Of a stretch of DNA of 64,000 nt, positions 1-64,000 are shown one piece after another. The translations under genes and the position numbers were made by a program. The notes under the pieces were generated by a model that saw nothing but the letters and a program-made list of their open reading frames with translations, was not told the origin of the DNA and did not search any database. The DNA comes from Myxococcota bacterium. GTDB taxonomy: Bacteria; Myxococcota_A; UBA9160; UBA4427. Location: positions 1 to 64,000 of the forward strand of contig JASMLK010000132.1 of assembly GCA_030748735.1 (NCBI GenBank), given 5' to 3'. Every line of letters begins with the position of its first letter. Within the stretch, counting starts at the first letter, position 1.

Positions 1-53
1 CGACGGATATCACGCACTGCGGCTTCGGTGGATGGCTTTCGTTCCTTGCTCAT
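1..53 (-). CDS. IS3-family transposase OrfA, N-terminal 17 residues (runs off left edge)
   Basis: Read on the minus strand from ATG at 53, the product begins MSKERKPSTEAAVRDIR. That is the typical opening of one IS3 OrfA subgroup (basic start, then STEAAVR-x-IRR before the helix-turn-helix). A GAGGAG ribosome-binding site lies about 10 nt upstream. OrfA normally supplies the DNA-binding part, and OrfAB is made by frameshifting into the DDE domain; all of that is outside this window. Identification rests on 17 residues and the position next to a truncated gene. Confidence 0.6.
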   Translation of the reverse strand, partial: MSKERKPSTEAAVRDIR

Positions 54-141
54 GTTGAGACGCTCCTCGGGGTTCGAAACCCCATGAAGTGTCTCTTAAC
101 TCAGGCCGCTTGAAAGTCCGAATCCTGCTGACGGGCTACAC
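1..141 (-). mobile_element. End of an IS3-family insertion sequence (partial)
   Basis: This is the upstream end of an insertion sequence that runs off the left edge. It holds the first codons of an IS3-type OrfA on the minus strand and about 90 bp of leader. The element probably ends near 140, where TGTAGCCC (minus strand) would be the 5' tip. To the right the reading frame immediately looks like histidine-kinase coding sequence. The other terminal repeat and the target duplication lie outside the window, so the exact tip is inferred. Confidence 0.5.
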
Positions 142-171
142 TCGGATTCCGACTCCCCCCTTCGCGGCCGG

Positions 172-1209
172 ATGGAATCGGTCGTCTCGACCACCACCAG
201 GGCGACGGCCCTGATCGAGCGTCTGCTGTCGTTCAGCCGGCAAAGGCCCGTCCAGCCGGAGATCGTGAACCTGAATCGTGCGGTCGCCGACTCGAGCACC
301 CTGCTCGAGCAATTGATCGGCGAGGACGTCGACTTCGAGACCAGGCTTGAAGATGATCTCTGGAACATCGAGATAGACCCTTCTGAGATCGAGCAGATCA
401 TCCTGAACCTGGTCGTCAACGCACGCGAGGCGATGCCCACCGGTGGTGATCTATCGATCGAGACTTCGAACCGCAGCTTCGAATCCGGAGACATCGGCGC
501 CTTGCCGGTCAATCGGGCAGGGGACTACGTGGTGCTGAGCGTCGCGGACAGCGGTGTGGGCATATCGGAGGAGGTGCGCGAAAGGATCTTCGAGCCGTTC
601 GTGACCACCAAGGCCAACAGCAATCAGAGCGGCCTGGGACTCGCCACGACCTTCGCGATCGCCAAGCAGAACGGCGGCGGAGTGGCTGTGTCCAGCGAAG
701 AAGGGCACGGGGCGACGTTCACCGTCTACTTTCCGCGCAGCCGGGCCCGCACGCAGATCGACGTCGAGCGGGAAGGCGCGGAGCCGCGCCGGGGCAATTC
801 TCAGCACATCCTGCTGGTCGAGGACGACCTCGAGTTGCGCGATGTGGTGGACAGCGCGCTCGTCGGCCTCGGCTACCGCGTAACGGCGGCGGCGAACGCC
901 GAGGAAGCCCTCGAGGTCGTCGAAAGCATCGACCACCCGGCGGATCTCCTGTTGACCGACATCGTGATGCCGGGGATGAACGGGCGCGAACTCTCGGAAG
1001 TGCTCCAGGCACGCTACCCGCAGCTCGAGGTCCTGTTCATATCAGGGTATGCGAACGACGTGATCCTGCGGCACGGCGTCGAAATAGGCAGGTTCCGGTT
1101 CCTGCAGAAACCGTTCTCCATTCGCGACCTGGCAACCACGATTGCAGAGCTTCTGGCCGAGGATGCGCGACCTTCAGAGATCGAGTCTCTATACGGAACC
1201 CAGGCGTAG
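172..1209 (+). CDS. Hybrid sensor histidine kinase, N-terminally truncated (HATPase plus receiver)
   Basis: The 345 residues contain a HATPase_c domain: N-box around EQIILNLVVNAREAMP, G1 box DSGVGIS, F-box IFEPFVTTK and G2 box GLGLATT. A receiver domain follows, beginning HILLVEDDLELR, with phospho-acceptor Asp in LLLTDIVMPG and conserved Lys in LQKPF. The H-box and all sensor domains are missing. The frame stays family-like upstream of the ATG to about 142 (residues SPLRGR before ESVVSTTTRAT), where the IS3 element ends. The gene is therefore best read as broken by the insertion, with the first ATG at 172 only nominal. A fragment lacking the phosphorylatable His could not autophosphorylate; any activity left would be phosphatase-like or nil. 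Confidence 0.85.
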   Translation: MESVVSTTTRATALIERLLSFSRQRPVQPEIVNLNRAVADSSTLLEQLIGEDVDFETRLEDDLWNIEIDPSEIEQIILNLVVNAREAMPTGGDLSIETSNRSFESGDIGALPVNRAGDYVVLSVADSGVGISEEVRERIFEPFVTTKANSNQSGLGLATTFAIAKQNGGGVAVSSEEGHGATFTVYFPRSRARTQIDVEREGAEPRRGNSQHILLVEDDLELRDVVDSALVGLGYRVTAAANAEEALEVVESIDHPADLLLTDIVMPGMNGRELSEVLQARYPQLEVLFISGYANDVILRHGVEIGRFRFLQKPFSIRDLATTIAELLAEDARPSEIESLYGTQA

Positions 1210-1294
1210 CCCAAGCTACGGCACGGGAAGCGGAACGAAGAACGAAGGCCGCAGGTGCGACCGAATGCGAGGTGACTTTCCGGCCGGGTCTTCT

Positions 1295-1747
1295 CTACGA
1301 GAAGGTCGTCGCGACGTCCGATGAGCCATCGAAGAAGCGCTGCAAGCTCTCGTTGTACCGATAGAAGGCATCGATCTCGAGCTGATCCGGTCCACTGACG
1401 AGCATGGGGTCGTCGGGGAACGTCAAGTAGTTCAGCGTGTGTTCGAGATCGGCGGCACCGTTGGCTTGGATGTTCTCGACCATCTCGCACCAGACATCCA
1501 GGCTCGACTCGAGCACGAAGTGTTCTGGAACCGCTTCGTCCAGGCTCGTGAGGGAGCGGACCGACTTGACGCCGAACGACTCGAAGACGACTTCGTAGAA
1601 CTGCGTCGTACCGGCGCCGTCCTGGGTCTTGACCACCATCGCGCAGTCTGTCGATCCCAACTCACGATAGGCTGCCAGATCCTGCGTCATGCGACTCGCC
1701 ACCGCCTCGAACCACTCCGAGGAGGGAAAGCTCAACTTCTTGCTCAT
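1295..1747 (-). CDS. SCP2-like sterol/lipid-binding domain protein
   Basis: This 150-residue acidic cytoplasmic protein begins MSKKLSFPSSEWFEAVASRM. The FPSxEW opening and the length match small SCP2-type lipid-transfer proteins of bacteria, which bind acyl or sterol-like ligands. There is no signal peptide. It starts 14 nt after the stop of the diiron protein gene, so the two are almost certainly one operon, suggesting a carrier/oxygenase pair acting on a hydrophobic substrate (inference). It ends convergently with the kinase fragment, about 85 bp apart. The family call rests on general resemblance, not on a catalytic motif. Confidence 0.55.
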   Translation of the reverse strand: MSKKLSFPSSEWFEAVASRMTQDLAAYRELGSTDCAMVVKTQDGAGTTQFYEVVFESFGVKSVRSLTSLDEAVPEHFVLESSLDVWCEMVENIQANGAADLEHTLNYLTFPDDPMLVSGPDQLEIDAFYRYNESLQRFFDGSSDVATTFS

Positions 1748-1761
1748 GGGGCGCCTCCTGC

Positions 1762-2853
1762 CTATGCGGCGATGTCGTCGAAGGGGATTTCCTTCGGAAT
1801 CGTCAGTCGAGACTCGCGATCGAGCCCAGCGACCTTCAGCCGGTTCAAGTACTCCTTGACCTGCTTCTCGTAGATGAAAGCCATTCGCGCAGCGCCCAGG
1901 CCGATGTTCTCGACTCCTCCCCCGGCCAGGATGGCGCGGGGTTCAGAGGTCTGGGGCTCGAGGGTCAACTTGAAGATGGCCTGCTCTCCAACGTCGAGGA
2001 TGCTGTGCACCTGTTCCTCGCGATCGGGGTGGCGCTCGAGGAAGTACTTGAGGTGCTTCACGCCGTACGCCACGTGGCGCGCCTCGTCCTGCATGCACAG
2101 GCGGAAGATTCGCTTTTCGACTTCCGTGGGAGCAAGGAACTCACCCTGGCGAAAGAGCGTCAGCACGAAACCCTCACCGAAGATGTGCATCAAGGAACTC
2201 GCCGTCGTGTAGTCGGGCGCTTCGAGGATCGCAGCCAGCAGTTCTTCCTGCCCAGGCGACGCCATCAGCAGACCACCGCCGTTCGCGAGTGCGCGCTTTC
2301 GGAACACGTCGAGATGGCGCGCTTCGTCCATGATCTGCGTAGCGAGGAAGAGCTTGATCTCGTGGAAGTCGTGATTGATGCGGCACATCCACTTGGCCGG
2401 CATGTCTCCGGCGACGAACTCCACTTCGCTGAGTCCCGTGCACATCTGACAGACTGCTTTTTCGATGTCGTCCGGGAGCTTCTCCAACTTGTCCCAGGGA
2501 ATGTCGGTCGTTGAATTCCACTGGCGTACGACCGCTTCGTCGTACAGCGTGGCGGCATTCTCCGCCCACACCTCCGACTTTTCGTTCAGCGTGTACATCG
2601 AGAGCGCCGGTGGTGTGTCTTCGGGGATGTGGCAGCCGCGCGGGGCCATGCTCCCGCGCGAGGAACCCTGGTCTGGGACTTCACCGTAGTGGCCGGTTTC
2701 GATGTCGCGCATGCCCAGCCCGGTATTTCCCGCGGTTGCCTGGTGCCCCCAGCCCTCGGGGTTCGAGTTCATCCAACCGAGATCGTAGTTTCCACGCGCC
2801 ATCTCGCGCATCCGGTCGAGACCGACCTCGACCTCCGGTGTGTACTTTCCCAT
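1762..2853 (-). CDS. Ferritin-like diiron protein (putative diiron oxygenase)
   Basis: From ATG 2853 the product is 363 residues and carries a complete ferritin-like diiron ligand set: Glu near 143-145 (SEVEF), E-x-x-H at 177-180 (EARH), Glu near 227 (GEGF) and a second E-x-x-H at 257-260 (EARH). This pattern occurs in R2-like and AurF-like non-heme diiron oxygenases. The substrate cannot be told from sequence. An upstream in-frame ATG exists at 2886, but GGAGGG at 2861-2866 sits 7 nt before the 2853 codon and decides the start. The SCP2-like gene follows 14 nt downstream. The 5' region overlaps an imperfect palindrome that could be an operator. Confidence 0.75.
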   Translation of the reverse strand: MGKYTPEVEVGLDRMREMARGNYDLGWMNSNPEGWGHQATAGNTGLGMRDIETGHYGEVPDQGSSRGSMAPRGCHIPEDTPPALSMYTLNEKSEVWAENAATLYDEAVVRQWNSTTDIPWDKLEKLPDDIEKAVCQMCTGLSEVEFVAGDMPAKWMCRINHDFHEIKLFLATQIMDEARHLDVFRKRALANGGGLLMASPGQEELLAAILEAPDYTTASSLMHIFGEGFVLTLFRQGEFLAPTEVEKRIFRLCMQDEARHVAYGVKHLKYFLERHPDREEQVHSILDVGEQAIFKLTLEPQTSEPRAILAGGGVENIGLGAARMAFIYEKQVKEYLNRLKVAGLDRESRLTIPKEIPFDDIAA

Positions 2854-2871
2854 GCCTTGCCCCTCCGGTAA

Positions 2872-2889
2872 TAAACGAACATTCATTCA
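2872..2889. promoter_or_regulatory. Imperfect palindrome upstream of the diiron gene (possible operator)
   Basis: TAAACGAAC-ATTCATTCA pairs at six of nine positions around its centre (T-x-AA-x-GAA / TTC-x-TT-x-A). It lies just upstream of the ribosome-binding site of the diiron/SCP2 operon. The spacing and the GAA/TTC core resemble TetR-family operators that often control lipid-metabolism operons. No TetR gene is adjacent in the window, so this is a weak call. Confidence 0.25.
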
Positions 2890-2994
2890 CTCACGAAAAT
2901 CTACCATTGGCGACTACAGCTGTCAACAAGAGCACCACCCGCCGCAGGCAGTTTCGGCAGCAGATTTGCGGGCCGCGCGCGATCGCGGCCATGC

Positions 2995-3090
2995 ATGGCT
3001 GCGGGGGGGGGCGACGAGCCCGAGAACCTGACGACGCTCTGTGCGTTTCATCACCTGAGAGGAGTGCCCGGCGGGAGTAGGCAGAGAAGT
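2995..3090 (+). pseudogene. HNH endonuclease C-terminal remnant
   Basis: In this frame the translation runs GGGDEPENLTTLCAFHHL followed by RGVPGG. This is the classic second half of an HNH nuclease (D-x-x-NL-x-x-LC-x-x-HH, then G). The rest of the domain, including the first His and Asn, is not recoverable upstream, where a run of nine G begins the match. Immediately after VPGG the sequence changes into repeat copy A. It is a dead fragment. Confidence 0.5.
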
Positions 3091-3115
3091 GCAGGGAGAG
3101 GCAAGGAGCGGCAAT
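3067..3115 (+). repeat. Island repeat, copy A (right part only)
   Basis: This copy contains only the right-hand block of the island repeat (CCGGCGGGAG, then GAAGTGCAGGGAGAGGCAA, then GAGCGGCAAT). It differs from copy D by a few substitutions. The tRNA-Gly segment and both hairpins found in copies B, C and D are absent. It directly follows the HNH remnant and precedes the DUF4143 ATPase gene. Confidence 0.7.
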
Positions 3116-3244
3116 CGGAGTCGAGGCCCATATCCCACCACAGGATCTCTGAGAAGCGCCATCCCAATGGGGAGTCCCTTTTCGATTTTGGTGTAATTCA
3201 AACTAGTAATTTTGTTTGAACCGAACTCGCTCTATTCTCCGATC

Positions 3245-4420
3245 ATGATCGAACGAGAGATCTCGCCACGCCTCGAAGCCCTCTACTCCCAATACCCGTT
3301 CGTCACCGTCACCGGTCCGCGGCAATCCGGCAAGACGACCCTTTGCCGGGCCGCGTTTCCCGATCTGCCGTACGCGAACCTCGAAGCACCCGACGTGCGC
3401 GAGTTCGCCGAAACCGATCCCCGCGGTTTCCTCGCCCGCTACGCCGAAGGCGCGATCTTCGACGAGATTCAGCGTGTACCGGACCTGCTCTCCTATCTGC
3501 AGGTCCAGGCGGACGAGGCGGGACGTAACGGCATGTTCGTGCTGACGGGGAGCGAACAGTTTGCGCTGTCCGACGCCATCGGTCAGTCGCTCGCCGGGCG
3601 CACCGCGATACTGCGCTTGCTCCCCTTCTCGTTCGACGAACTCGCGCGCACCGACGCATCGACGCTGGTGGACGATGTCCTTTATTCCGGCTTCTACCCG
3701 CGCATTCACGATCAGCACATCGAACCACGCCAGGCTCTCGGCGACTACTTCGAAACCTACATCGAGCGCGACGTCCATTCGCTTGCCGAGATTCGAAATC
3801 AGACGAGCTTTCGCCGCTTCATTCGTCTATGCGCTGGCCGCGTCGGACAGTTGCTCAACCTATCCGCATTGGGCGCGGACGCCGGCGTTTCCCAACCGAC
3901 CGCGCGCCAATGGTTGTCGGTCCTGGAAGCCAGCTACATCGCGTTTCAACTTCCGGCCTACCACGGCAACGTTCGCAAGCGACTGGTGAAGGCGCCGAAG
4001 CTCTACTTCTACGACGTCGGCCTGGCGAGCCACTTGATCGGGATCGAGGCTACCGGGCAGGTTGCGACCCACCCGCTTCGGGGCGCGCTCTTCGAGAACG
4101 CGATGGTGATGGAGGCGCTCAAGTTTCGATTGAATCGAGGGCGCTCTTCGAACCTTTCGTTCTTCCGAGACCAACGGGGGCTCGAGTGCGACCTGCTCTA
4201 CGCGACAGGAGAAGGCACGATCGCCCTCGAATCGAAGTCGGGGGCGACTTTCGCACCCGATTCGTTTCAGGCGCTAGATCGCGTCGCCGCCGCCGTCTCC
4301 GAGGTTCGTCACGAGGCGGTCGTGTACGGAGGCGATGAAGTACAGAAGCGAACTCGCGGCACGGTGCTCCCACTGGCGGAACTCTCCGGGTGGCTGGGAG
4401 AGATGGATGCGGGGGCGTAG
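3245..4420 (+). CDS. AAA_14/DUF4143 ATP-binding protein
   Basis: The 391-residue protein opens with a P-loop ATPase module (Walker A GPRQSGKTT near residue 25; Walker B-like AIFDEIQR, then LTGSEQF). It ends in a DUF4143 region of restriction-endonuclease fold (FENAMVMEALKFRLNRG, LECDLLYATGEGTIALESKS, with D/ExK-type residues). Such proteins are common single-gene accessory cargo, sometimes classed with defence or toxin-antitoxin-like functions; the biochemical role is not established. ATG 3245 (MIEREISPRL) is preferred over ATG 3212 because family members start 15-20 residues before the Walker A. No clear ribosome-binding site is visible. The gene stands alone between repeat copies A and B. 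Confidence 0.75.
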   Translation: MIEREISPRLEALYSQYPFVTVTGPRQSGKTTLCRAAFPDLPYANLEAPDVREFAETDPRGFLARYAEGAIFDEIQRVPDLLSYLQVQADEAGRNGMFVLTGSEQFALSDAIGQSLAGRTAILRLLPFSFDELARTDASTLVDDVLYSGFYPRIHDQHIEPRQALGDYFETYIERDVHSLAEIRNQTSFRRFIRLCAGRVGQLLNLSALGADAGVSQPTARQWLSVLEASYIAFQLPAYHGNVRKRLVKAPKLYFYDVGLASHLIGIEATGQVATHPLRGALFENAMVMEALKFRLNRGRSSNLSFFRDQRGLECDLLYATGEGTIALESKSGATFAPDSFQALDRVAAAVSEVRHEAVVYGGDEVQKRTRGTVLPLAELSGWLGEMDAGA

Positions 4421-4426
4421 GAAGTT

Positions 4427-4472
4427 CTCTGCCTATCCGGTTGGCTCCGCCGTGAGGCTTCGATAGGCAGAG
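4427..4472. terminator. Stem-loop after the DUF4143 gene
   Basis: CTCTGCCTATC (4427-4437) and GATAGGCAGAG (4462-4472) form a perfect 11-bp inverted repeat with a 24-nt loop, 7 nt after the stop codon. No T-run follows, so it is either a weak terminator or an mRNA-stabilising hairpin. The motif GATAGGCAG recurs near 4505. Confidence 0.4.
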
Positions 4473-4593
4473 GAAGTTCAAGCTGGGTTTTCGCGCACTT
4501 CGCCGATAGGCAGCGCTATGACAACTCGGCCGGCGCAGATCGAGAAGCCCGACGCGGGCCTGTCACGACGATGCGTACGCCTTTTAGCGCACG

Positions 4594-4712
4594 GGCGACC
4601 CTCACGTTGGCAAGTAGCCCGGCCAACCGAGTGAAATCCAAACGGATTTCGTAGTTCTTGGCCCGGTCGGGGTAGGCGAGGAAGTGCAACGAGATGCAGC
4701 GAGCGGCAACTC
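4594..4712 (+). repeat. Island repeat, copy B (tRNA-Gly anticodon-arm start)
   Basis: The copy starts with 20 bp identical to tRNA-Gly(GCC) from the variable loop to the anticodon loop (GGCGACCCTCACGTTGGCAA). It leaves the tRNA sequence exactly at the anticodon loop. Two stem-loops follow: GTTGGC/GCCAAC, and GAAATCC/GGATTTC with a 4-nt loop. The conserved right block ends at GAGCGGCAACTC. The next gene is the FitA-like antitoxin at 4803. The rest of the 4421-4802 gap shows nothing I recognise apart from the stem-loop at its start. Confidence 0.75.
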
Positions 4713-4802
4713 GTGTCGAGCAGCGCGTCGGCCCACGATCAACCTCCAGAGCCTTGCCATCGAATCTGCCATCCTCCAAACTTCCACCAATCTGGAGGAA
4801 CC

Positions 4803-5033
4803 ATGGCCACGCTCAACATCAAGAACCTCCCCGATGCCCTCTACGAGCGACTGCGTAACCGCGCTCAGACGAACCACCGATCGATCACGCAGGAGGTGAC
4901 GCACATCCTGAGCGAAGCGCTGGAAGAGCCAGAGCCTCTGTCACTGCTCGAACTCCAGGGGCTCGGCAAGGAGATCTGGGCCGACACCGACGCCGCCGAC
5001 CACGTTGAAACGGAGCGGGGTTCGTGGGACTGA
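4803..5033 (+). CDS. FitA/VapB-like ribbon-helix-helix antitoxin
   Basis: This is a 76-residue protein beginning MATLNIKNLPDALYERLRNR. The short beta strand (TLNIKNLP) followed by two helices is the RHH_1/FitA DNA-binding fold, and the C-terminal half would bind and mask the toxin. GGAGG at 4794-4798 precedes ATG 4803. Its stop overlaps the GTG of the PIN-domain toxin gene by 10 nt, the usual translational coupling of type II modules. Such antitoxin-toxin complexes normally repress their own promoter. Confidence 0.85.
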   Translation: MATLNIKNLPDALYERLRNRAQTNHRSITQEVTHILSEALEEPEPLSLLELQGLGKEIWADTDAADHVETERGSWD

Positions 5034-5464
5034 TCGAGGCGCTCGGGGAAGGTCCGATCGCAGTCGATACGGCAATCTTCATCTATTGGATCGAGGAGAA
5101 CCCCGCCTACCTGTCGCGCATCGCGCCGCTCTTTCAAGCAGTCGACCGGGGCGAGATCGAGATCGTGACCTCGGCGATCACACTGCTCGAGGTGTTGGTC
5201 GTTCCCTATCGAGCGGGCAAGGTGGCGTTGGCCGAGCGGTACGAGCAGTTGCTGACCCGATCGGCGCATCTGCGGCTCGTGGATGTCGATCGGCAACAGC
5301 TTCGCGCGGCCGCCCAACTTCGGGCGGTTCATGGTGTTCGCACACCCGACGCACTCCAACTGGCGGCGGCGCTCTCAGCACGCTCGACTACTTTGATCAC
5401 CAACGATCGCAGGCTCCCGAGTCCCCCCGGACTCGAGGTCGTTCAGCTTCGAGACGTCTCGTGA
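5024..5464 (+). CDS. vapC: PIN-domain toxin (VapC family)
   Basis: The 146-residue protein has the PIN acidic set: first Asp in AVDTAIFIYWIE, Glu in ITLLEVL, Asp in RTPDALQLAAA and the final TNDRRL motif. VapC toxins are Mg-dependent RNases, usually cutting tRNA or rRNA. The GTG start at 5024 overlaps the antitoxin stop, so the pair is coupled. Length and residue order are normal and all catalytic acids are present, so the toxin appears intact. The gene is followed by island repeat copy C with its hairpins. Confidence 0.85.
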   Translation: MGLIEALGEGPIAVDTAIFIYWIEENPAYLSRIAPLFQAVDRGEIEIVTSAITLLEVLVVPYRAGKVALAERYEQLLTRSAHLRLVDVDRQQLRAAAQLRAVHGVRTPDALQLAAALSARSTTLITNDRRLPSPPGLEVVQLRDVS

Positions 5465-5593
5465 TTCCCGGCCCCGCCAGAGTCACATCGAATCGCAGCG
5501 CCAGCGTCGTTGTCTTCGAGGTGTCGCCCTGCTTCGGTAGCTCTGGCTAGCGCGTCAACAAGACACCAGAGTGTCAGCGGACCAACAGACCCC

Positions 5594-5635
5594 CAAAACA
5601 CGAAGCGCCTCCGCCGTAACCCGGCGAAGGCGCTT
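5594..5635 (-). terminator. Terminator-like hairpin 3' of the broken tRNA-Gly copy
   Basis: On the minus strand AAGCGCCTTCGCCG pairs with CGGCGGAGGCGCTT (one mismatch, 5-nt loop), followed by CGTGTTTT. It sits about 9 nt beyond the CCA end of the tRNA-Gly fragment at 5645, the same relative position and orientation as the terminator of the intact tRNA-Gly. Confidence 0.55.
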
Positions 5636-5644
5636 GCGTTTACA

Positions 5645-5876
5645 TGGAGCACGAGACCAGATTCGAATTCATCGATTGCATGCAATCGATACCCGCGTCG
5701 CGGGCTTCGCCCGCTCCTACAAAACTGTTCGCTCATCGCTCACAGTTTTACCCTCACGTTGGCAAGTAGGGCCGCAAATCGGCCAACCGCCTGAAATTCA
5801 ATCGGATTTCGCTGTTTTCTTGGTCCGGTGGAAACAGGCAATGAAGTGCAGGGAGAGGCAACGAGCGGCAATTCGC
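5645..5876 (+). repeat. Island repeat, copy C, with two tRNA-Gly fragments
   Basis: 5645-5667 is identical to the 3' end of tRNA-Gly(GCC) (minus strand, CCA through T-loop). 5751-5765 matches its anticodon arm. Between them lie a 20-bp palindrome, a REP-like hairpin and an 8-bp stem-loop (AAAACTGT/ACAGTTTT). After the anticodon loop the copy continues like B and D: GTTGGC/GCCAAC hairpin, GAAATTC/GGATTTC hairpin, and the right block ending GAGCGGCAATTCG. The 5465-6055 gap otherwise holds only 5878-6055, which keeps an open frame (ending RLEDGRLRVIQ) that I cannot assign. Confidence 0.75.
5671..5720 (-). repeat. 20-bp palindrome plus REP-like hairpin
   Basis: 5671-5690 is a perfect palindrome (ATCGATTGCATGCAATCGAT), repeated exactly at 8542-8561. 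Next to it, read on the minus strand, GTAGGA (5720-5715) leads into a GCGGGC/GCCCGC hairpin (5700-5714). This is the layout of repetitive extragenic palindromes (GTAGGAG head plus GC stem) known from gammaproteobacteria. Copy D has the same head with a different, longer stem. Confidence 0.6.
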
Positions 5877-6055
5877 AGCGGCGGCCATGCTGGGCTCCTT
5901 CACGTGTTGACCGATATCAGCCGCGCCCGCGCATCGACCTCGGGTACCTTCCGGCAAACGGACGACTGGCGCTCCCGTACCACGATTGACCCCAAGCAGG
6001 CGCAGCTGGAGTCCCTGCATCGGCGGCTGGAGGATGGCCGTCTACGAGTAATCCA

Positions 6056-6469
6056 ATGATCGACATCAAGCCCCTGATCGATGCCCTGGTCGAATCGGTT
6101 CCCGACGTCTCCGCAATCTACTTGTTCGGATCGCATTCGGCGGGCGACGATCGCACCGGCAGCGATGTCGACATCGCTATCTTGCCGTCGCGCGATCAGG
6201 CGCGCGCATTCGAGCCTGTAAAACTGTTCTCGATTCGAGAACAACTCGCAGCACAGTGCTCGAGAGATGTCGATCTGGTCGACCTACGGGCTGCACCCGT
6301 GGTTCTCGCGAAGGAGGTGATCGCTGCAGATCGTCGAGTCTTCTGCTCCGATCCCGACCACGCGGACGAATTCGAGATGCTGACCTTATCGCTGTACCAG
6401 AAACTCAACGACGAGCGCCGGGAGATCCTGGAGGCCGGCCTTGCCGGCGAGAAGTTCTACGCCTCGTGA
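6056..6469 (+). CDS. mntA: MntA-type nucleotidyltransferase antitoxin
   Basis: This 137-residue minimal nucleotidyltransferase has the signature GSHSAGDDRTGSDVDIAI (GS-x10-D-x-D) near residues 27-42 and a third acidic position in RDVDLVD. In characterised MntA-HepT modules (type VII), this protein AMPylates a tyrosine next to the HEPN active site and thereby neutralises the toxin. The stop codon overlaps the GTG of the HEPN gene by 3 nt, so the pair is coupled. The ribosome-binding site is weak. It follows repeat copy C. Confidence 0.85.
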   Translation: MIDIKPLIDALVESVPDVSAIYLFGSHSAGDDRTGSDVDIAILPSRDQARAFEPVKLFSIREQLAAQCSRDVDLVDLRAAPVVLAKEVIAADRRVFCSDPDHADEFEMLTLSLYQKLNDERREILEAGLAGEKFYAS

Positions 6470-6870
6470 GTGACGTTCTTCTGAACAAGAAGGCGACGAT
6501 CGAACGGTGCGTTGCCCGGGTCCGCGAGTGGCACGGTTCGGAAGCCGTCCGCGACGACCAGATGCGTCAAGACGCCATCGCGATGAATCTTCAACGAGCT
6601 TGCGAGTCCGCCATCGATATGGCGAACCACTTGATCCGCGCCCGTAAGCTCGGTCTCCCTCAAGAATCCCGCGACGCCTTCGACCTGCTGAAGCAAGGCG
6701 GAATCATCGACGAAGAGATGAACTCGGTACTCGAGTCGATGGTGGGCTTCCGGAACATCCTCGTGCATGAGTACCGAGCGCTCGACCCAGCCATCGTGGA
6801 AGCCATCATTCGAGATCGCCTCGACGACCTGCTCGCGTTCGCGAACATCGCGGTGAAAGCGGCGACGTAG
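6466..6870 (+). CDS. hepT: HepT-type HEPN toxin
   Basis: From the GTG at 6466 the product is 134 residues and entirely helical in character. The HEPN ribonuclease motif with adjacent tyrosine, R-x4-H-x-Y, appears as RNILVHEY around residue 100. In known HepT proteins this site cleaves RNA, and the Tyr is the AMPylation target of MntA. GTG overlaps the antitoxin stop (GTGA). It is homologous in layout to the second pair at 8909-9705 but clearly divergent in sequence, so the two were acquired separately or duplicated long ago. Confidence 0.85.
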   Translation: MSDVLLNKKATIERCVARVREWHGSEAVRDDQMRQDAIAMNLQRACESAIDMANHLIRARKLGLPQESRDAFDLLKQGGIIDEEMNSVLESMVGFRNILVHEYRALDPAIVEAIIRDRLDDLLAFANIAVKAAT

Positions 6871-6930
6871 GCTCTGGCCAGCTGAGTCCAAGCACATTCA
6901 GCTGTCCCTCGTCATCAAGCCAGACGCACA

Positions 6931-7074
6931 TCAGGCAGCTATTCGTGTTTCTCGCGAGTAGCGATGGTGCAGCCCACCAACCCGGGTAGTGGCGACCACC
7001 TCCCCGATCTCTTCGGGTTCGATCTGTCGCTGGTCTGGAGAGTCTTTCCCCAGCCCGAGATGGGTTCGGTACAT
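6931..7074 (-). pseudogene. Integrase-core (DDE) transposase, C-terminal remnant
   Basis: On the minus strand the frame reads YRTHLGLGKDSPDQRQ, then EEIGEVVATTRVGGLHHRY, ending at TGA 6933-6931. This is the C-terminal tail of the same transposase family as the intact gene at 9875-10930 (DRVH..., EVVGIPKVGGLHHRY). An in-frame stop lies 9-12 nt upstream of residue 1, and nothing of the catalytic core remains. The remaining bases of the 6871-7272 gap show no recognisable gene. Confidence 0.7.
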
Positions 7075-7272
7075 GACGGACACTCAGGTCAACTATAGGT
7101 CACGTTGAAATCCGCTCCGGCCCATGCCCTGCTGGCCGCGCTCAACCGCAACGACGGCCTCGGTTTTGGCCGTATCGAACCACAACTTCAGGGATGAGAC
7201 GCTTCAACGATTTCCGAGCAGGACTCTCGCAGGATCGCGACCGCTGGTACCGGGCGCCCGCTTTCCGACGAA

Positions 7273-7794
7273 TCATCCCCCGAGAATCTCCCGCAATGCG
7301 GCCTTCGCCGTAGGCGGAATCGATTCCTCGCGGTAGTACATCGCGACGAGGCGGATCGCGTCGTCATAGCGCTCCACATCGAGGTGTCGAAGGAGGTACC
7401 GGATGTCGTTCTCATCCTGCATCCCCTCCCCGATGCGCATGGCCAGACATTTCATGGCCAGCATGTATTCCGGTTTCGCAACGAAGACTCTCGAGTGGCT
7501 GAACTCGAGGAACAGATCGTACTCGCCTATATCGCTGAGATAGGCTTTGACGGCATCGTTGAGCCACGAATCCGGGATGCCCTCCCTCTGGGCAACACGC
7601 AGCGCGGCATCGCGCACTTCCATCGAGGGACGGAAAGTCGCATCGATGTCGCGGGTGGATTCGCGTGCGTCGAACACCATGCACATGACCGCGCCGCCAA
7701 CGAGGTTGATGTCGGCCCGGGTATTCGTGCGAGCGAGCTCATCGTTCAGTCGCTCGAGCAGCCGCTCGATCTCCGCCTTGGAAAACGCATGCAC
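7273..7794 (-). CDS. Nucleotidyltransferase-like protein (DUF6036 type) of an RHH-paired module
   Basis: The 173-residue product carries VGGAVMCMVFDARESTRDIDA near residues 32-52. This is the G-G-x(n)-R-x-T-x-DID pattern of DUF6036/AbiEii-like nucleotidyltransferase folds. A Lys/Met-rich helical part follows (MLAMKCLAMR, then DENDIRYLLRHL), common to these families. GTG 7794 is chosen because GGAAGGGGG lies just upstream; the frame opens further but without family-like sequence. The RHH gene ends 16 nt upstream, so the two form an operon, most likely a toxin-antitoxin-type module in which this protein is the enzyme. Which partner is toxic cannot be read from sequence. Confidence 0.65.
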   Translation of the reverse strand: MHAFSKAEIERLLERLNDELARTNTRADINLVGGAVMCMVFDARESTRDIDATFRPSMEVRDAALRVAQREGIPDSWLNDAVKAYLSDIGEYDLFLEFSHSRVFVAKPEYMLAMKCLAMRIGEGMQDENDIRYLLRHLDVERYDDAIRLVAMYYREESIPPTAKAALREILGG

Positions 7795-7810
7795 CGGATC
7801 GCCCCCCTTC

Positions 7811-8308
7811 CTAGACCCGTTGGCCGACGCTCGATTCGACGAAGATGTTCCGCTTGGCAAACGGCGGCGGCGAGTGGGTGAGCAAGTACTCCCGCACGCT
7901 TTGCAGAGACGACCCGAACACCGGTTCGTCCAGGGCCGGCACTTTCGATGTCCACCGCGGCGGCAGAACGCCTTTGCTTGCTGCGGCATATTCGATCGTC
8001 GCGGCGAGATAAGCCGCCCAGTATGACGTCAGTGCAACATCGGGTGGTGTACCCACCGCGAGTTCGAATTCGTGTGGCGAGCACTGTTCGAGCAGGTCGA
8101 GAAGCTCGGCGAACACGTACCCGGGCTTCTCGCTTGTCGCGAGCTCCGAAACGAGCTCCTGATACGCCCGCTCGACGTCCGGCAGAATCGTTCGCAGCAC
8201 CCAATCCGACATCCCGAGGCCAGCCGCTTCGGCCCGCTTCTTGACCCGCTCCTTCTCAGCCGGCGTCACTCGGATCTGCAGCTGCGCGGTCTTCGCTTCC
8301 TTGGGCAT
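7811..8308 (-). CDS. Ribbon-helix-helix/MobC-like protein paired with the nucleotidyltransferase
   Basis: This is a 165-residue protein. The N-terminus LQIRVTPAEKERVKKRAEAA followed by GLGMSDWVLRTIL is a ribbon-helix-helix/MobC-type DNA-binding segment. The C-terminal ~100 residues (LLDLLEQCSPHEFELAVG, then a WAAYLAATIEYAA helix) are not recognised. ATG 8308 follows GGGAGA. A perfect 20-bp palindrome at 8339-8358, 30 bp upstream of the start, fits autoregulation by this protein. Together with the next gene it forms a two-gene module on the strand opposite to the neighbouring MntA-HepT pairs. Confidence 0.65.
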   Translation of the reverse strand: MPKEAKTAQLQIRVTPAEKERVKKRAEAAGLGMSDWVLRTILPDVERAYQELVSELATSEKPGYVFAELLDLLEQCSPHEFELAVGTPPDVALTSYWAAYLAATIEYAAASKGVLPPRWTSKVPALDEPVFGSSLQSVREYLLTHSPPPFAKRNIFVESSVGQRV

Positions 8309-8338
8309 GGATCGAATCTCCCTCACTCCGAACAACAT

Positions 8339-8358
8339 GTCAATACAATTGTATTGAC
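8339..8358. promoter_or_regulatory. Perfect 20-bp palindrome, likely RHH operator
   Basis: GTCAATACAATTGTATTGAC is fully self-complementary and ends 30 bp upstream of the RHH-gene ATG. AT-rich, exactly symmetric sites in this position are typical operators of antitoxin-type RHH repressors. On the minus strand TTGACA at its right end could act as a -35 element, but I see no good -10. Confidence 0.6.
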
Positions 8359-8466
8359 GATATCGGGCGTTGATTTCGAAATCTGAGGTGTACAGGAATT
8401 CCGTTCGAATACAGAGGTTTGTACCGCTTTCTGCTGGTTCGGGGCCCTCGGCAATCCCGGGGCGAT

Positions 8467-8511
8467 TCAAAACCCCCGAACATCCCGTATACACGAGGAT
8501 GTTCGGGGGCT
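8467..8511 (-). terminator. Strong terminator 3' of the second broken tRNA-Gly copy
   Basis: On the minus strand CCCCCGAACATCC pairs perfectly with GGATGTTCGGGGG (13 bp) and is followed by TTTTGA. It lies immediately downstream of the CCA end of the tRNA-Gly fragment at 8516. The sequence differs from the terminators at 5594 and 11048, but the placement is identical. Confidence 0.7.
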
Positions 8512-8515
8512 TGAG

Positions 8516-8760
8516 TGGAGCACGAGACCAGATTCGAATTCATCGATTGCATGCAATCGATACCCGCGTCGGCGTGTGGCCGCGTTCCGCGCGGCCACCG
8601 CCTCCTACGAATCGCTCCCTGATCGGTCGCAGTTCGCCCTCACGTTGGCAAGTAGTCCCGGAAATCAGCCAACTGCCTGACATTCAAACGGATTTCGAAA
8701 CCCTTGGTCCGGCGGGAGTCGGCAAGGAAGTGCAGGGAGAGGCAAGGAGCGGCAGTTCGC
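8516..8760 (+). repeat. Island repeat, copy D, with two tRNA-Gly fragments
   Basis: 8516-8538 repeats the tRNA-Gly 3' end, followed by the same 20-bp palindrome as copy C (8542-8561). The first 56 bp are identical to copy C. A REP-like hairpin follows (GTGGCCGCG/CGCGGCCAC, ending CCTCCTAC), then the anticodon-arm match at 8637-8651, the GTTGGC/GCCAAC hairpin, GACATTC/GGATTTC and the right block ending GAGCGGCAGTTCGC. 8761-8908 shows only the ribosome-binding site of the next gene. Confidence 0.75.
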
Positions 8761-8908
8761 GATTGCGATCAAATGGGTCGAGAAGATCTCGCAAACGGCC
8801 CCCGGAATTGAGCCCGCCTGTGCGCGCTACGCTCGTGCCGTTGAAAAACCGGTTGGCGCAGAATTCCGCAGAGGCCATCGCTGAAACCGGGAGCCGACTG
8901 GAGGCGAA

Positions 8909-9301
8909 ATGTCGAAGACCGATCGCCTTCGGGATGTGCTGAACGAATTCGACGGGATCCGGCTCGCGATCGCATTCGGCTCCGTCCCCCGCGACCGTGC
9001 CACCGCCTCCAGCGATCTGGACATCGCACTGCTCTGCGAGCGAGAGATGTCCAGTGACCTGCGAGTGAAAGTCATCGAAGCACTGGCCCGCGAAACCGGT
9101 CGCCCCGTTGATCTGATCGATCTTCGACGAGCCGGCGAGCCCTTGCTCGGCGAGATCCTGGCGACAGGCGTGCGGCTCTTCTCCCGTGACGAATCTGCAT
9201 ATGCTGAGCTCGTGCGAAAGCATCTGTTCGATGCGACCGATTTCCTACCCTATCGAAATCGAATTCTCGAGGAGAGGCGAAATCGGTGGATCGGAAACTG
9301 A
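8909..9301 (+). CDS. mntA: MntA-type nucleotidyltransferase antitoxin (second copy)
   Basis: This 130-residue minimal nucleotidyltransferase has GSVPRDRATASSDLDIAL near residues 24-41, giving GS-x10-D-x-D, and PVDLIDL as the third acidic strand. GGAGG lies 5-6 nt before ATG 8909. Its 3' end overlaps the GTG of the following HEPN gene by 16 nt. As in known MntA-HepT systems it should AMPylate and silence the toxin. It is only distantly similar to the 6056 copy. Confidence 0.85.
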   Translation: MSKTDRLRDVLNEFDGIRLAIAFGSVPRDRATASSDLDIALLCEREMSSDLRVKVIEALARETGRPVDLIDLRRAGEPLLGEILATGVRLFSRDESAYAELVRKHLFDATDFLPYRNRILEERRNRWIGN

Positions 9302-9705
9302 TCGACGAGAAGCTGGAGTCTTTGCGTCGCTGCGTTGAGCGTATCCGAAGCCGCTGTCCAGAGCAGGCTTCCCAACTCGCTTCGGATCCGGACCTACAGG
9401 ACATCGTGGCGCTCAACCTGACACGCGCGGTTCAGATTTGCGTCGACATCGCAGCCGTCGTGATTTCCAGCTCACCCCTCCCTGCTCCCGATACGATGGG
9501 CGCGGCATTCGATGCCCTCGCCGAGCTCGAGGTGATCGATGAAGGGCTTGCGCGACAGATGAAAGCCGCGGTCGGCTTCCGAAACATTGCCGTCCATTCC
9601 TACCAGCAAATCGATTGGGCGATCGTTCACCGATTGTGCGGCGAGAACGTCAACGACTTTCGAAGATTCGCGAGCGAGATCTCACGGGTCGGAGACGAAT
9701 CGTAG
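9286..9705 (+). CDS. hepT: HepT-type HEPN toxin (second copy)
   Basis: The 139-residue helical protein has the catalytic/AMPylation motif R-x4-H-x-Y, seen as RNIAVHSY near residue 100. GTG at 9286 overlaps the antitoxin stop, so the pair is translationally coupled. Family knowledge says HepT is an RNase whose activity is blocked when MntA AMPylates the motif Tyr. The module is followed after about 170 bp by a transposase gene, and no repeat copy lies between them. Confidence 0.85.
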   Translation: MDRKLIDEKLESLRRCVERIRSRCPEQASQLASDPDLQDIVALNLTRAVQICVDIAAVVISSSPLPAPDTMGAAFDALAELEVIDEGLARQMKAAVGFRNIAVHSYQQIDWAIVHRLCGENVNDFRRFASEISRVGDES

Positions 9706-9874
9706 TCGAGACCGGCAAGAGCTGAGCCTTTCACGACCCCGGTGTGTTCCCAATAACCGGTCCGGGCCGAAATCATTGAGCTTTTCCGATCCGACGCTCG
9801 AGCGATCAACGAGTGAGGGTAGTCCGGTCGGGAGCAAAGATTCAGTCTCGCATTGCGTCGAGGCGCCATGCAGA

Positions 9875-10930
9875 ATGCGCCTAGATATGCGCCAGCTGCT
9901 CAAACTCGCAACGATCGCCCTTCGATGCGTCCCGGCCTTCTTCCGAAGCCGAAGCAAGCAGGCGATCGTCGAACTTGCGCTCCGTCAACAGCTCGCAACG
10001 TTTGCCGAGAAGGGACACCGCCCTCGAATCGCGCCGGCTGATCGAAGCTTCTGGGTCATGCTGTCGCGGGTCTGGTCGGGTTGGAAAGAAGCCCTGGTCA
10101 TCGTCCAGCCCGACACCGTGGCCCGATGGCATCGCAAGGGATTCCGGCTCTACTGGCGATCGATTTCAAAGGCCGGACCTGGTCGGCCGCCGATTCCAGC
10201 CGAGGTGCGGGCGCTCATTCGTCGATTCGCGAATGAGAACGGCTGGCGAGCCCGGAAGGTGCGGGGTGAACTCGAGAAGCTCGGGATCTTCGTTGGCCTC
10301 ACCACGGTCTCGCGATATCTCCCAAAGCGAGATCCCGACCGAGATCAGCGTCAGCGCTGGAGCACGTTCCTTCGGAATCATCGGCACCAGATCGCGGCGA
10401 TGGACTTCCTGGTCGTTCCAACCATCGGATTCCGGCTCCTGTACGTCTGGTTCGTGATCGCTCACGGTCGACGTGAGCTCCTCCACTTCGGTGTCACAGA
10501 GCACCCGACCTCATCCTGGGTCATTCAACAGCTTCGTGAGGCCTTTCCCGACGAAACAGCTCCACGATTCCTCATCTTCGACAACGATTCCATTTTCTCG
10601 GATCGGGTCACCGATTCGATCCAGAATCTCGGCATCGAGCCTCGGCGAACCGCATTCCGGAGCCCGTGGCAGAACGGGGGCGCGGAGAGATGGGTTGGGA
10701 GCGCACGGCGAGAGCTGCTCGACCACGTGATCGTCCTGAACGAGGACCATCTTCGACGCCTTCTACGTGAGTACGTCGACTACTACAACACCGACCGAGT
10801 CCACACGGAGCTGCGAGATTCTCCGCGGGGCCGGACCGCCGTATGCCGACCCTCGTCGATGGCCGAGGTCGTCGGCATTCCGAAGGTCGGCGGCCTCCAT
10901 CATCGATACGAGTGGCGAGAAGCAGCTTGA
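9875..10930 (+). CDS. DDE integrase-core transposase (complete)
   Basis: The 351-residue product begins MRLDMRQLLKL. A helix-turn-helix/homeodomain-like part is followed by an rve catalytic core with all three acids: Asp in AAMDFLVVP, Asp in LIFDNDSIF and Glu in NGGAERWVGS. The C-terminus is EVVGIPKVGGLHHRYEW. The frame is open further upstream but has no family-like residues before 9875. I found no convincing terminal inverted repeats at either side, so the boundaries of the element are unknown. A C-terminal relic of a relative lies at 6931-7074, so this family has visited the island at least twice. Confidence 0.8.
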   Translation: MRLDMRQLLKLATIALRCVPAFFRSRSKQAIVELALRQQLATFAEKGHRPRIAPADRSFWVMLSRVWSGWKEALVIVQPDTVARWHRKGFRLYWRSISKAGPGRPPIPAEVRALIRRFANENGWRARKVRGELEKLGIFVGLTTVSRYLPKRDPDRDQRQRWSTFLRNHRHQIAAMDFLVVPTIGFRLLYVWFVIAHGRRELLHFGVTEHPTSSWVIQQLREAFPDETAPRFLIFDNDSIFSDRVTDSIQNLGIEPRRTAFRSPWQNGGAERWVGSARRELLDHVIVLNEDHLRRLLREYVDYYNTDRVHTELRDSPRGRTAVCRPSSMAEVVGIPKVGGLHHRYEWREAA

Positions 10931-11047
10931 TCATCGCGCTACTCGATCGGGAAATCGCGCCGAAATCTGTCCGGACGAATAAACGGAACGGACAACCGCT
11001 CTTAAGCCCGAGGGTCTACGAGTAGGAACCAGCACCAAGTCCGGATT

Positions 11048-11088
11048 CAAAAAAAGCCCGCCACGCTTCGCGTGACAGGCTTCTTTTG
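11048..11088 (-). terminator. Terminator of tRNA-Gly
   Basis: On the minus strand GCCTGTCACGC-GAA-GCGTGGCGGGC forms an 11-bp stem with two G-U pairs, followed by TTTTTTT. It begins just beyond the CCA end of the tRNA. Confidence 0.75.
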
Positions 11089-11090
11089 AA

Positions 11091-11166
11091 TGGAGCACGA
11101 GACCAGATTCGAACTGGCGACCCTCACGTTGGCAACGTGATGCTCTACCAGCTGAGCTACTCGTGC
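11091..11166 (-). tRNA. tRNA-Gly (anticodon GCC)
   Basis: The 76-nt gene folds as a normal cloverleaf: acceptor GCACGAG/CTCGTGC, D-arm GCTC-AGCTGGTA-GAGC, anticodon arm TCACG-TTGCCAA-CGTGA (anticodon GCC), T-arm GCCAG-TTCGAAT-CTGGT, discriminator T and encoded CCA. A terminator follows. The 3' end of this gene, and its sequence from the anticodon loop onward, recur as fragments at 4.6, 5.6-5.8 and 8.5-8.65 kb, so this is the probable integration target of the island. Confidence 0.95.
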
Positions 11167-11203
11167 GGAAACCGTGCTTGAAATCTTTCGCTGGCAGGAC
11201 GGG

Positions 11204-11233
11204 TAGTTAGCAGAGAGCGCGGCGTGGGTTCAA
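11204..11233 (-). promoter_or_regulatory. Candidate sigma70 promoter of tRNA-Gly
   Basis: On the minus strand TTGAAC (11233-11228) and TAACTA (11209-11204) are separated by 18 nt, with the -10 ending 37 nt before the mature tRNA 5' end. The match is moderate. Confidence 0.4.
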
Positions 11234-11362
11234 GGCTCCCGGAGTGACTTTCGGCGGGCTTGCCCCCAAGGGGACCGGTGTCTGCCGCAGCTCCCGGAGG
11301 CCGTCGCTGGCAACGAGGGACGAAGCCACGCCACCCGCGCTCGATGCCTTCTATATCTATAT

Positions 11363-12676
11363 CTACAACTTGGTGATCTTCTCCCGGTGTTCCGTGACGT
11401 CCTTCGCCGCGTTGCGCGTGTCGAACACCCGCTTCGCGTTTTCGACGATGGTCTTGTAGTCGAAGGCCTTGTGGTCGGTGAGGATCACACAGAGGTCCGC
11501 GTCGGCCAGGGTGGCTTCGGCGGCGCCGACGTCCTGGTACTTCACGCCGTCGACATCGACGCTCGGCACATGGGGGTCGGTGAAGGTCACCTTCGCGCCC
11601 TTCTCGGCCAGGATGCGAATCACATCGAGCGCCGGGCTTTCGCGCATGTCGCCCACGTTGCTCTTGTACGCCACACCGAGGATCAAGATCTTCGATCCGT
11701 TCACCGCCTTCTTGTCCTGGTTCAGCAGGTCGGCGACACGCTCACACACATGCTCGGGCATGCGACTGTTGATGTCGGTCGCAAGGTCGATGAAGCGCGC
11801 CGGGAAGTTCAGGCTCTTCATCTTCCACGAGAGATAACTCGGGTCGACGGGAATGCAGTGCCCACCGAGGCCGGGGCCGGGCAGGAACTTCATGAAGCCG
11901 TAGGGCTTGGTGGCCGCGGCTTCGATCACTTCCCACACATCCAGGTCGAGTCGTTGACACATCAGCGCGACTTCGTTCGCGAGCCCGATGTTGATGGCGC
12001 GGAAGGTGTTCTCGAGCAGCTTCACCATCTCGGCGCTCTGGGTCGACGAAACGGGGACGATCTCGTCGAAGATCGTGCCGAAGATCTTGGAAGCGAGTTC
12101 GGTGCAGAGCGGCGTCTGCCCGCCAACGACCTTGGGCACGTTGCGCACGGTAAAGACCGTATTCGCCGGGTCGATGCGCTCGGGCGCAAACGCCAACGAG
12201 AAGTCCTCTCCCACTTCGAGACCACTTTCCTCGAGCATGGGGACGAAGAGCTCCTGCGTCGTCCCCGGGTAGGTGGTGCTACCGAGGATCACGAGCTGGC
12301 CACTGCGCAAGCGGCGCCGAATCTCTTCGACCGCGCTCGCCATGTGAGAAACGTCGGGGTCCTTGGTGCGCGTGAGCGGCGTGGGCACACAGATGTTGAT
12401 GATGTCGAGACGCGTGAGCCCAGCGAAGTCCGACGACGCGTGCAGCTTGCCGTCGTTCACCGCCTTCTTGAGATCGGCTTCGGGCACGTCCTCGATGTAG
12501 GAACGGCCCGCCTCGACGGCGTCCACCTTCGAAGCGTCGATGTCGAAGCCCGTGACGTCGAAACCCTGCTTCGCGAATTCGACTGCGAGCGGCAGCCCGA
12601 CATAGCCCAGGCCGATCACACCGATCTTGGCTTCGCGCGCGTCGATCTTCCCAGCGAGTTCCGTGAGACGACTCAT
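11363..12676 (-). CDS. Nucleotide-sugar dehydrogenase (UDP-GlcNAc/UDP-glucose 6-dehydrogenase family)
   Basis: The 437-residue enzyme oxidises a UDP-sugar C6 to the uronate with two NAD+. An N-terminal Rossmann motif IGVIGLGYVGLPLAVEFA is seen near residue 17. The catalytic Cys lies in GLGGHCIPVDP, and a C-terminal NAD-type domain (ILGVAYKSNVGDMRESPAL) closes the protein. The GGHC-I-P-V-D-P form and the length are closer to WbpA/WecC-type UDP-N-acetylhexosamine dehydrogenases than to Ugd. The frame continues 23 codons upstream, but MSRLTELAGK at 12676 is the likely start. No other polysaccharide gene is adjacent. Confidence 0.85.
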   Translation of the reverse strand: MSRLTELAGKIDAREAKIGVIGLGYVGLPLAVEFAKQGFDVTGFDIDASKVDAVEAGRSYIEDVPEADLKKAVNDGKLHASSDFAGLTRLDIINICVPTPLTRTKDPDVSHMASAVEEIRRRLRSGQLVILGSTTYPGTTQELFVPMLEESGLEVGEDFSLAFAPERIDPANTVFTVRNVPKVVGGQTPLCTELASKIFGTIFDEIVPVSSTQSAEMVKLLENTFRAINIGLANEVALMCQRLDLDVWEVIEAAATKPYGFMKFLPGPGLGGHCIPVDPSYLSWKMKSLNFPARFIDLATDINSRMPEHVCERVADLLNQDKKAVNGSKILILGVAYKSNVGDMRESPALDVIRILAEKGAKVTFTDPHVPSVDVDGVKYQDVGAAEATLADADLCVILTDHKAFDYKTIVENAKRVFDTRNAAKDVTEHREKITKL

Positions 12677-12806
12677 CGCATGACCCCTTTCAAACCTTCG
12701 AACCTGCACAGGCCGGCGGCCTGCTGAACTGATCGCTTCGAACACCCGACCACGACGATCGGCCAGCCCGAAGCCAGAATGAAACCCGCGACCGCGGTCG
12801 GCCGCC

Positions 12807-13514
12807 CTACCCGTTCGCCAACCGCTTGCGCCAGCCGAAGTAGCTGCTGAAGTACACCCAGCCGGACCACAGAGTGAGTGCCGATGCGAGCGCCAGAAGT
12901 GTCAGCCCGATCTCACGAGCCGGCAGCCCGAACGTGGGATAGTGGAAAAGCAGCGCCACCACGGCGGAATTCTGCGCCAGGGTCTTGAACTTCCCGAGCC
13001 CCGACGCCGCCACCACGTGACCGTCCGCCGAGGCGATGCTCCGCAGCCCCGTCACGGCCAACTCGCGCGCCACGATGATGACCACCATGCCCGCCTGCCA
13101 TTCCGAAAGCCGCCCCACGGCGAGCATCATGATGAGCGCAGTGGTGACCAGCAGCTTGTCGGCAAGCGGGTCGAGCAGCTTGCCCAGCCGGGTCACCATC
13201 TTCCACGAGCGGGCGATGTAGCCGTCGAGCACGTCGGTGAGCACCGCGAGCAAGAAGCCCCAGGCCATCACCTTGCTGCCGAAGGGCGACATCATCAACG
13301 GCATCAAGAGCATGAGTGGAACGACACTGATGCGGATCAGCGTGATGGTGTTCGGGATGTTGAGGATCTGATCCCCGACGACGGGTTCGTCGCCCTCACG
13401 GGCACCAGCCGCGCCCGAGCCGGAGGCACGGTCGATCACTTCGATGTTCCCGACGGGATCGGCGTCTTCCATTGTTCCCACTTCGAACAACCACCTTGCG
13501 ACGGCTTCTCTCAT
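12807..13514 (-). CDS. pgsA: CDP-diacylglycerol--glycerol-3-phosphate 3-phosphatidyltransferase
   Basis: This integral membrane enzyme makes phosphatidylglycerol phosphate. The CDP-alcohol phosphotransferase signature D-G-x2-A-R-x8-G-x3-D-x3-D is complete (DGYIARSWKMVTRLGKLLD, then PLAD). It is preceded by NIPNTITLIRISVVP, the typical PgsA N-terminus, and followed by several hydrophobic helices. About 50 residues before NIPN are extra. GTG/ATG alternatives exist, including ATG 13472, so the start is uncertain. The gene overlaps the transglycosylase stop by 4 nt, so the two are cotranscribed. Confidence 0.85.
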   Translation of the reverse strand: MREAVARWLFEVGTMEDADPVGNIEVIDRASGSGAAGAREGDEPVVGDQILNIPNTITLIRISVVPLMLLMPLMMSPFGSKVMAWGFLLAVLTDVLDGYIARSWKMVTRLGKLLDPLADKLLVTTALIMMLAVGRLSEWQAGMVVIIVARELAVTGLRSIASADGHVVAASGLGKFKTLAQNSAVVALLFHYPTFGLPAREIGLTLLALASALTLWSGWVYFSSYFGWRKRLANG

Positions 13515-14224
13515 CGGTGGAAGTCGCCTCGATAGCCGCGATAGTAAGCCAACACGCGCTTCACGTAAGCCTTGGTTTCGGGGTATGGCGGGATGCCGCG
13601 GTAGCGGTCGACCGCCTTGGGACCCGCGTTGTAGGCCGCGAGGGCCCGTTTGAGGTCGCCGTAGCGATCGAGCATTTCTCGCAGGTAGCGACTGCCTCCG
13701 CTGACGTTCTCGCGGGCATGGAAGGGATCTTCGACACCGAGCCCGGCCGCCGTCTGGGGCATCAGCTGCATCAAGCCCTGTGCACCCGCGTGTGACACCG
13801 CAGAGGGACTGAAGTTGCTCTCGGCGGCGATGACGGCTTTGACGAGGGCGGGTTCGAGGTTGTTCGCCTTCGCCTCGCGCATGATCAGCGAGTCGTAGCC
13901 GTAGTGGATCGGTACGTTCGGTCGCGGGCGCCGCGCGTTGCGGGAATGGCGTGGTCGCCGGTGGACGAGTTCGTAGCGGCGGTCGGCGGGCGCATTGCTG
14001 AAGTGCACGACCCCGCGAGCGTCGACGAAGCGGTAGACGGCCGAATTCGCGCTCGCCTGTACCGGCGCCAGGACGCAGAACAGAGCCGCGGCCCCCACGA
14101 GGGCGCTCGCGAAGGCTCCGGCGAGAGAGCTCGCAGCAGTTGCGATGCAGATCCAGGCGCGCAGGGTAAGGCCTCCTCGCGACGCCGTCCGACGGCTCGC
14201 CGCGAATTCCGTGTCCGAGAACAC
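13511..14224 (-). CDS. Lytic transglycosylase with DUF4124-like segment (exported)
   Basis: The 237-residue protein has an N-terminal hydrophobic export signal ending near ASANS. A short DUF4124-like motif follows ([17 protein letters not shown]), then an SLT goose-lysozyme-like domain: catalytic Glu in [29 protein letters not shown] and [12 protein letters not shown]. It would cleave peptidoglycan glycan strands in the periplasm with 1,6-anhydro product. It overlaps pgsA by 4 nt. It is divergent from nadB across a 240-bp region that must hold both promoters. Confidence 0.85.
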
Positions 14225-14465
14225 ATCGGAGCTTTTCCCGAATGGCCTTAGACGCGAACGGCCCCTCAGGCCGGCCAGAGCACGGTTTCGTGCACAGGAG
14301 TTGCCGGTTGGTTACGCAGAGTGGCGATTCGAGGGGGATTCACCTCGCCCCAGGGCTGAGGCGGCGTGTACGCGGCCTCAGCGAAAGCTCGCACGAACGA
14401 GCGCAAATCGGGGTTTGCGGGCATCCTCCCCGCTTCGCAACGCCTCTCCCCCCAGGAACCGTGTG

Positions 14466-16109
14466 ATGGCCGCCGGCGCGCATCCCAGCAACGACCGTCT
14501 CGACTTCGACGTCCTCGTGATCGGCAGCGGGATCGCCGGGCTCCACTACGCCCTTCGCGTGGCTGACCACGCCCGCGTCGGCCTCGTCACGAAGATGAAC
14601 GCGAACGAATCCGCCACCCAATGGGCCCAGGGCGGGATCGCGGCCGTCGTCGACCCCCTCGACTCGTTCGAGGACCACGTGCACGACACCCTGAAGGCGG
14701 GCGCGGGGCTGTGCGACGAAGAGGTGGTGCGCTTCGTGGTCGAGCGCGGGCCCGAAGCGATCGACTCGCTGCTGCAATACGGCGTCGACTTCGACCGCGG
14801 TGGCGAAGCCCAGCTCTACTACGACCTCGGTCGCGAGGGCGGGCACACCAGGCGTCGCGTGCTGCATCACCGCGACGCGACCGGGCGCGAGATCCAGCGG
14901 GCGCTCCTGCAGCGGGCGACGCGGCACCCGAACATCGACCTGCTCGACTACCACATCGCCGTCGATCTCATCACGGCGCACAAAGCCGGACGCACCGAAC
15001 CGAATCGCGCTCTCGGTGCTTATGTATTGGATAGTCGCACGGGAAAGGTGCTGCTGGTCGGCTCGCGCATCACGCTGCTCGCGACGGGCGGTGCGGGCAA
15101 GGTCTACCTCTACACGAGCAACCCCGACATCGCATCGGGGGACGGCATCGCGATGGCTTACCGCGCCGGGGCCACGATCGCGAACATGGAATTCATGCAA
15201 TTCCATCCCACCTGCCTCTTCCATCCCGACGCGGGTTCGTTCTTGATCAGCGAAGCCGTACGCGGCGAAGGTGCCGTGCTGCGCACGCGGTCGGGCGAAG
15301 CCTTCATGAAGCGTTACTCGGAACAAAAGGATCTTGCGCCCCGCGACATCGTGGCGCGCGCGATCGATACCGAGCTCAAGATCTCGGGTGATGACTTCGT
15401 CCACCTCGACATCACCCACCGCGACGCCGACTACATCCGCTCGCGCTTCCCCACCATCTACGAACGCTGCATGAGCTTCGGCATCGACATGACGAAGGAG
15501 CCGATCCCCGTCGTGCCCGCCATGCACTACTGCTGCGGCGGGGTTCGCACGGGGCTCAGCGGGGAGAGCGATCTCGCCAACCTCTTCGCCACCGGCGAGG
15601 TGGCCAACACGGGGCTCCACGGCGCGAATCGCCTGGCCTCGAACTCACTGCTCGAAGCCATGGTGTTTTCGGAAGCGGCCGCGAGCGAAACGATCGCCCG
15701 CGTGGCCGATGTCGATCCGCCCGGCGAGCTCGCGCCCTGGGAATCGGGGAACGCAGTCGAGAGCCACGAAGCCGTGATCATCACCCAGAACTGGGATGAA
15801 ATTCGCCGCTTCATGTGGAACTACGTGAGTATCGTGCGCAGCGATCGTCGCCTCGCCCGCGCGCAGCACCGCATCGAACTGCTTCAGGACGAGATCAACG
15901 AGTACTACTGGGACTTCAAGGTGACGCCCGACCTCATCGAGCTACGCAACCTCGCCACCACCGCGAAGCTCATCGTGCAAGCCGCCCAGTTCCGCAAGGA
16001 AAGTCGAGGCCTCCACTACAACCTCGACCACCCCGACCGCGACGACGAGAGCTACCTCCACGCGACGCTGCTGCAACGGGGCGACGAACCGCGGCTCAGC
16101 CGCGGGTAG
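14466..16109 (+). CDS. nadB: L-aspartate oxidase
   Basis: The 547-residue flavoenzyme performs the first step of NAD synthesis, aspartate to iminoaspartate. FAD-binding [16 protein letters not shown] is near residue 15 and [14 protein letters not shown] near 45, followed by HRRDATGRE-like and [11 protein letters not shown] motifs characteristic of NadB. The frame is open 107 codons upstream, but ATG 14466 has AGGAA upstream and begins right before the FAD motif. nadA and nadC are not in the window. 14225-14465 is the divergent promoter region, with no other feature seen. Confidence 0.9.
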
Positions 16110-16117
16110 CGCGCGCG

Positions 16118-16900
16118 CTATTCGGGCGTCACGTACGCCGCGGTGATTCCGCCGTCCACCAGGAACGTCGAGCCGTTCACGTACGACGACGCGGGGGATG
16201 CGAGAAAGCAGGCCGCACGCGCGATCTCACTCGCCTCGGCGAGGCGGCCCATCGGGATGTGAACGAGGCGCCTGGCCTTCTCCTTGGGGTCGGAAAGGAA
16301 TTCTTCCAGCAGCGGCGTGTTCACGGGGCCGGGGCACAGCGCGTTCGCGCGAATGCCCTGCCGCGCGTATTCGACCGCGATCTCGCGCGTCATCGCGAGT
16401 ACGCCGCCCTTGCTCGCGGTGTAGGCGATTTGCGAAGTCGCTGCGCCGACCACGGCCACGAACGACGCGGTGTTGATGATCGAGCCACCCCCCGCTTCGA
16501 TCATGGCCGGGATGCCGTACTTGCAGCCCAGAAAGACCCCCTTCAAGTTGACGTTCATCACGAGGTCCCAGACGTCTTCCGTGGTGTCCGGTGGCGAACC
16601 ATCGGCTTCCGGAAAGATGCCCGCGTTGTTGAACAGGATGTGAAGGCCACCGTTCTGCTTGGCAACCTCGATCGCCCCTTCGATGTCGGCCGCGCGTGAG
16701 ACGTCGGCGCCCACGAACACCGCCGCACCTCCGGCAGCTTCGATCTGCGCAACGGTTTCGCCGCCACCTTCTGCGTCGAGATCGCAGACCACGACCGTCG
16801 CCCCGGCTGCGGCCATCAGCTGCGCGGCCTCGCGACCAATGCCGCTCCCCGCACCCGTGATGAGTGCAGTCCGTCCCTCGAGTTCAGCCCCCGAAGTCAT
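16118..16900 (-). CDS. Short-chain dehydrogenase/reductase
   Basis: This is a classical 260-residue SDR: NAD(P)-binding TGAGSGIGREAA near residue 15, NNAG (LFNNAGIF), catalytic Ser in NTASFVAVVG and the Y-x3-K pair in YTASKGG, then the CPGPVNTPLL and VDGG tail. Asp in CDLDAEGG suggests NAD preference. The substrate is unknown. ATG 16900 is preceded by GGGGGA 7 nt upstream. It converges with nadB 8 nt apart. Confidence 0.85.
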   Translation of the reverse strand: MTSGAELEGRTALITGAGSGIGREAAQLMAAAGATVVVCDLDAEGGGETVAQIEAAGGAAVFVGADVSRAADIEGAIEVAKQNGGLHILFNNAGIFPEADGSPPDTTEDVWDLVMNVNLKGVFLGCKYGIPAMIEAGGGSIINTASFVAVVGAATSQIAYTASKGGVLAMTREIAVEYARQGIRANALCPGPVNTPLLEEFLSDPKEKARRLVHIPMGRLAEASEIARAACFLASPASSYVNGSTFLVDGGITAAYVTPE

Positions 16901-17010
16901 CGCGTCCCCCTTTCCTCGTCGCCGCCCGCTGTCGCGAGCGCGAGGCGCAGTTGTAGCCAATTGCCGGGCGGGATGGTCTTGCGTGGAGAAACCGAACGCG
17001 AGGCGAAGCC

Positions 17011-17255
17011 TCAGTCGATCGCGAGGTAGCCCTGCTCGATCAGGTTCTCGAGTGCGTGGTGAATCGCGGCGTCGTCTTCCGGAATCACGCTCTGCATCCT
17101 GGCGACCGTCATGCCCACGGTGGCGAGGTCCATCACCGCGCGCTCGGTCTTGCCAAGGCCGGTTTCACTGATGTCGCGGGTATGCGCGACGAAGTCGCTG
17201 AAAACTGCAGAGCCTATCCGGCCAGTCTTCCAGACGAATTCGGGGGTTTGCCGGG
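17011..17255 (-). pseudogene. Orphan winged-helix-like C-terminal fragment
   Basis: An open stretch without a convincing start codon ends at TGA 17013-17011. Its translation (ERAVMDLATVGMTVARMQ, then DDAAIHHALENLIEQGYLAID) resembles the last helix-turn-helix/wing of small regulatory domains. The frame is closed by a TGA just upstream, so either a ~40-residue product starts at an internal ATG or this is a relic. It lies downstream of the glutamine-synthetase-like gene. 16901-17010 shows nothing. Confidence 0.3.
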
Positions 17256-17271
17256 TTGGGGTTTCCCCAAC
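17255..17271. terminator. Short stem-loop after the glutamine-synthetase-like gene
   Basis: GTTGGGG-TTT-CCCCAAC is a perfect 7-bp stem with a 3-nt loop, about 18 bp beyond the stop codon. No T-run follows, so it may only protect the mRNA 3' end. Confidence 0.35.
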
Positions 17272-17288
17272 TCAGGGGGCGCGCGATT

Positions 17289-18686
17289 TCAGATGCGCTC
17301 GAAATATCGCGCACGCTCGAAATCGGTGACCGCCTTGTCGTACACCTCCTGCTCACTGCGCGCGAAGTGAACCAGGTGCTCGGCAACCGTGTCGCCCAAC
17401 GCCTCACGCATGAGCGCGCTCGCCTCGAAAGCCGCGATGGCCTCGGGCAGCGTCTGGGGCACACGGGGCAGTTCTTCCGCCATGTATCCGTCGCCCTGGA
17501 ACAGAGGCCCCGGATCGGTCTGTTTTTCGATGCCGTCCAGCGCAGCCGCGATCATGCCCGCGTACGCGAGGTAGGGGTTCGCGTCGCCGCCGGGCACGCG
17601 GCACTCGATGCGCAGTGAAGGCCCGTGACCGACCACACGGAAGCCCACCGTGCGGTTGTCGTAGCTCCACGCGATACGCGTGGGCGCAAAGGTGCCTTCG
17701 ATGTAGCGCTTGTAGGAATTGACGTTCGGCGCGAACAACAGCGACAACGCCTTCGCATGGCCGAGCAGACCACCGACCGCGTGACGAAACGTGTCGGATG
17801 GATAGGCGTCGGTCCCCGGGATCGATTCGCCGCGTTTTTCCGGGTCGCAGAACACGGCGCCACCGTCCGGGTCCGTGAAGCTCATGTGGATGTGGAGCGA
17901 GTTGCCCGCCTGTTCGGCGTGCCACTTGGCCATGAAGGTGATGGCCGCGTCTCGGCTCGCCGCGATCTCCTTGGCCGCGAGCTTGTAGAGCACATGGCGG
18001 TCGGCCATTTCGACGGCGCGCGCGTAGCGCAGGTTGATCTCGTGCTGGCTCGGGCTCGCTTCGCCCTTGCTGAACTCGACTTCGATGCCGCTCGCGTCGA
18101 CCTGATTGCGAATGGCACCGACCACGTCCTCCGCCATCCCACCCGAAAGCAGGTGGTAGTCCTCGTTGTACTGCTGACGCAGGTCGAGGTTCGCGTAGCC
18201 CTTTTCGCGCGCGCTCCGGTAGGTCTCGCGGAAGAGGAAGAATTCGAGTTCGCTTCCCATGTGGGGAACGAAGCCACGCTCGGCGGCGCGCTCCACCTGC
18301 CGCTTCAAGATGTTGCGCGGTGCCACGGCGACGGGGTCGTCGCGCTCTTCTTCGATGGCGTCGCAGATCACGATCGCCGTGCGGTCGAGCCAGGCTGCGA
18401 CGCGAAGGGTGTCGTAGTCGGGCAGTGCGCGTATGTCGCCGTAGCCCGAAGCCCAGCTCGTGAACTCGTAGCCGGCGACAGGCTCCATCTCCATGTCGCA
18501 GGCCAGGAGATAGTCGCAGGCGTGCATGCCGTCCTGCGCGATTTCCTCGAGGTAGAAACGGCCGACAATCCGCTTGCCCATCAGGCGACCGTAGAGGTCG
18601 GGGATCGCCGTGATGACGGTTTCGATCTCACCGTCGTGGATCTTCTGCCTCAGGGTGTCGAGGTCGAGCCGGCCACGCGCTTGCAT
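17289..18686 (-). CDS. Glutamine synthetase family protein (gamma-glutamylamide synthetase-like)
   Basis: This 465-residue GS-fold enzyme begins with a beta-grasp part (LYGRLMGKRIVGRFYLEE). Metal-site motifs follow: MGSELEFFLFRE, GEASPSQHEINLRYA, and AGNSLHIHMSF for the ATP/phosphate region. The C-terminus has FGxxV-like FRVVGHGPSLRIECRVPGGDANPYLAYA. The HE-x-N and R-x-E-R motifs are retained, but the adenylylation-loop and GlnA-type sequences are not, so it more likely ligates glutamate to an amine or polyamine (PuuA/GlnT-like) than makes glutamine. It lies 20 nt downstream of purF and may be cotranscribed. Confidence 0.8.
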   Translation of the reverse strand: MQARGRLDLDTLRQKIHDGEIETVITAIPDLYGRLMGKRIVGRFYLEEIAQDGMHACDYLLACDMEMEPVAGYEFTSWASGYGDIRALPDYDTLRVAAWLDRTAIVICDAIEEERDDPVAVAPRNILKRQVERAAERGFVPHMGSELEFFLFRETYRSAREKGYANLDLRQQYNEDYHLLSGGMAEDVVGAIRNQVDASGIEVEFSKGEASPSQHEINLRYARAVEMADRHVLYKLAAKEIAASRDAAITFMAKWHAEQAGNSLHIHMSFTDPDGGAVFCDPEKRGESIPGTDAYPSDTFRHAVGGLLGHAKALSLLFAPNVNSYKRYIEGTFAPTRIAWSYDNRTVGFRVVGHGPSLRIECRVPGGDANPYLAYAGMIAAALDGIEKQTDPGPLFQGDGYMAEELPRVPQTLPEAIAAFEASALMREALGDTVAEHLVHFARSEQEVYDKAVTDFERARYFERI

Positions 18687-18707
18687 CCGGGCTTCCTTCC
18701 TTTCCCG

Positions 18708-20294
18708 TCAGTCTTCCTCGTAGTGCTCTTCTTCGTTCGCGCGGAAGAGCGAAAGCTGGGGCAGCGTGCGCTCGGGGTCGATCGGGATCGGATACTCGTT
18801 CGAGAAGCACGCGTCGCAGATGCCACGCTTGAACTCGTGAGCCGCCACCCGCCGCAAGCCTTCGAGGGAGAGGAAGCCCAGCGAATCCGCGCCAACGATC
18901 TCGCGGATCTCTTCGACGGTGTGGTCGTGGGCAATCAGCTCTTCTTTCGTAGGCGTATCGATACCGTAGTGGCAGGGCCCCGTGATCGGGGGCGACGAAA
19001 TGCGCACGTGCACTTCGCGAGCACCCGCTGCGCGCAGCATGGACACGATCTTCACGAGCGTCGTCCCGCGCACGATCGAGTCGTCCACCAGAACGACACG
19101 CTTGCCTTCCAGGATGCCCTTGATGGCGTTGTGCTTCACCTTCACGCCGAACATGCGGATCGATTGCGCGGGTTCGATGAAGGTCCGCCGCACGTAGTGG
19201 TTGCGGATCAACGCCGTCTCGTAGGGGATGCCCGCTTCTTCGGCGTAGCCGAGCGCAGCCGCGGTACCCGAATCCAGCACCGGCGCCACGATGTCCGCCG
19301 GCACCTCGTGTTCGCGTGCCAGCACGCGACCGAGTTCCTTGCGGTAGGCGTAGACGTTCTTCGTGTTGAGGTTCGAGTCGGGTCGCGCAAAGTACAGGTA
19401 TTCGAAGACGCAGAAGTGGTCGCGGGCGTCGCGCGTGAAGGGACGCAGGCTGCGCATGCGGCCGCGGCGGATCACCACGACTTCGCCGGGCTCCACGTCA
19501 CGCTCGAATTCGGCACCGACCAGATCGAACGCGCAGGTTTCGCTGCCGATCACGTAGGAGCTGCCGAGGCGACCGATCGACAGCGGCCGGAACCCGCTCG
19601 GGTCGCGGGCCGCGATCAGGACCTCGTCGGTGAGCAGCACGATGCTGAAGGCGCCCTTCACCCGCGAAAGCGCGTCGATGAAGCGCTCCTCGAGGGAAGC
19701 CTCGCGGGAGCGCGCGAGTAGATGAAGGATGACCTCGGAATCCGAGGTGGAGCTGAAGATCGAGCCGCGGCCCTCGAGCTCGTGCCGGATCGCCACGGCG
19801 TTCACGATATTGCCGTTGTGCGCGATCGCGACCGGCCCGCCGTCGGTGTTCACACAGATGGGCTGGGCGTTGCGCAGGCTACTCGAGCCCGCCGTCGAAT
19901 AGCGCACGTGGCCGATCGCGTGGCGGCCCGGGAGCCGAGACAGCGCCTTGGCGCCGAAGGTGTCGGCGACGAGGCCCATGGCCCGGTGGGCGGTGTGCTC
20001 GCGGCCGTTGCTTGCGACGATCCCGCAGCTCTCCTGCCCCCGGTGCTGGAGGGCGTAGAGGCCGAGATAAACGATGTTTGCCGCCTCGTCGTGCCCGCTG
20101 ATCGCAAACACGCCGCATTCGTCGTGGAAGTGGTCGGCTTCGCGCTCCTTGCGAAGGGCTTCCATGGCTTCGGGCGCGAGCTCGTCGATACGCGGGAGCG
20201 TCTCTTCGACCGCGGCGCGCGAGGAGCTGGCTCGGGTGGGGGGCGAGCTGGCGACGGGGGTGGAATTGGGGGTCCTGCCGGGGGCTTTGCGCAA
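18708..20294 (-). CDS. purF: Amidophosphoribosyltransferase
   Basis: PurF catalyses the committed step of purine synthesis, PRPP to phosphoribosylamine. The N-terminal nucleophile Cys is seen in DECGVFAISGH and the Ntn glutaminase motifs follow (HRGQESCGI, GHVRYSTAG). The PRPP site is VVLVDDSIVRGTT, with DxD-like SPPITGPCHYGID and Cys residues of a possible Fe-S cluster (HEFKRGICDACFSNEY). With TTG 20294 (GGAG upstream) the protein is 528 residues and has ~60 residues before the Cys; ATG 20168 would give a more normal leader. It is divergent from purC. Confidence 0.9.
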   Translation of the reverse strand: MRKAPGRTPNSTPVASSPPTRASSSRAAVEETLPRIDELAPEAMEALRKEREADHFHDECGVFAISGHDEAANIVYLGLYALQHRGQESCGIVASNGREHTAHRAMGLVADTFGAKALSRLPGRHAIGHVRYSTAGSSSLRNAQPICVNTDGGPVAIAHNGNIVNAVAIRHELEGRGSIFSSTSDSEVILHLLARSREASLEERFIDALSRVKGAFSIVLLTDEVLIAARDPSGFRPLSIGRLGSSYVIGSETCAFDLVGAEFERDVEPGEVVVIRRGRMRSLRPFTRDARDHFCVFEYLYFARPDSNLNTKNVYAYRKELGRVLAREHEVPADIVAPVLDSGTAAALGYAEEAGIPYETALIRNHYVRRTFIEPAQSIRMFGVKVKHNAIKGILEGKRVVLVDDSIVRGTTLVKIVSMLRAAGAREVHVRISSPPITGPCHYGIDTPTKEELIAHDHTVEEIREIVGADSLGFLSLEGLRRVAAHEFKRGICDACFSNEYPIPIDPERTLPQLSLFRANEEEHYEED

Positions 20295-20479
20295 AACAGC
20301 GACTCCGCCTGAAAGAGCGGCGCAGTCTACCCGCCGGCCCGGGGAGGGTCAACGCAACGACCGCCCCAGCGCGCCCCTGCCGGGCTAAGATGTGCGCCTT
20401 CCACACCAAGCGACCCGCAGTGGCGCGTCTTTCGGACGCAACGGGCAACAAGCAACACGCAATCGACGGAGAATCGAAA

Positions 20480-21445
20480 TTGGGCGTCGACATCAAACTA
20501 CTCGAAGAACTCTGCGCAAAGACCCTCGACCGGACAGACTTCGAAGGCCTCGGTGAGCGCCACGAAGGCAAGGTCCGAGACAGCTATGTAGACGGAGACA
20601 TCCGAACCATCGTGGTTTCGGATCGCGTCAGCAGCTTCGACGTCGTCATCGGAACGATCCCGCTGAAGGGTCAGGTGCTCAACCAGGCGGCCGCCTTCTG
20701 GTTCGACAAGATCGGTGGCGACATCAATCACCACGTGATCAACGTCCCCGACCCGAACGTTACGCGCGTGAAGAACTGCAAGCTGCTTCCGGTCGAGTTC
20801 GTCTACCGCGGTTACCTCACCGGTTCGACGTCGACGTCGATCTGGACCTCGTATGAAAAGGGCCTGCGCAGCTACTGCGGTCACGAACTGCAGGACGGCA
20901 TGACGCGTCACCAGAAACTACCCGAACCTCTGCTCACGCCGACCACCAAGGCCGACTTCGGTCAGCACGACGAACTGACGTCGCGCGAAGAGTTGATCGG
21001 GCTCGGCGCGATCAGCGAAGAGCACTACGACCGGGCCGCCGAGATCGCGAAGCAGCTGTTCACGATCGGCACCGAGTTCGCCGCAAGCCGAGGCTTGATC
21101 CTCGTCGACACGAAGTACGAGATGGGCCTCGACGAAAACGGGGACATCATGGTGATCGACGAGATCCACACGCCCGACTCGTCCCGCTACTGGTACCTCG
21201 ACGACTACGAAAAAGCGCTCTCCGAAGGGCGCAACCCGTCGGCGATCGACAAGGAGTACGTACGCCTCTGGCTTGGCGAGCAGGGCTACAAGGGCGATGG
21301 TCCGCCGCCCGCGCTGCCGATCGACGTGCGCTGCGAAGCGGCCCGCCGCTACATCGAAGCCTACGAAAAGATCAGTGGCACACCGTTCGAGCCCGACCTC
21401 GAAGAACCCGGTCCTCGCATCCGGCGCAACCTCGGCATCGACTGA
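20480..21445 (+). CDS. purC: Phosphoribosylaminoimidazole-succinocarboxamide synthase
   Basis: SAICAR synthetase of purine synthesis. Motifs are GLGERHEGKVRD, VVSDRVSSFD, PLKGQVLNQ, EFVYRGYLTGS, LVDTKYEMGLDENG and IDEIHTPDSSRYW. TTG 20480 with CGGAG upstream gives 321 residues starting MGVDIKLLEEL, which fits the family N-terminus. An in-frame ATG at 20390 would add 30 unconserved residues and lacks a ribosome-binding site. Its placement divergent from purF suggests a shared purine promoter region. Confidence 0.92.
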   Translation: MGVDIKLLEELCAKTLDRTDFEGLGERHEGKVRDSYVDGDIRTIVVSDRVSSFDVVIGTIPLKGQVLNQAAAFWFDKIGGDINHHVINVPDPNVTRVKNCKLLPVEFVYRGYLTGSTSTSIWTSYEKGLRSYCGHELQDGMTRHQKLPEPLLTPTTKADFGQHDELTSREELIGLGAISEEHYDRAAEIAKQLFTIGTEFAASRGLILVDTKYEMGLDENGDIMVIDEIHTPDSSRYWYLDDYEKALSEGRNPSAIDKEYVRLWLGEQGYKGDGPPPALPIDVRCEAARRYIEAYEKISGTPFEPDLEEPGPRIRRNLGID

Positions 21446-21498
21446 GGAAGCCGCCAGGTCCGTCCACCGAGATCCCGTGCGCAAGGAGGCGCCCGTCC

Positions 21499-22842
21499 AT
21501 GCTGTCGAGAATCCCTGGAATCGTGTGTGTCGTGGTGGCGCTCATGTCGACCTTCGCATCGCCGCTGTTCGCCAACGAAAGCACGGTCGCTGCGGGCGAT
21601 GAGAGCATGCATGAGGTGGTGCGCGAACTGCAGGAGCAGGTTGCGCGCCAACAGGAAGAACTCGACGAGCAGGCTGCTCGGCTCGACGAGGCCGAAGCCC
21701 GCGCGGTCGGGGGTGCAGCGAGTGAAGCGACGTCGGGTTCGAGCGTGTCGCGTTTTCTCGAAGCGACCGAGATTCGTTCCTGGATCAACGTCAACTACAC
21801 GTGGAACTCGCGCGGCAACGGCAACACCCACATCATCGGCCAGAACAGCAACACGGGCTTTCATCACGACAATCACAGCTTCAAGGTCGATCAGCTCTGG
21901 TTCCAGATCGACAAACCCGTGAGTTCCGAAAGCCGCGCCGGCTTCCACACCGACATCGCATTCGGTGAAACCGCGCGCAACGCGCAGCTGGCGTTCGGCG
22001 GCAACGATTCGGTCACGGTCTACACCGCATACGCGAGCTTCCTCGCACCCGGCGGATACGGCGGCATCCGCATCGACGCCGGCGAACTCTGGACGCTGAT
22101 CGGCGCCGAAGTCGTGCCGGCTACCGAGAACCTCAACATCACGCGCGGCATGGTGTGGAACCTCCAGCCGGTGAGTCATACCGGCGCGATCGTGAGCACG
22201 AACCTGGGGCCCTTCTCGTTCGCATTCGGTGCGGTGAATGCGGTGGTCAGCGATTCCGCAACCGACACCGATCGCAACAAGGCCCTCACCGGGCAGATCG
22301 CCTTCACGGCTGAAAAGTTCGACATCGCGGCGTCGTTCATCCACGGTAGTCGCATCGGCACGATCGAAGACTCCGGCGACCCCATCGATGACGCCGAACC
22401 CGACGGCCCCTTCTTCCCGATCAACAACGACCGCGGACACAGCGACCTCACGATGGGCGACCTGGTCATCACGGGCGACCCCACCGAGGACACGACCTTC
22501 TACATCAACTTCACGTACGTCTGGGACCACCCCGATGGCGCCCCGAACGCCAACACGTACGCGACCGCGGTAGCGGGACGCTACGCGCTGACGGAACGGA
22601 CCGGCGTCGCATCCCGCTACGAATTCGTGCTGATCGATCCGAGCAACGGCAAGGCGACCGACGAAGTCTCGCTCACCTTCACCATCGACCATCTCGTCAC
22701 CGACAACCTGACCGCCCGCGTCGAAGGTCGCTTCGACTGGGGCATCAACGGCAAGTACAAGAAGGCGGGCACTCCGTACTCGGCTTCTCGCGGCGCGAAC
22801 CACCAGAAGCTCTTCCTCGCCGAGGCGATCTACGCGTTCTGA
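21499..22842 (+). CDS. Outer-membrane beta-barrel porin (BBP2-like) with coiled-coil N-terminus
   Basis: The 447-residue protein has a signal peptide (hydrophobic to about residue 25, cleavage near FANES). A 40-residue heptad coiled coil follows (VVRELQEQVARQQEELDEQA), then a long series of alternating strands with aromatic girdle residues ending in terminal Phe (AEAIYAF), the outer-membrane barrel C-signal. WINVNYTWNSRGN resembles porins of the BBP2 group. AGGAGG lies 9 nt before ATG 21499. It starts 50 nt after purC; cotranscription is possible but the functional link is unclear. Confidence 0.7.
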   Translation: MLSRIPGIVCVVVALMSTFASPLFANESTVAAGDESMHEVVRELQEQVARQQEELDEQAARLDEAEARAVGGAASEATSGSSVSRFLEATEIRSWINVNYTWNSRGNGNTHIIGQNSNTGFHHDNHSFKVDQLWFQIDKPVSSESRAGFHTDIAFGETARNAQLAFGGNDSVTVYTAYASFLAPGGYGGIRIDAGELWTLIGAEVVPATENLNITRGMVWNLQPVSHTGAIVSTNLGPFSFAFGAVNAVVSDSATDTDRNKALTGQIAFTAEKFDIAASFIHGSRIGTIEDSGDPIDDAEPDGPFFPINNDRGHSDLTMGDLVITGDPTEDTTFYINFTYVWDHPDGAPNANTYATAVAGRYALTERTGVASRYEFVLIDPSNGKATDEVSLTFTIDHLVTDNLTARVEGRFDWGINGKYKKAGTPYSASRGANHQKLFLAEAIYAF

Positions 22843-23007
22843 GCTGGGCGCCTGCTGGTCATGGTCGGCGTGCTTGGTCTCGCGAAGAAGGCGAAGGGAC
22901 GACGCGAGTAACGCGCGGGGCGTCCCGGCGCGTCACCCTTCATGCCCGCCGCACCGGATACCGCGAACAAATTGACAATAAGTCCCACAAGGACGATTTC
23001 GTCGATT

Positions 23008-23040
23008 CGTGGATCCACGTCTTCATTCCATGACATGGAA
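23008..23040. promoter_or_regulatory. Two adjacent palindromes in the barrel-gene intergenic region
   Basis: 23008-23019 is CGTGGATCCACG (perfect, 12 bp) and 23026-23040 is TTCCATGACATGGAA (7-1-7, perfect). TTGACA occurs about 40 bp upstream. They lie in the 22843-23243 gap in front of the second barrel gene and could be operator sites. I see no gene in this gap. Confidence 0.3.
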
Positions 23041-23243
23041 AAGCGTTACGCAGTATTCTGGGCGCAATGAAGAACGGTGACCGGAGCCCGGACGCTCGAC
23101 CGAGCGTTTCAGCGAGCACACTTCGCGTACAGGCCAGAACCGTCTCACGAAACATCCCATGTTCCAAGTTGCCCCAGAACCCTGCTGGGCAAGTCCGCTA
23201 CCCACGTCACCGTAACCGTCGAGGTTTCACGAAGGAGATCCCC

Positions 23244-24182
23244 GTGTCGAAACGAACACTCACTGCCTCGAAACACCTGATCGTCCAGCTCGCGCTGCTC
23301 ATCTTTGCCTACACCCTGATCGCGCCAGCGAGCCTCGCCCTCGAAACCACTGTCGACGAACGCAAGCTCGGCGGTCACACCTTCATGTCTTCGATGCTGA
23401 TCAGCCAGCCGTTCATGACCCGTTCGTACGCCATGACGACAGGTGTGGGTTTCACCGAATTCGACGTGGGCGAAGACGACACGCTGGACTTCGCTTCGTT
23501 CGGCCTCGAAGCCAATTTTCAGCAACCACTCACCGAGAACATCGGGGTCACCTTCGACCTCCTCGGAGCCGTGATTGCTGCGACGGGAGAGGACGCCGCC
23601 CTGCAACTCGCTGCAAACGGCATCTGGAACCTGGGAGGCGGTGCCGTCTGGAACTTCATGGAAGGCGACAGCTACTCGGTCTCACTTCGATGGGATTTCG
23701 GCGGTGGCCAGGGTTATACCGCCAGTCCTCTCGTTGCGATTCAAGAGGCACTCAGGCAAGGAGATGTGACGGCGGACGGTCTGCTGGTACGAGCCAAGAA
23801 CTTCGACATGACGCCGGCGATCAATGCAGCCTATGGCATCAACGAATGGATCGGCGTCTACGGCGCGACCGGGTATACGCTGGACTACACGAACCCGAGT
23901 GTCGGCTCCAGTGATGACTTCCACACGTTCGAACTGGGTTTCGGTGCCAGCATCGACCTGAATGCAACCAACATCCCCGTTGGCCTGGTCTTGGGCTATC
24001 AGCTCGAGCAAGAGATGAACAAGGACCCCGAAACTGCGAACTACCTCGAGTTCGGGATTCGCTACGCGCCAAACGAACACTTCAACCTTGGGTTCAGCAT
24101 CCTCGGCGATTTCGCGGAGGTGGACAAAGACACCGACCGCCAGGCCTGGTCGGGGACGCTCGGGATCGTTTATTACCAGTAG
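23244..24182 (+). CDS. Outer-membrane beta-barrel protein, unknown role
   Basis: From GTG 23244 (AAGGAG 6 nt upstream) the product is 312 residues. A signal peptide (HLIVQLALLIFAYTLIAPAS, cleavage near LALE) is followed by about a dozen amphipathic strands: LGLNFQQ-like, YSVSLRWDFGGGQGY, YGINEWIGVYGATGYTL, FGIRYAPNEHFNLGFS. It ends IVYYQ. No enzymatic motif is seen. An upstream in-frame ATG at 23067 would bury the signal peptide and is rejected. It probably sits in the outer membrane; substrate and relatives are unknown. Confidence 0.6.
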   Translation: MSKRTLTASKHLIVQLALLIFAYTLIAPASLALETTVDERKLGGHTFMSSMLISQPFMTRSYAMTTGVGFTEFDVGEDDTLDFASFGLEANFQQPLTENIGVTFDLLGAVIAATGEDAALQLAANGIWNLGGGAVWNFMEGDSYSVSLRWDFGGGQGYTASPLVAIQEALRQGDVTADGLLVRAKNFDMTPAINAAYGINEWIGVYGATGYTLDYTNPSVGSSDDFHTFELGFGASIDLNATNIPVGLVLGYQLEQEMNKDPETANYLEFGIRYAPNEHFNLGFSILGDFAEVDKDTDRQAWSGTLGIVYYQ

Positions 24183-24224
24183 GCTCTGGGCAGCTACCAG
24201 TAGGCTCTCGGCAGCTACCAGTAG
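24174..24224 (+). repeat. 21-bp direct repeat, 2.4 copies, at the barrel gene 3' end
   Basis: The unit TACCAGTAGGCTCTGGGCAGC occurs at 24174-24194 and 24195-24215 (one change), with a 9-bp third start at 24216. The first copy contains the stop codon, so the duplication affects only the untranslated tail. Confidence 0.8.
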
Positions 24225-24275
24225 ACAACCGATCGATCACGATCCGCTGGTGTGCCGGGGCGCGAGCCCCGGCCG

Positions 24276-25256
24276 TCACCCGATCTGCAAGTCCACCCAC
24301 GCCATCATCAAGTAGAACATGGCGGGGATCGCGAGCAGCGGGGAGTCGATGCGGTCGAGTACGCCCCCCATGCCGGGGAGCAGGGCGCCGGCGTCTTTGA
24401 CGTCGGCGTCGCGCTTGATCAGGCTTTCCACGAGATCGCCCACGATGCCCACGATGGCGAGCAAGAGGCCCAGCCCCAGGCACAGGCCCCACGACATCGC
24501 CTTGGAAAGATCGGGGGCAAAGAACTCGTAGACGCCCTTGCACGCCACCGCACAGAAGAGCGCGAAGACCAACCCACCAAGCGCCCCTTCGACGCTCTTG
24601 TTCGGGCTGATTTCCGGGGCGAGCGGGCGCTTGCCCCAGGCGCGGCCGGCGAAGTAGGCCCCGGCGTCGCAAGCGACCGAGACCACCAACGCATAGGTCA
24701 TGAAGAACGCGCCGGTGGCGGGCACGAGGCCGATCCAGGCGAGGTCGAACTCGCCGTAGCGCGAGGCCGCTGCCTCGTAGAAGAAGCGCAACACGATCGC
24801 GTGCGAAAGCAGCCACGCGACATAGAAGACGCCGAAGAAAGTGCCCGAGATACTCGCGAGCGCTTCGGTGATCTCGGCCTTGCGAAGCTGCGCGATCATG
24901 AAGGCGAGCAGTGACGCGGTAAGCAGCAGCGTCATGTGATACTCGCTGCCCCAATAGGCCACGAGCGCGACCGCAACGCCAAAGCCGAGCCCGAGCCCCA
25001 CGAACGGCTCGGCGCCCTTCTGTTCGATCAACCCGTAGAACTCGCGCTGGCCGATCAGGATGAAACCAATCACGATGGCGAGATAGCCGTAGCCACCGAT
25101 GTAAGTGACGTAGAGCACCAGGGGGATCAAGAACGCCGCGGTAACGAGCCGCAGCACCAGCTCATTGACCTTCGATTCCTTCTTCTCGGCAATCGGCGTC
25201 GCGGGTTGCGGGTGCAACGGTTCGTCAGGCTCCGGTTCCACGGTCGAATCGCTCAT
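24276..25256 (-). CDS. cdsA: Phosphatidate cytidylyltransferase (CDP-diglyceride synthase)
   Basis: This 326-residue polytopic inner-membrane enzyme makes CDP-diacylglycerol, the substrate of PgsA. About eight hydrophobic segments are visible. The C-terminal signature reads VGDLVESLIKRDADVKDAG followed by LLPGMGGVLDRIDS, matching the Cds consensus S-x-x-KR-x4-KD-x-G-x2-LPGHGG-x2-DR-x-D, with Met for His. The 35-residue N-terminus is Pro/Glu-rich. It lies 54 nt downstream of dut as the last gene of the long operon-like run. Confidence 0.9.
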   Translation of the reverse strand: MSDSTVEPEPDEPLHPQPATPIAEKKESKVNELVLRLVTAAFLIPLVLYVTYIGGYGYLAIVIGFILIGQREFYGLIEQKGAEPFVGLGLGFGVAVALVAYWGSEYHMTLLLTASLLAFMIAQLRKAEITEALASISGTFFGVFYVAWLLSHAIVLRFFYEAAASRYGEFDLAWIGLVPATGAFFMTYALVVSVACDAGAYFAGRAWGKRPLAPEISPNKSVEGALGGLVFALFCAVACKGVYEFFAPDLSKAMSWGLCLGLGLLLAIVGIVGDLVESLIKRDADVKDAGALLPGMGGVLDRIDSPLLAIPAMFYLMMAWVDLQIG

Positions 25257-25310
25257 CGCTCCCCCCTCTGCATCACGAACTCATCACGGCTGCGAAGCGC
25301 TGCGCGCGAT

Positions 25311-25787
25311 TCAAGACCGCCCGCTATGCCCGAAGCCCCCTTCGCCTCGCTCGGTTTCGTCGAGATCTTCGACCTCGTCGAAAACGCTGCGCACCACCGG
25401 GGCAATCACGAGCTGCGCGATACGATCGCCCCGCTTGATCACGAAGGGCTCCTGCCCGGCGTTCAGCAGGATCACCTTGAGTTCGCCCCGGTAGTCGGCG
25501 TCGATGGTACCGGGTGCGTTGGGAAGCACGATCCCATGGCGCAACGCAAGACCGCTGCGCGCGCGAACCTGCCCCTCGTAGCCGACCGGAATCGCAAGCG
25601 AAAAACCGGTCGGGACGAGCTCGCGGGCGCCGGGGGCGAGTGTCATCTCGCCCCCGATCGCCGCTTTGAGGTCTACGCCGGCCGAACCTTCGGTCGCGGC
25701 CGTGGGCAGGTCGAGGCCCTCGCCATGGGGAAGGCGCTTGATGCGTACGCGGACGTCCGCTGCGCTGGCCCCGGGCGAGTCAGTCAC
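25311..25787 (-). CDS. dut: dUTP diphosphatase
   Basis: This 158-residue trimeric dUTPase hydrolyses dUTP to dUMP. All five motifs are present: [43 protein letters not shown] and the C-terminal arm [13 protein letters not shown] 25787 follows the pnp stop by 15 nt, so the two are coupled. Length is normal. Confidence 0.93.
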
Positions 25788-25802
25788 GCTGCAACCTCGC
25801 TG

Positions 25803-28016
25803 CTACGCACCACCGGCATCGTCGGTCGCGTCTTCACCCTTCGCCGCCAGTTCGGCAAGGGCTTCCTTGCGCGACAGGCGGATGCGGCCAGCCGGATCGA
25901 TGTCGATGCACTTGGCGAGGATCTCGTCGCCTTCGCTCACCAGGTCCGTCACCTTGTCGACCCGACCCGCGGCGAGATGGCTGATGTGAACCAGACCATC
26001 GGTGCCGGGGAAGATCTCGGCGAAAGCACCGAAGTCGGCAATGCGCTTCACCTTCGCGAGGTAGATGCGACCGATCTCGGCTTCCTGGGTGAGTTCTTCG
26101 ACCATCGAAAGCGCCACCTTCACGGCTTCCGAGTTGGGACCGAAGACCGAGCAGCGGCCCGAATCGTCGACGTCGATCTTGGCGCCGGTGGTTTCCTGGA
26201 TGGCGCGGATCACCTTGCCGCCAGGCCCGATGATGTCGCGGATGCGATCGGGCTTCACGAAGAGCACCTCGAGACGCGGTGCAAAGTCGTGCAGCTCGCC
26301 GCGCGGCTTCAGACCGTGGAGGTCGGCGTCCGTGTCCTTGTTCATGCAGTCGAGGATGTGCAACCGGCCGTCCTTCGCCTGCCCGAGGGCCTGCTCGAGG
26401 ATCTCCCAGTTGATCTCCTTGACCTTGATGTCCATCTGGAGCGCGGTGATGCCCTCGCTCGAACCCGTCACCTTGAAGTCCATGTCGCCGAGATGATCCT
26501 CGTCGCCGAGGATGTCACTCAGAACGACCGTGCGGCTGCCGTCGGTGATGAGCCCCATCGCGATGCCCGCAACGGGCGCCTTCAGCGGCACACCGGCGTC
26601 GAGCAACGAAAGGGTCGAACCGCAGACCGCCGCCATCGACGACGAGCCATTCGACTCGAGCGTCTCACTCACCACGCGGATCGTGTAGGGGAAGTCTTCG
26701 TGCTCGGGAAGCACCGGCTTGATGGCGCGCTCGGCGAGCGTACCGTGGCCCACTTCACGTCGACCGGGGCCACGCAGCGGCCGTGCTTCGCCGACCGAGA
26801 AGGGCGGGAAGTTGTAGTGCAGCATGAAGGTCTTCTTGTAGCGACCCTTCATGCCGTCGATGGTCTGCTCATCGAAGCCACTGCCCAGGGTGGTGGACAC
26901 CATCGCTTGCGTTTCACCGCGGGTAAACAGTGCAACACCGTGGGGGCGCGGCACGACGCGAACTTCCGACGCAATCTGGCGAATGTCCGCCGGCCCGCGG
27001 CCGTCGATGCGCTCACTGCTCGCCATCACGCGCTCTCGCACGATCTCGGCACCGAGGTCGTGAAGGATCGTCTTCACCGTACCCTGCAGCTTCTTGAGAC
27101 CGTTGGCGCGATCGTCGAAGTCTTCGAGGCTTCGCACTTCGATCGGCGCCTTGCGGTACTCGTCGACGTACTCGGCGATGATCTCCTTTTCGATCGCCTT
27201 CACCGCCGTGCCGCGTGCGAACTTCTCTTTGATCTGGAACGCCTCGGCAAGGCGCGCTTCGGCCTTGCTGCGCAGCTCGTTCCAAAGCTCCGAGTTGTCC
27301 TCGGCTTCGGGGGCTTCGATCTTCTCCTTGCCGACCTGCTTCTTCAATTCATCGATCTTGTCGATGATCGGCAGGATGTTCTCGTGACCAAACTTGAGAG
27401 CCGCGAGGACTTCGGCTTCGGGCACCTGATGGGCGCCACCTTCCACCATCACGATCGAGCCGCGATGGCCGGCCACGATGAACTCGATGTCGCTTTCTTC
27501 GAGCTGCTCGGGCGTTGGATTGATGGTGAGTTCGCCATCGATGCGGGCAACACGCACGGCCGCGATCGGATTGAGGAAGGGAATCTCGGAGATGCTCAGA
27601 GCGGCCGAAGCACCGACGAACGCGCAGATGTCGACCGGGCATTCGGGGTCTGCCGAGAGCACCGTCGCCGTCACTTGCGTCTCGTCGTTGTAGCCGTCCT
27701 CGAAGAGCGGGCGAATCGCGCGATCGATGAAGCGCGAGTTCAGGACTTCGCCGTCCGACAAGCGCCCTTCGCGCTTGAAGAAGCCACCGGGGATCTTGCC
27801 GGCTGCGGCGAACTTCTCGACCACGTCTACCGTGAGCGGGAAGAAGTCGATCCCGGGTCGCGGCTTCGAGTGGACTGCGGTCACGAGGACGACGGTGTCG
27901 CCCTGGGTGACCATGACGGCACCGGCAGCCTGCTTGGCGATCCGGCCCGTGGAAAGTGTCATGGGTGTGCCACCGACGTCGATGGTCACAGAGGTTTCTT
28001 CGAACCAACTTGGCAT
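25803..28016 (-). CDS. pnp: Polyribonucleotide nucleotidyltransferase (PNPase)
   Basis: This 737-residue 3'-5' phosphorolytic exoribonuclease has two RNase PH domains (first opening LSTGRIAKQAAGAVMVTQGD; second with FPPFSVGEARPLRGPGRREVGHG and DILGDEDHLGDMDFKVTGS). A KH domain (IGPGGKVIRAIQETTGAKID) and an S1 domain (GRIYLAKVKRIADFGAFAEI) follow. ATG 28016 with AGGAG 10 nt upstream is used. The gene follows rpsO across a 366-nt leader that contains a long inverted repeat, which in other bacteria is where RNase III and PNPase autoregulate. Confidence 0.95.
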   Translation of the reverse strand: MPSWFEETSVTIDVGGTPMTLSTGRIAKQAAGAVMVTQGDTVVLVTAVHSKPRPGIDFFPLTVDVVEKFAAAGKIPGGFFKREGRLSDGEVLNSRFIDRAIRPLFEDGYNDETQVTATVLSADPECPVDICAFVGASAALSISEIPFLNPIAAVRVARIDGELTINPTPEQLEESDIEFIVAGHRGSIVMVEGGAHQVPEAEVLAALKFGHENILPIIDKIDELKKQVGKEKIEAPEAEDNSELWNELRSKAEARLAEAFQIKEKFARGTAVKAIEKEIIAEYVDEYRKAPIEVRSLEDFDDRANGLKKLQGTVKTILHDLGAEIVRERVMASSERIDGRGPADIRQIASEVRVVPRPHGVALFTRGETQAMVSTTLGSGFDEQTIDGMKGRYKKTFMLHYNFPPFSVGEARPLRGPGRREVGHGTLAERAIKPVLPEHEDFPYTIRVVSETLESNGSSSMAAVCGSTLSLLDAGVPLKAPVAGIAMGLITDGSRTVVLSDILGDEDHLGDMDFKVTGSSEGITALQMDIKVKEINWEILEQALGQAKDGRLHILDCMNKDTDADLHGLKPRGELHDFAPRLEVLFVKPDRIRDIIGPGGKVIRAIQETTGAKIDVDDSGRCSVFGPNSEAVKVALSMVEELTQEAEIGRIYLAKVKRIADFGAFAEIFPGTDGLVHISHLAAGRVDKVTDLVSEGDEILAKCIDIDPAGRIRLSRKEALAELAAKGEDATDDAGGA

Positions 28017-28166
28017 TACAGATGTACTCCTGGCGCGCATGAATACGCGCGCGCCTCGATTGGCCCACACCGCTATGGGTGGGCCTGATGAGGGCGTCGC
28101 TTGGCGCGGTGTACGGCACTCTGCCGACCTTGCCAGGGAGGAGAAATCCGGTCGAATGCGGGATCA

Positions 28167-28260
28167 GCTATACGCGAACGAAGGTCGCGATGGAGGCGCG
28201 TCGATGCGTGCTCTCACATGCGCCTGGCCTGGCGGCTCTTTCAGCGCTTTCGCGTATAGC
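28167..28260 (-). promoter_or_regulatory. Long inverted repeat in the rpsO-pnp leader
   Basis: GCTATACGCGAA (28167-28178) and TTCGCGTATAGC (28249-28260) are perfectly complementary over 12 bp. The 70 nt between them contain a nested GGCGC/GCGCC stem. It lies between rpsO and pnp, so the transcript would form a long hairpin upstream of the pnp ribosome-binding site. This is analogous in position to the E. coli pnp leader cut by RNase III. Confidence 0.5.
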
Positions 28261-28383
28261 CGATTCCCACACCCGATCAGTGCGCTCCCCCCGAAACGCC
28301 CGTGTGGCTATTGCAGCCTTGCTTGTCTGACTTGCGTGACCCCGAACGACCGGGGCCGGTGCGTCGACTCTTTCTTTACTTCC

Positions 28384-28650
28384 CTAGCGACGCAAACCGA
28401 GGCGCCCAATCAGCGCCGCGTACCGCTCCACGTCATCGCCCTTGAGATAGTCGAGCAGGCGTCGTCGTTGACTCACGATCTTCAGCAGACCGCGGCGCGA
28501 ATGGTGATCCTTGCCGTGGCCCTTGAAGTGTTCGGAGAGTTCTTCGATCCGCCGGGTCAGGAGGGCAATCTGCACCTCGGGCGATCCTGTGTCGCCATCT
28601 TTGCGTGCATATTCCTTGATGACTTCCTGCTTGGTCTCGGCGGAGATCAA
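28384..28650 (-). CDS. rpsO: 30S ribosomal protein S15
   Basis: The 88-residue protein has normal S15 length and motifs: [42 protein letters not shown]. It binds the central domain of 16S rRNA. It lies upstream of pnp as in most bacteria, and its 275-bp 5' gap to truB probably contains its own promoter (not resolved). No other feature is seen in that gap. Confidence 0.96.
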
Positions 28651-28925
28651 CGCTTGCCTCTCTTTCTTTCTCGTTCTTCTATTGCTCTTGGCGCGAAGGA
28701 CGTTTGTCTGAGGTCAACGCGTCGTCCATGACCCGAACGGCCGGGAACGATCGCGCTGACAGGTGAAGTGGTTCCGCTTCGACGAATTCGCTTGCGAACC
28801 CGAGACGGGAACCGGGTGGATCGAGTGCCGAGCGGCCCTCGAGTGCGCGGCAGTGTGACAGAGCGGGTCTAGGGTCGCAACTGCTCGGATGAACTCACGA
28901 TTCTCACATGCCCGCAGATGGCGGG

Positions 28926-29870
28926 TCAGTTCGACTCGGCGCCGAAGACGCGCAGCGGCCAGAGCCGCCGATCGGCGCGGAGCTCGAGCAGGCCCACGAG
29001 CTCGCCGTCGATGTCGATGGCCACGACCCTGTCCCCAGGGGCGATCCTCAGCCGGGCACCGGGCGAGATGTCGCCACCGTGGCGCACACGTCGCGTCCCC
29101 GCCTCGGCGAGTTCGAGCACCGGGAGTTCCATTGCGTCTGCGGGTGAAATGACCCGCTTGTCGATGCCTCCTGCCTCGGCTTCGGCCTCCAACTGTTCGA
29201 ACGGCACCGCCTGCTCGATCCCGAAGGGCCCGCTGCGTACGCGCCGCAGGCCCTCGAGGTGCGCGCCACAGCCGAGGGCATCACCGATTTCTGATGCCAG
29301 GACACGAACATAGGTGCCGACCGAGCAGTCGACGTCGACCTCGGCCAGGCCATCTTCGAAGGCGGTCAGCTCGAGCCGATGGATCGTCACCCGCTTGGGG
29401 TCGCGTTCGACTTCTTCGCCTCGGCGCGCCAGCCGGTGGAGGGGCACGCCGTTCTTCTTGACCGCGCTGTACATCGGCGGCACCTGATCGATGGGGCCCC
29501 GAAAGCCCTCGAGCGCCGCTTCGAACGCGTCACGATCGGGCAGTTCGCCTTCGTGGCGCGCGGTGACTTCGCCCTGGGCATCGAGAGTGTCCGTTTCGAT
29601 CCCGAGTCGGACGCTCCCCTGATAGCTCTTTTCGTCCTTCGTAATGAAGGAGATCAGCTTGGTGGCGTCGCGTACGGCGAGGGGGAGCACCCCGGTCGCC
29701 TGGGGATCGAGGGTGCCCAGGTGTCCGACGCGTCGCGTGCCGAGCCAGCGGCGCGCGGCGTCGACGACGTCGTGACTCGTCATGCCGGAGGGTTTGTCGA
29801 CGACCAGAAAGCCCGCGGGTCCGGGGGCTTCACGGGAACGGCGACGACTACGATTTCGTTTCTTCGACAT
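28926..29870 (-). CDS. truB: tRNA pseudouridine(55) synthase
   Basis: TruB makes psi55 in the tRNA T-loop. The catalytic Asp is in GHLGTLDPQATGVLPL, preceded by LVVDKPSGMTSHDVV, and followed by VRLGIETDTLDAQGE, PPMYSAVKKNGVPLHRLAR and VRVLASEIGDALGCGAHL. A PUA-like C-terminus is present. ATG 29870 gives 314 residues with a very basic N-terminus and overlaps the rbfA 3' end by 23 nt. The order rbfA-truB is standard. Confidence 0.93.
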   Translation of the reverse strand: MSKKRNRSRRRSREAPGPAGFLVVDKPSGMTSHDVVDAARRWLGTRRVGHLGTLDPQATGVLPLAVRDATKLISFITKDEKSYQGSVRLGIETDTLDAQGEVTARHEGELPDRDAFEAALEGFRGPIDQVPPMYSAVKKNGVPLHRLARRGEEVERDPKRVTIHRLELTAFEDGLAEVDVDCSVGTYVRVLASEIGDALGCGAHLEGLRRVRSGPFGIEQAVPFEQLEAEAEAGGIDKRVISPADAMELPVLELAEAGTRRVRHGGDISPGARLRIAPGDRVVAIDIDGELVGLLELRADRRLWPLRVFGAESN

Positions 29871-30309
29871 CAGCGATCTCTTGGACCTCGGCGGCTTCTT
29901 GCGCCGGGGCACTTTCTTGGGTGTCGATTGCTTCATCCGCCTCAGCGGTCTCATCCGCCACGGCGATCTCCTGCAGGATCTCCATCGTCTCGCCCGCCAG
30001 GCGTAGCGATGGGTCGTATTCGAAACGCAGCGCAGGGGTGCGCCGCAGGTTCAGCGATGCGGCGATCTTGCGCCGGATGTAGCTCGAAGCACTTTCGAGG
30101 CCGTCCTCGACCTCGTCGATCTCGTCGAAGTCTGGCTCGCCGTCGCCTTCGAACAAGCTCCAACCCACGACCGCGTTGCTCAGGTCGGGTGCGACATCGA
30201 CGCGCAGCACCGTGACCATCTTGACGCGACGGTCGGTGACTTCGTCACGCAGCACGCGTGCGACTTCTTGTTGGAGCTGATGGGCAATTCGGTCGGTTCG
30301 CAGAGACAT
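29848..30309 (-). CDS. rbfA: Ribosome-binding factor A
   Basis: From ATG 30309 (RTDRIAHQLQQEVARVLRDE) this is 153 residues. The KH-fold RbfA core includes VLRVDVAPDLSNAVVGWSLF and the ASSYIRRKIAASLNLRRTPALRFEYD helix-strand. It acts in 30S maturation. The last ~45 residues are an unusual acidic Glu/Ala tail not found in typical RbfA. Upstream residues before 30309 are low-complexity and not family-like. Confidence 0.9.
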   Translation of the reverse strand: MSLRTDRIAHQLQQEVARVLRDEVTDRRVKMVTVLRVDVAPDLSNAVVGWSLFEGDGEPDFDEIDEVEDGLESASSYIRRKIAASLNLRRTPALRFEYDPSLRLAGETMEILQEIAVADETAEADEAIDTQESAPAQEAAEVQEIADVEETKS

Positions 30310-30328
30310 GGGCCGCGCCTCGAACGCT

Positions 30329-30700
30329 TCATGAATCGATGGGATCGGGTGGGTCGGGTGAATCGAAAGGGGCGATGTCGTCTTCGGGGTCGCCAGGGGC
30401 ACTCGCCTCGTGGGGCAGCACCATGATTTCGAGGTCGCTGTCGAGCACCTCGCAGTCGTGTCGTTCCTCTACGAAGTGGATCGCGCGTTCCAGCACCTTC
30501 TTGACGGGTGGAGCTTCGGCACCGGCCGCCGACATACCGAGCACGGCCCTTTGCCAGGTCCCCTGCCCACCGACTTCCGAAACCGAGATGTTGAATTGAT
30601 TGCGCAGCCGCTGCTGGATCGAGCGCACGACGCCGCGCTTCTGTTTCAGGGACTGCGAGTCGTAGACGTGGATTTCGACGACTGCCGCTCCGACGACCAT
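30329..30700 (-). CDS. DUF503 family protein (YlxP-like)
   Basis: The 123-residue protein opens MVVGAAVVEIHVYDSQSLKQ, then KRGVVRSIQQRLRNQFNISVSEVGGQ, the DUF503/YlxP signature. The family typically sits between infB and rbfA and is implicated in late ribosome maturation, possibly RNA binding. The C-terminus is a Pro/Asp-rich tail. It lies 19 nt upstream of rbfA. Confidence 0.85.
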   Translation of the reverse strand: MVVGAAVVEIHVYDSQSLKQKRGVVRSIQQRLRNQFNISVSEVGGQGTWQRAVLGMSAAGAEAPPVKKVLERAIHFVEERHDCEVLDSDLEIMVLPHEASAPGDPEDDIAPFDSPDPPDPIDS

Positions 30701-30823
30701 GACATACCTCGCGCGCCGCGATCAGTCGATCTCAGGACATCGACCCCGGAAGCAGACCGTTCGTCGCCCCGAGTGGGTCGGCGCCTTCGACTGGCACGAA
30801 CGGCCAAACCCGAAGCACGCCGC

Positions 30824-33283
30824 CTACAGGGTCGCTGGTTCCTCCTCGAGTTCGAAGGCCTCGATAACGTCGCCAACCTTGACGTCGTTGTAGCCCCCGA
30901 TCCCGATACCGCATTCGAAGTCGTTGCCGACTTCGGCGACGTCGTCCTTGAAGCGGCGAAGTGAAGCGATCGTACCTTCGTACACCTGGATGCCGTCTCG
31001 CACCAGCCGACAGCGCGCACCGCGCTTCACCTTGCCGTCGTTCACATACGAACCCGCGATCGTGCCGAGCTTCGGAATGACGAACGTCTCGCGAACCTCC
31101 GCGCGACCGAGCGGCACTTCCTTGATCGTCGGCGGAAGCAGCCCCGCCATCGAGCTGCGGATGTCGTCGATCAGGTTCATGATGATCGTGTAGTTGCGGA
31201 TCTCGATCCCGTGCGTGTCCGCCGCCCGCGTCGCCGCGTTGTCGGGACGCACGTTGAAGCCGACCACGATGCCGCTACTGGCCGACGCGAGCATCACGTC
31301 GTTTTCGTTGATCGCCCCCACGCCGGACGTCAGGATCGTCACCTTCACCGCTTCGGTGGCCAGATCTTCGACAGCCGACACGACCGCTTCACGGGTACCG
31401 GCCACGTCGGCCTTGATGACGAGCTTCAGATCCTTCGCCTCTTCGACGTCGGCCTGGGCGTAGAACTCTTCGAGGCTCATGCGCGGCCGCGGCGCCGAGG
31501 GCGCGCTGCGCTTCTGGTCGACGCGGTGCTGGATCACGCTCTTCGCCGCGCGCTCGTTCTTCACGACGTCGAGCACGGAACCGAGTTCCGGTACGGCCGA
31601 CAAGCCGATGAGCCGCACCGGCGTAGAGGGGCCGGCTTCGTTCACCTTCTTGCCGTCGTGATCTTCCATCAAGCGGACACGGCCCCATTCGGTGCCGACC
31701 ACGACGGTTTCGCCGCGGTTGAGCGTGCCGCTCTGGATCAGCACCGTCGCGAGAGGACCGCGCCCCTTGTCGAGATGCGCTTCGAGCACGACACCCTTCG
31801 CCGGCAGCTTGGGGTCGGCCGTGAGTTCGAGGATCTCGCTCTGCAGCGCCACCATCTCGAGCAGCTGCTCGAGGCCGTCACCGGTCTTGGCCGAAACGTC
31901 GACGCAGATGATGTCACCGCCGAAATCTTCGGGAACGAGGTCGTGTTCCATCAGGCGCTGACGCGCCGTCTTCGGGTCGGCTTCGGGCAGATCACACTTG
32001 TTGATCGCCACCACCATCGGCACGTCGGCCGCGCGGCAGTGTTCGATCGCTTCGATCGTCTGCGGCATGACGCCGTCGTTCGCCGCGACGACGAGGATTA
32101 CGATGTCGGTTGCCTGCGCGCCTCGCGCCCGCATGGCGGTAAACGCGGCGTGGCCCGGGGTGTCGATGAAGGTCAGCGGTCCGCGGCTCGTGTCGACGCG
32201 ATAGGCGCCGATGTGCTGCGTGATGCCACCCGCTTCACCGTCGACCACCGCAGACTTGCGGATCGCGTCGAGGATGGACGTCTTGCCGTGATCGACGTGC
32301 CCCATCACGGTCACGACAGGCGGTCGCGGTTCACCTTCGCCCGTTTCCTTCTTGTCGACTTCGTCGATGACGGTGATGAATTCTTCTTCCTTGAAACCCG
32401 TGTCGACCACTTCGAACTTGAACTCGTCCGCGATCTTCTGGCAGGTGGCGACGTCGATGCGCTGGTTCACCGAAACCATGATGCCCATCGCCATCAACTT
32501 GCCCTGGATGAGCGGAGCCTTGACGCCGGCCTGCTTGGCGAGTTCGCCGATCCCGATCTCACCGGGCACGCGCACGACGCGCTTCTGGTCCGCGGCAGCG
32601 ACGGGACTCACGGGCTTCGCCAATGCGTCACGACGCTTTCGTCGCGGGTTCTGCATTGCACCGCCGGGTGCGACCGGTGCGCGACGCGCCCCACCACCAC
32701 GGCTCGTGATCTGGCGGCCGAATTGCTCCTGCTCGCGCAGGTTGACGACTTCGCGCACGCGCTTGCGCTGCTTGCCCTTGCCACCACCGGGTGCGCCACT
32801 CGGCACCTGCGCGCCACGGCCGGCGTCGCGCCGGGTTCCGGCACCTGCGTCACCCGCAGGACGCACCGGCGCCTCATCGCCACTCGGCACTACCGCGGGC
32901 TGCTCTTCTGCAACGGCCGCAACGGGTTCGGCTTCGGGTTCTTCGGCGGTCGGCTCGGCTTCCGGCTCGGCCTCGACTTCGGCAACGACCGGCTCGGCCT
33001 CTACGAGCGGTTCCGGTTCCGGCTCGGGCTCCGGTGCGACCTTGCGGCGACGACGGATGACCGCGGCGCCGCCCTTTCGGTCGACACGCCGCTCTTCCAT
33101 CTTCCGACTCGACGGCTTGGTGGCTTCGCCGAGTTTTTCGCGTACGAGAGCAACCTGCTCCTCTTCGAGCGCTGCCGTGGGCCCTTTGAGTTCGATGCCG
33201 ATTTCACGTGCCTTCTCGACAAACTCGTTCTTCTCGATGCCCAGCTCTTCTGCGAGCTTGTATGCCCTGATCTTTGCTGCCAT
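30824..33283 (-). CDS. infB: Translation initiation factor IF-2
   Basis: This 819-residue GTPase delivers initiator tRNA to the ribosome. An IF2_N helical motif is near residues 1-50, a Pro/Glu/Ala-rich linker near 80-140, and a second IF2_N-like part near 240-290. The G domain has GHVDHGKTS at 328-336, DTPGH and NKCD, followed by domains II, III and IV. The long acidic linker is typical of high-GC proteobacteria. It stands in the canonical nusA-infB order, 48 nt after nusA. Confidence 0.96.
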
Positions 33284-33331
33284 GCGTTATGCGTCGCCCA
33301 TCTGGCCGCCCCGATGTTTCAGGCGGTTTCC

Positions 33332-34729
33332 TCATTCGCTCGGCGTGTCGGCCGTAGCCGTTTCACCGTCGCCATCTTCTGCACTTTCAGCGCTATCGGC
33401 GCCCTCGGCTGCCGCACGTGCGGCTTCCTCTCGCAGTCGTTCTTCTTCGGCTTCCGCCTCGAGTCGCGCCTTTTCTTCTTCTTCGTCGCGACGCACGACC
33501 AGCTCTGCGGCCTGCTGCTTGATCGCGGGAATGTTGCTCTCGTCGATGCCCGGCAACTGCAAGAGCAGCTCGTCGTTGCACTCCGCGAGATCTTCGAGCG
33601 AAGTGACACCCTGCTGGAGCAACAACTCGGCTTCGGGTTCACCGCAGCCTTCGACCACCGAAACGGCCTCGGCGAGCCAACGAGCGACTTCCTTCATCTT
33701 GGTTTCGCTCTTGATGTCGACCTTCCAGCCGGTGAGCTGAACGGCGAGGCGCACGTTCTGGCCGCGGCGACCGATCGCCAGCGAAAGCTGGTCGTCGGGC
33801 ACGATCACGTCCATCGCCTGGGTGGCTTCGTCGATGATCACCTTCGAAACCTGCGCGGGCGAAAGCGCGCTGCAGACGTAGCGCGCAGCGTCCGGGCTCC
33901 ACGGAACGATGTCGATGCGCTCACCGCGCAGTTCCTGCACCACCGCCTGAACGCGGCTTCCCTTCATCCCCACGCATGCACCGACGGGATCGACGTCGCT
34001 GTCGCGTGACGACACGGCGATCTTCGAACGACCACCCGGCTCGCGAGCCGCGCTTTCGATCGTCACGATCTTTTCGTAGATCTCGGGCACTTCCTGTTCG
34101 AAGAGCTTGGTGAGCATCTCGAGCGAAGCGCGGGACAGCATGATCTGCGGCCCCTTCGTCGCCTTCGTCACGTTCTGCACATAGGCGCGCACGCGATCAC
34201 CCGGGCGATAGTTTTCGCGCGGGACCTGTTCCTTCGGCGGCAACACGGCCTCGGCCCGGCCGAGGTCGATGATCAGCGAGCCCTTCTCGAAGCGGCGCAC
34301 GATGCCGTTGACGATTTCGCCCTTGCGGTCCGAGTACTCGTCGAAGGTGTTGTCGCGCTCGGCGTCGCGAATGCGCTGGATGATGACCTGCTTGGCGGTC
34401 TGCGCGAGAATGCGACCGAAGCCCGTGGTGTCGAGCTTCACACCGATTTCATCGCCGATTTCGGCATCGGGGTCATACTCGCGTCGCGCGGTTTCGATCG
34501 CGACCTGGGTCGTCTCATCGCTGACGTCTTCGACGACCTCGCGGAACTCGAAGATTTCGACTTCGCCGAGATCGTCGTTGAAGCGGCCTTCGAACTCGCG
34601 ATCGGCTCCGTGGCGCTTGTGCGCAGCCTGCACCATCGCCTCTTCGAGCGCGGCGATGATCTCGTTCGCGTCGATGCCCTTGTCCTTGGCAATCTGATCG
34701 ATTTCTCGTTTCAGGTTCTGACCGAGCAT
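33332..34729 (-). CDS. nusA: Transcription termination/antitermination protein NusA
   Basis: The 465-residue protein has an N-terminal RNAP-binding domain ([20 protein letters not shown]), S1 ([21 protein letters not shown]) and two KH domains ([48 protein letters not shown]). A helix-hairpin-like acidic repeat follows and the tail is Glu/Ala-rich. It works in pausing, termination and antitermination. It lies 80 nt downstream of rimP in the classical rimP-nusA-infB order. Confidence 0.96.
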
Positions 34730-34809
34730 GTGAACTCCAATCGATCTATTTCAGGTCTGTTCGTTCGCACTTCGCGCGGGGCCCGGAAGCGCCGGTTCAT
34801 TCCGGCACT

Positions 34810-35319
34810 TCATTCCGGCACTTCATTTGGCGAGCCAGCGAAGTCGTCTCGACTGAACTGATAGATCGTGTTGGCCTTTTCGATTGCCTCGAATGGAATC
34901 GAGGTGTGTTGTCCGTCGATTTCGACACAGGCCGCGCCTGCGCTGAAGTCGAGCAGTGTTCCCTTGAATTTTCTTCGTCCGTCCATGGCAGTTCGGGTCT
35001 GGATCTGGACCTGGTTGCCAATGGCCGCCGTGAAATCTTTTTCTCTTGCCAGGATCCGGTCGAGGCCGGGTGATGAAACCTCCAGTCGATAGCGACCGGT
35101 CATATAGTCGGCTGCATCGAGCTGGACTTCTATTTCGCGTGACGCCGTTTCGAGGTTCTCGATCGAAACCCGCCCGCTTCCATCTCGATCATCGATCACG
35201 ACACGAAGCAGACCGTCCTTCGAGGACCGCCTCACGACGGCATCGACCAGCTCACAACCGAAGTCGTGAAGCACCGGTTCGATCAGACTACGAAGGTCTT
35301 CAGGAATGTCGCGATACAC
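34810..35319 (-). CDS. rimP: Ribosome maturation factor RimP
   Basis: The 169-residue protein starts at GTG 35319 (GGGAG 6 nt upstream). Motifs LIEPVLHDFGCELVDAVVRRSSKDG and RYRLEVSSPGLDRIL identify RimP, needed for 30S assembly. An Sm-like C-terminal domain is present. Tandem copies of TTCCGGCACTTCATT near the 3' end slightly extend the tail. It begins the nusA-infB operon; the promoter should lie at 35320-35405. Confidence 0.92.
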   Translation of the reverse strand: MYRDIPEDLRSLIEPVLHDFGCELVDAVVRRSSKDGLLRVVIDDRDGSGRVSIENLETASREIEVQLDAADYMTGRYRLEVSSPGLDRILAREKDFTAAIGNQVQIQTRTAMDGRRKFKGTLLDFSAGAACVEIDGQHTSIPFEAIEKANTIYQFSRDDFAGSPNEVPE

Positions 35320-35407
35320 CGAAGCTCCCTCGCCTTCCCTGGCTTTCGCTCCCTTTTTGGAATCCCGTTTTCGAATCTCGTTGAGCCCAACTCTTGAACC
35401 CGGCCAT

Positions 35408-35432
35408 AAAAAAAAGCGGACGCGCGTCCACT
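35408..35432 (-). terminator. Rho-independent terminator between pyrD and rimP
   Basis: On the minus strand AGTGGAC-GCGC-GTCCGCT (one G-U pair) is followed by eight T. It would end the pyrK-pyrD transcript before rimP. The remaining part of the 35320-35595 gap shows a small TTGCC/GGCAA hairpin and nothing else recognisable. Confidence 0.75.
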
Positions 35433-35595
35433 TTCACGGCCTTGCTCGACACTCGTGCTCACCCGGCGATTGCCTGCGACGTCCGGCCAGCGGCGTCACC
35501 AGTGGCAACACGATTGACCGGAAATCTCGTAAGCCCGCAGAGGCTAATGGAAAGTTGCCGTCATGGCAATCGAAAGGCGGGGTCACGGCCGGCCT

Positions 35596-36513
35596 TCAGG
35601 GCGCCTCGAGGGCGCCGGTCAGGTCGGCGGTTCGGGCGAAGCCGTTCGCATCCGCGTAGGCCGCGATGCCCTCGGCGATCTCGGCGGCCGCCATGGGGTT
35701 GGTGTAGTTGGCGGTCCCCACCTGGACCGCGGTGGCGCCACACAAGAGAAACTTGATGGCGTCGTCGGCGTCCGTGATCCCGCCGATCCCACACAGCGGA
35801 AGTTTTACCGCCTGGGCAGCCTGCCACACCATCCGCAGCGCCAACGGAAGGATCGCCGGACCGGAAAAGCCACCGAGAATGTTCTTCAAGACCGGTCGGC
35901 GCGAGCGCACGTCGACATCCATCGCCTGTACGGCGTTGATCAGGCTGATGCCGTCCGCCCCCTCTCCCTCACAGACCCGAGCCATCTCGGCAATGCTCGT
36001 CACATTGGGAGACAGCTTCACGAGCAGCGGTGCGTCGGTCGCGGCGCGAACCGTGCGAACCAACTCCGCGAGCACCACCGGGTTCTGGCCAAACTCGATC
36101 CCGCCACTCTTCACATGGGGGCAGGACGCGTTGACCTCGAGGCCCGCCACCTTGGGCACGCCGGTGAGCCGTTTCGCCACCTCGGCGTAGGCGGGGATCT
36201 CGGTGCCGAACAGGCTCGCGATCACGGGCACACCGTCGGGGATCTCGGGCAGCTTTTCGTTGATGAAGGCTTCGACGCCCACGTTCTCGAGGCTGATCGC
36301 GTTCAGCATGCCCGCCCGCACTTCGGCGATCCGCGGGGGCGGGTTCCCGAAGCGCGGCTCGAGGGTCAGGCTCTTCGCCACGAAGCCGCCGATCCGACGC
36401 AGGTCCATGAAGGCCTTGAATTCGGTCCCGTACCCGAAGGTGCCGGATGCCGTAAGCACTGGATTTCTAAGCTCGATTCCGGCCAGGTTGGTGCGCGTGT
36501 CGACACCGCTCAC
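35596..36513 (-). CDS. pyrD: Dihydroorotate dehydrogenase, type 1B catalytic subunit
   Basis: The 305-residue FMN enzyme oxidises dihydroorotate to orotate. Motifs are NPVLTASGTFGYG, FVAKSLTLEPRFGNPPPR, NASCPHVKSGG (catalytic Cys in the class-1 position), LLVKLSPNV and GIGGITDADDAIKFLLCGATAVQVGTAN. GTG 36513 overlaps the pyrK stop (GTGA) and gives the normal 1B length, so it is preferred over upstream starts. It pairs with PyrK in an NAD+-linked complex. Confidence 0.92.
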   Translation of the reverse strand: MSGVDTRTNLAGIELRNPVLTASGTFGYGTEFKAFMDLRRIGGFVAKSLTLEPRFGNPPPRIAEVRAGMLNAISLENVGVEAFINEKLPEIPDGVPVIASLFGTEIPAYAEVAKRLTGVPKVAGLEVNASCPHVKSGGIEFGQNPVVLAELVRTVRAATDAPLLVKLSPNVTSIAEMARVCEGEGADGISLINAVQAMDVDVRSRRPVLKNILGGFSGPAILPLALRMVWQAAQAVKLPLCGIGGITDADDAIKFLLCGATAVQVGTANYTNPMAAAEIAEGIAAYADANGFARTADLTGALEAP

Positions 36514-37358
36514 GGGATGCCCTCCCATTCGAGGGTGTCCGCGTCGTAGACCGGGCCCTGCTTGCACACGAGGCTGAACCCGCCCTCGGCCATCGGGACC
36601 GCGCACCCGAGGCAGGCCCCGAAGCCGCAGGCCATGCGGTTTTCGAGCGCGACCCGGCAGGAAACACCGGCTTCACGGGTGAGCCGATGGCAGGCGCGCA
36701 TCATCGGCGTCGGCCCGCAGGCATAGACGATGGCGGGGTCGCCGCCCTCGGCGAGAAGCGGCCCGAGAACGTCGGTCACGAGCCCCTGCTCACCCCGGCT
36801 CCCATCCTCGGTGACGATGTGGAGTTTTGCCCCCAGCTTCTCGAAGTCTGACTCGGCCATGAGCAGTGCTGCTCGCCGCGCACCGAGGATCACGCTGACC
36901 GGCCCGCGCTCGAGCGCAGCCCGCGCGAGCGAATAAAGCGATGCGGTCCCCGTACCGCCCCCGACCAGAATGGCGTGATGCCCTTCGGGCGGCAGCTCGA
37001 AGCCGGTGCCAAGCGGCCCCACCATGCGAACGTGTTCGCCCGGCTCGGCCGCCGCGAGCAGCCTGGTACCCCGACCCTCGACCTTGTAGAGAACCGAGAC
37101 CTGGTCGAAATTGCCTTTGGAATCAGCGGTGTAGATCGCCATGGGCCGCGGCAACAGGGGGTCGTAGCGGGGCGCTGCGCTTTCCGCGCCGGGGGCCAGC
37201 ATGACGAATTGGCCGGGCTGCCACTGCGGCCATCGCTCGACCCGAAGCTCGATTCGATGGTTGGCCTCGCCTTCCGAGAGGTTCGAGACGACCTGCGCCC
37301 GAGCTCGAATCGGTGCGCCGGGATCGACGCTCGTGGGTGCGGTCTGGTCGGTGGTCAA
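36510..37358 (-). CDS. pyrK: Dihydroorotate dehydrogenase electron-transfer subunit
   Basis: The 282-residue ferredoxin-reductase-type subunit binds FAD (PLLPRPMAIYTAD), NAD (ILVGGGTGTASLYSLAR) and a [2Fe-2S] cluster. The cluster Cys are in ENRMACGFGACLGCAV and the distal LVCKQGPVYDADTLEW, typical of PyrK. It passes electrons from PyrD to NAD+. It is translationally coupled to pyrD by overlap. Confidence 0.9.
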   Translation of the reverse strand: MTTDQTAPTSVDPGAPIRARAQVVSNLSEGEANHRIELRVERWPQWQPGQFVMLAPGAESAAPRYDPLLPRPMAIYTADSKGNFDQVSVLYKVEGRGTRLLAAAEPGEHVRMVGPLGTGFELPPEGHHAILVGGGTGTASLYSLARAALERGPVSVILGARRAALLMAESDFEKLGAKLHIVTEDGSRGEQGLVTDVLGPLLAEGGDPAIVYACGPTPMMRACHRLTREAGVSCRVALENRMACGFGACLGCAVPMAEGGFSLVCKQGPVYDADTLEWEGIP

Positions 37359-37639
37359 GCTTCTCTACTCCCCTCGCGAAGCGAAGCCGAGGTTTACCAC
37401 GTAGGCCTTCCGCACGGAAGCCGAATGGGCGGAGCAGCCCACGTCGCACGAGCGGCGGAGCCAAACCCACTCGCCATGGACCGCGACTCCTCGAAAACCA
37501 GCAGCCGTGGTTTTCCGCAACCGGCAATTGCGGATCAAGGCGGCCGCTAAACGCGTCGATACGGCCTCCGGGCAGAACTGTTGAGATCGGTGCGCGCGCG
37601 GGGCGCCGATCCCGGGGAATCACGGGGAGAACCACGCGG

Positions 37640-40600
37640 GTGACGGCGAACGCGGACGAGTACAAGTCGGTCTTCGAACAAGATCCCTCCAACATCCAGG
37701 CCTTCAGTGCGCTCGAAGAGCACTACTTCATGGCCGGGCGTTGGAACGACCTCGCCACGCTCTACGAGCGTCGGCTGACCGCACCGGAATTCGAAGCTGA
37801 CGCCCAGCGCTCGGTTCCGATCCTGTTTCGGCTCGCGCAGTTATGCGAAGAGCGTTGTCTCGCCATCGATCTCGCAATCGAAAACTACTGGAAGGTCGCG
37901 AAGCTCGATCCCAGCTACCGCCCCGCCCTGCGTCAGCTCCGCTCGATCTACACGCGCCGCGAACAGTGGGACATGGTCCTGCAAATCGCCGAGATGGAAG
38001 GCGCGCTTGCGATGGAGAACCACCAGCGCGCCGACTTCCACACCGAACTCGGCAAGGTGTGGGCGAGTTGCCTGAACGATCCCACCGAAGCCCTCGGTCA
38101 GTTCCAGACCACCCTGGAACTCGTGCCCGATCACATCGAGGCGTTGAAGGGGCTCGCCGGCGTACACACCAGTCTCGGTCATCACGATCACGCAGCCGCC
38201 GCCTGGGAACGCCTTGGAGCACGCATGCGGGGGCCTGATCGCGCCAGCATCATGGTGGCCCTCGGTACGGTCCTTCGTGGACACCTCGGTCAAACCGATC
38301 GCGCCGTGGCGTGCTTCGAACAGGCCCTCGAAGACGATCCGCGCTGTGCCGACGCAATCGAAGCGTTGCTCGTCATCGCCGCTGCACGCGAAGACTGGGC
38401 GCTCGTCGCGCATCTCAATGATCGTCGCTTCGACATCGCGGCCGGTGCGCGAAAGCGGGCCGCCGTCTCGGTCGAAGCCGGCATGCTCTGCCTCGAGCGC
38501 CTCGACGACATCCAGGCGGCGCGCATGTGGTTCGATCGCGCGATCGAAATAGTCGATGACGACGTCACCGTGCACGAGGCCTATGCCGAACTCGAACGAC
38601 GCACCGGGAACCGCACAGCGCTTGCGCAGACGCTCGCGCGCGTGATGCGAATACGCGGCGACAAGACGCCCACCAGCACACTGCTCGAAGCCGCCGACCT
38701 GCATTCGGAAGCGGGCGAAGAAGAGAAGGCCGTCGAGCTGCTGCAACGCGCTCGCGAAAAGGCCCCCGACGATGCGCTCGTCGCCGAAACACTCTCGGAC
38801 AGCCTCGCGCGCCTCGGTCGCACCGATGAACTCATAGAGATTCTCGAGCAGCGCGCGGCCATGGCGAACATCGAACCCCAGGCCGAAGCCGAGCTTCGTG
38901 CCGAGATCGGACGCATTCATCTCGAAGACCTCGAAGACCTCGACACCGCGGTCGCGAGCTTCGCGCGCGCCTTCGAGATCGACCCGCGCATGAAGGGCAT
39001 CGCCGGACATCTCGAATCGCTCTACCGCAAGCGCGAAGACTGGACCGCGCTGCGAGCGCTGCTCGAAACCGCCATCACCGACGGACCACCGATCCGACGC
39101 CCCCACTTCCACGCCGCACTCGGCGAAGTACTGGAGCAGCAGTTCGACGAATCCGACGCTGCGGTCGAGGCCTACGAAGCCGCAATCGAACTCAACCCCG
39201 AATGCCAGACCGCGCACGACGGGGTCAACCGCATGGTTCACGCGTCGGGAGAACCCGAAGTGCTGCTGCGCGTTTGCCTGCGCGAAGCGGAAGTCACCAC
39301 CGACCGCGCGAGGCTTTCGGAACTCGTCGACAAGATGGTTCCGCTTCTCGAAGAACGAGACCGCAACGACGAAGCACTCGGCTGGGTCGAGCGCGTCTGG
39401 CAGTGGATGCCGAGTGACCGCCGAGTGCTCGAAGAAGTCATCCGCCTGCGCGAAGCACTCGGGCGGCACGAAGACACGATCGAACCCCTCGAACGACTCG
39501 ACCCGATCCTCGGCGGCGAGAGCCAGGCCCGAAACCGCCGAAAGCTGGCCGCGACGCACGAACGCGCGGGCAACAGCGACGAAGCCATTCGTTGGTGGGA
39601 AGCCACCGTCGATCGCGAGCCGAACGACGTCGAAGCCTTGCGGTCTCTCGCCGACCTGTACGACACCAGTGGTGACCTCGAAGCACTCGCACGCGCACGC
39701 CGGCGCCTTGCCGACGCGCTTCCCGAAGGCGAACGCGTCGCCGAACTCGAGCGGCTGGCGAGCCTGCTGGTCGACCGACTCGGTGACATCGATGGCGCGA
39801 TCGTCGTGCTCCGGAAGCTCGTCAAGTTTCCCGAAGACGAGCGTCCCGAAGGCGCATTCGATCAGCTCGAAGCCTTGCTGCAGCGCGCCGGCCGTTTCGA
39901 AGAACTGGCTCAGCGCTGGCTAGAACGGCGCCGTGACCTCGATTCCGGAAGTTCGGAGGCCTACGACCTCGACTTGCGCCGTGCGCGTCTCTACCTCGAG
40001 GACCTCGGCCAATTCGACCTCGCGGCCGAGATCTACCGCGCCCTGCACGAGCGCGACGATCAAGACGAGCGTGCCCTCGAAGGACTCGAGCGCGCCCTGC
40101 GCCTCGGCAACGACGCCGACCAGCTCGTGGACCTCTTGCAGGAACTCGCCGTTCGCGCGGACGACCCACAACAGCGGGCCGAACTCGAACTCGAACGCGC
40201 AACGCTGCTCGAAAAATCTCTCGGCGCGTTCGATGAAGCAAGCGACCTGCTCTCGAAAGTGGCCGGACAGAGCGAACTCGGCGCGCTCGCCGAACGTGCG
40301 GGCGAACGACTCGAGCGGCTGCTCGAACGAAGCGGTGAATGGGAAGCCCTGCGCGAACGACTCGAAGGGCGCCTCGGTGGCGCCGACGACGAGGCTCGCT
40401 TCGCACTCCACGAAGAACTCGCACACCTGTGTCGCGATCGACTGAACGACCGCGAAGGCTGCGTCGCGCATTTCGAAGCGGCGGGTGAACTGGCGCCCGA
40501 TCGCGAAACCATCTGGCACACCCTCGCGCTGCTCTATTCCGAACTCGACCGACCAGCCGATCAACTTCGCGCGATCGAACACGAACTCGACCTCGACGTC

Positions 40601-43600
40601 GACCGCGAACGCAAGACGATGTTGCTCGCACTCGCGGCGCGCCTTGCGTCCGACCTGCCCGACGCCGACGATCGTTGCAGCCGTCACTACGAGCGGCTGC
40701 TCGAACTCGAGCCCGGACACGCCGAAGCCAGCGAGTACCTGGTCGCGTACTACGAACGCGAAGATCAACCGGCCGACATCGTTCGCCTGCTCGGTGCGCG
40801 TCTCGAAGCCGCACTCGCCGGGCCGGACGACGAACCCACGCGCGTATCGACGGTGCTTTCCCTGCGCCTGCGAATCGCGGGCCTGCAATCGCAGCGCCTC
40901 GAGGACGACGAAGCTGCAGCCGCCACCCTCGAACCCGCGATCGACGAAGTCGGACCGCGCGGCGAAGTCGCGCGCCCGCTCGCGGATCTCTATCACCGTC
41001 TTTCGCGAAGCAACGCGCTGATCTCGCTGTGCGACCGCGCTGCCGGTGCGTCGAACGCTCCGGAAGAACGCGCGAGCTGGAATCTCGAACTTGCGGATAC
41101 CCTGCACAAAACGGGTGAGCGAGAGCGAGCAGTCGAGGCCTACGACCGCGTCTGCGAGGACCGACCCGACGATCGCGACGCACACACAGCGCTGCTCACG
41201 CTTCATCGCGAACTCGAGAACGTCGAACCGCTGGTCGCCTGCCTGGAGCGCGAACTCAGCAGGGCTTCCGAGCGAAAGGCGCTACCGCTCCGACTCGAGC
41301 TCGGCGAACTGCTCGAAACGAAACTCGATCGCCCGAGGGATGCGGCCAAACAGTACGACGCGGTTCTCGCCGAAGACTCCCGTCACCCCGAAGCCTACCT
41401 GCACAGCGTCGCCATCTCGCGCCGCCTCGATGACCCGGAACGCACGCGAGCGCTGCTCGACCAGGGACTCGAATGCGCAACGTCACCGGGTGACCGTGCT
41501 GCGCTGCTCGAACAGATCGGTGAACTCGAAGCCGGACCACTCGAAGACATCGCGGCCGCCGTCAGTCGCTTCCGCGAAGCGCTCGGTCAGGACCCGACCC
41601 GTCACAGTGCCCGCGAATGCCTGATCGAGATCCTCGGCGCCCTGGGACGCCACCAGGAACTGCTCGACTGCCTCTTCCTCGAAGCGCAGCAGAAGCAGGG
41701 TGACGAGCGTTGTGCCGTGTACGAACGCGCGGCAGGAATCGCACGCCGCGAACTTTCGACCGACGCGGCACTGCCCTGGCTCGAACGTCTACACGGAGAG
41801 CGCCCGGAAGACGCCGACGTGCTGCGACGCATTGCCGACGTCCATCGACAGGCGGGGCGCCACGAAGCCTTGCTGCGCACCCTCGAAACCCAACTCGCCC
41901 TGGACCCCGCGAGCGATGCGCGTCACGCGCTTCACTGCGACATGGCCGGGGTGTACGAACGAGACCTCGCCGCGCCGGGACGCGCGGCACTCGCCCTCGA
42001 AGCCGCGCACGAGATCGACGCCAACGACGCCAACGTGTTGGCCGACCTCGACCGCCTCTACGACGCCCTGGGTCGACACGCGGACCGCGCCCGCATGATC
42101 GAAGAGCGCATTCTCTGCGAGGGCACGAGCCCGAACCTGCTTCCGGTCCTTCACCGCGGTGCCGCGCGACTGTGGCAGGAACATCTGAGTGCACCCCACA
42201 CCGCCGTACGCCACCTGCTCCACAGCCTCGCACTCGGCGAAGCCGACGATGACGAACACCTCGCGTTGTTGCGGCGCCTGCAGGAATGCCTGCACCAGTG
42301 CGGCCGCCTCGACGGTTGGGCGCGCGCTGCGGAACGCGAACTCGAATGGCTCGAAGAACATGGCGATCGCGATCCAGCAGGTGAACACGACGCACGCCGC
42401 TGCGAACTCCACTTCGCCCTCGCCGAACGCTACGACCACGAACTCGCCCGACCGACCCGCGCCCTGGGCCACCTGCTGGCGCTGATCGACAACTGGCGAG
42501 GCGCACCGCTGTCCGAGGAACAGCTCGAGCACGCGGAAGCGGCGCTGCTCCGGCATTTGCGCGCCGAACACAACCACGTCGAACTCGAACGGCGCCTGGC
42601 CGCCCGCCTCGAGCGCGTCGGGGGCAACGCAGACGATTGGCTCGAACGCGCGCGTCTCGAAGACGAGCATCTCTTCATGCCCAGCGCGGCCCGCGCGGCA
42701 TATCGCGAGGTCCTGGTACGCGATGAGGAAAACCTCGAAGCGATCCACGGCCTGCACAAGACCGCGAAGGCCCTGGGCGATTGGCCCGGCGTGGCAGAGG
42801 CGATCGATCTCGAACTCGCGCTCTCGACACCTCCCGAACACGACGTCGCCTGTGGGTTGTTGCGCCAACTCGGTGAGATCGCGCGTGATCGACTCACCAG
42901 CGACGACGCTCACGAACGCGCCAATGACGCGTACCGCAAGCTGCTCGAACGCGTCCCGGGCGACCTCGAAAGCCTGCGCGCCCTCCAGTCGCTGGCCGAA
43001 GTCGGACAGGCCTGGGACGACGCCATCGCGCGCTACGAAGAAGAAGCCGAACACCTCGGCGAGGAAGAAAGCGAGCGTCGGCACGAAATCTGGCTGCGCG
43101 TCGCGGAAATCGCACGAGATCAGAATGGAAACCTCGACCGCGCCATCGAAGCCTTCGGTCGAGCCGATGGCGTCGCAGAACTGTCGCTCGAACGCACCCG
43201 CGAATGGGCCGACCTCTACCAAAAGGCGGAAGACTGGACACCTTTCGCCGACGTCTTTGCGCGTTGGTGCGACTCAGCGAATTCACCGGCGGGTTGCTCG
43301 GACCTGATCGAACTCAGTGAAGTCCTCGAATCGATCGGCCGCGAGCACGAAGCGATCGAACGCGCCGAGATGGCCATCGAAGCCGACCCACAGCGCGCGG
43401 CCGCGCACGAAGCCGCTGCGCGCTTGCGCGAAGCCAGCAACGACGCGAGCCGCGCCGCCGACCACTACGCCGCGGCGGCAGAACGGAGCGATTCGAGCAA
43501 GGCGATCGAACATCTGCTCTCGGCCACCCGGCTGATAGCGGAGCCCGAACCGGAGCGCGCGGCCGAACTGCTGCGACGCGCCCTCGATCACGACGCATCT

Positions 43601-45607
43601 TGCGCCGAAGCCCATGCGCGATTGGCGATCCTGTGTGAGCGGATCGACGCGCATCACGAAGGCCACGACGCAGCCGGTCGCGCCCTCGACCTCTGTGGCG
43701 CGCCCGACTCCCTGCCAGAAGGACTGCTGTTACAGGCGGCCTCTGCGGGCGCGCGCGCCGCGTTGGCCCTCGAGGAACGCGAATCGGCAACGCGTCTGTT
43801 CTGCGCCGTTCGCGAACTCGACCCCGAGAACATCGAAGCGCTGTCGAATCTCGGCGAACTCTTCTACGCCAGTCACGACCTCGAAAGCGCGCGCGAAGTC
43901 CTCGAAGCACGACACGCCGTCTCAGACGGCGCAGAAGACCAGGAAGACGGTGCGCAAGGCGCTGCGAAACCGCGACAGCTTGCGATCATCGGCGAAGCCC
44001 ACGAAGCGATCGACGAATGCGCGCGTGCTCTCGAAGCATTCGAAGCCGCCCTCGACACCGACCCTGCCCTCGATCAGGCGCACGCCGGCATCGTGCGCAT
44101 CCGCGAAGGCAACGACGACAAGAGCCACACCCTGCGCGCACTCGATCGTTGGATCGAGGTGCAGGAAGACGATCGAGAACGCTCGCGCGCGCTCTTCCGA
44201 GCAGCTTGTATCGACCAGGCCGAAGACCGAACCGAGCGTGCAACCGACCGACTGCGCACCGCGTGCGAAGCCGACCCCGCGAACGCCGGCGCCTGGACGC
44301 TATTGGCCGACCTGCTGCTGGGCAGTGACGAACACGACGCAGCGCTCGAGGCCACCACTTCGGGCCTCGCCGTCATCGACGCCGACGATCACGAAAATGT
44401 GGCGACCCTCGCGTTCGTGCGCGCTACCGCACTCGAACGCGCCGGTGAGTTCGCCGACGCGATCACCGCCTACGCCCAGGCCGTGGAGAACGACCCGTGT
44501 CAGGCCGACGCCGTCCTCGGACAGGCGCGACTGCTGCGCAATCGCGGTGACTGGCAGCAGGCCTCGGACGCCCTCGAAGCCTTCCTCGCCGCTCATCCGC
44601 AACCGAGCGAACCCACGCTGGCCCAGGTTGCGTACGAACGCGGTCAATTGCTGGCCGGTCCGCTCGAAGACGTCGACGAGGCGATTCGCTGTTACGAACA
44701 GGCGGTGAACCTCGACGCCGACTTCACGCGCGCCGTCGAACCCCTGGCCAACCTGCTTTCCTACATGCCCGAGCGCTGGGAAGAGGCGGTCCGCCAACAC
44801 GCCACGCTGCTGCGCGAAGACCCCGCGCGCGACAACTCGATTCGCGCCCTGGCCAAGATCGCCGAGGGGCGGGGCGACCGCGCGACACAGCAGGATGCGA
44901 CTGCCGTGCTGAATGCGCTCGGCGCGACGACATTCGAAGAACGAGACGGCGCTCCCGAAAGGCTCGCCATGGCGATGGCGCACCCTCCGCAACTCGAAGG
45001 CCAGCACGACGAACGCGTGCGCAAGCTGATCGTTTCCACCGTGGACGAACTTCGCAGCGCGCTCGCGGGGCAGCGCGACGAAACCCGGGCGACGGAACAT
45101 TCGAACCGCCCCGAAGGCGAAGCCGCGTTTCTCACAACCCTCGAAGCCGTCGAAGCCGAGCTCTCGTTCGCGACCCTTCACGAAGTGCCCCTCGACGCGC
45201 TCGCGGGAGCCGTGCGTCAGCTGGGGGCACTCGCCTGGGACACGAGCGCAAGCGGGGTCGATTCTGTCGTGGCAGAGCAGCTCGACCGCGCGATCGGGCG
45301 CTGGGCGCGCCGCAAGCTGCGCAAGGGGCTGGAGGGAACCGAAACGAGCGACCTCGAAAACCTCGACTGGGCCACCTGGCGCGACGAATTGCGCGGGGTC
45401 GCGGCCACGATCGCGCTCGACCGGCAGAACGGAGACCTGCGAAGCGCCCTGTTGGCCCTTTCAGCCGACCCACGGGATGCCGATGCAGAGCAACTCGCAG
45501 CCGACATCGACATTCGGGATCGGGTGCGACACGACAATCTCGCGAGCGCGCTTCTCGCGCATGTGACCAGCACCCTCTGCCAGAAACTGAGCCCGCAGCA
45601 GTCCTGA
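37640..45607 (+). CDS. Giant TPR-repeat protein (~2655 residues), function unknown
   Basis: A single frame of 7968 nt runs from GTG 37640 (GGGGAGA 9 nt upstream) to 45607. The protein is almost entirely helical repeats of TPR/HAT type: recurring motifs such as LGQFQTTLELVPDHIEALKG, AVASFARAFEIDPRMKG, AVEAYEAAIELNPECQTA and AIRCYEQAVNLDADFTRAVE. It is strongly acidic (Glu, Asp, Ala, Arg dominate), with no signal peptide, no membrane segment and no recognisable catalytic domain. The last ~200 residues (WARRKLRKGLEGTE, DRQNGDLRSALLALSADP) lose the repeat pattern. A PilZ protein gene follows after 53 bp, suggesting cotranscription. Likely a cytoplasmic scaffold; partners unknown. The opposite strand is also widely open because of codon bias. 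Confidence 0.85.
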   Translation: MTANADEYKSVFEQDPSNIQAFSALEEHYFMAGRWNDLATLYERRLTAPEFEADAQRSVPILFRLAQLCEERCLAIDLAIENYWKVAKLDPSYRPALRQLRSIYTRREQWDMVLQIAEMEGALAMENHQRADFHTELGKVWASCLNDPTEALGQFQTTLELVPDHIEALKGLAGVHTSLGHHDHAAAAWERLGARMRGPDRASIMVALGTVLRGHLGQTDRAVACFEQALEDDPRCADAIEALLVIAAAREDWALVAHLNDRRFDIAAGARKRAAVSVEAGMLCLERLDDIQAARMWFDRAIEIVDDDVTVHEAYAELERRTGNRTALAQTLARVMRIRGDKTPTSTLLEAADLHSEAGEEEKAVELLQRAREKAPDDALVAETLSDSLARLGRTDELIEILEQRAAMANIEPQAEAELRAEIGRIHLEDLEDLDTAVASFARAFEIDPRMKGIAGHLESLYRKREDWTALRALLETAITDGPPIRRPHFHAALGEVLEQQFDESDAAVEAYEAAIELNPECQTAHDGVNRMVHASGEPEVLLRVCLREAEVTTDRARLSELVDKMVPLLEERDRNDEALGWVERVWQWMPSDRRVLEEVIRLREALGRHEDTIEPLERLDPILGGESQARNRRKLAATHERAGNSDEAIRWWEATVDREPNDVEALRSLADLYDTSGDLEALARARRRLADALPEGERVAELERLASLLVDRLGDIDGAIVVLRKLVKFPEDERPEGAFDQLEALLQRAGRFEELAQRWLERRRDLDSGSSEAYDLDLRRARLYLEDLGQFDLAAEIYRALHERDDQDERALEGLERALRLGNDADQLVDLLQELAVRADDPQQRAELELERATLLEKSLGAFDEASDLLSKVAGQSELGALAERAGERLERLLERSGEWEALRERLEGRLGGADDEARFALHEELAHLCRDRLNDREGCVAHFEAAGELAPDRETIWHTLALLYSELDRPADQLRAIEHELDLDVDRERKTMLLALAARLASDLPDADDRCSRHYERLLELEPGHAEASEYLVAYYEREDQPADIVRLLGARLEAALAGPDDEPTRVSTVLSLRLRIAGLQSQRLEDDEAAAATLEPAIDEVGPRGEVARPLADLYHRLSRSNALISLCDRAAGASNAPEERASWNLELADTLHKTGERERAVEAYDRVCEDRPDDRDAHTALLTLHRELENVEPLVACLERELSRASERKALPLRLELGELLETKLDRPRDAAKQYDAVLAEDSRHPEAYLHSVAISRRLDDPERTRALLDQGLECATSPGDRAALLEQIGELEAGPLEDIAAAVSRFREALGQDPTRHSARECLIEILGALGRHQELLDCLFLEAQQKQGDERCAVYERAAGIARRELSTDAALPWLERLHGERPEDADVLRRIADVHRQAGRHEALLRTLETQLALDPASDARHALHCDMAGVYERDLAAPGRAALALEAAHEIDANDANVLADLDRLYDALGRHADRARMIEERILCEGTSPNLLPVLHRGAARLWQEHLSAPHTAVRHLLHSLALGEADDDEHLALLRRLQECLHQCGRLDGWARAAERELEWLEEHGDRDPAGEHDARRCELHFALAERYDHELARPTRALGHLLALIDNWRGAPLSEEQLEHAEAALLRHLRAEHNHVELERRLAARLERVGGNADDWLERARLEDEHLFMPSAARAAYREVLVRDEENLEAIHGLHKTAKALGDWPGVAEAIDLELALSTPPEHDVACGLLRQLGEIARDRLTSDDAHERANDAYRKLLERVPGDLESLRALQSLAEVGQAWDDAIARYEEEAEHLGEEESERRHEIWLRVAEIARDQNGNLDRAIEAFGRADGVAELSLERTREWADLYQKAEDWTPFADVFARWCDSANSPAGCSDLIELSEVLESIGREHEAIERAEMAIEADPQRAAAHEAAARLREASNDASRAADHYAAAAERSDSSKAIEHLLSATRLIAEPEPERAAELLRRALDHDASCAEAHARLAILCERIDAHHEGHDAAGRALDLCGAPDSLPEGLLLQAASAGARAALALEERESATRLFCAVRELDPENIEALSNLGELFYASHDLESAREVLEARHAVSDGAEDQEDGAQGAAKPRQLAIIGEAHEAIDECARALEAFEAALDTDPALDQAHAGIVRIREGNDDKSHTLRALDRWIEVQEDDRERSRALFRAACIDQAEDRTERATDRLRTACEADPANAGAWTLLADLLLGSDEHDAALEATTSGLAVIDADDHENVATLAFVRATALERAGEFADAITAYAQAVENDPCQADAVLGQARLLRNRGDWQQASDALEAFLAAHPQPSEPTLAQVAYERGQLLAGPLEDVDEAIRCYEQAVNLDADFTRAVEPLANLLSYMPERWEEAVRQHATLLREDPARDNSIRALAKIAEGRGDRATQQDATAVLNALGATTFEERDGAPERLAMAMAHPPQLEGQHDERVRKLIVSTVDELRSALAGQRDETRATEHSNRPEGEAAFLTTLEAVEAELSFATLHEVPLDALAGAVRQLGALAWDTSASGVDSVVAEQLDRAIGRWARRKLRKGLEGTETSDLENLDWATWRDELRGVAATIALDRQNGDLRSALLALSADPRDADAEQLAADIDIRDRVRHDNLASALLAHVTSTLCQKLSPQQS

Positions 45608-45660
45608 ATTCGCACCACTCGCAGCCTTGAAGGCAACGCCGCACCAGAGGTCTCCCCACC

Positions 45661-45993
45661 ATGTTCAAGCCCAGCAACGACAACCATCGACGCTTTCGCC
45701 GACAGGGACTGCGTATCCTGGTCGACTATCAGGGCGACCAGGGACTTCAGTGTGACTACGCCACGTCACTCTCCGCGGGCGGCCTGTTCGTCGAAACCGA
45801 ATGCCCGCTGCCTCTCGATAGCAACGTGAAGTTCCGCTTCCGCCTGCCGGAAGGCGAGGTGCTCCACGAAATCGAAGGCCGCGTGTGCTGGCGCAACGAC
45901 CAGGGTCAGGACGGCGCACCGGGTTTCGGCGTCGCGTTCACCAGCGGGCAGGGCACGGAGTTGCTCGGTCGAGAGCTCGAAGACATCGAGTAA
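45661..45993 (+). CDS. PilZ-domain protein
   Basis: The 110-residue single-domain protein has HRRFRRQGLRILVDY (the R-x3-R side) and ATSLSAGGLFVETECPLPLDS, close to the D/N-x-S-x-x-G side of a c-di-GMP-binding PilZ domain, with Thr in place of Asp. GFGVAFTSGQ closes the barrel. It resembles the stand-alone PilZ subgroup common in myxobacteria. Its position right after the giant TPR gene suggests a functional pair, a c-di-GMP sensor plus scaffold (inference). Confidence 0.85.
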   Translation: MFKPSNDNHRRFRRQGLRILVDYQGDQGLQCDYATSLSAGGLFVETECPLPLDSNVKFRFRLPEGEVLHEIEGRVCWRNDQGQDGAPGFGVAFTSGQGTELLGRELEDIE

Positions 45994-46154
45994 CGGCCGC
46001 AGAGGCAACAGCGGTAACGCTGGACGCGATAGGGCTTGTGGTCCCGGAGGTCGAGGCCCTTCTTGACGAAGCGCCAGGTGCTGGGTTGGCCTCGGGATTG
46101 ACAGCGGGGGTTGGGACAGAAGGGGGGACGGCGGTCGCTGGATGTGATGGACAT
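45987..46154 (-). pseudogene. Zinc-ribbon transposase-type N-terminal remnant
   Basis: On the minus strand a 56-residue piece reads PPFCPNPRCQSRG, WRFVKKGLDLRDHK, RVQRYRCCLCGRYS: a Cys4 zinc ribbon (CPNPxC, CxxC) followed by GR-x-S. This is the opening of IS1-InsA-like and related transposases. The homologous part stops where the antisense of the PilZ gene begins, so the body of the protein is missing. A small functional zinc protein cannot be excluded. Confidence 0.45.
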
Positions 46155-46204
46155 CCCCGACGGCTACGCAGGAGATGTGCCAGGTGCATTTTGCGGTCCA
46201 CGTC

Positions 46205-47131
46205 TTACGCGGTGACGAGCTGCACGGGCGCTTCGAGGCGTGCGCGACCACGCCCCGCGATGTCGTCGCGTAGCGTCCAGGCGTCGCGCTCGCGAAGCAG
46301 GGCCTGCACGAGGCGGTGATGCAGCGCGTGGCCTCCGCAATCGACGACGACGCGCCCCCGCAGCGGAAACCCCAATAGCGCGAGATCACCGATCAGGTCG
46401 AGGGTTTTGTGGCGCACGAACTCGTCCGGATAGCGCAAGCCCCCCGGATTGAGGACGGACGTCTCGTCGAGCACCAGGGTGTTCGCGAGGGAACCCCCAC
46501 GTGCGAACCCCGCGGCGCGCATGGCATCGACGTCTGCGAGAAACCCGAAGGTGCGCGCGCGTGCGATTTCACTTTCGAAGACAGCACCACCCAGCCGGTC
46601 GATCGAAAGGCATTGAACGCCGATCACCGGATGATCGAAGTCGATCCGCACATCGAGCGACAGATGACGCGCAGGCTCCACCCGAATCTTCCGATCGGGC
46701 TCGCTGATTTCGATCGGCCGCTTCACCTGTAGCACCGGTTGCGCGACGACTTGATCGACGACGCCCGCACTGCGAACCATGTGGACGAAGGACGCCGCAC
46801 TGCCGTCCATCACCGGGAGCTCGGGGCCATCCACTTCGATGCATGCGTTCGTGACGCCGAATGCAGAGAGGGTCGCCAGGAGATGTTCGACCGTTGCGAT
46901 GCTGCCTGGCCCACTCCCCAGCGTCGTCGCAAGGGCCGTGGCCGAAACCGCGTCGGCATGGGCTGCGGTCTCGTGGCGCGCATCACCGTCGAGGCGAACG
47001 AAGCGCACGCCGGTATCGACGCGCGCCGGGAGCAGGTTCAGCCGAACCGGCAGGCCGGAATGGATGCCGAGCCCCGTACAACCCACCTTCTCCGCGAGTG
47101 TGCGTTGCTGGATCAACCTGGGCTCTCCCAT
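46205..47131 (-). CDS. lpxC: UDP-3-O-acyl-N-acetylglucosamine deacetylase
   Basis: The 308-residue enzyme carries out the committed step of lipid A synthesis. Zinc and catalytic residues are in SIATVEHLLATLSAFG (His), RHKTLDLIGDLALLG (His/Asp) and GGHALHHRLV (general-acid His). The start ATG 47131 (MGEPRLIQQRTLAEKVGC) is used; the frame extends much further upstream only as an antisense shadow of the kinase gene. It shows that the organism makes lipid A. It lies 59 nt downstream of the kinase gene. Confidence 0.93.
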   Translation of the reverse strand: MGEPRLIQQRTLAEKVGCTGLGIHSGLPVRLNLLPARVDTGVRFVRLDGDARHETAAHADAVSATALATTLGSGPGSIATVEHLLATLSAFGVTNACIEVDGPELPVMDGSAASFVHMVRSAGVVDQVVAQPVLQVKRPIEISEPDRKIRVEPARHLSLDVRIDFDHPVIGVQCLSIDRLGGAVFESEIARARTFGFLADVDAMRAAGFARGGSLANTLVLDETSVLNPGGLRYPDEFVRHKTLDLIGDLALLGFPLRGRVVVDCGGHALHHRLVQALLRERDAWTLRDDIAGRGRARLEAPVQLVTA

Positions 47132-47190
47132 GGCGCGGTGTGGCGCATTCGATGGGGGGGCAAGGCTAGCACGGGCTGCCGTGCGACCGT

Positions 47191-49800
47191 TCAGTCGGCC
47201 TTCTTCGTTCGGCTCGAGGACTGCCCCAGGGAGGCCCGCACTTCTGCGAGGATCTCGCGCGCCGATTGGTAACGCGCGGCGGGGGCCTTCTGCAAGCACT
47301 TGTTCACCACGGCGGCGAGGCCAGCGGGAAGCTCCGGGCGAAGGTCGCGCACGTCCGGGGGCGGGGTGTGGACATGGTGATAGGGGATGTTGCCTTCCTT
47401 GAAGGGCACGGTCCCCGTCGCCATCTCGAAGATCGTCACACCGAGCGAATAGATGTCGGTGCGGTGGTCGATGTTGCGCCCGAGGGTCTGCTCCGGGCTC
47501 ATGTAGTACGGCGTGCCCGAAACCACCGTCGTGTGGTTGCGCACCTCTTCGACCACCTTGGCGAGACCGAAGTCCATGATCTTGGCCTTCTTGTCTCGCG
47601 TCCACATCGTGTTGGCGCTCTTGATGTCGCGATGCACGACGCGGTTTTCGTGCGCGTAGGCGAGCGCTTCGCACACCTGCACGAGCACGTGGAGAATGCC
47701 CGCCGGTGAAATGACGCCGCGACGTCGCACGATTTCCTTGAGCGTCGTGCCGTCGACATATTCCATTGCGATGTAGTAGCGGCCGTCCTGTTCGCCGGTG
47801 TCGTAGACGGTCACGATGCCCGGATGGTTGAGCTGGGCCGCCGCCTTCGCCTCGCGCATGAAGTTCTTGAGCGCCTGCGGGTTCTCGCGCAGGGATTCGG
47901 GAAGAACCTTGTAGGCCACCAGGCGATCGAGGGACGTGTCCTTCGCCTTGTAGACGATGCCCATGCCACCACGGCCGAGTTCGCCGACGATCTGGTAGCG
48001 CCCGGGTTGACCCGTCGCGCCACCCGCGCGTCCCGCTGCGCCGGCCGCCTGCGATTCGTAGGGACCGAGTTCGCTGCGCAACTCGCGCGCCTCGACGAGC
48101 TTTTGCTCGACATCGCGATAGTGGTAGTCGAACGCGAGGATCTTCTCGAAGATCTCGACGGCCTCGGCGGGGCGCTGGTTCGCCGCGTTGAGGGACGCCA
48201 GTGAGTAGAAGACCGCGAGGTTCTCGCGCGAAAGCGGTTCACCGTCGATCGCGTCTGCGAGCTTCTTGATCGCGAGCGATGTCTGGCCGCGGCTGGCGAA
48301 GATGTCGCCGAGCAGCGCGGAAGCACGGCCGAAGTGCTCGTGGCCGGGTTGAACACGCTGCAGCACCGGGATCGCCTGTTCGTCGGCGCCTTCGCGGTGA
48401 TAGGCCTCGCCGGCGGCGACGTGATCACCCGACTTCGAAAGACATTCGGCTTCTTTTTCGGCGTTGCCCGCGAGCGCCCAGCATTCGGCGGCTTCGGTGA
48501 ACTTGTCGGCAAGCTCGAAGCATTCGGCCGCTTCACCGCGGTCGCCCGCCATGCGGAACATATCGGCCGCCTGCGGGTAGCCGCCCTGTTTCTTGTAACA
48601 GTGCCCGGCGTGCTCGTAGTCTTCGAGCTGCCGGTAGTAGTCGCCGGCTTCGAGATAGTCGCCCGCTTCTTCGAGGAACTCCGCAGCTTCCTTGATCTCA
48701 CCGAGATCGCGATGATGCTCGCCGAGCATCCGTGCCGCGGCTTCGGATTCACCCAATTCGCGCAGGGCTTCGGCCGCGCGCGGCAACTCACCCGCGTCGC
48801 GGAACAACTTGGCCGCACGGGCGTATTCCTGCAGCTTGAGTGCGATCTCCCCGGCTTCCTTGTTGAGTCCGCCCTTTTCGAGAACGTCGAGCGCGCGACC
48901 CGGTTCCTTCGCGCGCATGTAGAGTTTGCCCGCCTGGCCGACGAGCTTCTTGAAGTCGGCGACCGCGGTCGGGTCACCCGCGTTCATCTTGGCGCCTTCT
49001 TCGGCGAAGACTTCTTCGAGGCATTCGGCGGCCAGTAGCCAGGCCTTCGCCTTCACGTAGCACTGCGCGGCGTGACGCAGGAATTCGACTTCACGGAAGC
49101 AGTCGGCCGCCTGCTTGTAGTCTTCCGCCTTTTCGAACATCTCGGCGGCCTGGCTCTTGTTGCCGGCTTCGAGGTGACACTCTGCAGACTTGTGCCAGTC
49201 CTGCTGCTGGGCATAGATGGTGGCCGCCGAGCTTGGATTGCCGGCTTTGAGATAGAACTCCGCGGATTCCGTGAACCGGTTCTGATCGTGGCGAATCTCG
49301 GCAACGCGTTCGAACAACTCGCCCTGGGTGAAGTACTCCGCGGCCTTGTCCATCAGGTCGACGGAAAAGCACAGCTCGCCCGCCTCGGCGTACTCGCCCT
49401 TCTTCGCCAACGCGGCAGCGCGCTTTGCGGTCTTCTTGGAGAGCGCCTTGTCGACTGCAGGCAGCCCATTGCCGACGCTCTCCTCTGCACCGCCTTCGGC
49501 GATGGCCTCTTCGCCATCGCGCCGCGGCAGCGAAGCGAACAGGATCATCAGCAGACCGATCGGCGCGATGATGAACCGCAGCCCGCCGGAAAGTCCGTCC
49601 TCGATGGTGTCGGGGTGGACGATATCGAAGGGGTCCGGAACCTGGGCTTCGATCAGCGAAGCGACCAGTTCGAACATGGCGTCGCTCAAGCGCAGCGAAA
49701 GCGACGACTGCGGGAAGTAGGCCCAGAGCAGCCCCGCCGTACCGGTCACGAGGAACGGCAGACTCAGCAACACCAACAAGATCCGGGTAACGATTCGCAA
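47191..49800 (-). CDS. Membrane-anchored TPR-Ser/Thr protein kinase (C-terminal Hanks kinase)
   Basis: The 869-residue protein starts with a transmembrane helix (ILLVLLSLPFLVTGTAGLLW) and a second one near residue 80 (FIIAPIGLLMILFA). About 450 residues of Cys/Ala/Glu-rich TPR-like repeats follow (AAECFELADKFTEAAECWA, AGHCYKKQGGYPQAADMF). The complete Hanks-type kinase occupies about 600-860: GRGGMGIVYKA, catalytic Lys in AYKVL, HRDIKSAN, DFGLAK and GTPYYMSPEQ. Most bacterial kinases of this class have the kinase domain first and the membrane helix later; this order is reversed. All catalytic residues are present. Between the two helices is a ~50-residue periplasmic loop that could be the sensor. 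Confidence 0.85.
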   Translation of the reverse strand: MRIVTRILLVLLSLPFLVTGTAGLLWAYFPQSSLSLRLSDAMFELVASLIEAQVPDPFDIVHPDTIEDGLSGGLRFIIAPIGLLMILFASLPRRDGEEAIAEGGAEESVGNGLPAVDKALSKKTAKRAAALAKKGEYAEAGELCFSVDLMDKAAEYFTQGELFERVAEIRHDQNRFTESAEFYLKAGNPSSAATIYAQQQDWHKSAECHLEAGNKSQAAEMFEKAEDYKQAADCFREVEFLRHAAQCYVKAKAWLLAAECLEEVFAEEGAKMNAGDPTAVADFKKLVGQAGKLYMRAKEPGRALDVLEKGGLNKEAGEIALKLQEYARAAKLFRDAGELPRAAEALRELGESEAAARMLGEHHRDLGEIKEAAEFLEEAGDYLEAGDYYRQLEDYEHAGHCYKKQGGYPQAADMFRMAGDRGEAAECFELADKFTEAAECWALAGNAEKEAECLSKSGDHVAAGEAYHREGADEQAIPVLQRVQPGHEHFGRASALLGDIFASRGQTSLAIKKLADAIDGEPLSRENLAVFYSLASLNAANQRPAEAVEIFEKILAFDYHYRDVEQKLVEARELRSELGPYESQAAGAAGRAGGATGQPGRYQIVGELGRGGMGIVYKAKDTSLDRLVAYKVLPESLRENPQALKNFMREAKAAAQLNHPGIVTVYDTGEQDGRYYIAMEYVDGTTLKEIVRRRGVISPAGILHVLVQVCEALAYAHENRVVHRDIKSANTMWTRDKKAKIMDFGLAKVVEEVRNHTTVVSGTPYYMSPEQTLGRNIDHRTDIYSLGVTIFEMATGTVPFKEGNIPYHHVHTPPPDVRDLRPELPAGLAAVVNKCLQKAPAARYQSAREILAEVRASLGQSSSRTKKAD

Positions 49801-50045
49801 GACGCCTGGAGCCTTCTCTTCAGCACGTTCGACGTTTGCGCAGCGGGTTTTTCGACGGAGATTTCCCGCGGCGATTCACACCACAGCACCACCTCTATCG
49901 GAGGACCCCCTCGAGGATTTGAGCCGATCTCGCGCCGGAACACGCACCCGCCATGCAGATCGCGCAGGGGTGGAAAGCTCTCCTTGCGTTCCAGAATGCA
50001 ACGTCCGAGGAAAGACGGGCCGCCTGAACGACCCCGGCCGGACCT

Positions 50046-50079
50046 CTAGCCCGGATTATTCATGAATAATGCGGGCTAG
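50046..50079. repeat. 34-bp near-perfect palindrome at the ruvB stop
   Basis: CTAGCCCG-G-ATTATTCATGAATAAT-G-CGGGCTAG is symmetric over 34 bp with only one mismatched pair. The 16-bp core (50055-50070) is perfect. It overlaps the last codon and stop of ruvB. Without a T-run it is not a standard terminator, although a hairpin of this strength could still stop or protect transcripts from both sides. 49801-50045 shows nothing else. Confidence 0.7.
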
Positions 50080-51137
50080 ATCAAGCGCCCCTGCCCTTCG
50101 CGGTCGACGCCGTCGGCGAGCGTTTCCGCGGCAAAGCCGAAATGCTGCCGGGCCGCGCGGGTGGCGACGCGGCCGCGCGGCGTGCGGTCGAGGAAGCCCC
50201 GGTGGATCAGGTAGGGCTCGACCACGTCCTCGAGGGTGCCCTTGTCTTCGCCCACGGCGGCGGCCAGGGTCTCGAGACCGACGGGGCCCCCGTCGAACTT
50301 CTCGATCAAGGTCATCAGGAAACTGCGATCGAGGCGATCGAAGCCCTCTTCGTCGACGTCGAGGCGCTGGAGAGCGTCGCGGGTGCAAAGGTCGTCCACT
50401 TCAGCGCTCGGGCCCTGGTCGACCTGCGCGAAGTCGCGCACGCGGCGAAGCAGCCGGTTCGCGATGCGGGGCGTACCGCGAGAGCGGCTGCCGATTTCGG
50501 CTGCGGCGCCGTCGACGATCTTCATTTCGAGTACCCGGCTCGAGCGCAAGACGATCTGCTGCAGATCATCGACCGGGTAGTACTCGAGCCGCGCGCTCCA
50601 GCCGAAGCGATCGCGCAACGGCGAAGTCAAGAGCCCCGCGCGCGTCGTCGCGCCCACCAGGGTGAACTTCGGCAGTTCGAGGCGAAGCGACCGCGCACTC
50701 GGCCCCTCCCCCACCAGGATGTCGAGCTGAAAGTCCTCCATCGCCGGGTAGAGGATCTCTTCGACCGTCGAGGTCAGGCGATGGATTTCGTCGATGAAGA
50801 GCACGTCGCCGGCTTCGAGATTCGAAAGCAGGGCCGCGAGGTCGCCAGGACGCTCGATCGCGGGCCCGCTGGTGGCGCGAAACTGGGCGCCGAGTTCGTT
50901 GGCCACGATCCGCGCAAGCGACGTCTTGCCGAGGCCGGGAGGCCCGTAGAAGAGCACGTGGTCGAGGGCTTCGCCTCGCTCGCGGGCGGCGCGCACGAAG
51001 ACCGAGAGATTCTCGCGCAGACGCGACTGGCCGATCATCTCGTCCAACGTTTGGGGGCGCAGGCTTTCCTCGAGGCCGACATCGCCCTCGAGTTCGCCAG
51101 GGGTCACCACGCCGCGTTCTTCGAAGGGTTCGCTCAT
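50076..51137 (-). CDS. ruvB: Holliday junction branch-migration helicase RuvB
   Basis: The 353-residue AAA+ motor has Walker [14 protein letters not shown], Walker B FIDEIHRL, sensor-1 GATTRAGLL and the arginine-finger region [18 protein letters not shown] winged helix at the C-terminus ([19 protein letters not shown]) binds DNA. It overlaps ruvA by 4 nt in the ruvC-ruvA-ruvB order. Confidence 0.96.
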
Positions 51138-51757
51138 CGGGCCAGTCTCCGCAGGGCGTGGCGGATGAGTTCTTCGAGAGACACCCCCTCCCCCGCATCC
51201 CGGGCTGCCGCGTCGACGACGCGCTCGGCCTGGTTTTTGGGATACCCGAGATTCAGCAATGCGGACAGCGCCTGGTCGTGGGTGTCGCCGGCGTCCGCTT
51301 CACCGCCGTCGATCCGCGCGGGGCCGCCGGCCGGTACGTAGGCGACGTTGGTCAGTTCGGCCGCGCGTTCCTGTAGTTCGACGATCATCCGATCCGCCAT
51401 CTTCTTGCCGACACCGGGTGCCGCGGTGAGCAGCTTCGCGTCGCCTTCGCGAAGGCCGGCCACCACGCGCTCGGGTTCGATGCCCGAAAGGATCGTCTGG
51501 GCCAGGCGAGGACCGATGCGGTTCGCCTTGAGGAGGAGTTCGAAGACTTCGCGCTCTTCGAGGGTCGCAAAGCCGTAGAGCAGCAGCGCGTCTTCTCGCG
51601 CCACGGTCTTGGCGTGGATCGCGATCGTCTTGCCCACGTCGGGCAAGGCACCGAAGGTCGTGAGCGAAACGAGCAGCTCGTAGCCAACGCCGTTCACGTC
51701 CACGATCACGCGATCGGGGCGCTTCTCGCGCAACACACCTTCGAGCCAGGCGATCAC
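51134..51757 (-). CDS. ruvA: Holliday junction DNA helicase subunit RuvA
   Basis: The 207-residue tetrameric junction-binding protein has an OB-fold N-terminus ([20 protein letters not shown], then [11 protein letters not shown]), the acidic pin region, helix-hairpin-helix motifs ([35 protein letters not shown]) and the C-terminal RuvB-binding domain ([19 protein letters not shown]). GTG 51757 overlaps the ruvC stop (GTGA). Confidence 0.95.
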
Positions 51758-52314
51758 GTGATCCCCTTCGCGGCAAAGTGGGCGCGCAGGCTCGTGCGGC
51801 GACGGCGACGGCCGCTGCGCATGCCGAGGTTCGTGAGTTTGCCCGCATGGGCCTGGCTGATCGCCACCGCGAGCGCATCGCTCGCGTCGGCGGGCGGCAC
51901 CTTCGGGAGTTCGAGCAGACGCTTCACCATGGCCTGGACCTGCGCCTTGGTCGCGCCGCCGTTGCCCACGAGCGCCTTCTTTACTTCGCGTGCGGAGATC
52001 TCGTGGACCGGCCGGCCCGCTTCGCCGAGGGCTGCGAGCGCGACACCACGCGCCTGCCCGAGCACCAGTGCACTGCGCGCATTGGCGGCGACGAAGATGC
52101 GCTCGATTGCGCAGACGTCCGGCTGCACTTCGTCGATCACGCGCCGGAGTTCAGCGTGGAGAGAAGCCAGACGCTGGGAGGTGTCGGCGCTGCGGTCGAT
52201 GCGCAGAACACCATGGGCGACGTGGACCAGGCCGCCTGCTGCGCCCTTGCCCGCGAGTTCCACCGCCCCGTAACCGGTAGCCGCGGAACCCGGATCGATG
52301 CCCAGGATCCTCAT
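51754..52314 (-). CDS. ruvC: Crossover junction endodeoxyribonuclease RuvC
   Basis: The 186-residue resolvase has the first catalytic Asp in LGIDPGSAATGYG, Glu in CAIERIFVAANARSA, and the distal acidic pair in PPADASDALAVAISQAH. ATG 52314 is chosen; a start nine codons upstream is possible. Overlap with ruvA shows coupled translation of the three Ruv subunits. Confidence 0.95.
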   Translation of the reverse strand: MRILGIDPGSAATGYGAVELAGKGAAGGLVHVAHGVLRIDRSADTSQRLASLHAELRRVIDEVQPDVCAIERIFVAANARSALVLGQARGVALAALGEAGRPVHEISAREVKKALVGNGGATKAQVQAMVKRLLELPKVPPADASDALAVAISQAHAGKLTNLGMRSGRRRRRTSLRAHFAAKGIT

Positions 52315-52409
52315 CGCGCTACCACCCCCCGCTTGCTGCATTCGCAGCCTGTTTCGCCGGCCCCCACCCAGACCCGCGATTCGATCCGCTACCGCATCGT
52401 AGCTGCGGT

Positions 52410-53156
<747 letters not shown>

Positions 53157-53494
53157 GCTGCTCTTCTCGCTTGGTTGGTGGGCTTGGTTGCTGGGCCCCC
53201 GGTGGTTCTGCCGGCGTATCTGCCCGTGTTTGCCGCGGGACCTCGGCTTTCCCGCCCTCAGCGGCCTCAGCGGGCCGGGCGCGGGCCGGGCGCGGGCACT
53301 CTAGCAGGCTCGGTCGGCACTCGGCCGTCGGTGGGCGTTCAGAAACCCGGGCGTTCGTCCGATATCCCGGTGGAATACCCGCGCCCCCATGGGGCGGCAA
53401 ATCGGTTGTGTGAACCGAACTGCGCTCGGGGTTCGCGCCCGGTTCCAGCCGGACGCGAACGTTGGCAAATGCACGAAACACTCGGGAGCCGCCC
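53157..53494. other. Divergent intergenic region, yebC / hsp70
   Basis: This 338-bp GC-rich region contains a short tandem GGGCCGGGCGC (two copies near 53275-53297). No gene is recognised. Both the yebC and the Hsp70 promoter must lie here; I could not identify sigma70 or heat-shock elements with confidence. Confidence 0.4.
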
Positions 53495-55384
53495 GTGGCA
53501 AACCAGGCAATTGGCATCGATCTCGGAACCAGTAATTCCTGCGTCTCGTTGATGCGGGACTCGGCGGCCGTCGAAGTGCTTTCGAACGCGTTCGGCGAAA
53601 ACACGACCGCGAGCGTCGTGGCCTTTCACGAAGACGGCTCGATCACCGTGGGCAACGCCGCCAAGGCGAACATCATCCACGACCCCGCGCACACGGTTTC
53701 GTCCGCGAAGCGCTTGATCGGCCGCTACCACTTCAGCGAAGAAGTCCGCAAAGCCCAGGCGATCTGCGCCTACGAGATCATGGAAGGGTCGAACCACGGC
53801 GTGCGGATCAAGGTCCGCGACGAAGAATTCTCGCTGCCCGAGATCTCCGCGATGGTGCTGCGCGAAATGAAGCAGATCGCGGAAGCGCGCATCAACGAAA
53901 AAGTCACCAAGGCGGTGATCACCGTGCCCGCCTACTTCAACGACAACCAGCGCCAGGCCACCAAGGACGCCGGGCAGATCGCAGGCCTCGAAGTGCTTCG
54001 CATCCTCAACGAGCCGACCGCAGCGGCGCTCGCCTACGGCTTTGGCAAGGGACTCGAGCAGAAGGTCGCGGTCTACGACCTCGGTGGCGGCACCTTCGAC
54101 ATTTCGATCCTCGAGATCGGCAAGGACATCTTCGAGGTTCTTTCTACCTGCGGCGACACCTTCCTCGGTGGCGACGACTTCGACGATCGCATCCTCGACA
54201 TGCTGGCCGACGGCTTCGTGGCGAAGGAAGGCATCAACCCACGCAACGATCCCTTCGCCTTCGAAAAGCTGAAGGTCGCGGCCGAAGCCGCGAAGAAGGG
54301 GCTTTCGGTCGACGAAGAAGTCGAGATCCGCATCCCGGACGTGCTCGTGGGCGAAGACGGCGAAACCCGTTCCCTCGAACACACGATCACGCGCAGCCAA
54401 TTTGGCGAACTCGTGCAGGATCTCGTGCAGCGCACCTTCAAGGTCTGCGACGAAGCGCTCCAGCAGGCGAACCTCACGGTGCGCGATCTGGACGGCATCA
54501 TCCTGGTCGGTGGGCCGACGCGATTGCCGATCATCCGTGAAGCGGTGTCGCAGTACTTCCAGCAGGAACCCAAGGCCGACGTCGACCCCGACGAGGTCGT
54601 GGCGATGGGCGCAGCGATCCACGCGGCTTCGCTGGTGAACTCCGACCAGGACGCGTTCCTGCTCGACGTAACGCCGCTCGACCTGCGCATCGGCGTTGCC
54701 GGTGGTCTCGCCGAGCCGATCATCGAACGCAACACCCCGGTGCCGATCGAACAGAGCCGCAACTTCAGCCCGTTCAAGGACCACCAGGAATCGGTCACCC
54801 TCAAGGTCTATCAGGGCGATTCGCGACAGGCAGAGCACAACGAGCTGCTGGGCCAGTTCGAGTTTTCGGGCTTCACGCCCGGGCTTCGCAGCAAGACTTC
54901 GATCGAGGTTCGCTTCGAGATCAACGCCGACGGCATCGTAAACGTGATCGCGCGTGACCCGGTGAGCGGTCAGCAGGCTTCGACCGAGATCACCCTCTCG
55001 TCCGGCCTCAGCGAAGCGGAGATGGACGACATCCTCACCCGCGACCGCACGGCCAGCGTGAAGACGGCGGCCAACCCTGACGACGACTCGCAAGACGACG
55101 ACCTCGTGATCGAGCCCAAGGACAGCACGGATACGCTGGAACTCGTAGCGGACGACGACCTCGACGAGGACGACGCAGGCCCGGCCATCGGTCGGGTCGC
55201 CCTCAAGACGGTGGCAGTCGGGCAGCCCACTCCCGTGATGACGGCGCCCGGCTCAGACGAAGATCCCAATGCTGCAGCCGAAACCACCGACACGGACACG
55301 GGCACCGAAACCAGGGATCAACTCTTCGATCGCTCGGAAGACGTCGATCTTTCGGGCGACCCCGAAGACACGCAGCAGGAGTAG
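53495..55384 (+). CDS. Hsp70/DnaK-like chaperone lacking the helical lid
   Basis: From GTG 53495 (GGGAG upstream) the product is 629 residues. The ATPase domain has [25 protein letters not shown] and [15 protein letters not shown]; a beta substrate-binding domain ends at [16 protein letters not shown]. There the canonical ~100-residue alpha-helical lid should begin. Instead a disordered Asp/Glu/Thr-rich tail of about 110 residues follows ([15 protein letters not shown]), without the EEVD-like or lid sequences. A J-protein gene starts 6 nt after the stop, so the two form a dedicated chaperone pair. It is probably not the housekeeping DnaK. Confidence 0.88.
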
Positions 55385-55390
55385 GCGGTC

Positions 55391-55912
55391 TTGTCGGACC
55401 TTTCGGAACTCGAGATCGACGCGCTCGCGAAGATCGCGGGCGAACTCAGCTACTACCAGCTCTTGCAGGTCGAGCCCGACGTTTCGGGCGGCGACCTCAA
55501 GAAGGCCTACTACAGCCTTTCGCGTTCGTACCACCCGGACGCGAACCGGAACCTGCCCGAAAAGGCGCGCGAGGGGTGCCACCGCATCTCGAAGGTGCTG
55601 ACCGAGGCATACTGCGTGCTGCGCGATCCGCGCAAGCGCAAGGCCTACGACGCACAGCTCGAAGAAACCGGAGACCTGCGCATCCAACTGGCCGAAGCCG
55701 CGGCCTCGCACGCAAAGTCCGAATCGGTCCGCCGTACCGGGTCGACGCCGCAGAGCAAGCAATTCCTGCTGAAGGCCGAAGAAGACGTGCGGAACGGGAA
55801 CCTCCCGAGCGCCGTCCAGAACCTCCAGATGGCCCTCACCTTCGAACCCGGCAACACGGGGTTCAATGAAATGCTCGAAGAGCTCCGCAAGCGGCAACAA
55901 GCCGACAAATGA
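55391..55912 (+). CDS. J-domain protein with C-terminal helical repeat
   Basis: The 173-residue protein from TTG 55391 has a J domain near residues 20-90 with the HPD tripeptide in SYHPDANRN and flanking LLQVEPDVSGGDLKKAYYSLS and AYCVLRDPRKRKAYD. The C-terminus (SKQFLLKAEEDVRNGNLPSA, VQNLQMALTFEPGN) is a TPR-like hairpin. Zinc-finger and CTD domains of DnaJ are absent. It should stimulate the ATPase of the adjacent Hsp70. It starts 6 nt after the Hsp70 stop and is coupled. Confidence 0.88.
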   Translation: MSDLSELEIDALAKIAGELSYYQLLQVEPDVSGGDLKKAYYSLSRSYHPDANRNLPEKAREGCHRISKVLTEAYCVLRDPRKRKAYDAQLEETGDLRIQLAEAAASHAKSESVRRTGSTPQSKQFLLKAEEDVRNGNLPSAVQNLQMALTFEPGNTGFNEMLEELRKRQQADK

Positions 55913-56007
55913 CGCGGAGCCGGGCGCCCGCATAGACCGGACGGTCGCGTCGTCGTAGAGGCACGCGCTGCTTGCCCGGTTTTCGGCCCGTGTTTATGCT
56001 CCCGCGG

Positions 56008-58140
56008 ATGCATTCGAAACCCGCCCTCCTGCTCGTCCTCATTTCGATCGCAGGAGCCGCGCTCCTCCTGAGCGCCTGTCGCGACAAAGTCGAAGTCGTG
56101 ACCGCCGAAACCTCCGCCACATCGACCGCGACACCCGCTGCGGTTGCCGTTGCTTCGAAGCCGCCCAGCGAGACCGCTCCCCAGGTCGAACTCGTGGCCA
56201 AGCGGCATCCGAGCGAGCGACCGCTCCAGGCTTTCCGCGGCACGGGACTCGAAGGGGAGAGGCTCTCGATCTCCAACTTCATCGGCAAGCGACTCACGCT
56301 CTTCGTCTTCAACCCCGAAGTTCCCGACGCGAGCTTCGTTTCGGACGCGGTTTCGCGCGTCGCGGCGGCCCGGGGCAAGCAGAACTTCCACATCGTGGGC
56401 ATCGCGGTCGGGTCGTCGACCGCGAAGGCCAGGGCCTTTGCGAGCGAGAAGGGCTTCGACTTCCCGGTCTTCGACGACTCGCGTGGAACCATCGCTTCCC
56501 AACTCGGTGTGCGCAGCCCCGTCGGCATCTACGGCTTCGACAACGAGGGCTACTTCGACTTCGCGATCGGCTTCTTCAACCCGAACGTCCCCGACCCGGC
56601 GGGCGTCGTCGAAGAACAGCTGCGCGAGAAGCTGCGGCTCCCCGCAAAGAGCGACGACGAAGGTGGACGCCTCGACCCGCGCCCCACCGCACCAAACTTC
56701 GTAACGCGCCAACTCGACAGTGACGAACCGTTCGACTTCGCATCCATCGCGGGCAAGCCCGCGATCATCATCTTCTTTCTACACACCTGCCCGCACTGCC
56801 ATTCCGCGCTCGACTTCCTGAAGGAACACGTGCTGCGACTGCCGAAAGAGCAGCGACCCGAGGTGATCGCGATCTCGGCCGCCAACCGGCCTTCGGCGGT
56901 GCGCGCCATGTTGAAGGAGCAAAAGCTCGAAGACTTCGAGGGATTGCGGGTCCTGCTCGACCCCGATTCCAAGGTGATGGAAAGCTACGGCGTCTTTGCC
57001 GGCTTCCCCGACCTCTTCATGATCGACGCGAAGGGCAAGATCGTGCACCGCACCCAGGGCTGGCGCGAGCATCGCGACCCGGCGATGAACCGGATGGTGC
57101 TCGCAAAGATCGCAGAGGCGCGCATCCCCATGCTGCTCAACCCGCGCGGCTACACGGGCAGCGATGTCTGCTCGGTGTGCCACGAGGTCGAGGCCCAGAC
57201 CCACGTCTATACCAATCACGCAAGCGCCTACAGCACGATCGTGAAGCACAACGAGACGCGGAACCCCGAATGCGTCGACTGTCACGTCGTGGGCTTCGGC
57301 GAACCGGGTGGATACTCGATCGAGCAGGCGCCGGTGCATCTCGAAAACGTCGGGTGCGAAACGTGCCACGGCCGCGGCGGCCCCCACCTGTCGCCAGACT
57401 TCGTTCCCAAGAACGATGGCGTGAAGAACTACGAGAGCATCTGCCGCACCTGCCACAACCCGACGCATTCACTCTCATTCGACTTCGCGACCTTCCTCCA
57501 ACGCGTCTCGCACAAGAGCATCGCGAGTCTCGACGACAAGGCGCGCGGCGAACTGATTTCGAGCGATCGCGGCCCGCGCGACGTGCTGCCGAAGAACGCC
57601 GACTATGTCGGCTCGCAGGCCTGCCAGAGCTGCCACCCGAGCGAGTTCGCGACCTGGTCGGCGTCGGCGCACAGCAAGTCGGTCGAGAGCCTGTCCGCCA
57701 AGGGCAAGGCCGACGACGCCGATTGCCTCGCCTGTCACACCACGGCGATGGGGCGCAAAGGCGGCTTCCCCGCGGACGGTCGCGGAAGCGACACGTCGCA
57801 CGGCGACCTCGCCTCGGTGGGCTGCGAATCGTGCCACGGCCCCGGCGGCAACCACATCGCCAAGGACGCCAAGAAACTCGGCACGATCGTGAGCCTCGGC
57901 GACAAGTGCGATTCGTGCGCGATCTTGAAGATCTGCGGTTCGTGCCACGACGACGCCAACGATCCGGGCTTCGAGTTCAGGGTCGACGAACGCATCGAAC
58001 ACCAACGTCACGGCACCATCGAACCGGGAACCGGCAAGCCAATTCACGCGAGTCCCACCGCCATGCACCAGCCCGGCCGCGACACGACCGAAGAAGCACT
58101 CGCGCGGGTCTTTCGACTGATCGACGAGCAGGGCTCATGA
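56008..58140 (+). CDS. Redoxin-octaheme cytochrome c fusion lipoprotein
   Basis: The 710-residue exported protein (ATG 56008) has a lipoprotein signal (LLLSAC, Cys24). Two thioredoxin-fold domains follow: the first (~70-205) lacks a Cys pair, and the second (~225-345) has a CPHC site at 261-264. The C-terminal half resembles cytochrome c554/NrfB-type multiheme domains with eight CXXCH sites (388, 422, 450, 479, 539, 573, 606, 643), arranged as two groups of four. CDSCA near 634 is a Cys pair without the heme His. Membrane-attached and periplasm- or surface-facing, it could pass electrons to or from a thiol-disulfide site. The last codon overlaps the UDG gene start. Confidence 0.85.
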   Translation: MHSKPALLLVLISIAGAALLLSACRDKVEVVTAETSATSTATPAAVAVASKPPSETAPQVELVAKRHPSERPLQAFRGTGLEGERLSISNFIGKRLTLFVFNPEVPDASFVSDAVSRVAAARGKQNFHIVGIAVGSSTAKARAFASEKGFDFPVFDDSRGTIASQLGVRSPVGIYGFDNEGYFDFAIGFFNPNVPDPAGVVEEQLREKLRLPAKSDDEGGRLDPRPTAPNFVTRQLDSDEPFDFASIAGKPAIIIFFLHTCPHCHSALDFLKEHVLRLPKEQRPEVIAISAANRPSAVRAMLKEQKLEDFEGLRVLLDPDSKVMESYGVFAGFPDLFMIDAKGKIVHRTQGWREHRDPAMNRMVLAKIAEARIPMLLNPRGYTGSDVCSVCHEVEAQTHVYTNHASAYSTIVKHNETRNPECVDCHVVGFGEPGGYSIEQAPVHLENVGCETCHGRGGPHLSPDFVPKNDGVKNYESICRTCHNPTHSLSFDFATFLQRVSHKSIASLDDKARGELISSDRGPRDVLPKNADYVGSQACQSCHPSEFATWSASAHSKSVESLSAKGKADDADCLACHTTAMGRKGGFPADGRGSDTSHGDLASVGCESCHGPGGNHIAKDAKKLGTIVSLGDKCDSCAILKICGSCHDDANDPGFEFRVDERIEHQRHGTIEPGTGKPIHASPTAMHQPGRDTTEEALARVFRLIDEQGS

Positions 58141-58976
58141 GTTCCGAAGCGAACAACGAGAACCCCGGTGACGTGCGGGACGCCCTGCGCGACGTCGTGG
58201 CGTCTGCGCGGGAATGGTTGGTCGACCTCGCCGAAGAAGGGGTCGACGACCTCGAGGTCCCGGTCGTCGAACCATCGGTTGCGTTCACAGCCCCGGTGGT
58301 TGAAGCGCCAGCGGCGAAGCCTGCGGCCGCCGAACCGCCGCGTCGCACCGCCCCGGAACGCGCAGACCTATCCCTGCTTCGCGAGGGGCCAGACTGGGGC
58401 GCGAACCCGACCCTCGATCAGGTGCGGGAAACCCTCGGTGACTGCCAACGCTGCGAGCTTTGCGCGCGCAGGCAGACGATCGTATTCGGCAGCGGAAACC
58501 CCGACGCCGACATCATGTTCGTCGGCGAGGGCCCGGGTGAGCAGGAAGACAAACAGGGGCTCCCTTTCGTCGGGCGCGCCGGTGAACTGCTTACGCAGAT
58601 GATCGAGAAGGGCGTCGAGATCCCGCGGTCCGACGTCTACATCTGCAACATCGTGAAGTGTCGCCCACCGGGCAATCGCAACCCCAAGCCCGAGGAAGCC
58701 GCGGCCTGCCGCCCCTTCCTCGACGGACAGATCGCCGCCGTGAAACCGAAAGTGATCGTGACACTCGGCAAACCCGCCGCGAGCCTGCTGCTCGGACGCG
58801 ATGTCGCGATCACGCGTGTACGCGGCACCTGGCAGGACTACCAGGGCATCCCGCTGATGCCGACCCTGCACCCCGCCTTCATCCTGCGCCAGTACACGCC
58901 GGAGAATCGGCGACTGGTGTGGGAAGACCTGAAGGCGGCGGTCTCACGCATGCGTGAGTTGGGCGGGCGGAGCTAG
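58137..58976 (+). CDS. Type-4 uracil-DNA glycosylase ([4Fe-4S])
   Basis: The 279-residue protein has a ~100-residue low-complexity N-terminus. The UDG-4 core follows: motif A FVGEGPGEQEDKQGLPFVGRA, cluster Cys in CQRCELC, NIVKCRPPGNRNP and ACRPFL, and the catalytic C-terminal motif LHPAFILR. It removes uracil from DNA. ATG 58137 overlaps the upstream stop (ATGA), so it is translated together with the cytochrome fusion, an odd pairing. Confidence 0.9.
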   Translation: MSSEANNENPGDVRDALRDVVASAREWLVDLAEEGVDDLEVPVVEPSVAFTAPVVEAPAAKPAAAEPPRRTAPERADLSLLREGPDWGANPTLDQVRETLGDCQRCELCARRQTIVFGSGNPDADIMFVGEGPGEQEDKQGLPFVGRAGELLTQMIEKGVEIPRSDVYICNIVKCRPPGNRNPKPEEAAACRPFLDGQIAAVKPKVIVTLGKPAASLLLGRDVAITRVRGTWQDYQGIPLMPTLHPAFILRQYTPENRRLVWEDLKAAVSRMRELGGRS

Positions 58977-58983
58977 CGGGCTG

Positions 58984-59547
58984 CTAGAACGGCCTTTCCG
59001 GCACGTCGGCGGTCTGCTTCTTGCGGAACGCGTCGAGGGCCTTGCGAACCTTCGGGTCGGAACCCGCGATCATGGCGGCCGCGAACAACCCGGCGTTCTT
59101 GGCGCCGGCCTTGCCGATGCCGAACGTGGCGACGGGAATGCCGCCCGGCATCTGCACGGTGGCGAGCAGCGCGTCCATGCCGTCGAGGGCCGAGCTGTCG
59201 AGCGGAACGCCGAGCACCGGCAGCGGCGTCAGCGCCGCCGTGACCCCGGCGAGGTGTGCCGCGAACCCGGCGCCGCAGATGAACGCCTGGATGCCACGCG
59301 CTTCGGCGCTCGTCACGAAGGCGTGGTGACGGTCGGGGGTTCGGTGGGCGGAGATCACGCGTACATCGCAGCCGACCCCCATGCCTTCCAGCACGTCGAC
59401 CGCTGCACGCATCGATTCCCAGTCGTTCTTGCTTCCCATCAGTACGGCGACTCGCGGCGACTTGCTCGCCTTGCGTGCCGCGCCCTTCCGAGCGCTGCCG
59501 GATGCCTTCTTCTTCGCTGCTTTTCGGGTTGCCTTGCGCGCCGCCAT
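58984..59547 (-). CDS. purE: N5-carboxyaminoimidazole ribonucleotide mutase
   Basis: From ATG 59547 (AGGAGG 7 nt upstream) this is 187 residues. The PurE core includes [40 protein letters not shown] and [30 protein letters not shown], with active-site His in SAHRTP. Class I. An unusual Lys/Ala-rich, histone-like N-terminal extension of ~38 residues precedes it. It converges with the UDG gene with only a few bases between and is divergent from aroE. Confidence 0.93.
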
Positions 59548-59690
59548 CGGGTGCCTCCTGATCGATGCCATGCGGGTATCCGCTGGAAAGGCTGGGTGGA
59601 TACCAAAACCCGTCGCTCTGCGCAGCCGGCAGCGCGTTGGAAGGTCGCTCGTTACTGTGTGGGCCGACGATCCACCTGGAGGCCGGGACC

Positions 59691-60512
59691 GTGCCCGAAG
59701 CGATCACTGCTGCAACCCGCCTGTGCGGCATCGTGCTTCATCCCGCCGGGCACACGCGATCGCCCGCCATGCACAACGCCGCCTTCGCGGCGGCGGGGAT
59801 CGACGCCGCCTACATCGCATTCGACATCCCCCCCGACGATCTCCCCGATGCGATCGCCGGTGTTCGCACGCTGGGCCTCGCGCAGATCGCCGTTTCGATT
59901 CCCCACAAAGAGGCGGTGATGAAGCTCATCGACGACGTCGACGAGGAAGCCCGTCGCATCGGTGCGGTCAACACAGTGACACGCCGCGAAGACAAGCTCG
60001 TCGGCAGCAACACCGACTGGATCGGATCCAATCGCGCGCTCGAGCGCGAAACCGAACTCGCCGGAAAACGGGCGGTCGTCCTGGGCGCCGGCGGCGCCGC
60101 GCGCGCGGTGGTCTTCGGCCTGATCGAAAAGGGCGCCGAAGTCCACGTCCTCAATCGGACGGTCGACCGGGCCGAACGGCTGGCGCAGCAACTCGGTGCG
60201 AAGGCCGCGGGGCCGATCGACGAACTCGCCGACCTCGACCACGACATCCTGGTCAACACGACGAGCGTCGGGCTCCGGTCGGACGAATCTCCGGTACCCG
60301 CGACCGCACTACGAGAAGGAAGCGTCGTGATGGACGCCGTCTACGACCCGGAGACGACGCGCCTGTTACGCGACGCAGCCGACCGAGGCGCACGCCCGCT
60401 GGGCGGCAAGTGGATGCTGATCTACCAGGCCGCCGCACAGTTCGAAACGTGGACCGGCGTAGACGCACCCATCGAAGTGCTCGAACACGCCTTCGACGCC
60501 GCCGGACGCTGA
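59691..60512 (+). CDS. aroE: Shikimate dehydrogenase
   Basis: The 273-residue enzyme reduces 3-dehydroshikimate with NADPH. Shikimate-site GHTRSPAMHNAAFAAAG, catalytic Lys in SIPHKEAVMKL, Asn/Asp in GAVNTVTRR and NTDWIGS, and the NADP loop VLGAGGAARAVVFGL with NRT are all present. GTG 59691 (GGAGG 8 nt upstream) is preferred over an upstream in-frame ATG. purE is divergent. Confidence 0.93.
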   Translation: MPEAITAATRLCGIVLHPAGHTRSPAMHNAAFAAAGIDAAYIAFDIPPDDLPDAIAGVRTLGLAQIAVSIPHKEAVMKLIDDVDEEARRIGAVNTVTRREDKLVGSNTDWIGSNRALERETELAGKRAVVLGAGGAARAVVFGLIEKGAEVHVLNRTVDRAERLAQQLGAKAAGPIDELADLDHDILVNTTSVGLRSDESPVPATALREGSVVMDAVYDPETTRLLRDAADRGARPLGGKWMLIYQAAAQFETWTGVDAPIEVLEHAFDAAGR

Positions 60513-60549
60513 AGGCTGAAGCAGGCGAGCGGCTAGCCCGCCCGAACGA

Positions 60550-60900
60550 TCAGGCCGAGTAGCCCCATTTCTTGCGGTTCTCCTCGACCTCGTCGGGAGT
60601 CGGCGGATCGATCTCTTCGCGCTCGGGGACTTCGAAGTCGTCGCGAACATCGGTGATGCTGGCGTTGAGCTCGGTGTCCTTGGCGAAAACGTCGGGAACC
60701 TGCTCGTCTTCGAAGATGGCCTCCCACGGGCATTCGGGCTCGCAAACGCCGCAGTTGATGCACTCTTCGGGATCGATGTAGAGCTGGTTGGGATACTTGG
60801 GGTCGTCACCCTTGTGCTGAACGATGCAGTCAACGGGACACACCTCGACACATGCCATGTCGACCTTGTCCCTGCACAAGCTGGTGATCACCCACGCCAT
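60550..60900 (-). CDS. fdxA: 7Fe ferredoxin (FdxA type)
   Basis: The 116-residue protein begins MAWVITSLCRDKVDMACVEV, then CPVDCI (3Fe-4S/4Fe-4S Cys set), and CINCGVCEPECPWEAI (second cluster). The remaining 50 residues are acidic. This is the proteobacterial di-cluster FdxA ferredoxin, a low-potential electron carrier. It stands alone between aroE and rpmG. Confidence 0.92.
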   Translation of the reverse strand: MAWVITSLCRDKVDMACVEVCPVDCIVQHKGDDPKYPNQLYIDPEECINCGVCEPECPWEAIFEDEQVPDVFAKDTELNASITDVRDDFEVPEREEIDPPTPDEVEENRKKWGYSA

Positions 60901-61014
60901 CGATCTTCTCCCTTTGCCCCTTCCGCTGGGCTTCTAGCTTACGGCCTTACGGATTCGTGGGTCGGTGCGTTGGTCTGGTTTCGGTGCTGAACCGCCAGCG
61001 CGATCCGACCCGGC

Positions 61015-61182
61015 TTATTTCAGCTTAGTCTCTTTGTAGATCACGTGCTTGCGCACGACGGGATCGTACTTTTTGAACTCGAGTTTGTTCGGCGTGTTCG
61101 TGCGGTTCTTGGACGTGGTGTAGAAGTGGCCCGTCCCCGCCGACGACTCGAGCTTGATCTTTTCGCGCTTGCTCTTGGCCAT
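61015..61182 (-). CDS. rpmG: 50S ribosomal protein L33
   Basis: A 55-residue frame from ATG 61182 to TAA 61017-61015 translates as [55 protein letters not shown]. This is a complete L33 of the Cys-free type, with the YTTSKNRRN core. It lies 23 nt downstream of the L24 gene and is cotranscribed with it. Confidence 0.95.
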
Positions 61183-61205
61183 GATGAACCTCTTGGGTGC
61201 TCTTG

Positions 61206-61535
61206 CTAACTGCCCGCGGACTCGGGCAACGGCTGCCCGCCGCGTGCGAACACGCGCGTGCGCTTGCCGTCTTTTTCTTCGATACGAATGCGCGACGGCT
61301 TGCCGTCGGCCGAGTTGACGGCCATGACGTTGGACGCCGCGATATAACCTTCCTGCTCGATGATGCCGCCCTGCTGGGCGCCACGTCGACCCGGCTTCAT
61401 GTGATGCTTCTGCATCTTGACGCCTTCGACGCGCACGCGTGAACCGGCGCGATCGACTGCGATCACGGCGCCTTGTTTGCCGCGGTCTGCGCCGCTGATG
61501 ACCTGTACGAGATCACCCGATCTGATTTTTGACAT
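61206..61535 (-). CDS. rplX: 50S ribosomal protein L24 (outside the ribosomal cluster)
   Basis: The 109-residue protein has the KOW motif ([20 protein letters not shown]) and [23 protein letters not shown], the L24 rRNA-binding core. ATG 61535 (GGAGG 11 nt upstream) is used; an in-frame ATG 14 codons upstream is less likely. L24 is normally encoded in the spc operon between L14 and L5. Here it stands alone next to L33. The other spc proteins are not in the window. Confidence 0.9.
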
Positions 61536-61733
61536 TGCTTGCCTGCCTCCGAGGAGCGGTAGGTATCCCGGAGTCACGCCCCTTCGTCAAGAGCTTCCCC
61601 CGAGGGATCGAAACTTTTCCGACGTACGATCGTCATACTTCCAACTTCTCGATTCTTCTTGGGAACGGGGGCCTCGCGGTCCGCCGGCAAAACGGCGATT
61701 CGAGGCCCCGTGACTGGGGTAGTGTTGGCCGCC

Positions 61734-62576
61734 ATGCCGATCGTTGGATGCACTTCGAGGCACCTCCTTTCCTTCCTTTTGTGGGTGTTCTTTGCGCTGG
61801 CAGCGGGCTTGCTGACGGGGGCGACAGCCGGGGCGGAATCTGCGGTGCTGCTGCCCTACCCGGCCCCAGATGACTTCGGGGTGATTCCCGCATCGACCTA
61901 CGACGAGCAGGGGCGCCGCGTCGGCGAGGCGGCCGTTCTGGTCGAGCAGCTTCCCAACGAGAACGTGGCCGTGCGCCTCCACGGCGGCTTCGACGGGGGT
62001 GCGCGGGTGGAGTTCGACGCCGAACTCACCCCCGTGATGGTGGATGGCCGACGGATGCTTCGGACCCTGAAGGAGCGCTCCCAGGCGCACGATCCCGACG
62101 GCAAGCCCCTCGTGACCCTCGAGATCGATCACCAGACTGGACATGGCCGCTGCGTCCCGCCGGGCGCCGGTTCGGGGCGGACCAGCGAAATCGAGCTGCC
62201 CGCGCCCGATCGCGTGGTCAACGTCCCGCTGAATCTGCTCTTTCAGCCGATTGGCAAGGGGCAGACCGACAGCGTCGACACCCAGGCTTTCTTCTGCCTC
62301 GGCGGTGCACGAGTGATGGGCTTCACCGGAGAGGTGGTCGACCGCGATCGGGAAAAGACCGTCGACGGACGGATCATTCGCGAGATCAAATACGGCCCGG
62401 ACGGTCGAGGTCTGCTGAGCTGGGCCGCACAGCCGCTGGCCCCGAAGATCTCGTTCTGGGTCGACGCCGCGCGCGACGGCGCATACGTCGCCCACCGCAT
62501 GCCGCTCTACTCGCGCGGCCCGGTCGTCTACTTCATCGCCGACGGCGTGGATCCGAAGCTCGTTCTCCCGCAATAA
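61734..62576 (+). CDS. Exported protein of unknown function
   Basis: The 280-residue protein (ATG 61734) has a signal peptide (HLLSFLLWVFFALAAGLLTG, cleavage near TAGAES) and a mature part rich in Gly and Asp with beta character (VRLHGGFDGGARVEFDAELT). It has only two Cys (GRCVPP and FFCLGG), which could form one disulfide. No recognised domain or active site. It converges with the last gene of the window, 11 nt between stops. Probably periplasmic. Confidence 0.5.
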   Translation: MPIVGCTSRHLLSFLLWVFFALAAGLLTGATAGAESAVLLPYPAPDDFGVIPASTYDEQGRRVGEAAVLVEQLPNENVAVRLHGGFDGGARVEFDAELTPVMVDGRRMLRTLKERSQAHDPDGKPLVTLEIDHQTGHGRCVPPGAGSGRTSEIELPAPDRVVNVPLNLLFQPIGKGQTDSVDTQAFFCLGGARVMGFTGEVVDRDREKTVDGRIIREIKYGPDGRGLLSWAAQPLAPKISFWVDAARDGAYVAHRMPLYSRGPVVYFIADGVDPKLVLPQ

Positions 62577-62587
62577 CGCGGGCGCGA

Positions 62588-64000
62588 TCAACGGCCGGGT
62601 GCAGCGGCTCCCTGCACCGGACGACGGGTGAGCGCAAGCGTGAGCGGCGCACCGTCCACGACCTGCAGCCCCGGCTCTCCGGCCGCAACCAGGAAGCGGC
62701 CCATCCGCGCGACGCGTTCACGCGGCTCGATGTCAACCGCTTCGACGACCCGCTTCCCACTGCGATCGAGCAACTGAAGCCCACGCTCGCCAACCAGGAA
62801 GATGCGATCGCCGATCGCCGCCGCGTCCGCGACGCGACCAACCTTCTTGCGCGACAGCTTCGACACGAGCTTCGGCTTGTTCGGGTTGGCGAAATCGATC
62901 ACCGCTACACCGGCCTTCCCGATCACCAGGGTCTTGCGATCGAAGCCGACGACGCCCGTGGGTCCGAATTCGTATCCGAGTTCGACTTCCTGAAGCACGC
63001 GCTGCTCTCCCAGGAGTTCGAGGGTCGATGCGTAGACCGACGCGCCGTCGGTGAACACGAGCAGGTCACCGACACGGGTAAGTCCCTTGACGGGTCGTCG
63101 CAGCAACCGCCGCGGGTTGCCAGCGTTCTTGTCGGTCATCAGCAGACCGCGGCTGCCGCCGAGGATCAGCTGCCCCTCCAGCGGGACGACGTCGACCACC
63201 GAGCCGATGGTCTGGCGTTCGAGGCCAGCGAGCTTGCGCGCACCGCCCTTGGCGAAGCCGACCACTTCGATGCCGTCTTCTCCGTAGATCAAGACGCGGC
63301 GCTCCAGGATCTTCACGCCACCCCAGCGGGTGAAGTCCTTTGCCCGCTTGTACTTCGCCAGGGGAAAGGCTTCCTGAGCGTCTGCGAGTTCGAGAAGCTG
63401 GAACTCGCCATCCGGGAACAGCACCGCGGTGCGGTCACCCACGGAGTCGACAGCAACGATCTTCTTTTCTGCCTTGAACGGCTTGCGAACGGTGGCCTGG
63501 TTCTGCCAGCTCGCCACGGGCACGAAGAACGAATCCCAGTAGCCGCGCGCAGCGGGGTTGAAGAGCATCGAGGTCCCGGCGAAGTGCTGTTCGTTGTTGA
63601 GACGCAGCCGGAACACGCGCTGCCAGATCGGCTTCTCGCCGCTCGCGGAATAGAGACTGACGCGCGTGGTTGCATGCATGCCGGGGCGCGAGAAGTCGCC
63701 CTTGGCGAGCTTCGCCTTCGCCTGGGCTTCCTTGTGCTCGATCACGAGCCGAGCCTTGGGAAGAAAGGCCGAGGTCTTGCGGGTCTGCAATTCGGGAACC
63801 ACGGCGAGTTGCTGGCCCGAAGCCTTGAACTGCCGCTTCGCCCGATCGGTGAAGGCACCGATCACGCGCGATGCTTCGGGCGTTTCGGGTGACACGCGCA
63901 CGACCAGGCCCACGCGATCGAACAGACCGCGCTTCTTGACTTCGATCGCTTCGAGGCTCTTGAGCGCTTCGACTGCGTAGTCGCTTTTGGGGTGGGCCGC
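62588..64000 (-). CDS. Beta-propeller-like protein, 5' end beyond the window
   Basis: The frame is open from 62588 to the right edge. It continues without a stop past GTG/ATG candidates (residues SDYAVEALKSLEAIEVKKRG before VGLVVRVSPETP), so the start lies outside. The visible 470 residues contain repeated short strands of the form DRTAVLFPDGEFQLLELAD, GDRIFLVGERGLQLLDRSG, GQLILGGSRGLLMTD, typical of a propeller or LVIVD-type repeat. No catalytic motif is seen. Function unknown. Confidence 0.55.
   Translation of the reverse strand, partial: AAHPKSDYAVEALKSLEAIEVKKRGLFDRVGLVVRVSPETPEASRVIGAFTDRAKRQFKASGQQLAVVPELQTRKTSAFLPKARLVIEHKEAQAKAKLAKGDFSRPGMHATTRVSLYSASGEKPIWQRVFRLRLNNEQHFAGTSMLFNPAARGYWDSFFVPVASWQNQATVRKPFKAEKKIVAVDSVGDRTAVLFPDGEFQLLELADAQEAFPLAKYKRAKDFTRWGGVKILERRVLIYGEDGIEVVGFAKGGARKLAGLERQTIGSVVDVVPLEGQLILGGSRGLLMTDKNAGNPRRLLRRPVKGLTRVGDLLVFTDGASVYASTLELLGEQRVLQEVELGYEFGPTGVVGFDRKTLVIGKAGVAVIDFANPNKPKLVSKLSRKKVGRVADAAAIGDRIFLVGERGLQLLDRSGKRVVEAVDIEPRERVARMGRFLVAAGEPGLQVVDGAPLTLALTRRPVQGAAAPGR

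Follow-up and report, generated by a model that had tools for sequence, protein, structure and literature searches.

A CPHC thioredoxin domain joined to a c554-type octaheme cytochrome in a class-wide myxobacterial lipoprotein: a possible thiol:cytochrome oxidoreductase

The window, a 64,000-nucleotide stretch from a Myxococcota bacterium, carries at 56008–58140 (plus strand, like every feature below unless stated otherwise) a gene for a lipoprotein of 710 amino acids that joins thioredoxin-fold domains to an octaheme cytochrome. It is tentatively proposed, at a probability of roughly 0.4, that this protein is exported and combines a thiol-disulfide oxidoreductase with an octaheme chain of two c554-type modules, acting as a thiol:cytochrome oxidoreductase in which a DsbA-like site would have a built-in heme sink. 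The sequence makes it plausible that thiol chemistry is coupled to heme transfer, and electron exchange between thiols of the envelope and the respiratory cytochromes is probable because a protein-disulfide-type active site is joined to an eight-heme wire. The electrons probably run from thiols to hemes, a direction to which the evidence points weakly. Disulfide chemistry in the envelope is normally tied either to respiration, via quinones and DsbB or VKOR, or, via DsbD, to cytoplasmic NADPH. If the proposal is true, a third link would exist, namely a DsbA-like site coupled to a multiheme chain.

The gene is a single open frame with full-length homologues. It begins 95 bases after the end of a J-domain gene, and its stop codon overlaps the start of the downstream uracil-DNA glycosylase gene as ATGA. 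A signal peptide and a lipobox (LLSAC, 56008–56079) recognized in the sequence provide the lipid-bearing Cys24, which is kept in 53 of the 69 aligned class rows. These are followed by a Cys-less redoxin domain, a CPHC domain of the ResA/AhpC-TSA fold, and two c554-type tetraheme domains carrying eight CXXCH motifs. In Pfam, AhpC-TSA/Redoxin and Cytochrome_C554 each give two stretches that exceed the curated cut-offs, the best lying at residues 227–347 (AhpC-TSA) and 387–455 (Cytochrome_C554). The coordinates, frame, and motifs of the initial annotation are borne out: CXXCH occurs nine times, at residues 261, 388, 422, 450, 479, 539, 573, 606, and 643, and CDSCA lies at 634. When the residues of this protein were shuffled 20,000 times, no shuffle contained more than three CXXCH strings. 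None of its 21 cysteines is left unassigned: one serves the lipid anchor, two the CPHC site, sixteen the hemes, and two the CDSC motif.

The initial annotation raised the possibility that the fusion arose by assembly error, which separate encoding of the two parts in close relatives would have revealed. The fusion into one lipoprotein is conserved in relatives, where every complete copy examined is fused. Of the 80 class genomes overall, 76 contain the fused protein, including all 43 with at least 90% completeness and at most 5% contamination; apparently split copies are mostly located at contig ends. The 69 aligned class rows include independently assembled metagenome genomes from many sites, and the domain order is constant wherever a row is complete. 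An artefact of assembly or annotation is ruled out by the 43 good genomes together with conserved gene order. The gene for this thioredoxin-octaheme lipoprotein is a class-wide core gene without a named family, and almost all members of this uncultured myxobacterial lineage have it.

The conserved order, seen in nearly all class loci with enough flanking DNA, is RuvBAC, YebC (reverse), Hsp70, J-domain protein, cytochrome gene, uracil-DNA glycosylase, PurE, and AroE. The upstream neighbors in the window are an Hsp70 of the DnaK family (53462–55384; Pfam HSP70) and a DnaJ-TPR J-domain protein (55391–55912; Pfam DnaJ), and the overlapping downstream neighbor belongs to the uracil-DNA glycosylase superfamily (58137–58976; Pfam UDG); synteny identifies all three as well. 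Between 53462 and 58976, an exported cytochrome and cytoplasmic chaperone and DNA-repair proteins have no obvious common task despite the fixed order. On the minus strand, 47191–49800 encodes a long TPR-like protein that, judged by eye, ends in a Ser/Thr kinase domain; its position upstream of ruvBAC is conserved in several relatives. A scan of viral contigs with the Hsp70 neighbor gave no match.

A shorter form is found in at least six other Myxococcota families. It combines a signal peptide with a single thioredoxin domain, whose motif reads C[PGS]HC, and with the eight hemes seen in the class form; domain 1 is absent from the aligned region. The 18 sequences of this form make up a single supported clade apart from the class clade (100/100), and the pairing of CxHC with an octaheme part therefore predates the class. 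Judged from the alignment, the Cys-less domain 1 appears to set the class form apart. These distribution data describe the Myxococcota, and genomes beyond it were covered by one scan with patterns specific to the window protein. At the distant loci outside the class, no conserved redox neighbors were found, and the genes that adjoin them are specific to each lineage. At four of them, all from one family (L083, L088, L091, and L094), the shorter gene adjoins related large membrane-protein-like frames.

Domain 1 (56206–56655) is the second AhpC-TSA/Redoxin stretch, a pseudo-thioredoxin of redoxin fold modeled by AF2 with a pLDDT of about 90. The description of this domain as Cys-less holds in 66 of 69 class members, and it has no peroxidatic Cys motif. 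Domain 2 (56686–57069) corresponds to the PF00578 stretch at residues 227–347, and its AF2 model is confident (pLDDT mostly >90); the protein scores 78.2 bits against a cut-off of 26 with PF00578 and 72.2 against 26.6 with PF08534. Against solved structures, Foldseek matches domain 2 best to ResA, the CPHC variant 3c71 among them (E about 1e-9, mostly 21–28% identity). The active site CPHCH (residues 261–265, 56788–56802) was followed through 87 aligned sequences, composed of the 69 class rows and 18 distant homologues of the shorter form. C261, C264, and cis-Pro334 (57007–57009) are present in 87/87 and H263 in 86/87. A CXXC at the start of a helix and a cis-Pro in every sequence are consistent with the AF2 fold.

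This domain resembles two groups of thiol oxidoreductases with different activities. It shares its fold and the AhpC-TSA family with ResA and CcmG, TlpA-like extracytoplasmic thioredoxins, but these are single-domain reductases without heme domains, whereas the window protein has CPHC and an octaheme fusion. Its score with the ResA equivalog PRK03147 is 46.9 bits, far below the NCBIfam cut-off of 170. With the class I DsbA oxidases it shares CPHC and, in most class members, the Val before the cis-Pro. The residue at this position is Val in 62 of 69 class members, Phe in the window protein, and Thr in all 18 distant sequences. The DsbA helical domain is missing, and the DSBA profile (PF01323) did not match the window protein, which matches ResA/dsbE models of NCBIfam instead, below their cut-offs.

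CPHC together with Val before the cis-Pro marks DsbA proteins of class I (PMC4597128). CPHC proteins are often oxidizing, as in DsbA (-89/-124 mV) and AfTrx1 (-32 mV), but when CPHC was engineered into a thioredoxin, the potential remained at -221 mV (PMC4395160). The CXXC sequence alone does not set the redox potential, and the motif thus leans toward oxidation without proving it. The CxHC kept across the homologues is the signature of DsbA type.

CPHCH is formally a CXXCH motif, and a ninth heme had been considered conceivable there. The fifth residue, His265, is present in 66 of 69 class members, but in none of the 18 distant homologues, which mostly have Gln or Arg. Gln or Arg also replaces it in three class members, and C261, C264, and P334 are always retained. 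A ninth heme is unlikely, since the thioredoxin cysteines and cis-Pro persist where His265 is lost, and the confident AF2 model folds the CPHCH region as a ResA-like site; the idea has very little left to recommend it. The retention of His265 in the class possibly reflects a role adjoining the active-site helix. The three rows lacking it (L063, L065, and L101) are copies in other genomic surroundings. L063 and L065, a CPHCQ/CPHCR pair, are both on a long branch within the family clade of the window protein, which suggests transfer to another lineage. The class genome G061 has two copies, L101 (G061:C303) and L102 (G061:C497), and in the non-syntenic copy CSYCR takes the place of CPHCH.

The two groups of four CXXCH described by the initial annotation are conserved and are better defined as tandem c554-type tetraheme domains. 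Cytochrome_C554 (PF13435) scores 85.2 bits against a cut-off of 20.8, in two stretches. Domain A (57145–57537; phmmer to 1bvb, E 4e-12) contains the motifs A1 CSVCH (57169–57183, invariant in 87 sequences), A2 CVDCH (57271–57285), A3 CETCH (57355–57369, 86/87), and A4 CRTCH (57442–57456, 86/87). Domain B (57592–58017; phmmer to 1bvb, E 3e-12) contains B1 CQSCH (57622–57636, 87/87), B2 CLACH (57724–57738), B3 CESCH (57823–57837, 87/87), and B4 CGSCH (57934–57948, heme 8, 87/87). These near-invariant motifs and the presence of Ccm predict covalent attachment of eight hemes. AF2 confidence is lower for the heme half than for the thioredoxin domains, and its top fold match is 1bvb, the Nitrosomonas cytochrome c554 (E 9e-4, modest TM-score). 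Other proteins with eight CXXCH motifs are encoded in the source genome (L002 on C43 and L004 on C72); they contain c554-like pieces but lack a thioredoxin domain.

Seven histidines outside the heme motifs are near-invariant (404, 460, 487, 502, 555, 616, and 668; 85 to 87 of 87), and no conserved Met was found throughout the heme region of the 87 aligned sequences. With seven candidate distal histidines for eight hemes, one heme would be open or otherwise ligated. Hemes A2 and B2 align with heme 2 of c554, reported to be the active site of c554 and of the related OcwA (PMC6703420). The protein may accordingly be imagined as a catalytic cytochrome whose open site of this kind acts on a small molecule containing nitrogen or sulfur and whose thioredoxin domain binds a sulfur substrate or delivers it. 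The alignment of A2 and B2 and the shortage of one His favor such an enzyme, but the ligand assignment is read from sequence and the neighbors are chaperone and DNA-repair genes, with no metabolic operon. This explanation is considered improbable.

A further cysteine pair lies six residues before heme B4. The motif CDSC (residues 634–637, 57907–57918) had been taken for a heme site without its His. It is instead a near-invariant non-heme CXXC: C634 is present in 86/87 and C637 in 87/87 sequences, and in none of the 87 does a His follow. The motif reads CDSC in most of the class and CPVC or CPEC in the distant forms. Several roles are possible for C634 and C637: they may form a structural disulfide or a redox-active dithiol, ligate a heme, or bind a metal. 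They might also form a second redox dithiol beside heme 8, or provide a Cys ligand for the one heme that lacks a conserved additional His, and so relay electrons between CPHC and the heme chain. The protein would then be a flavin- and quinone-free thiol:cytochrome oxidoreductase and the disulfide-bond electron sink of the whole class, an extended version that is regarded as rather doubtful.

The Dsb and Ccm systems were inventoried in 40 good class genomes. DsbA-family proteins are found in 40/40, although the DSBA profile also takes in cytoplasmic relatives, and DsbD/CcdA in 38/40. DsbB is found in 11 and VKOR in 9, and 21 genomes have neither. This scarcity fits a need for another thiol oxidant, with the reservation that small diverged membrane proteins can escape detection. 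Neither Dsb branch is plainly missing, because the source genome itself has a DsbB match and CcdA/DsbD is nearly universal. If the proposed activity is true, it would explain thiol re-oxidation in members without recognizable DsbB and VKOR. CcmE is present in 39/40 genomes, which supports the availability of Ccm-type heme attachment in the class. System II (ResB), found in 4/40 only, is rejected as the attachment route.

The substrates of ResA and CcmG are apocytochrome CXXCH motifs. As these proteins are the closest folds, the thioredoxin domain might be a private aid to maturation or folding that maintains the CXXCH cysteines of its own protein in the reduced state needed for heme attachment and stands outside the electron flow of the finished protein. 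Such a role has little to recommend it: the other eight-CXXCH proteins of the source genome do without this domain, Ccm is present, a ResA-like frame lies elsewhere in the same genome, and the near-invariant CDSC would be left unexplained.

Several observations count for the transfer of electrons from thiols to hemes. The whole build is strictly conserved, and the fusion occurs in the 43 good class genomes and in the sister clade of other families. The Cys pair of CxHC and the cis-Pro are invariant, the heme motifs are near-invariant, and there is no spare Cys. The class consensus of CPHC and Val-cis-Pro, the presence of Ccm, and the scarcity of DsbB/VKOR point the same way, and the fusion of PCGU to a tetraheme domain in the same phylum may serve as a useful parallel. 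On the other side stand the ResA/CcmG-like fold, which belongs to a reductase family; the Phe, not Val, before the cis-Pro in the window protein; the engineered CPHC thioredoxin at -221 mV; the DsbB of the source genome; and the near-universal CcdA/DsbD. In addition, direct transfer from a dithiol to heme requires one-electron sulfur intermediates, and to our knowledge it has no precedent in such a form.

The main rival is the reverse direction, in which the hemes feed CPHC for the reduction of disulfides, other oxidized sulfur, or peroxide outside the cell membrane. Besides the reductase fold and the Redoxin/AhpC-TSA family, it draws on Shewanella Mtr multiheme mutants, which are impaired in extracellular disulfide reduction (PMC10986466), and on octaheme OTR and SirA/MccA, which reduce sulfur compounds. 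CPHC with Val-cis-Pro is, however, typical of oxidases, CcdA/DsbD as the usual source of reductant is in 38/40 genomes, and domain 1 has no peroxidatic Cys motif. The reverse direction is possible but unlikely.

In the proposed thiol-to-heme pathway, client thiols in the envelope would reduce the CPHC disulfide. The electron pair would then leave CPHC, perhaps via C634/C637, and enter the hemes one electron at a time, and the hemes would hand the electrons to an acceptor, either a cytochrome or one linked to quinones. Domain 1 would have no catalytic part and would serve as a scaffold or bind clients. If this pathway is true, the purified protein would be a spectroscopically visible system for dithiol-to-heme transfer.

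Both halves come from known families, but the combined architecture has no named family, and no characterized protein of such build was found. None of the NCBIfam equivalogs reached its cut-off with the window protein, and searches of an open-access library yielded no paper that describes a fusion of thioredoxin and multiheme parts. Cytochrome c554 is the best sequence and fold match of the heme part, but the window protein has two tandem copies, an extra CXXC, and fused thioredoxin domains, and it scores 80.4 bits against a cut-off of 400 with the CycA equivalog (NF043010). The octaheme or nonaheme proteins OTR, MccA/SirA, and OcwA share the c554/NrfA-related heme packing and act on sulfur compounds or extracellular acceptors; in the literature consulted, no thioredoxin domain is described for them. 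Their matches to the window protein are only short or weak; that of MccA covers about 30 residues at E 2 and above (Foldseek).

The best NCBIfam match is UshA_like_PCGU (NF041198), with 191.1 bits against a cut-off of 275 and its best stretch in the cytochrome part. Proteins of this family occur in the same phylum and likewise join a redox-active Cys/Sec domain to a c554-like tetraheme domain, but they have an N-terminal phosphoesterase-type domain with PCGU, only one tetraheme domain, and no thioredoxin fold, and the window protein has no PCG[UC]. This match prompted the idea that CDSC has a selenocysteine counterpart, which is ruled out because the Sec of that family sits in the N-terminal PCGU. 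Among the UshA-like PCGU proteins of Myxococcota (L123–L132 and others), many families have an in-frame TGA at PCGU and others have Cys.
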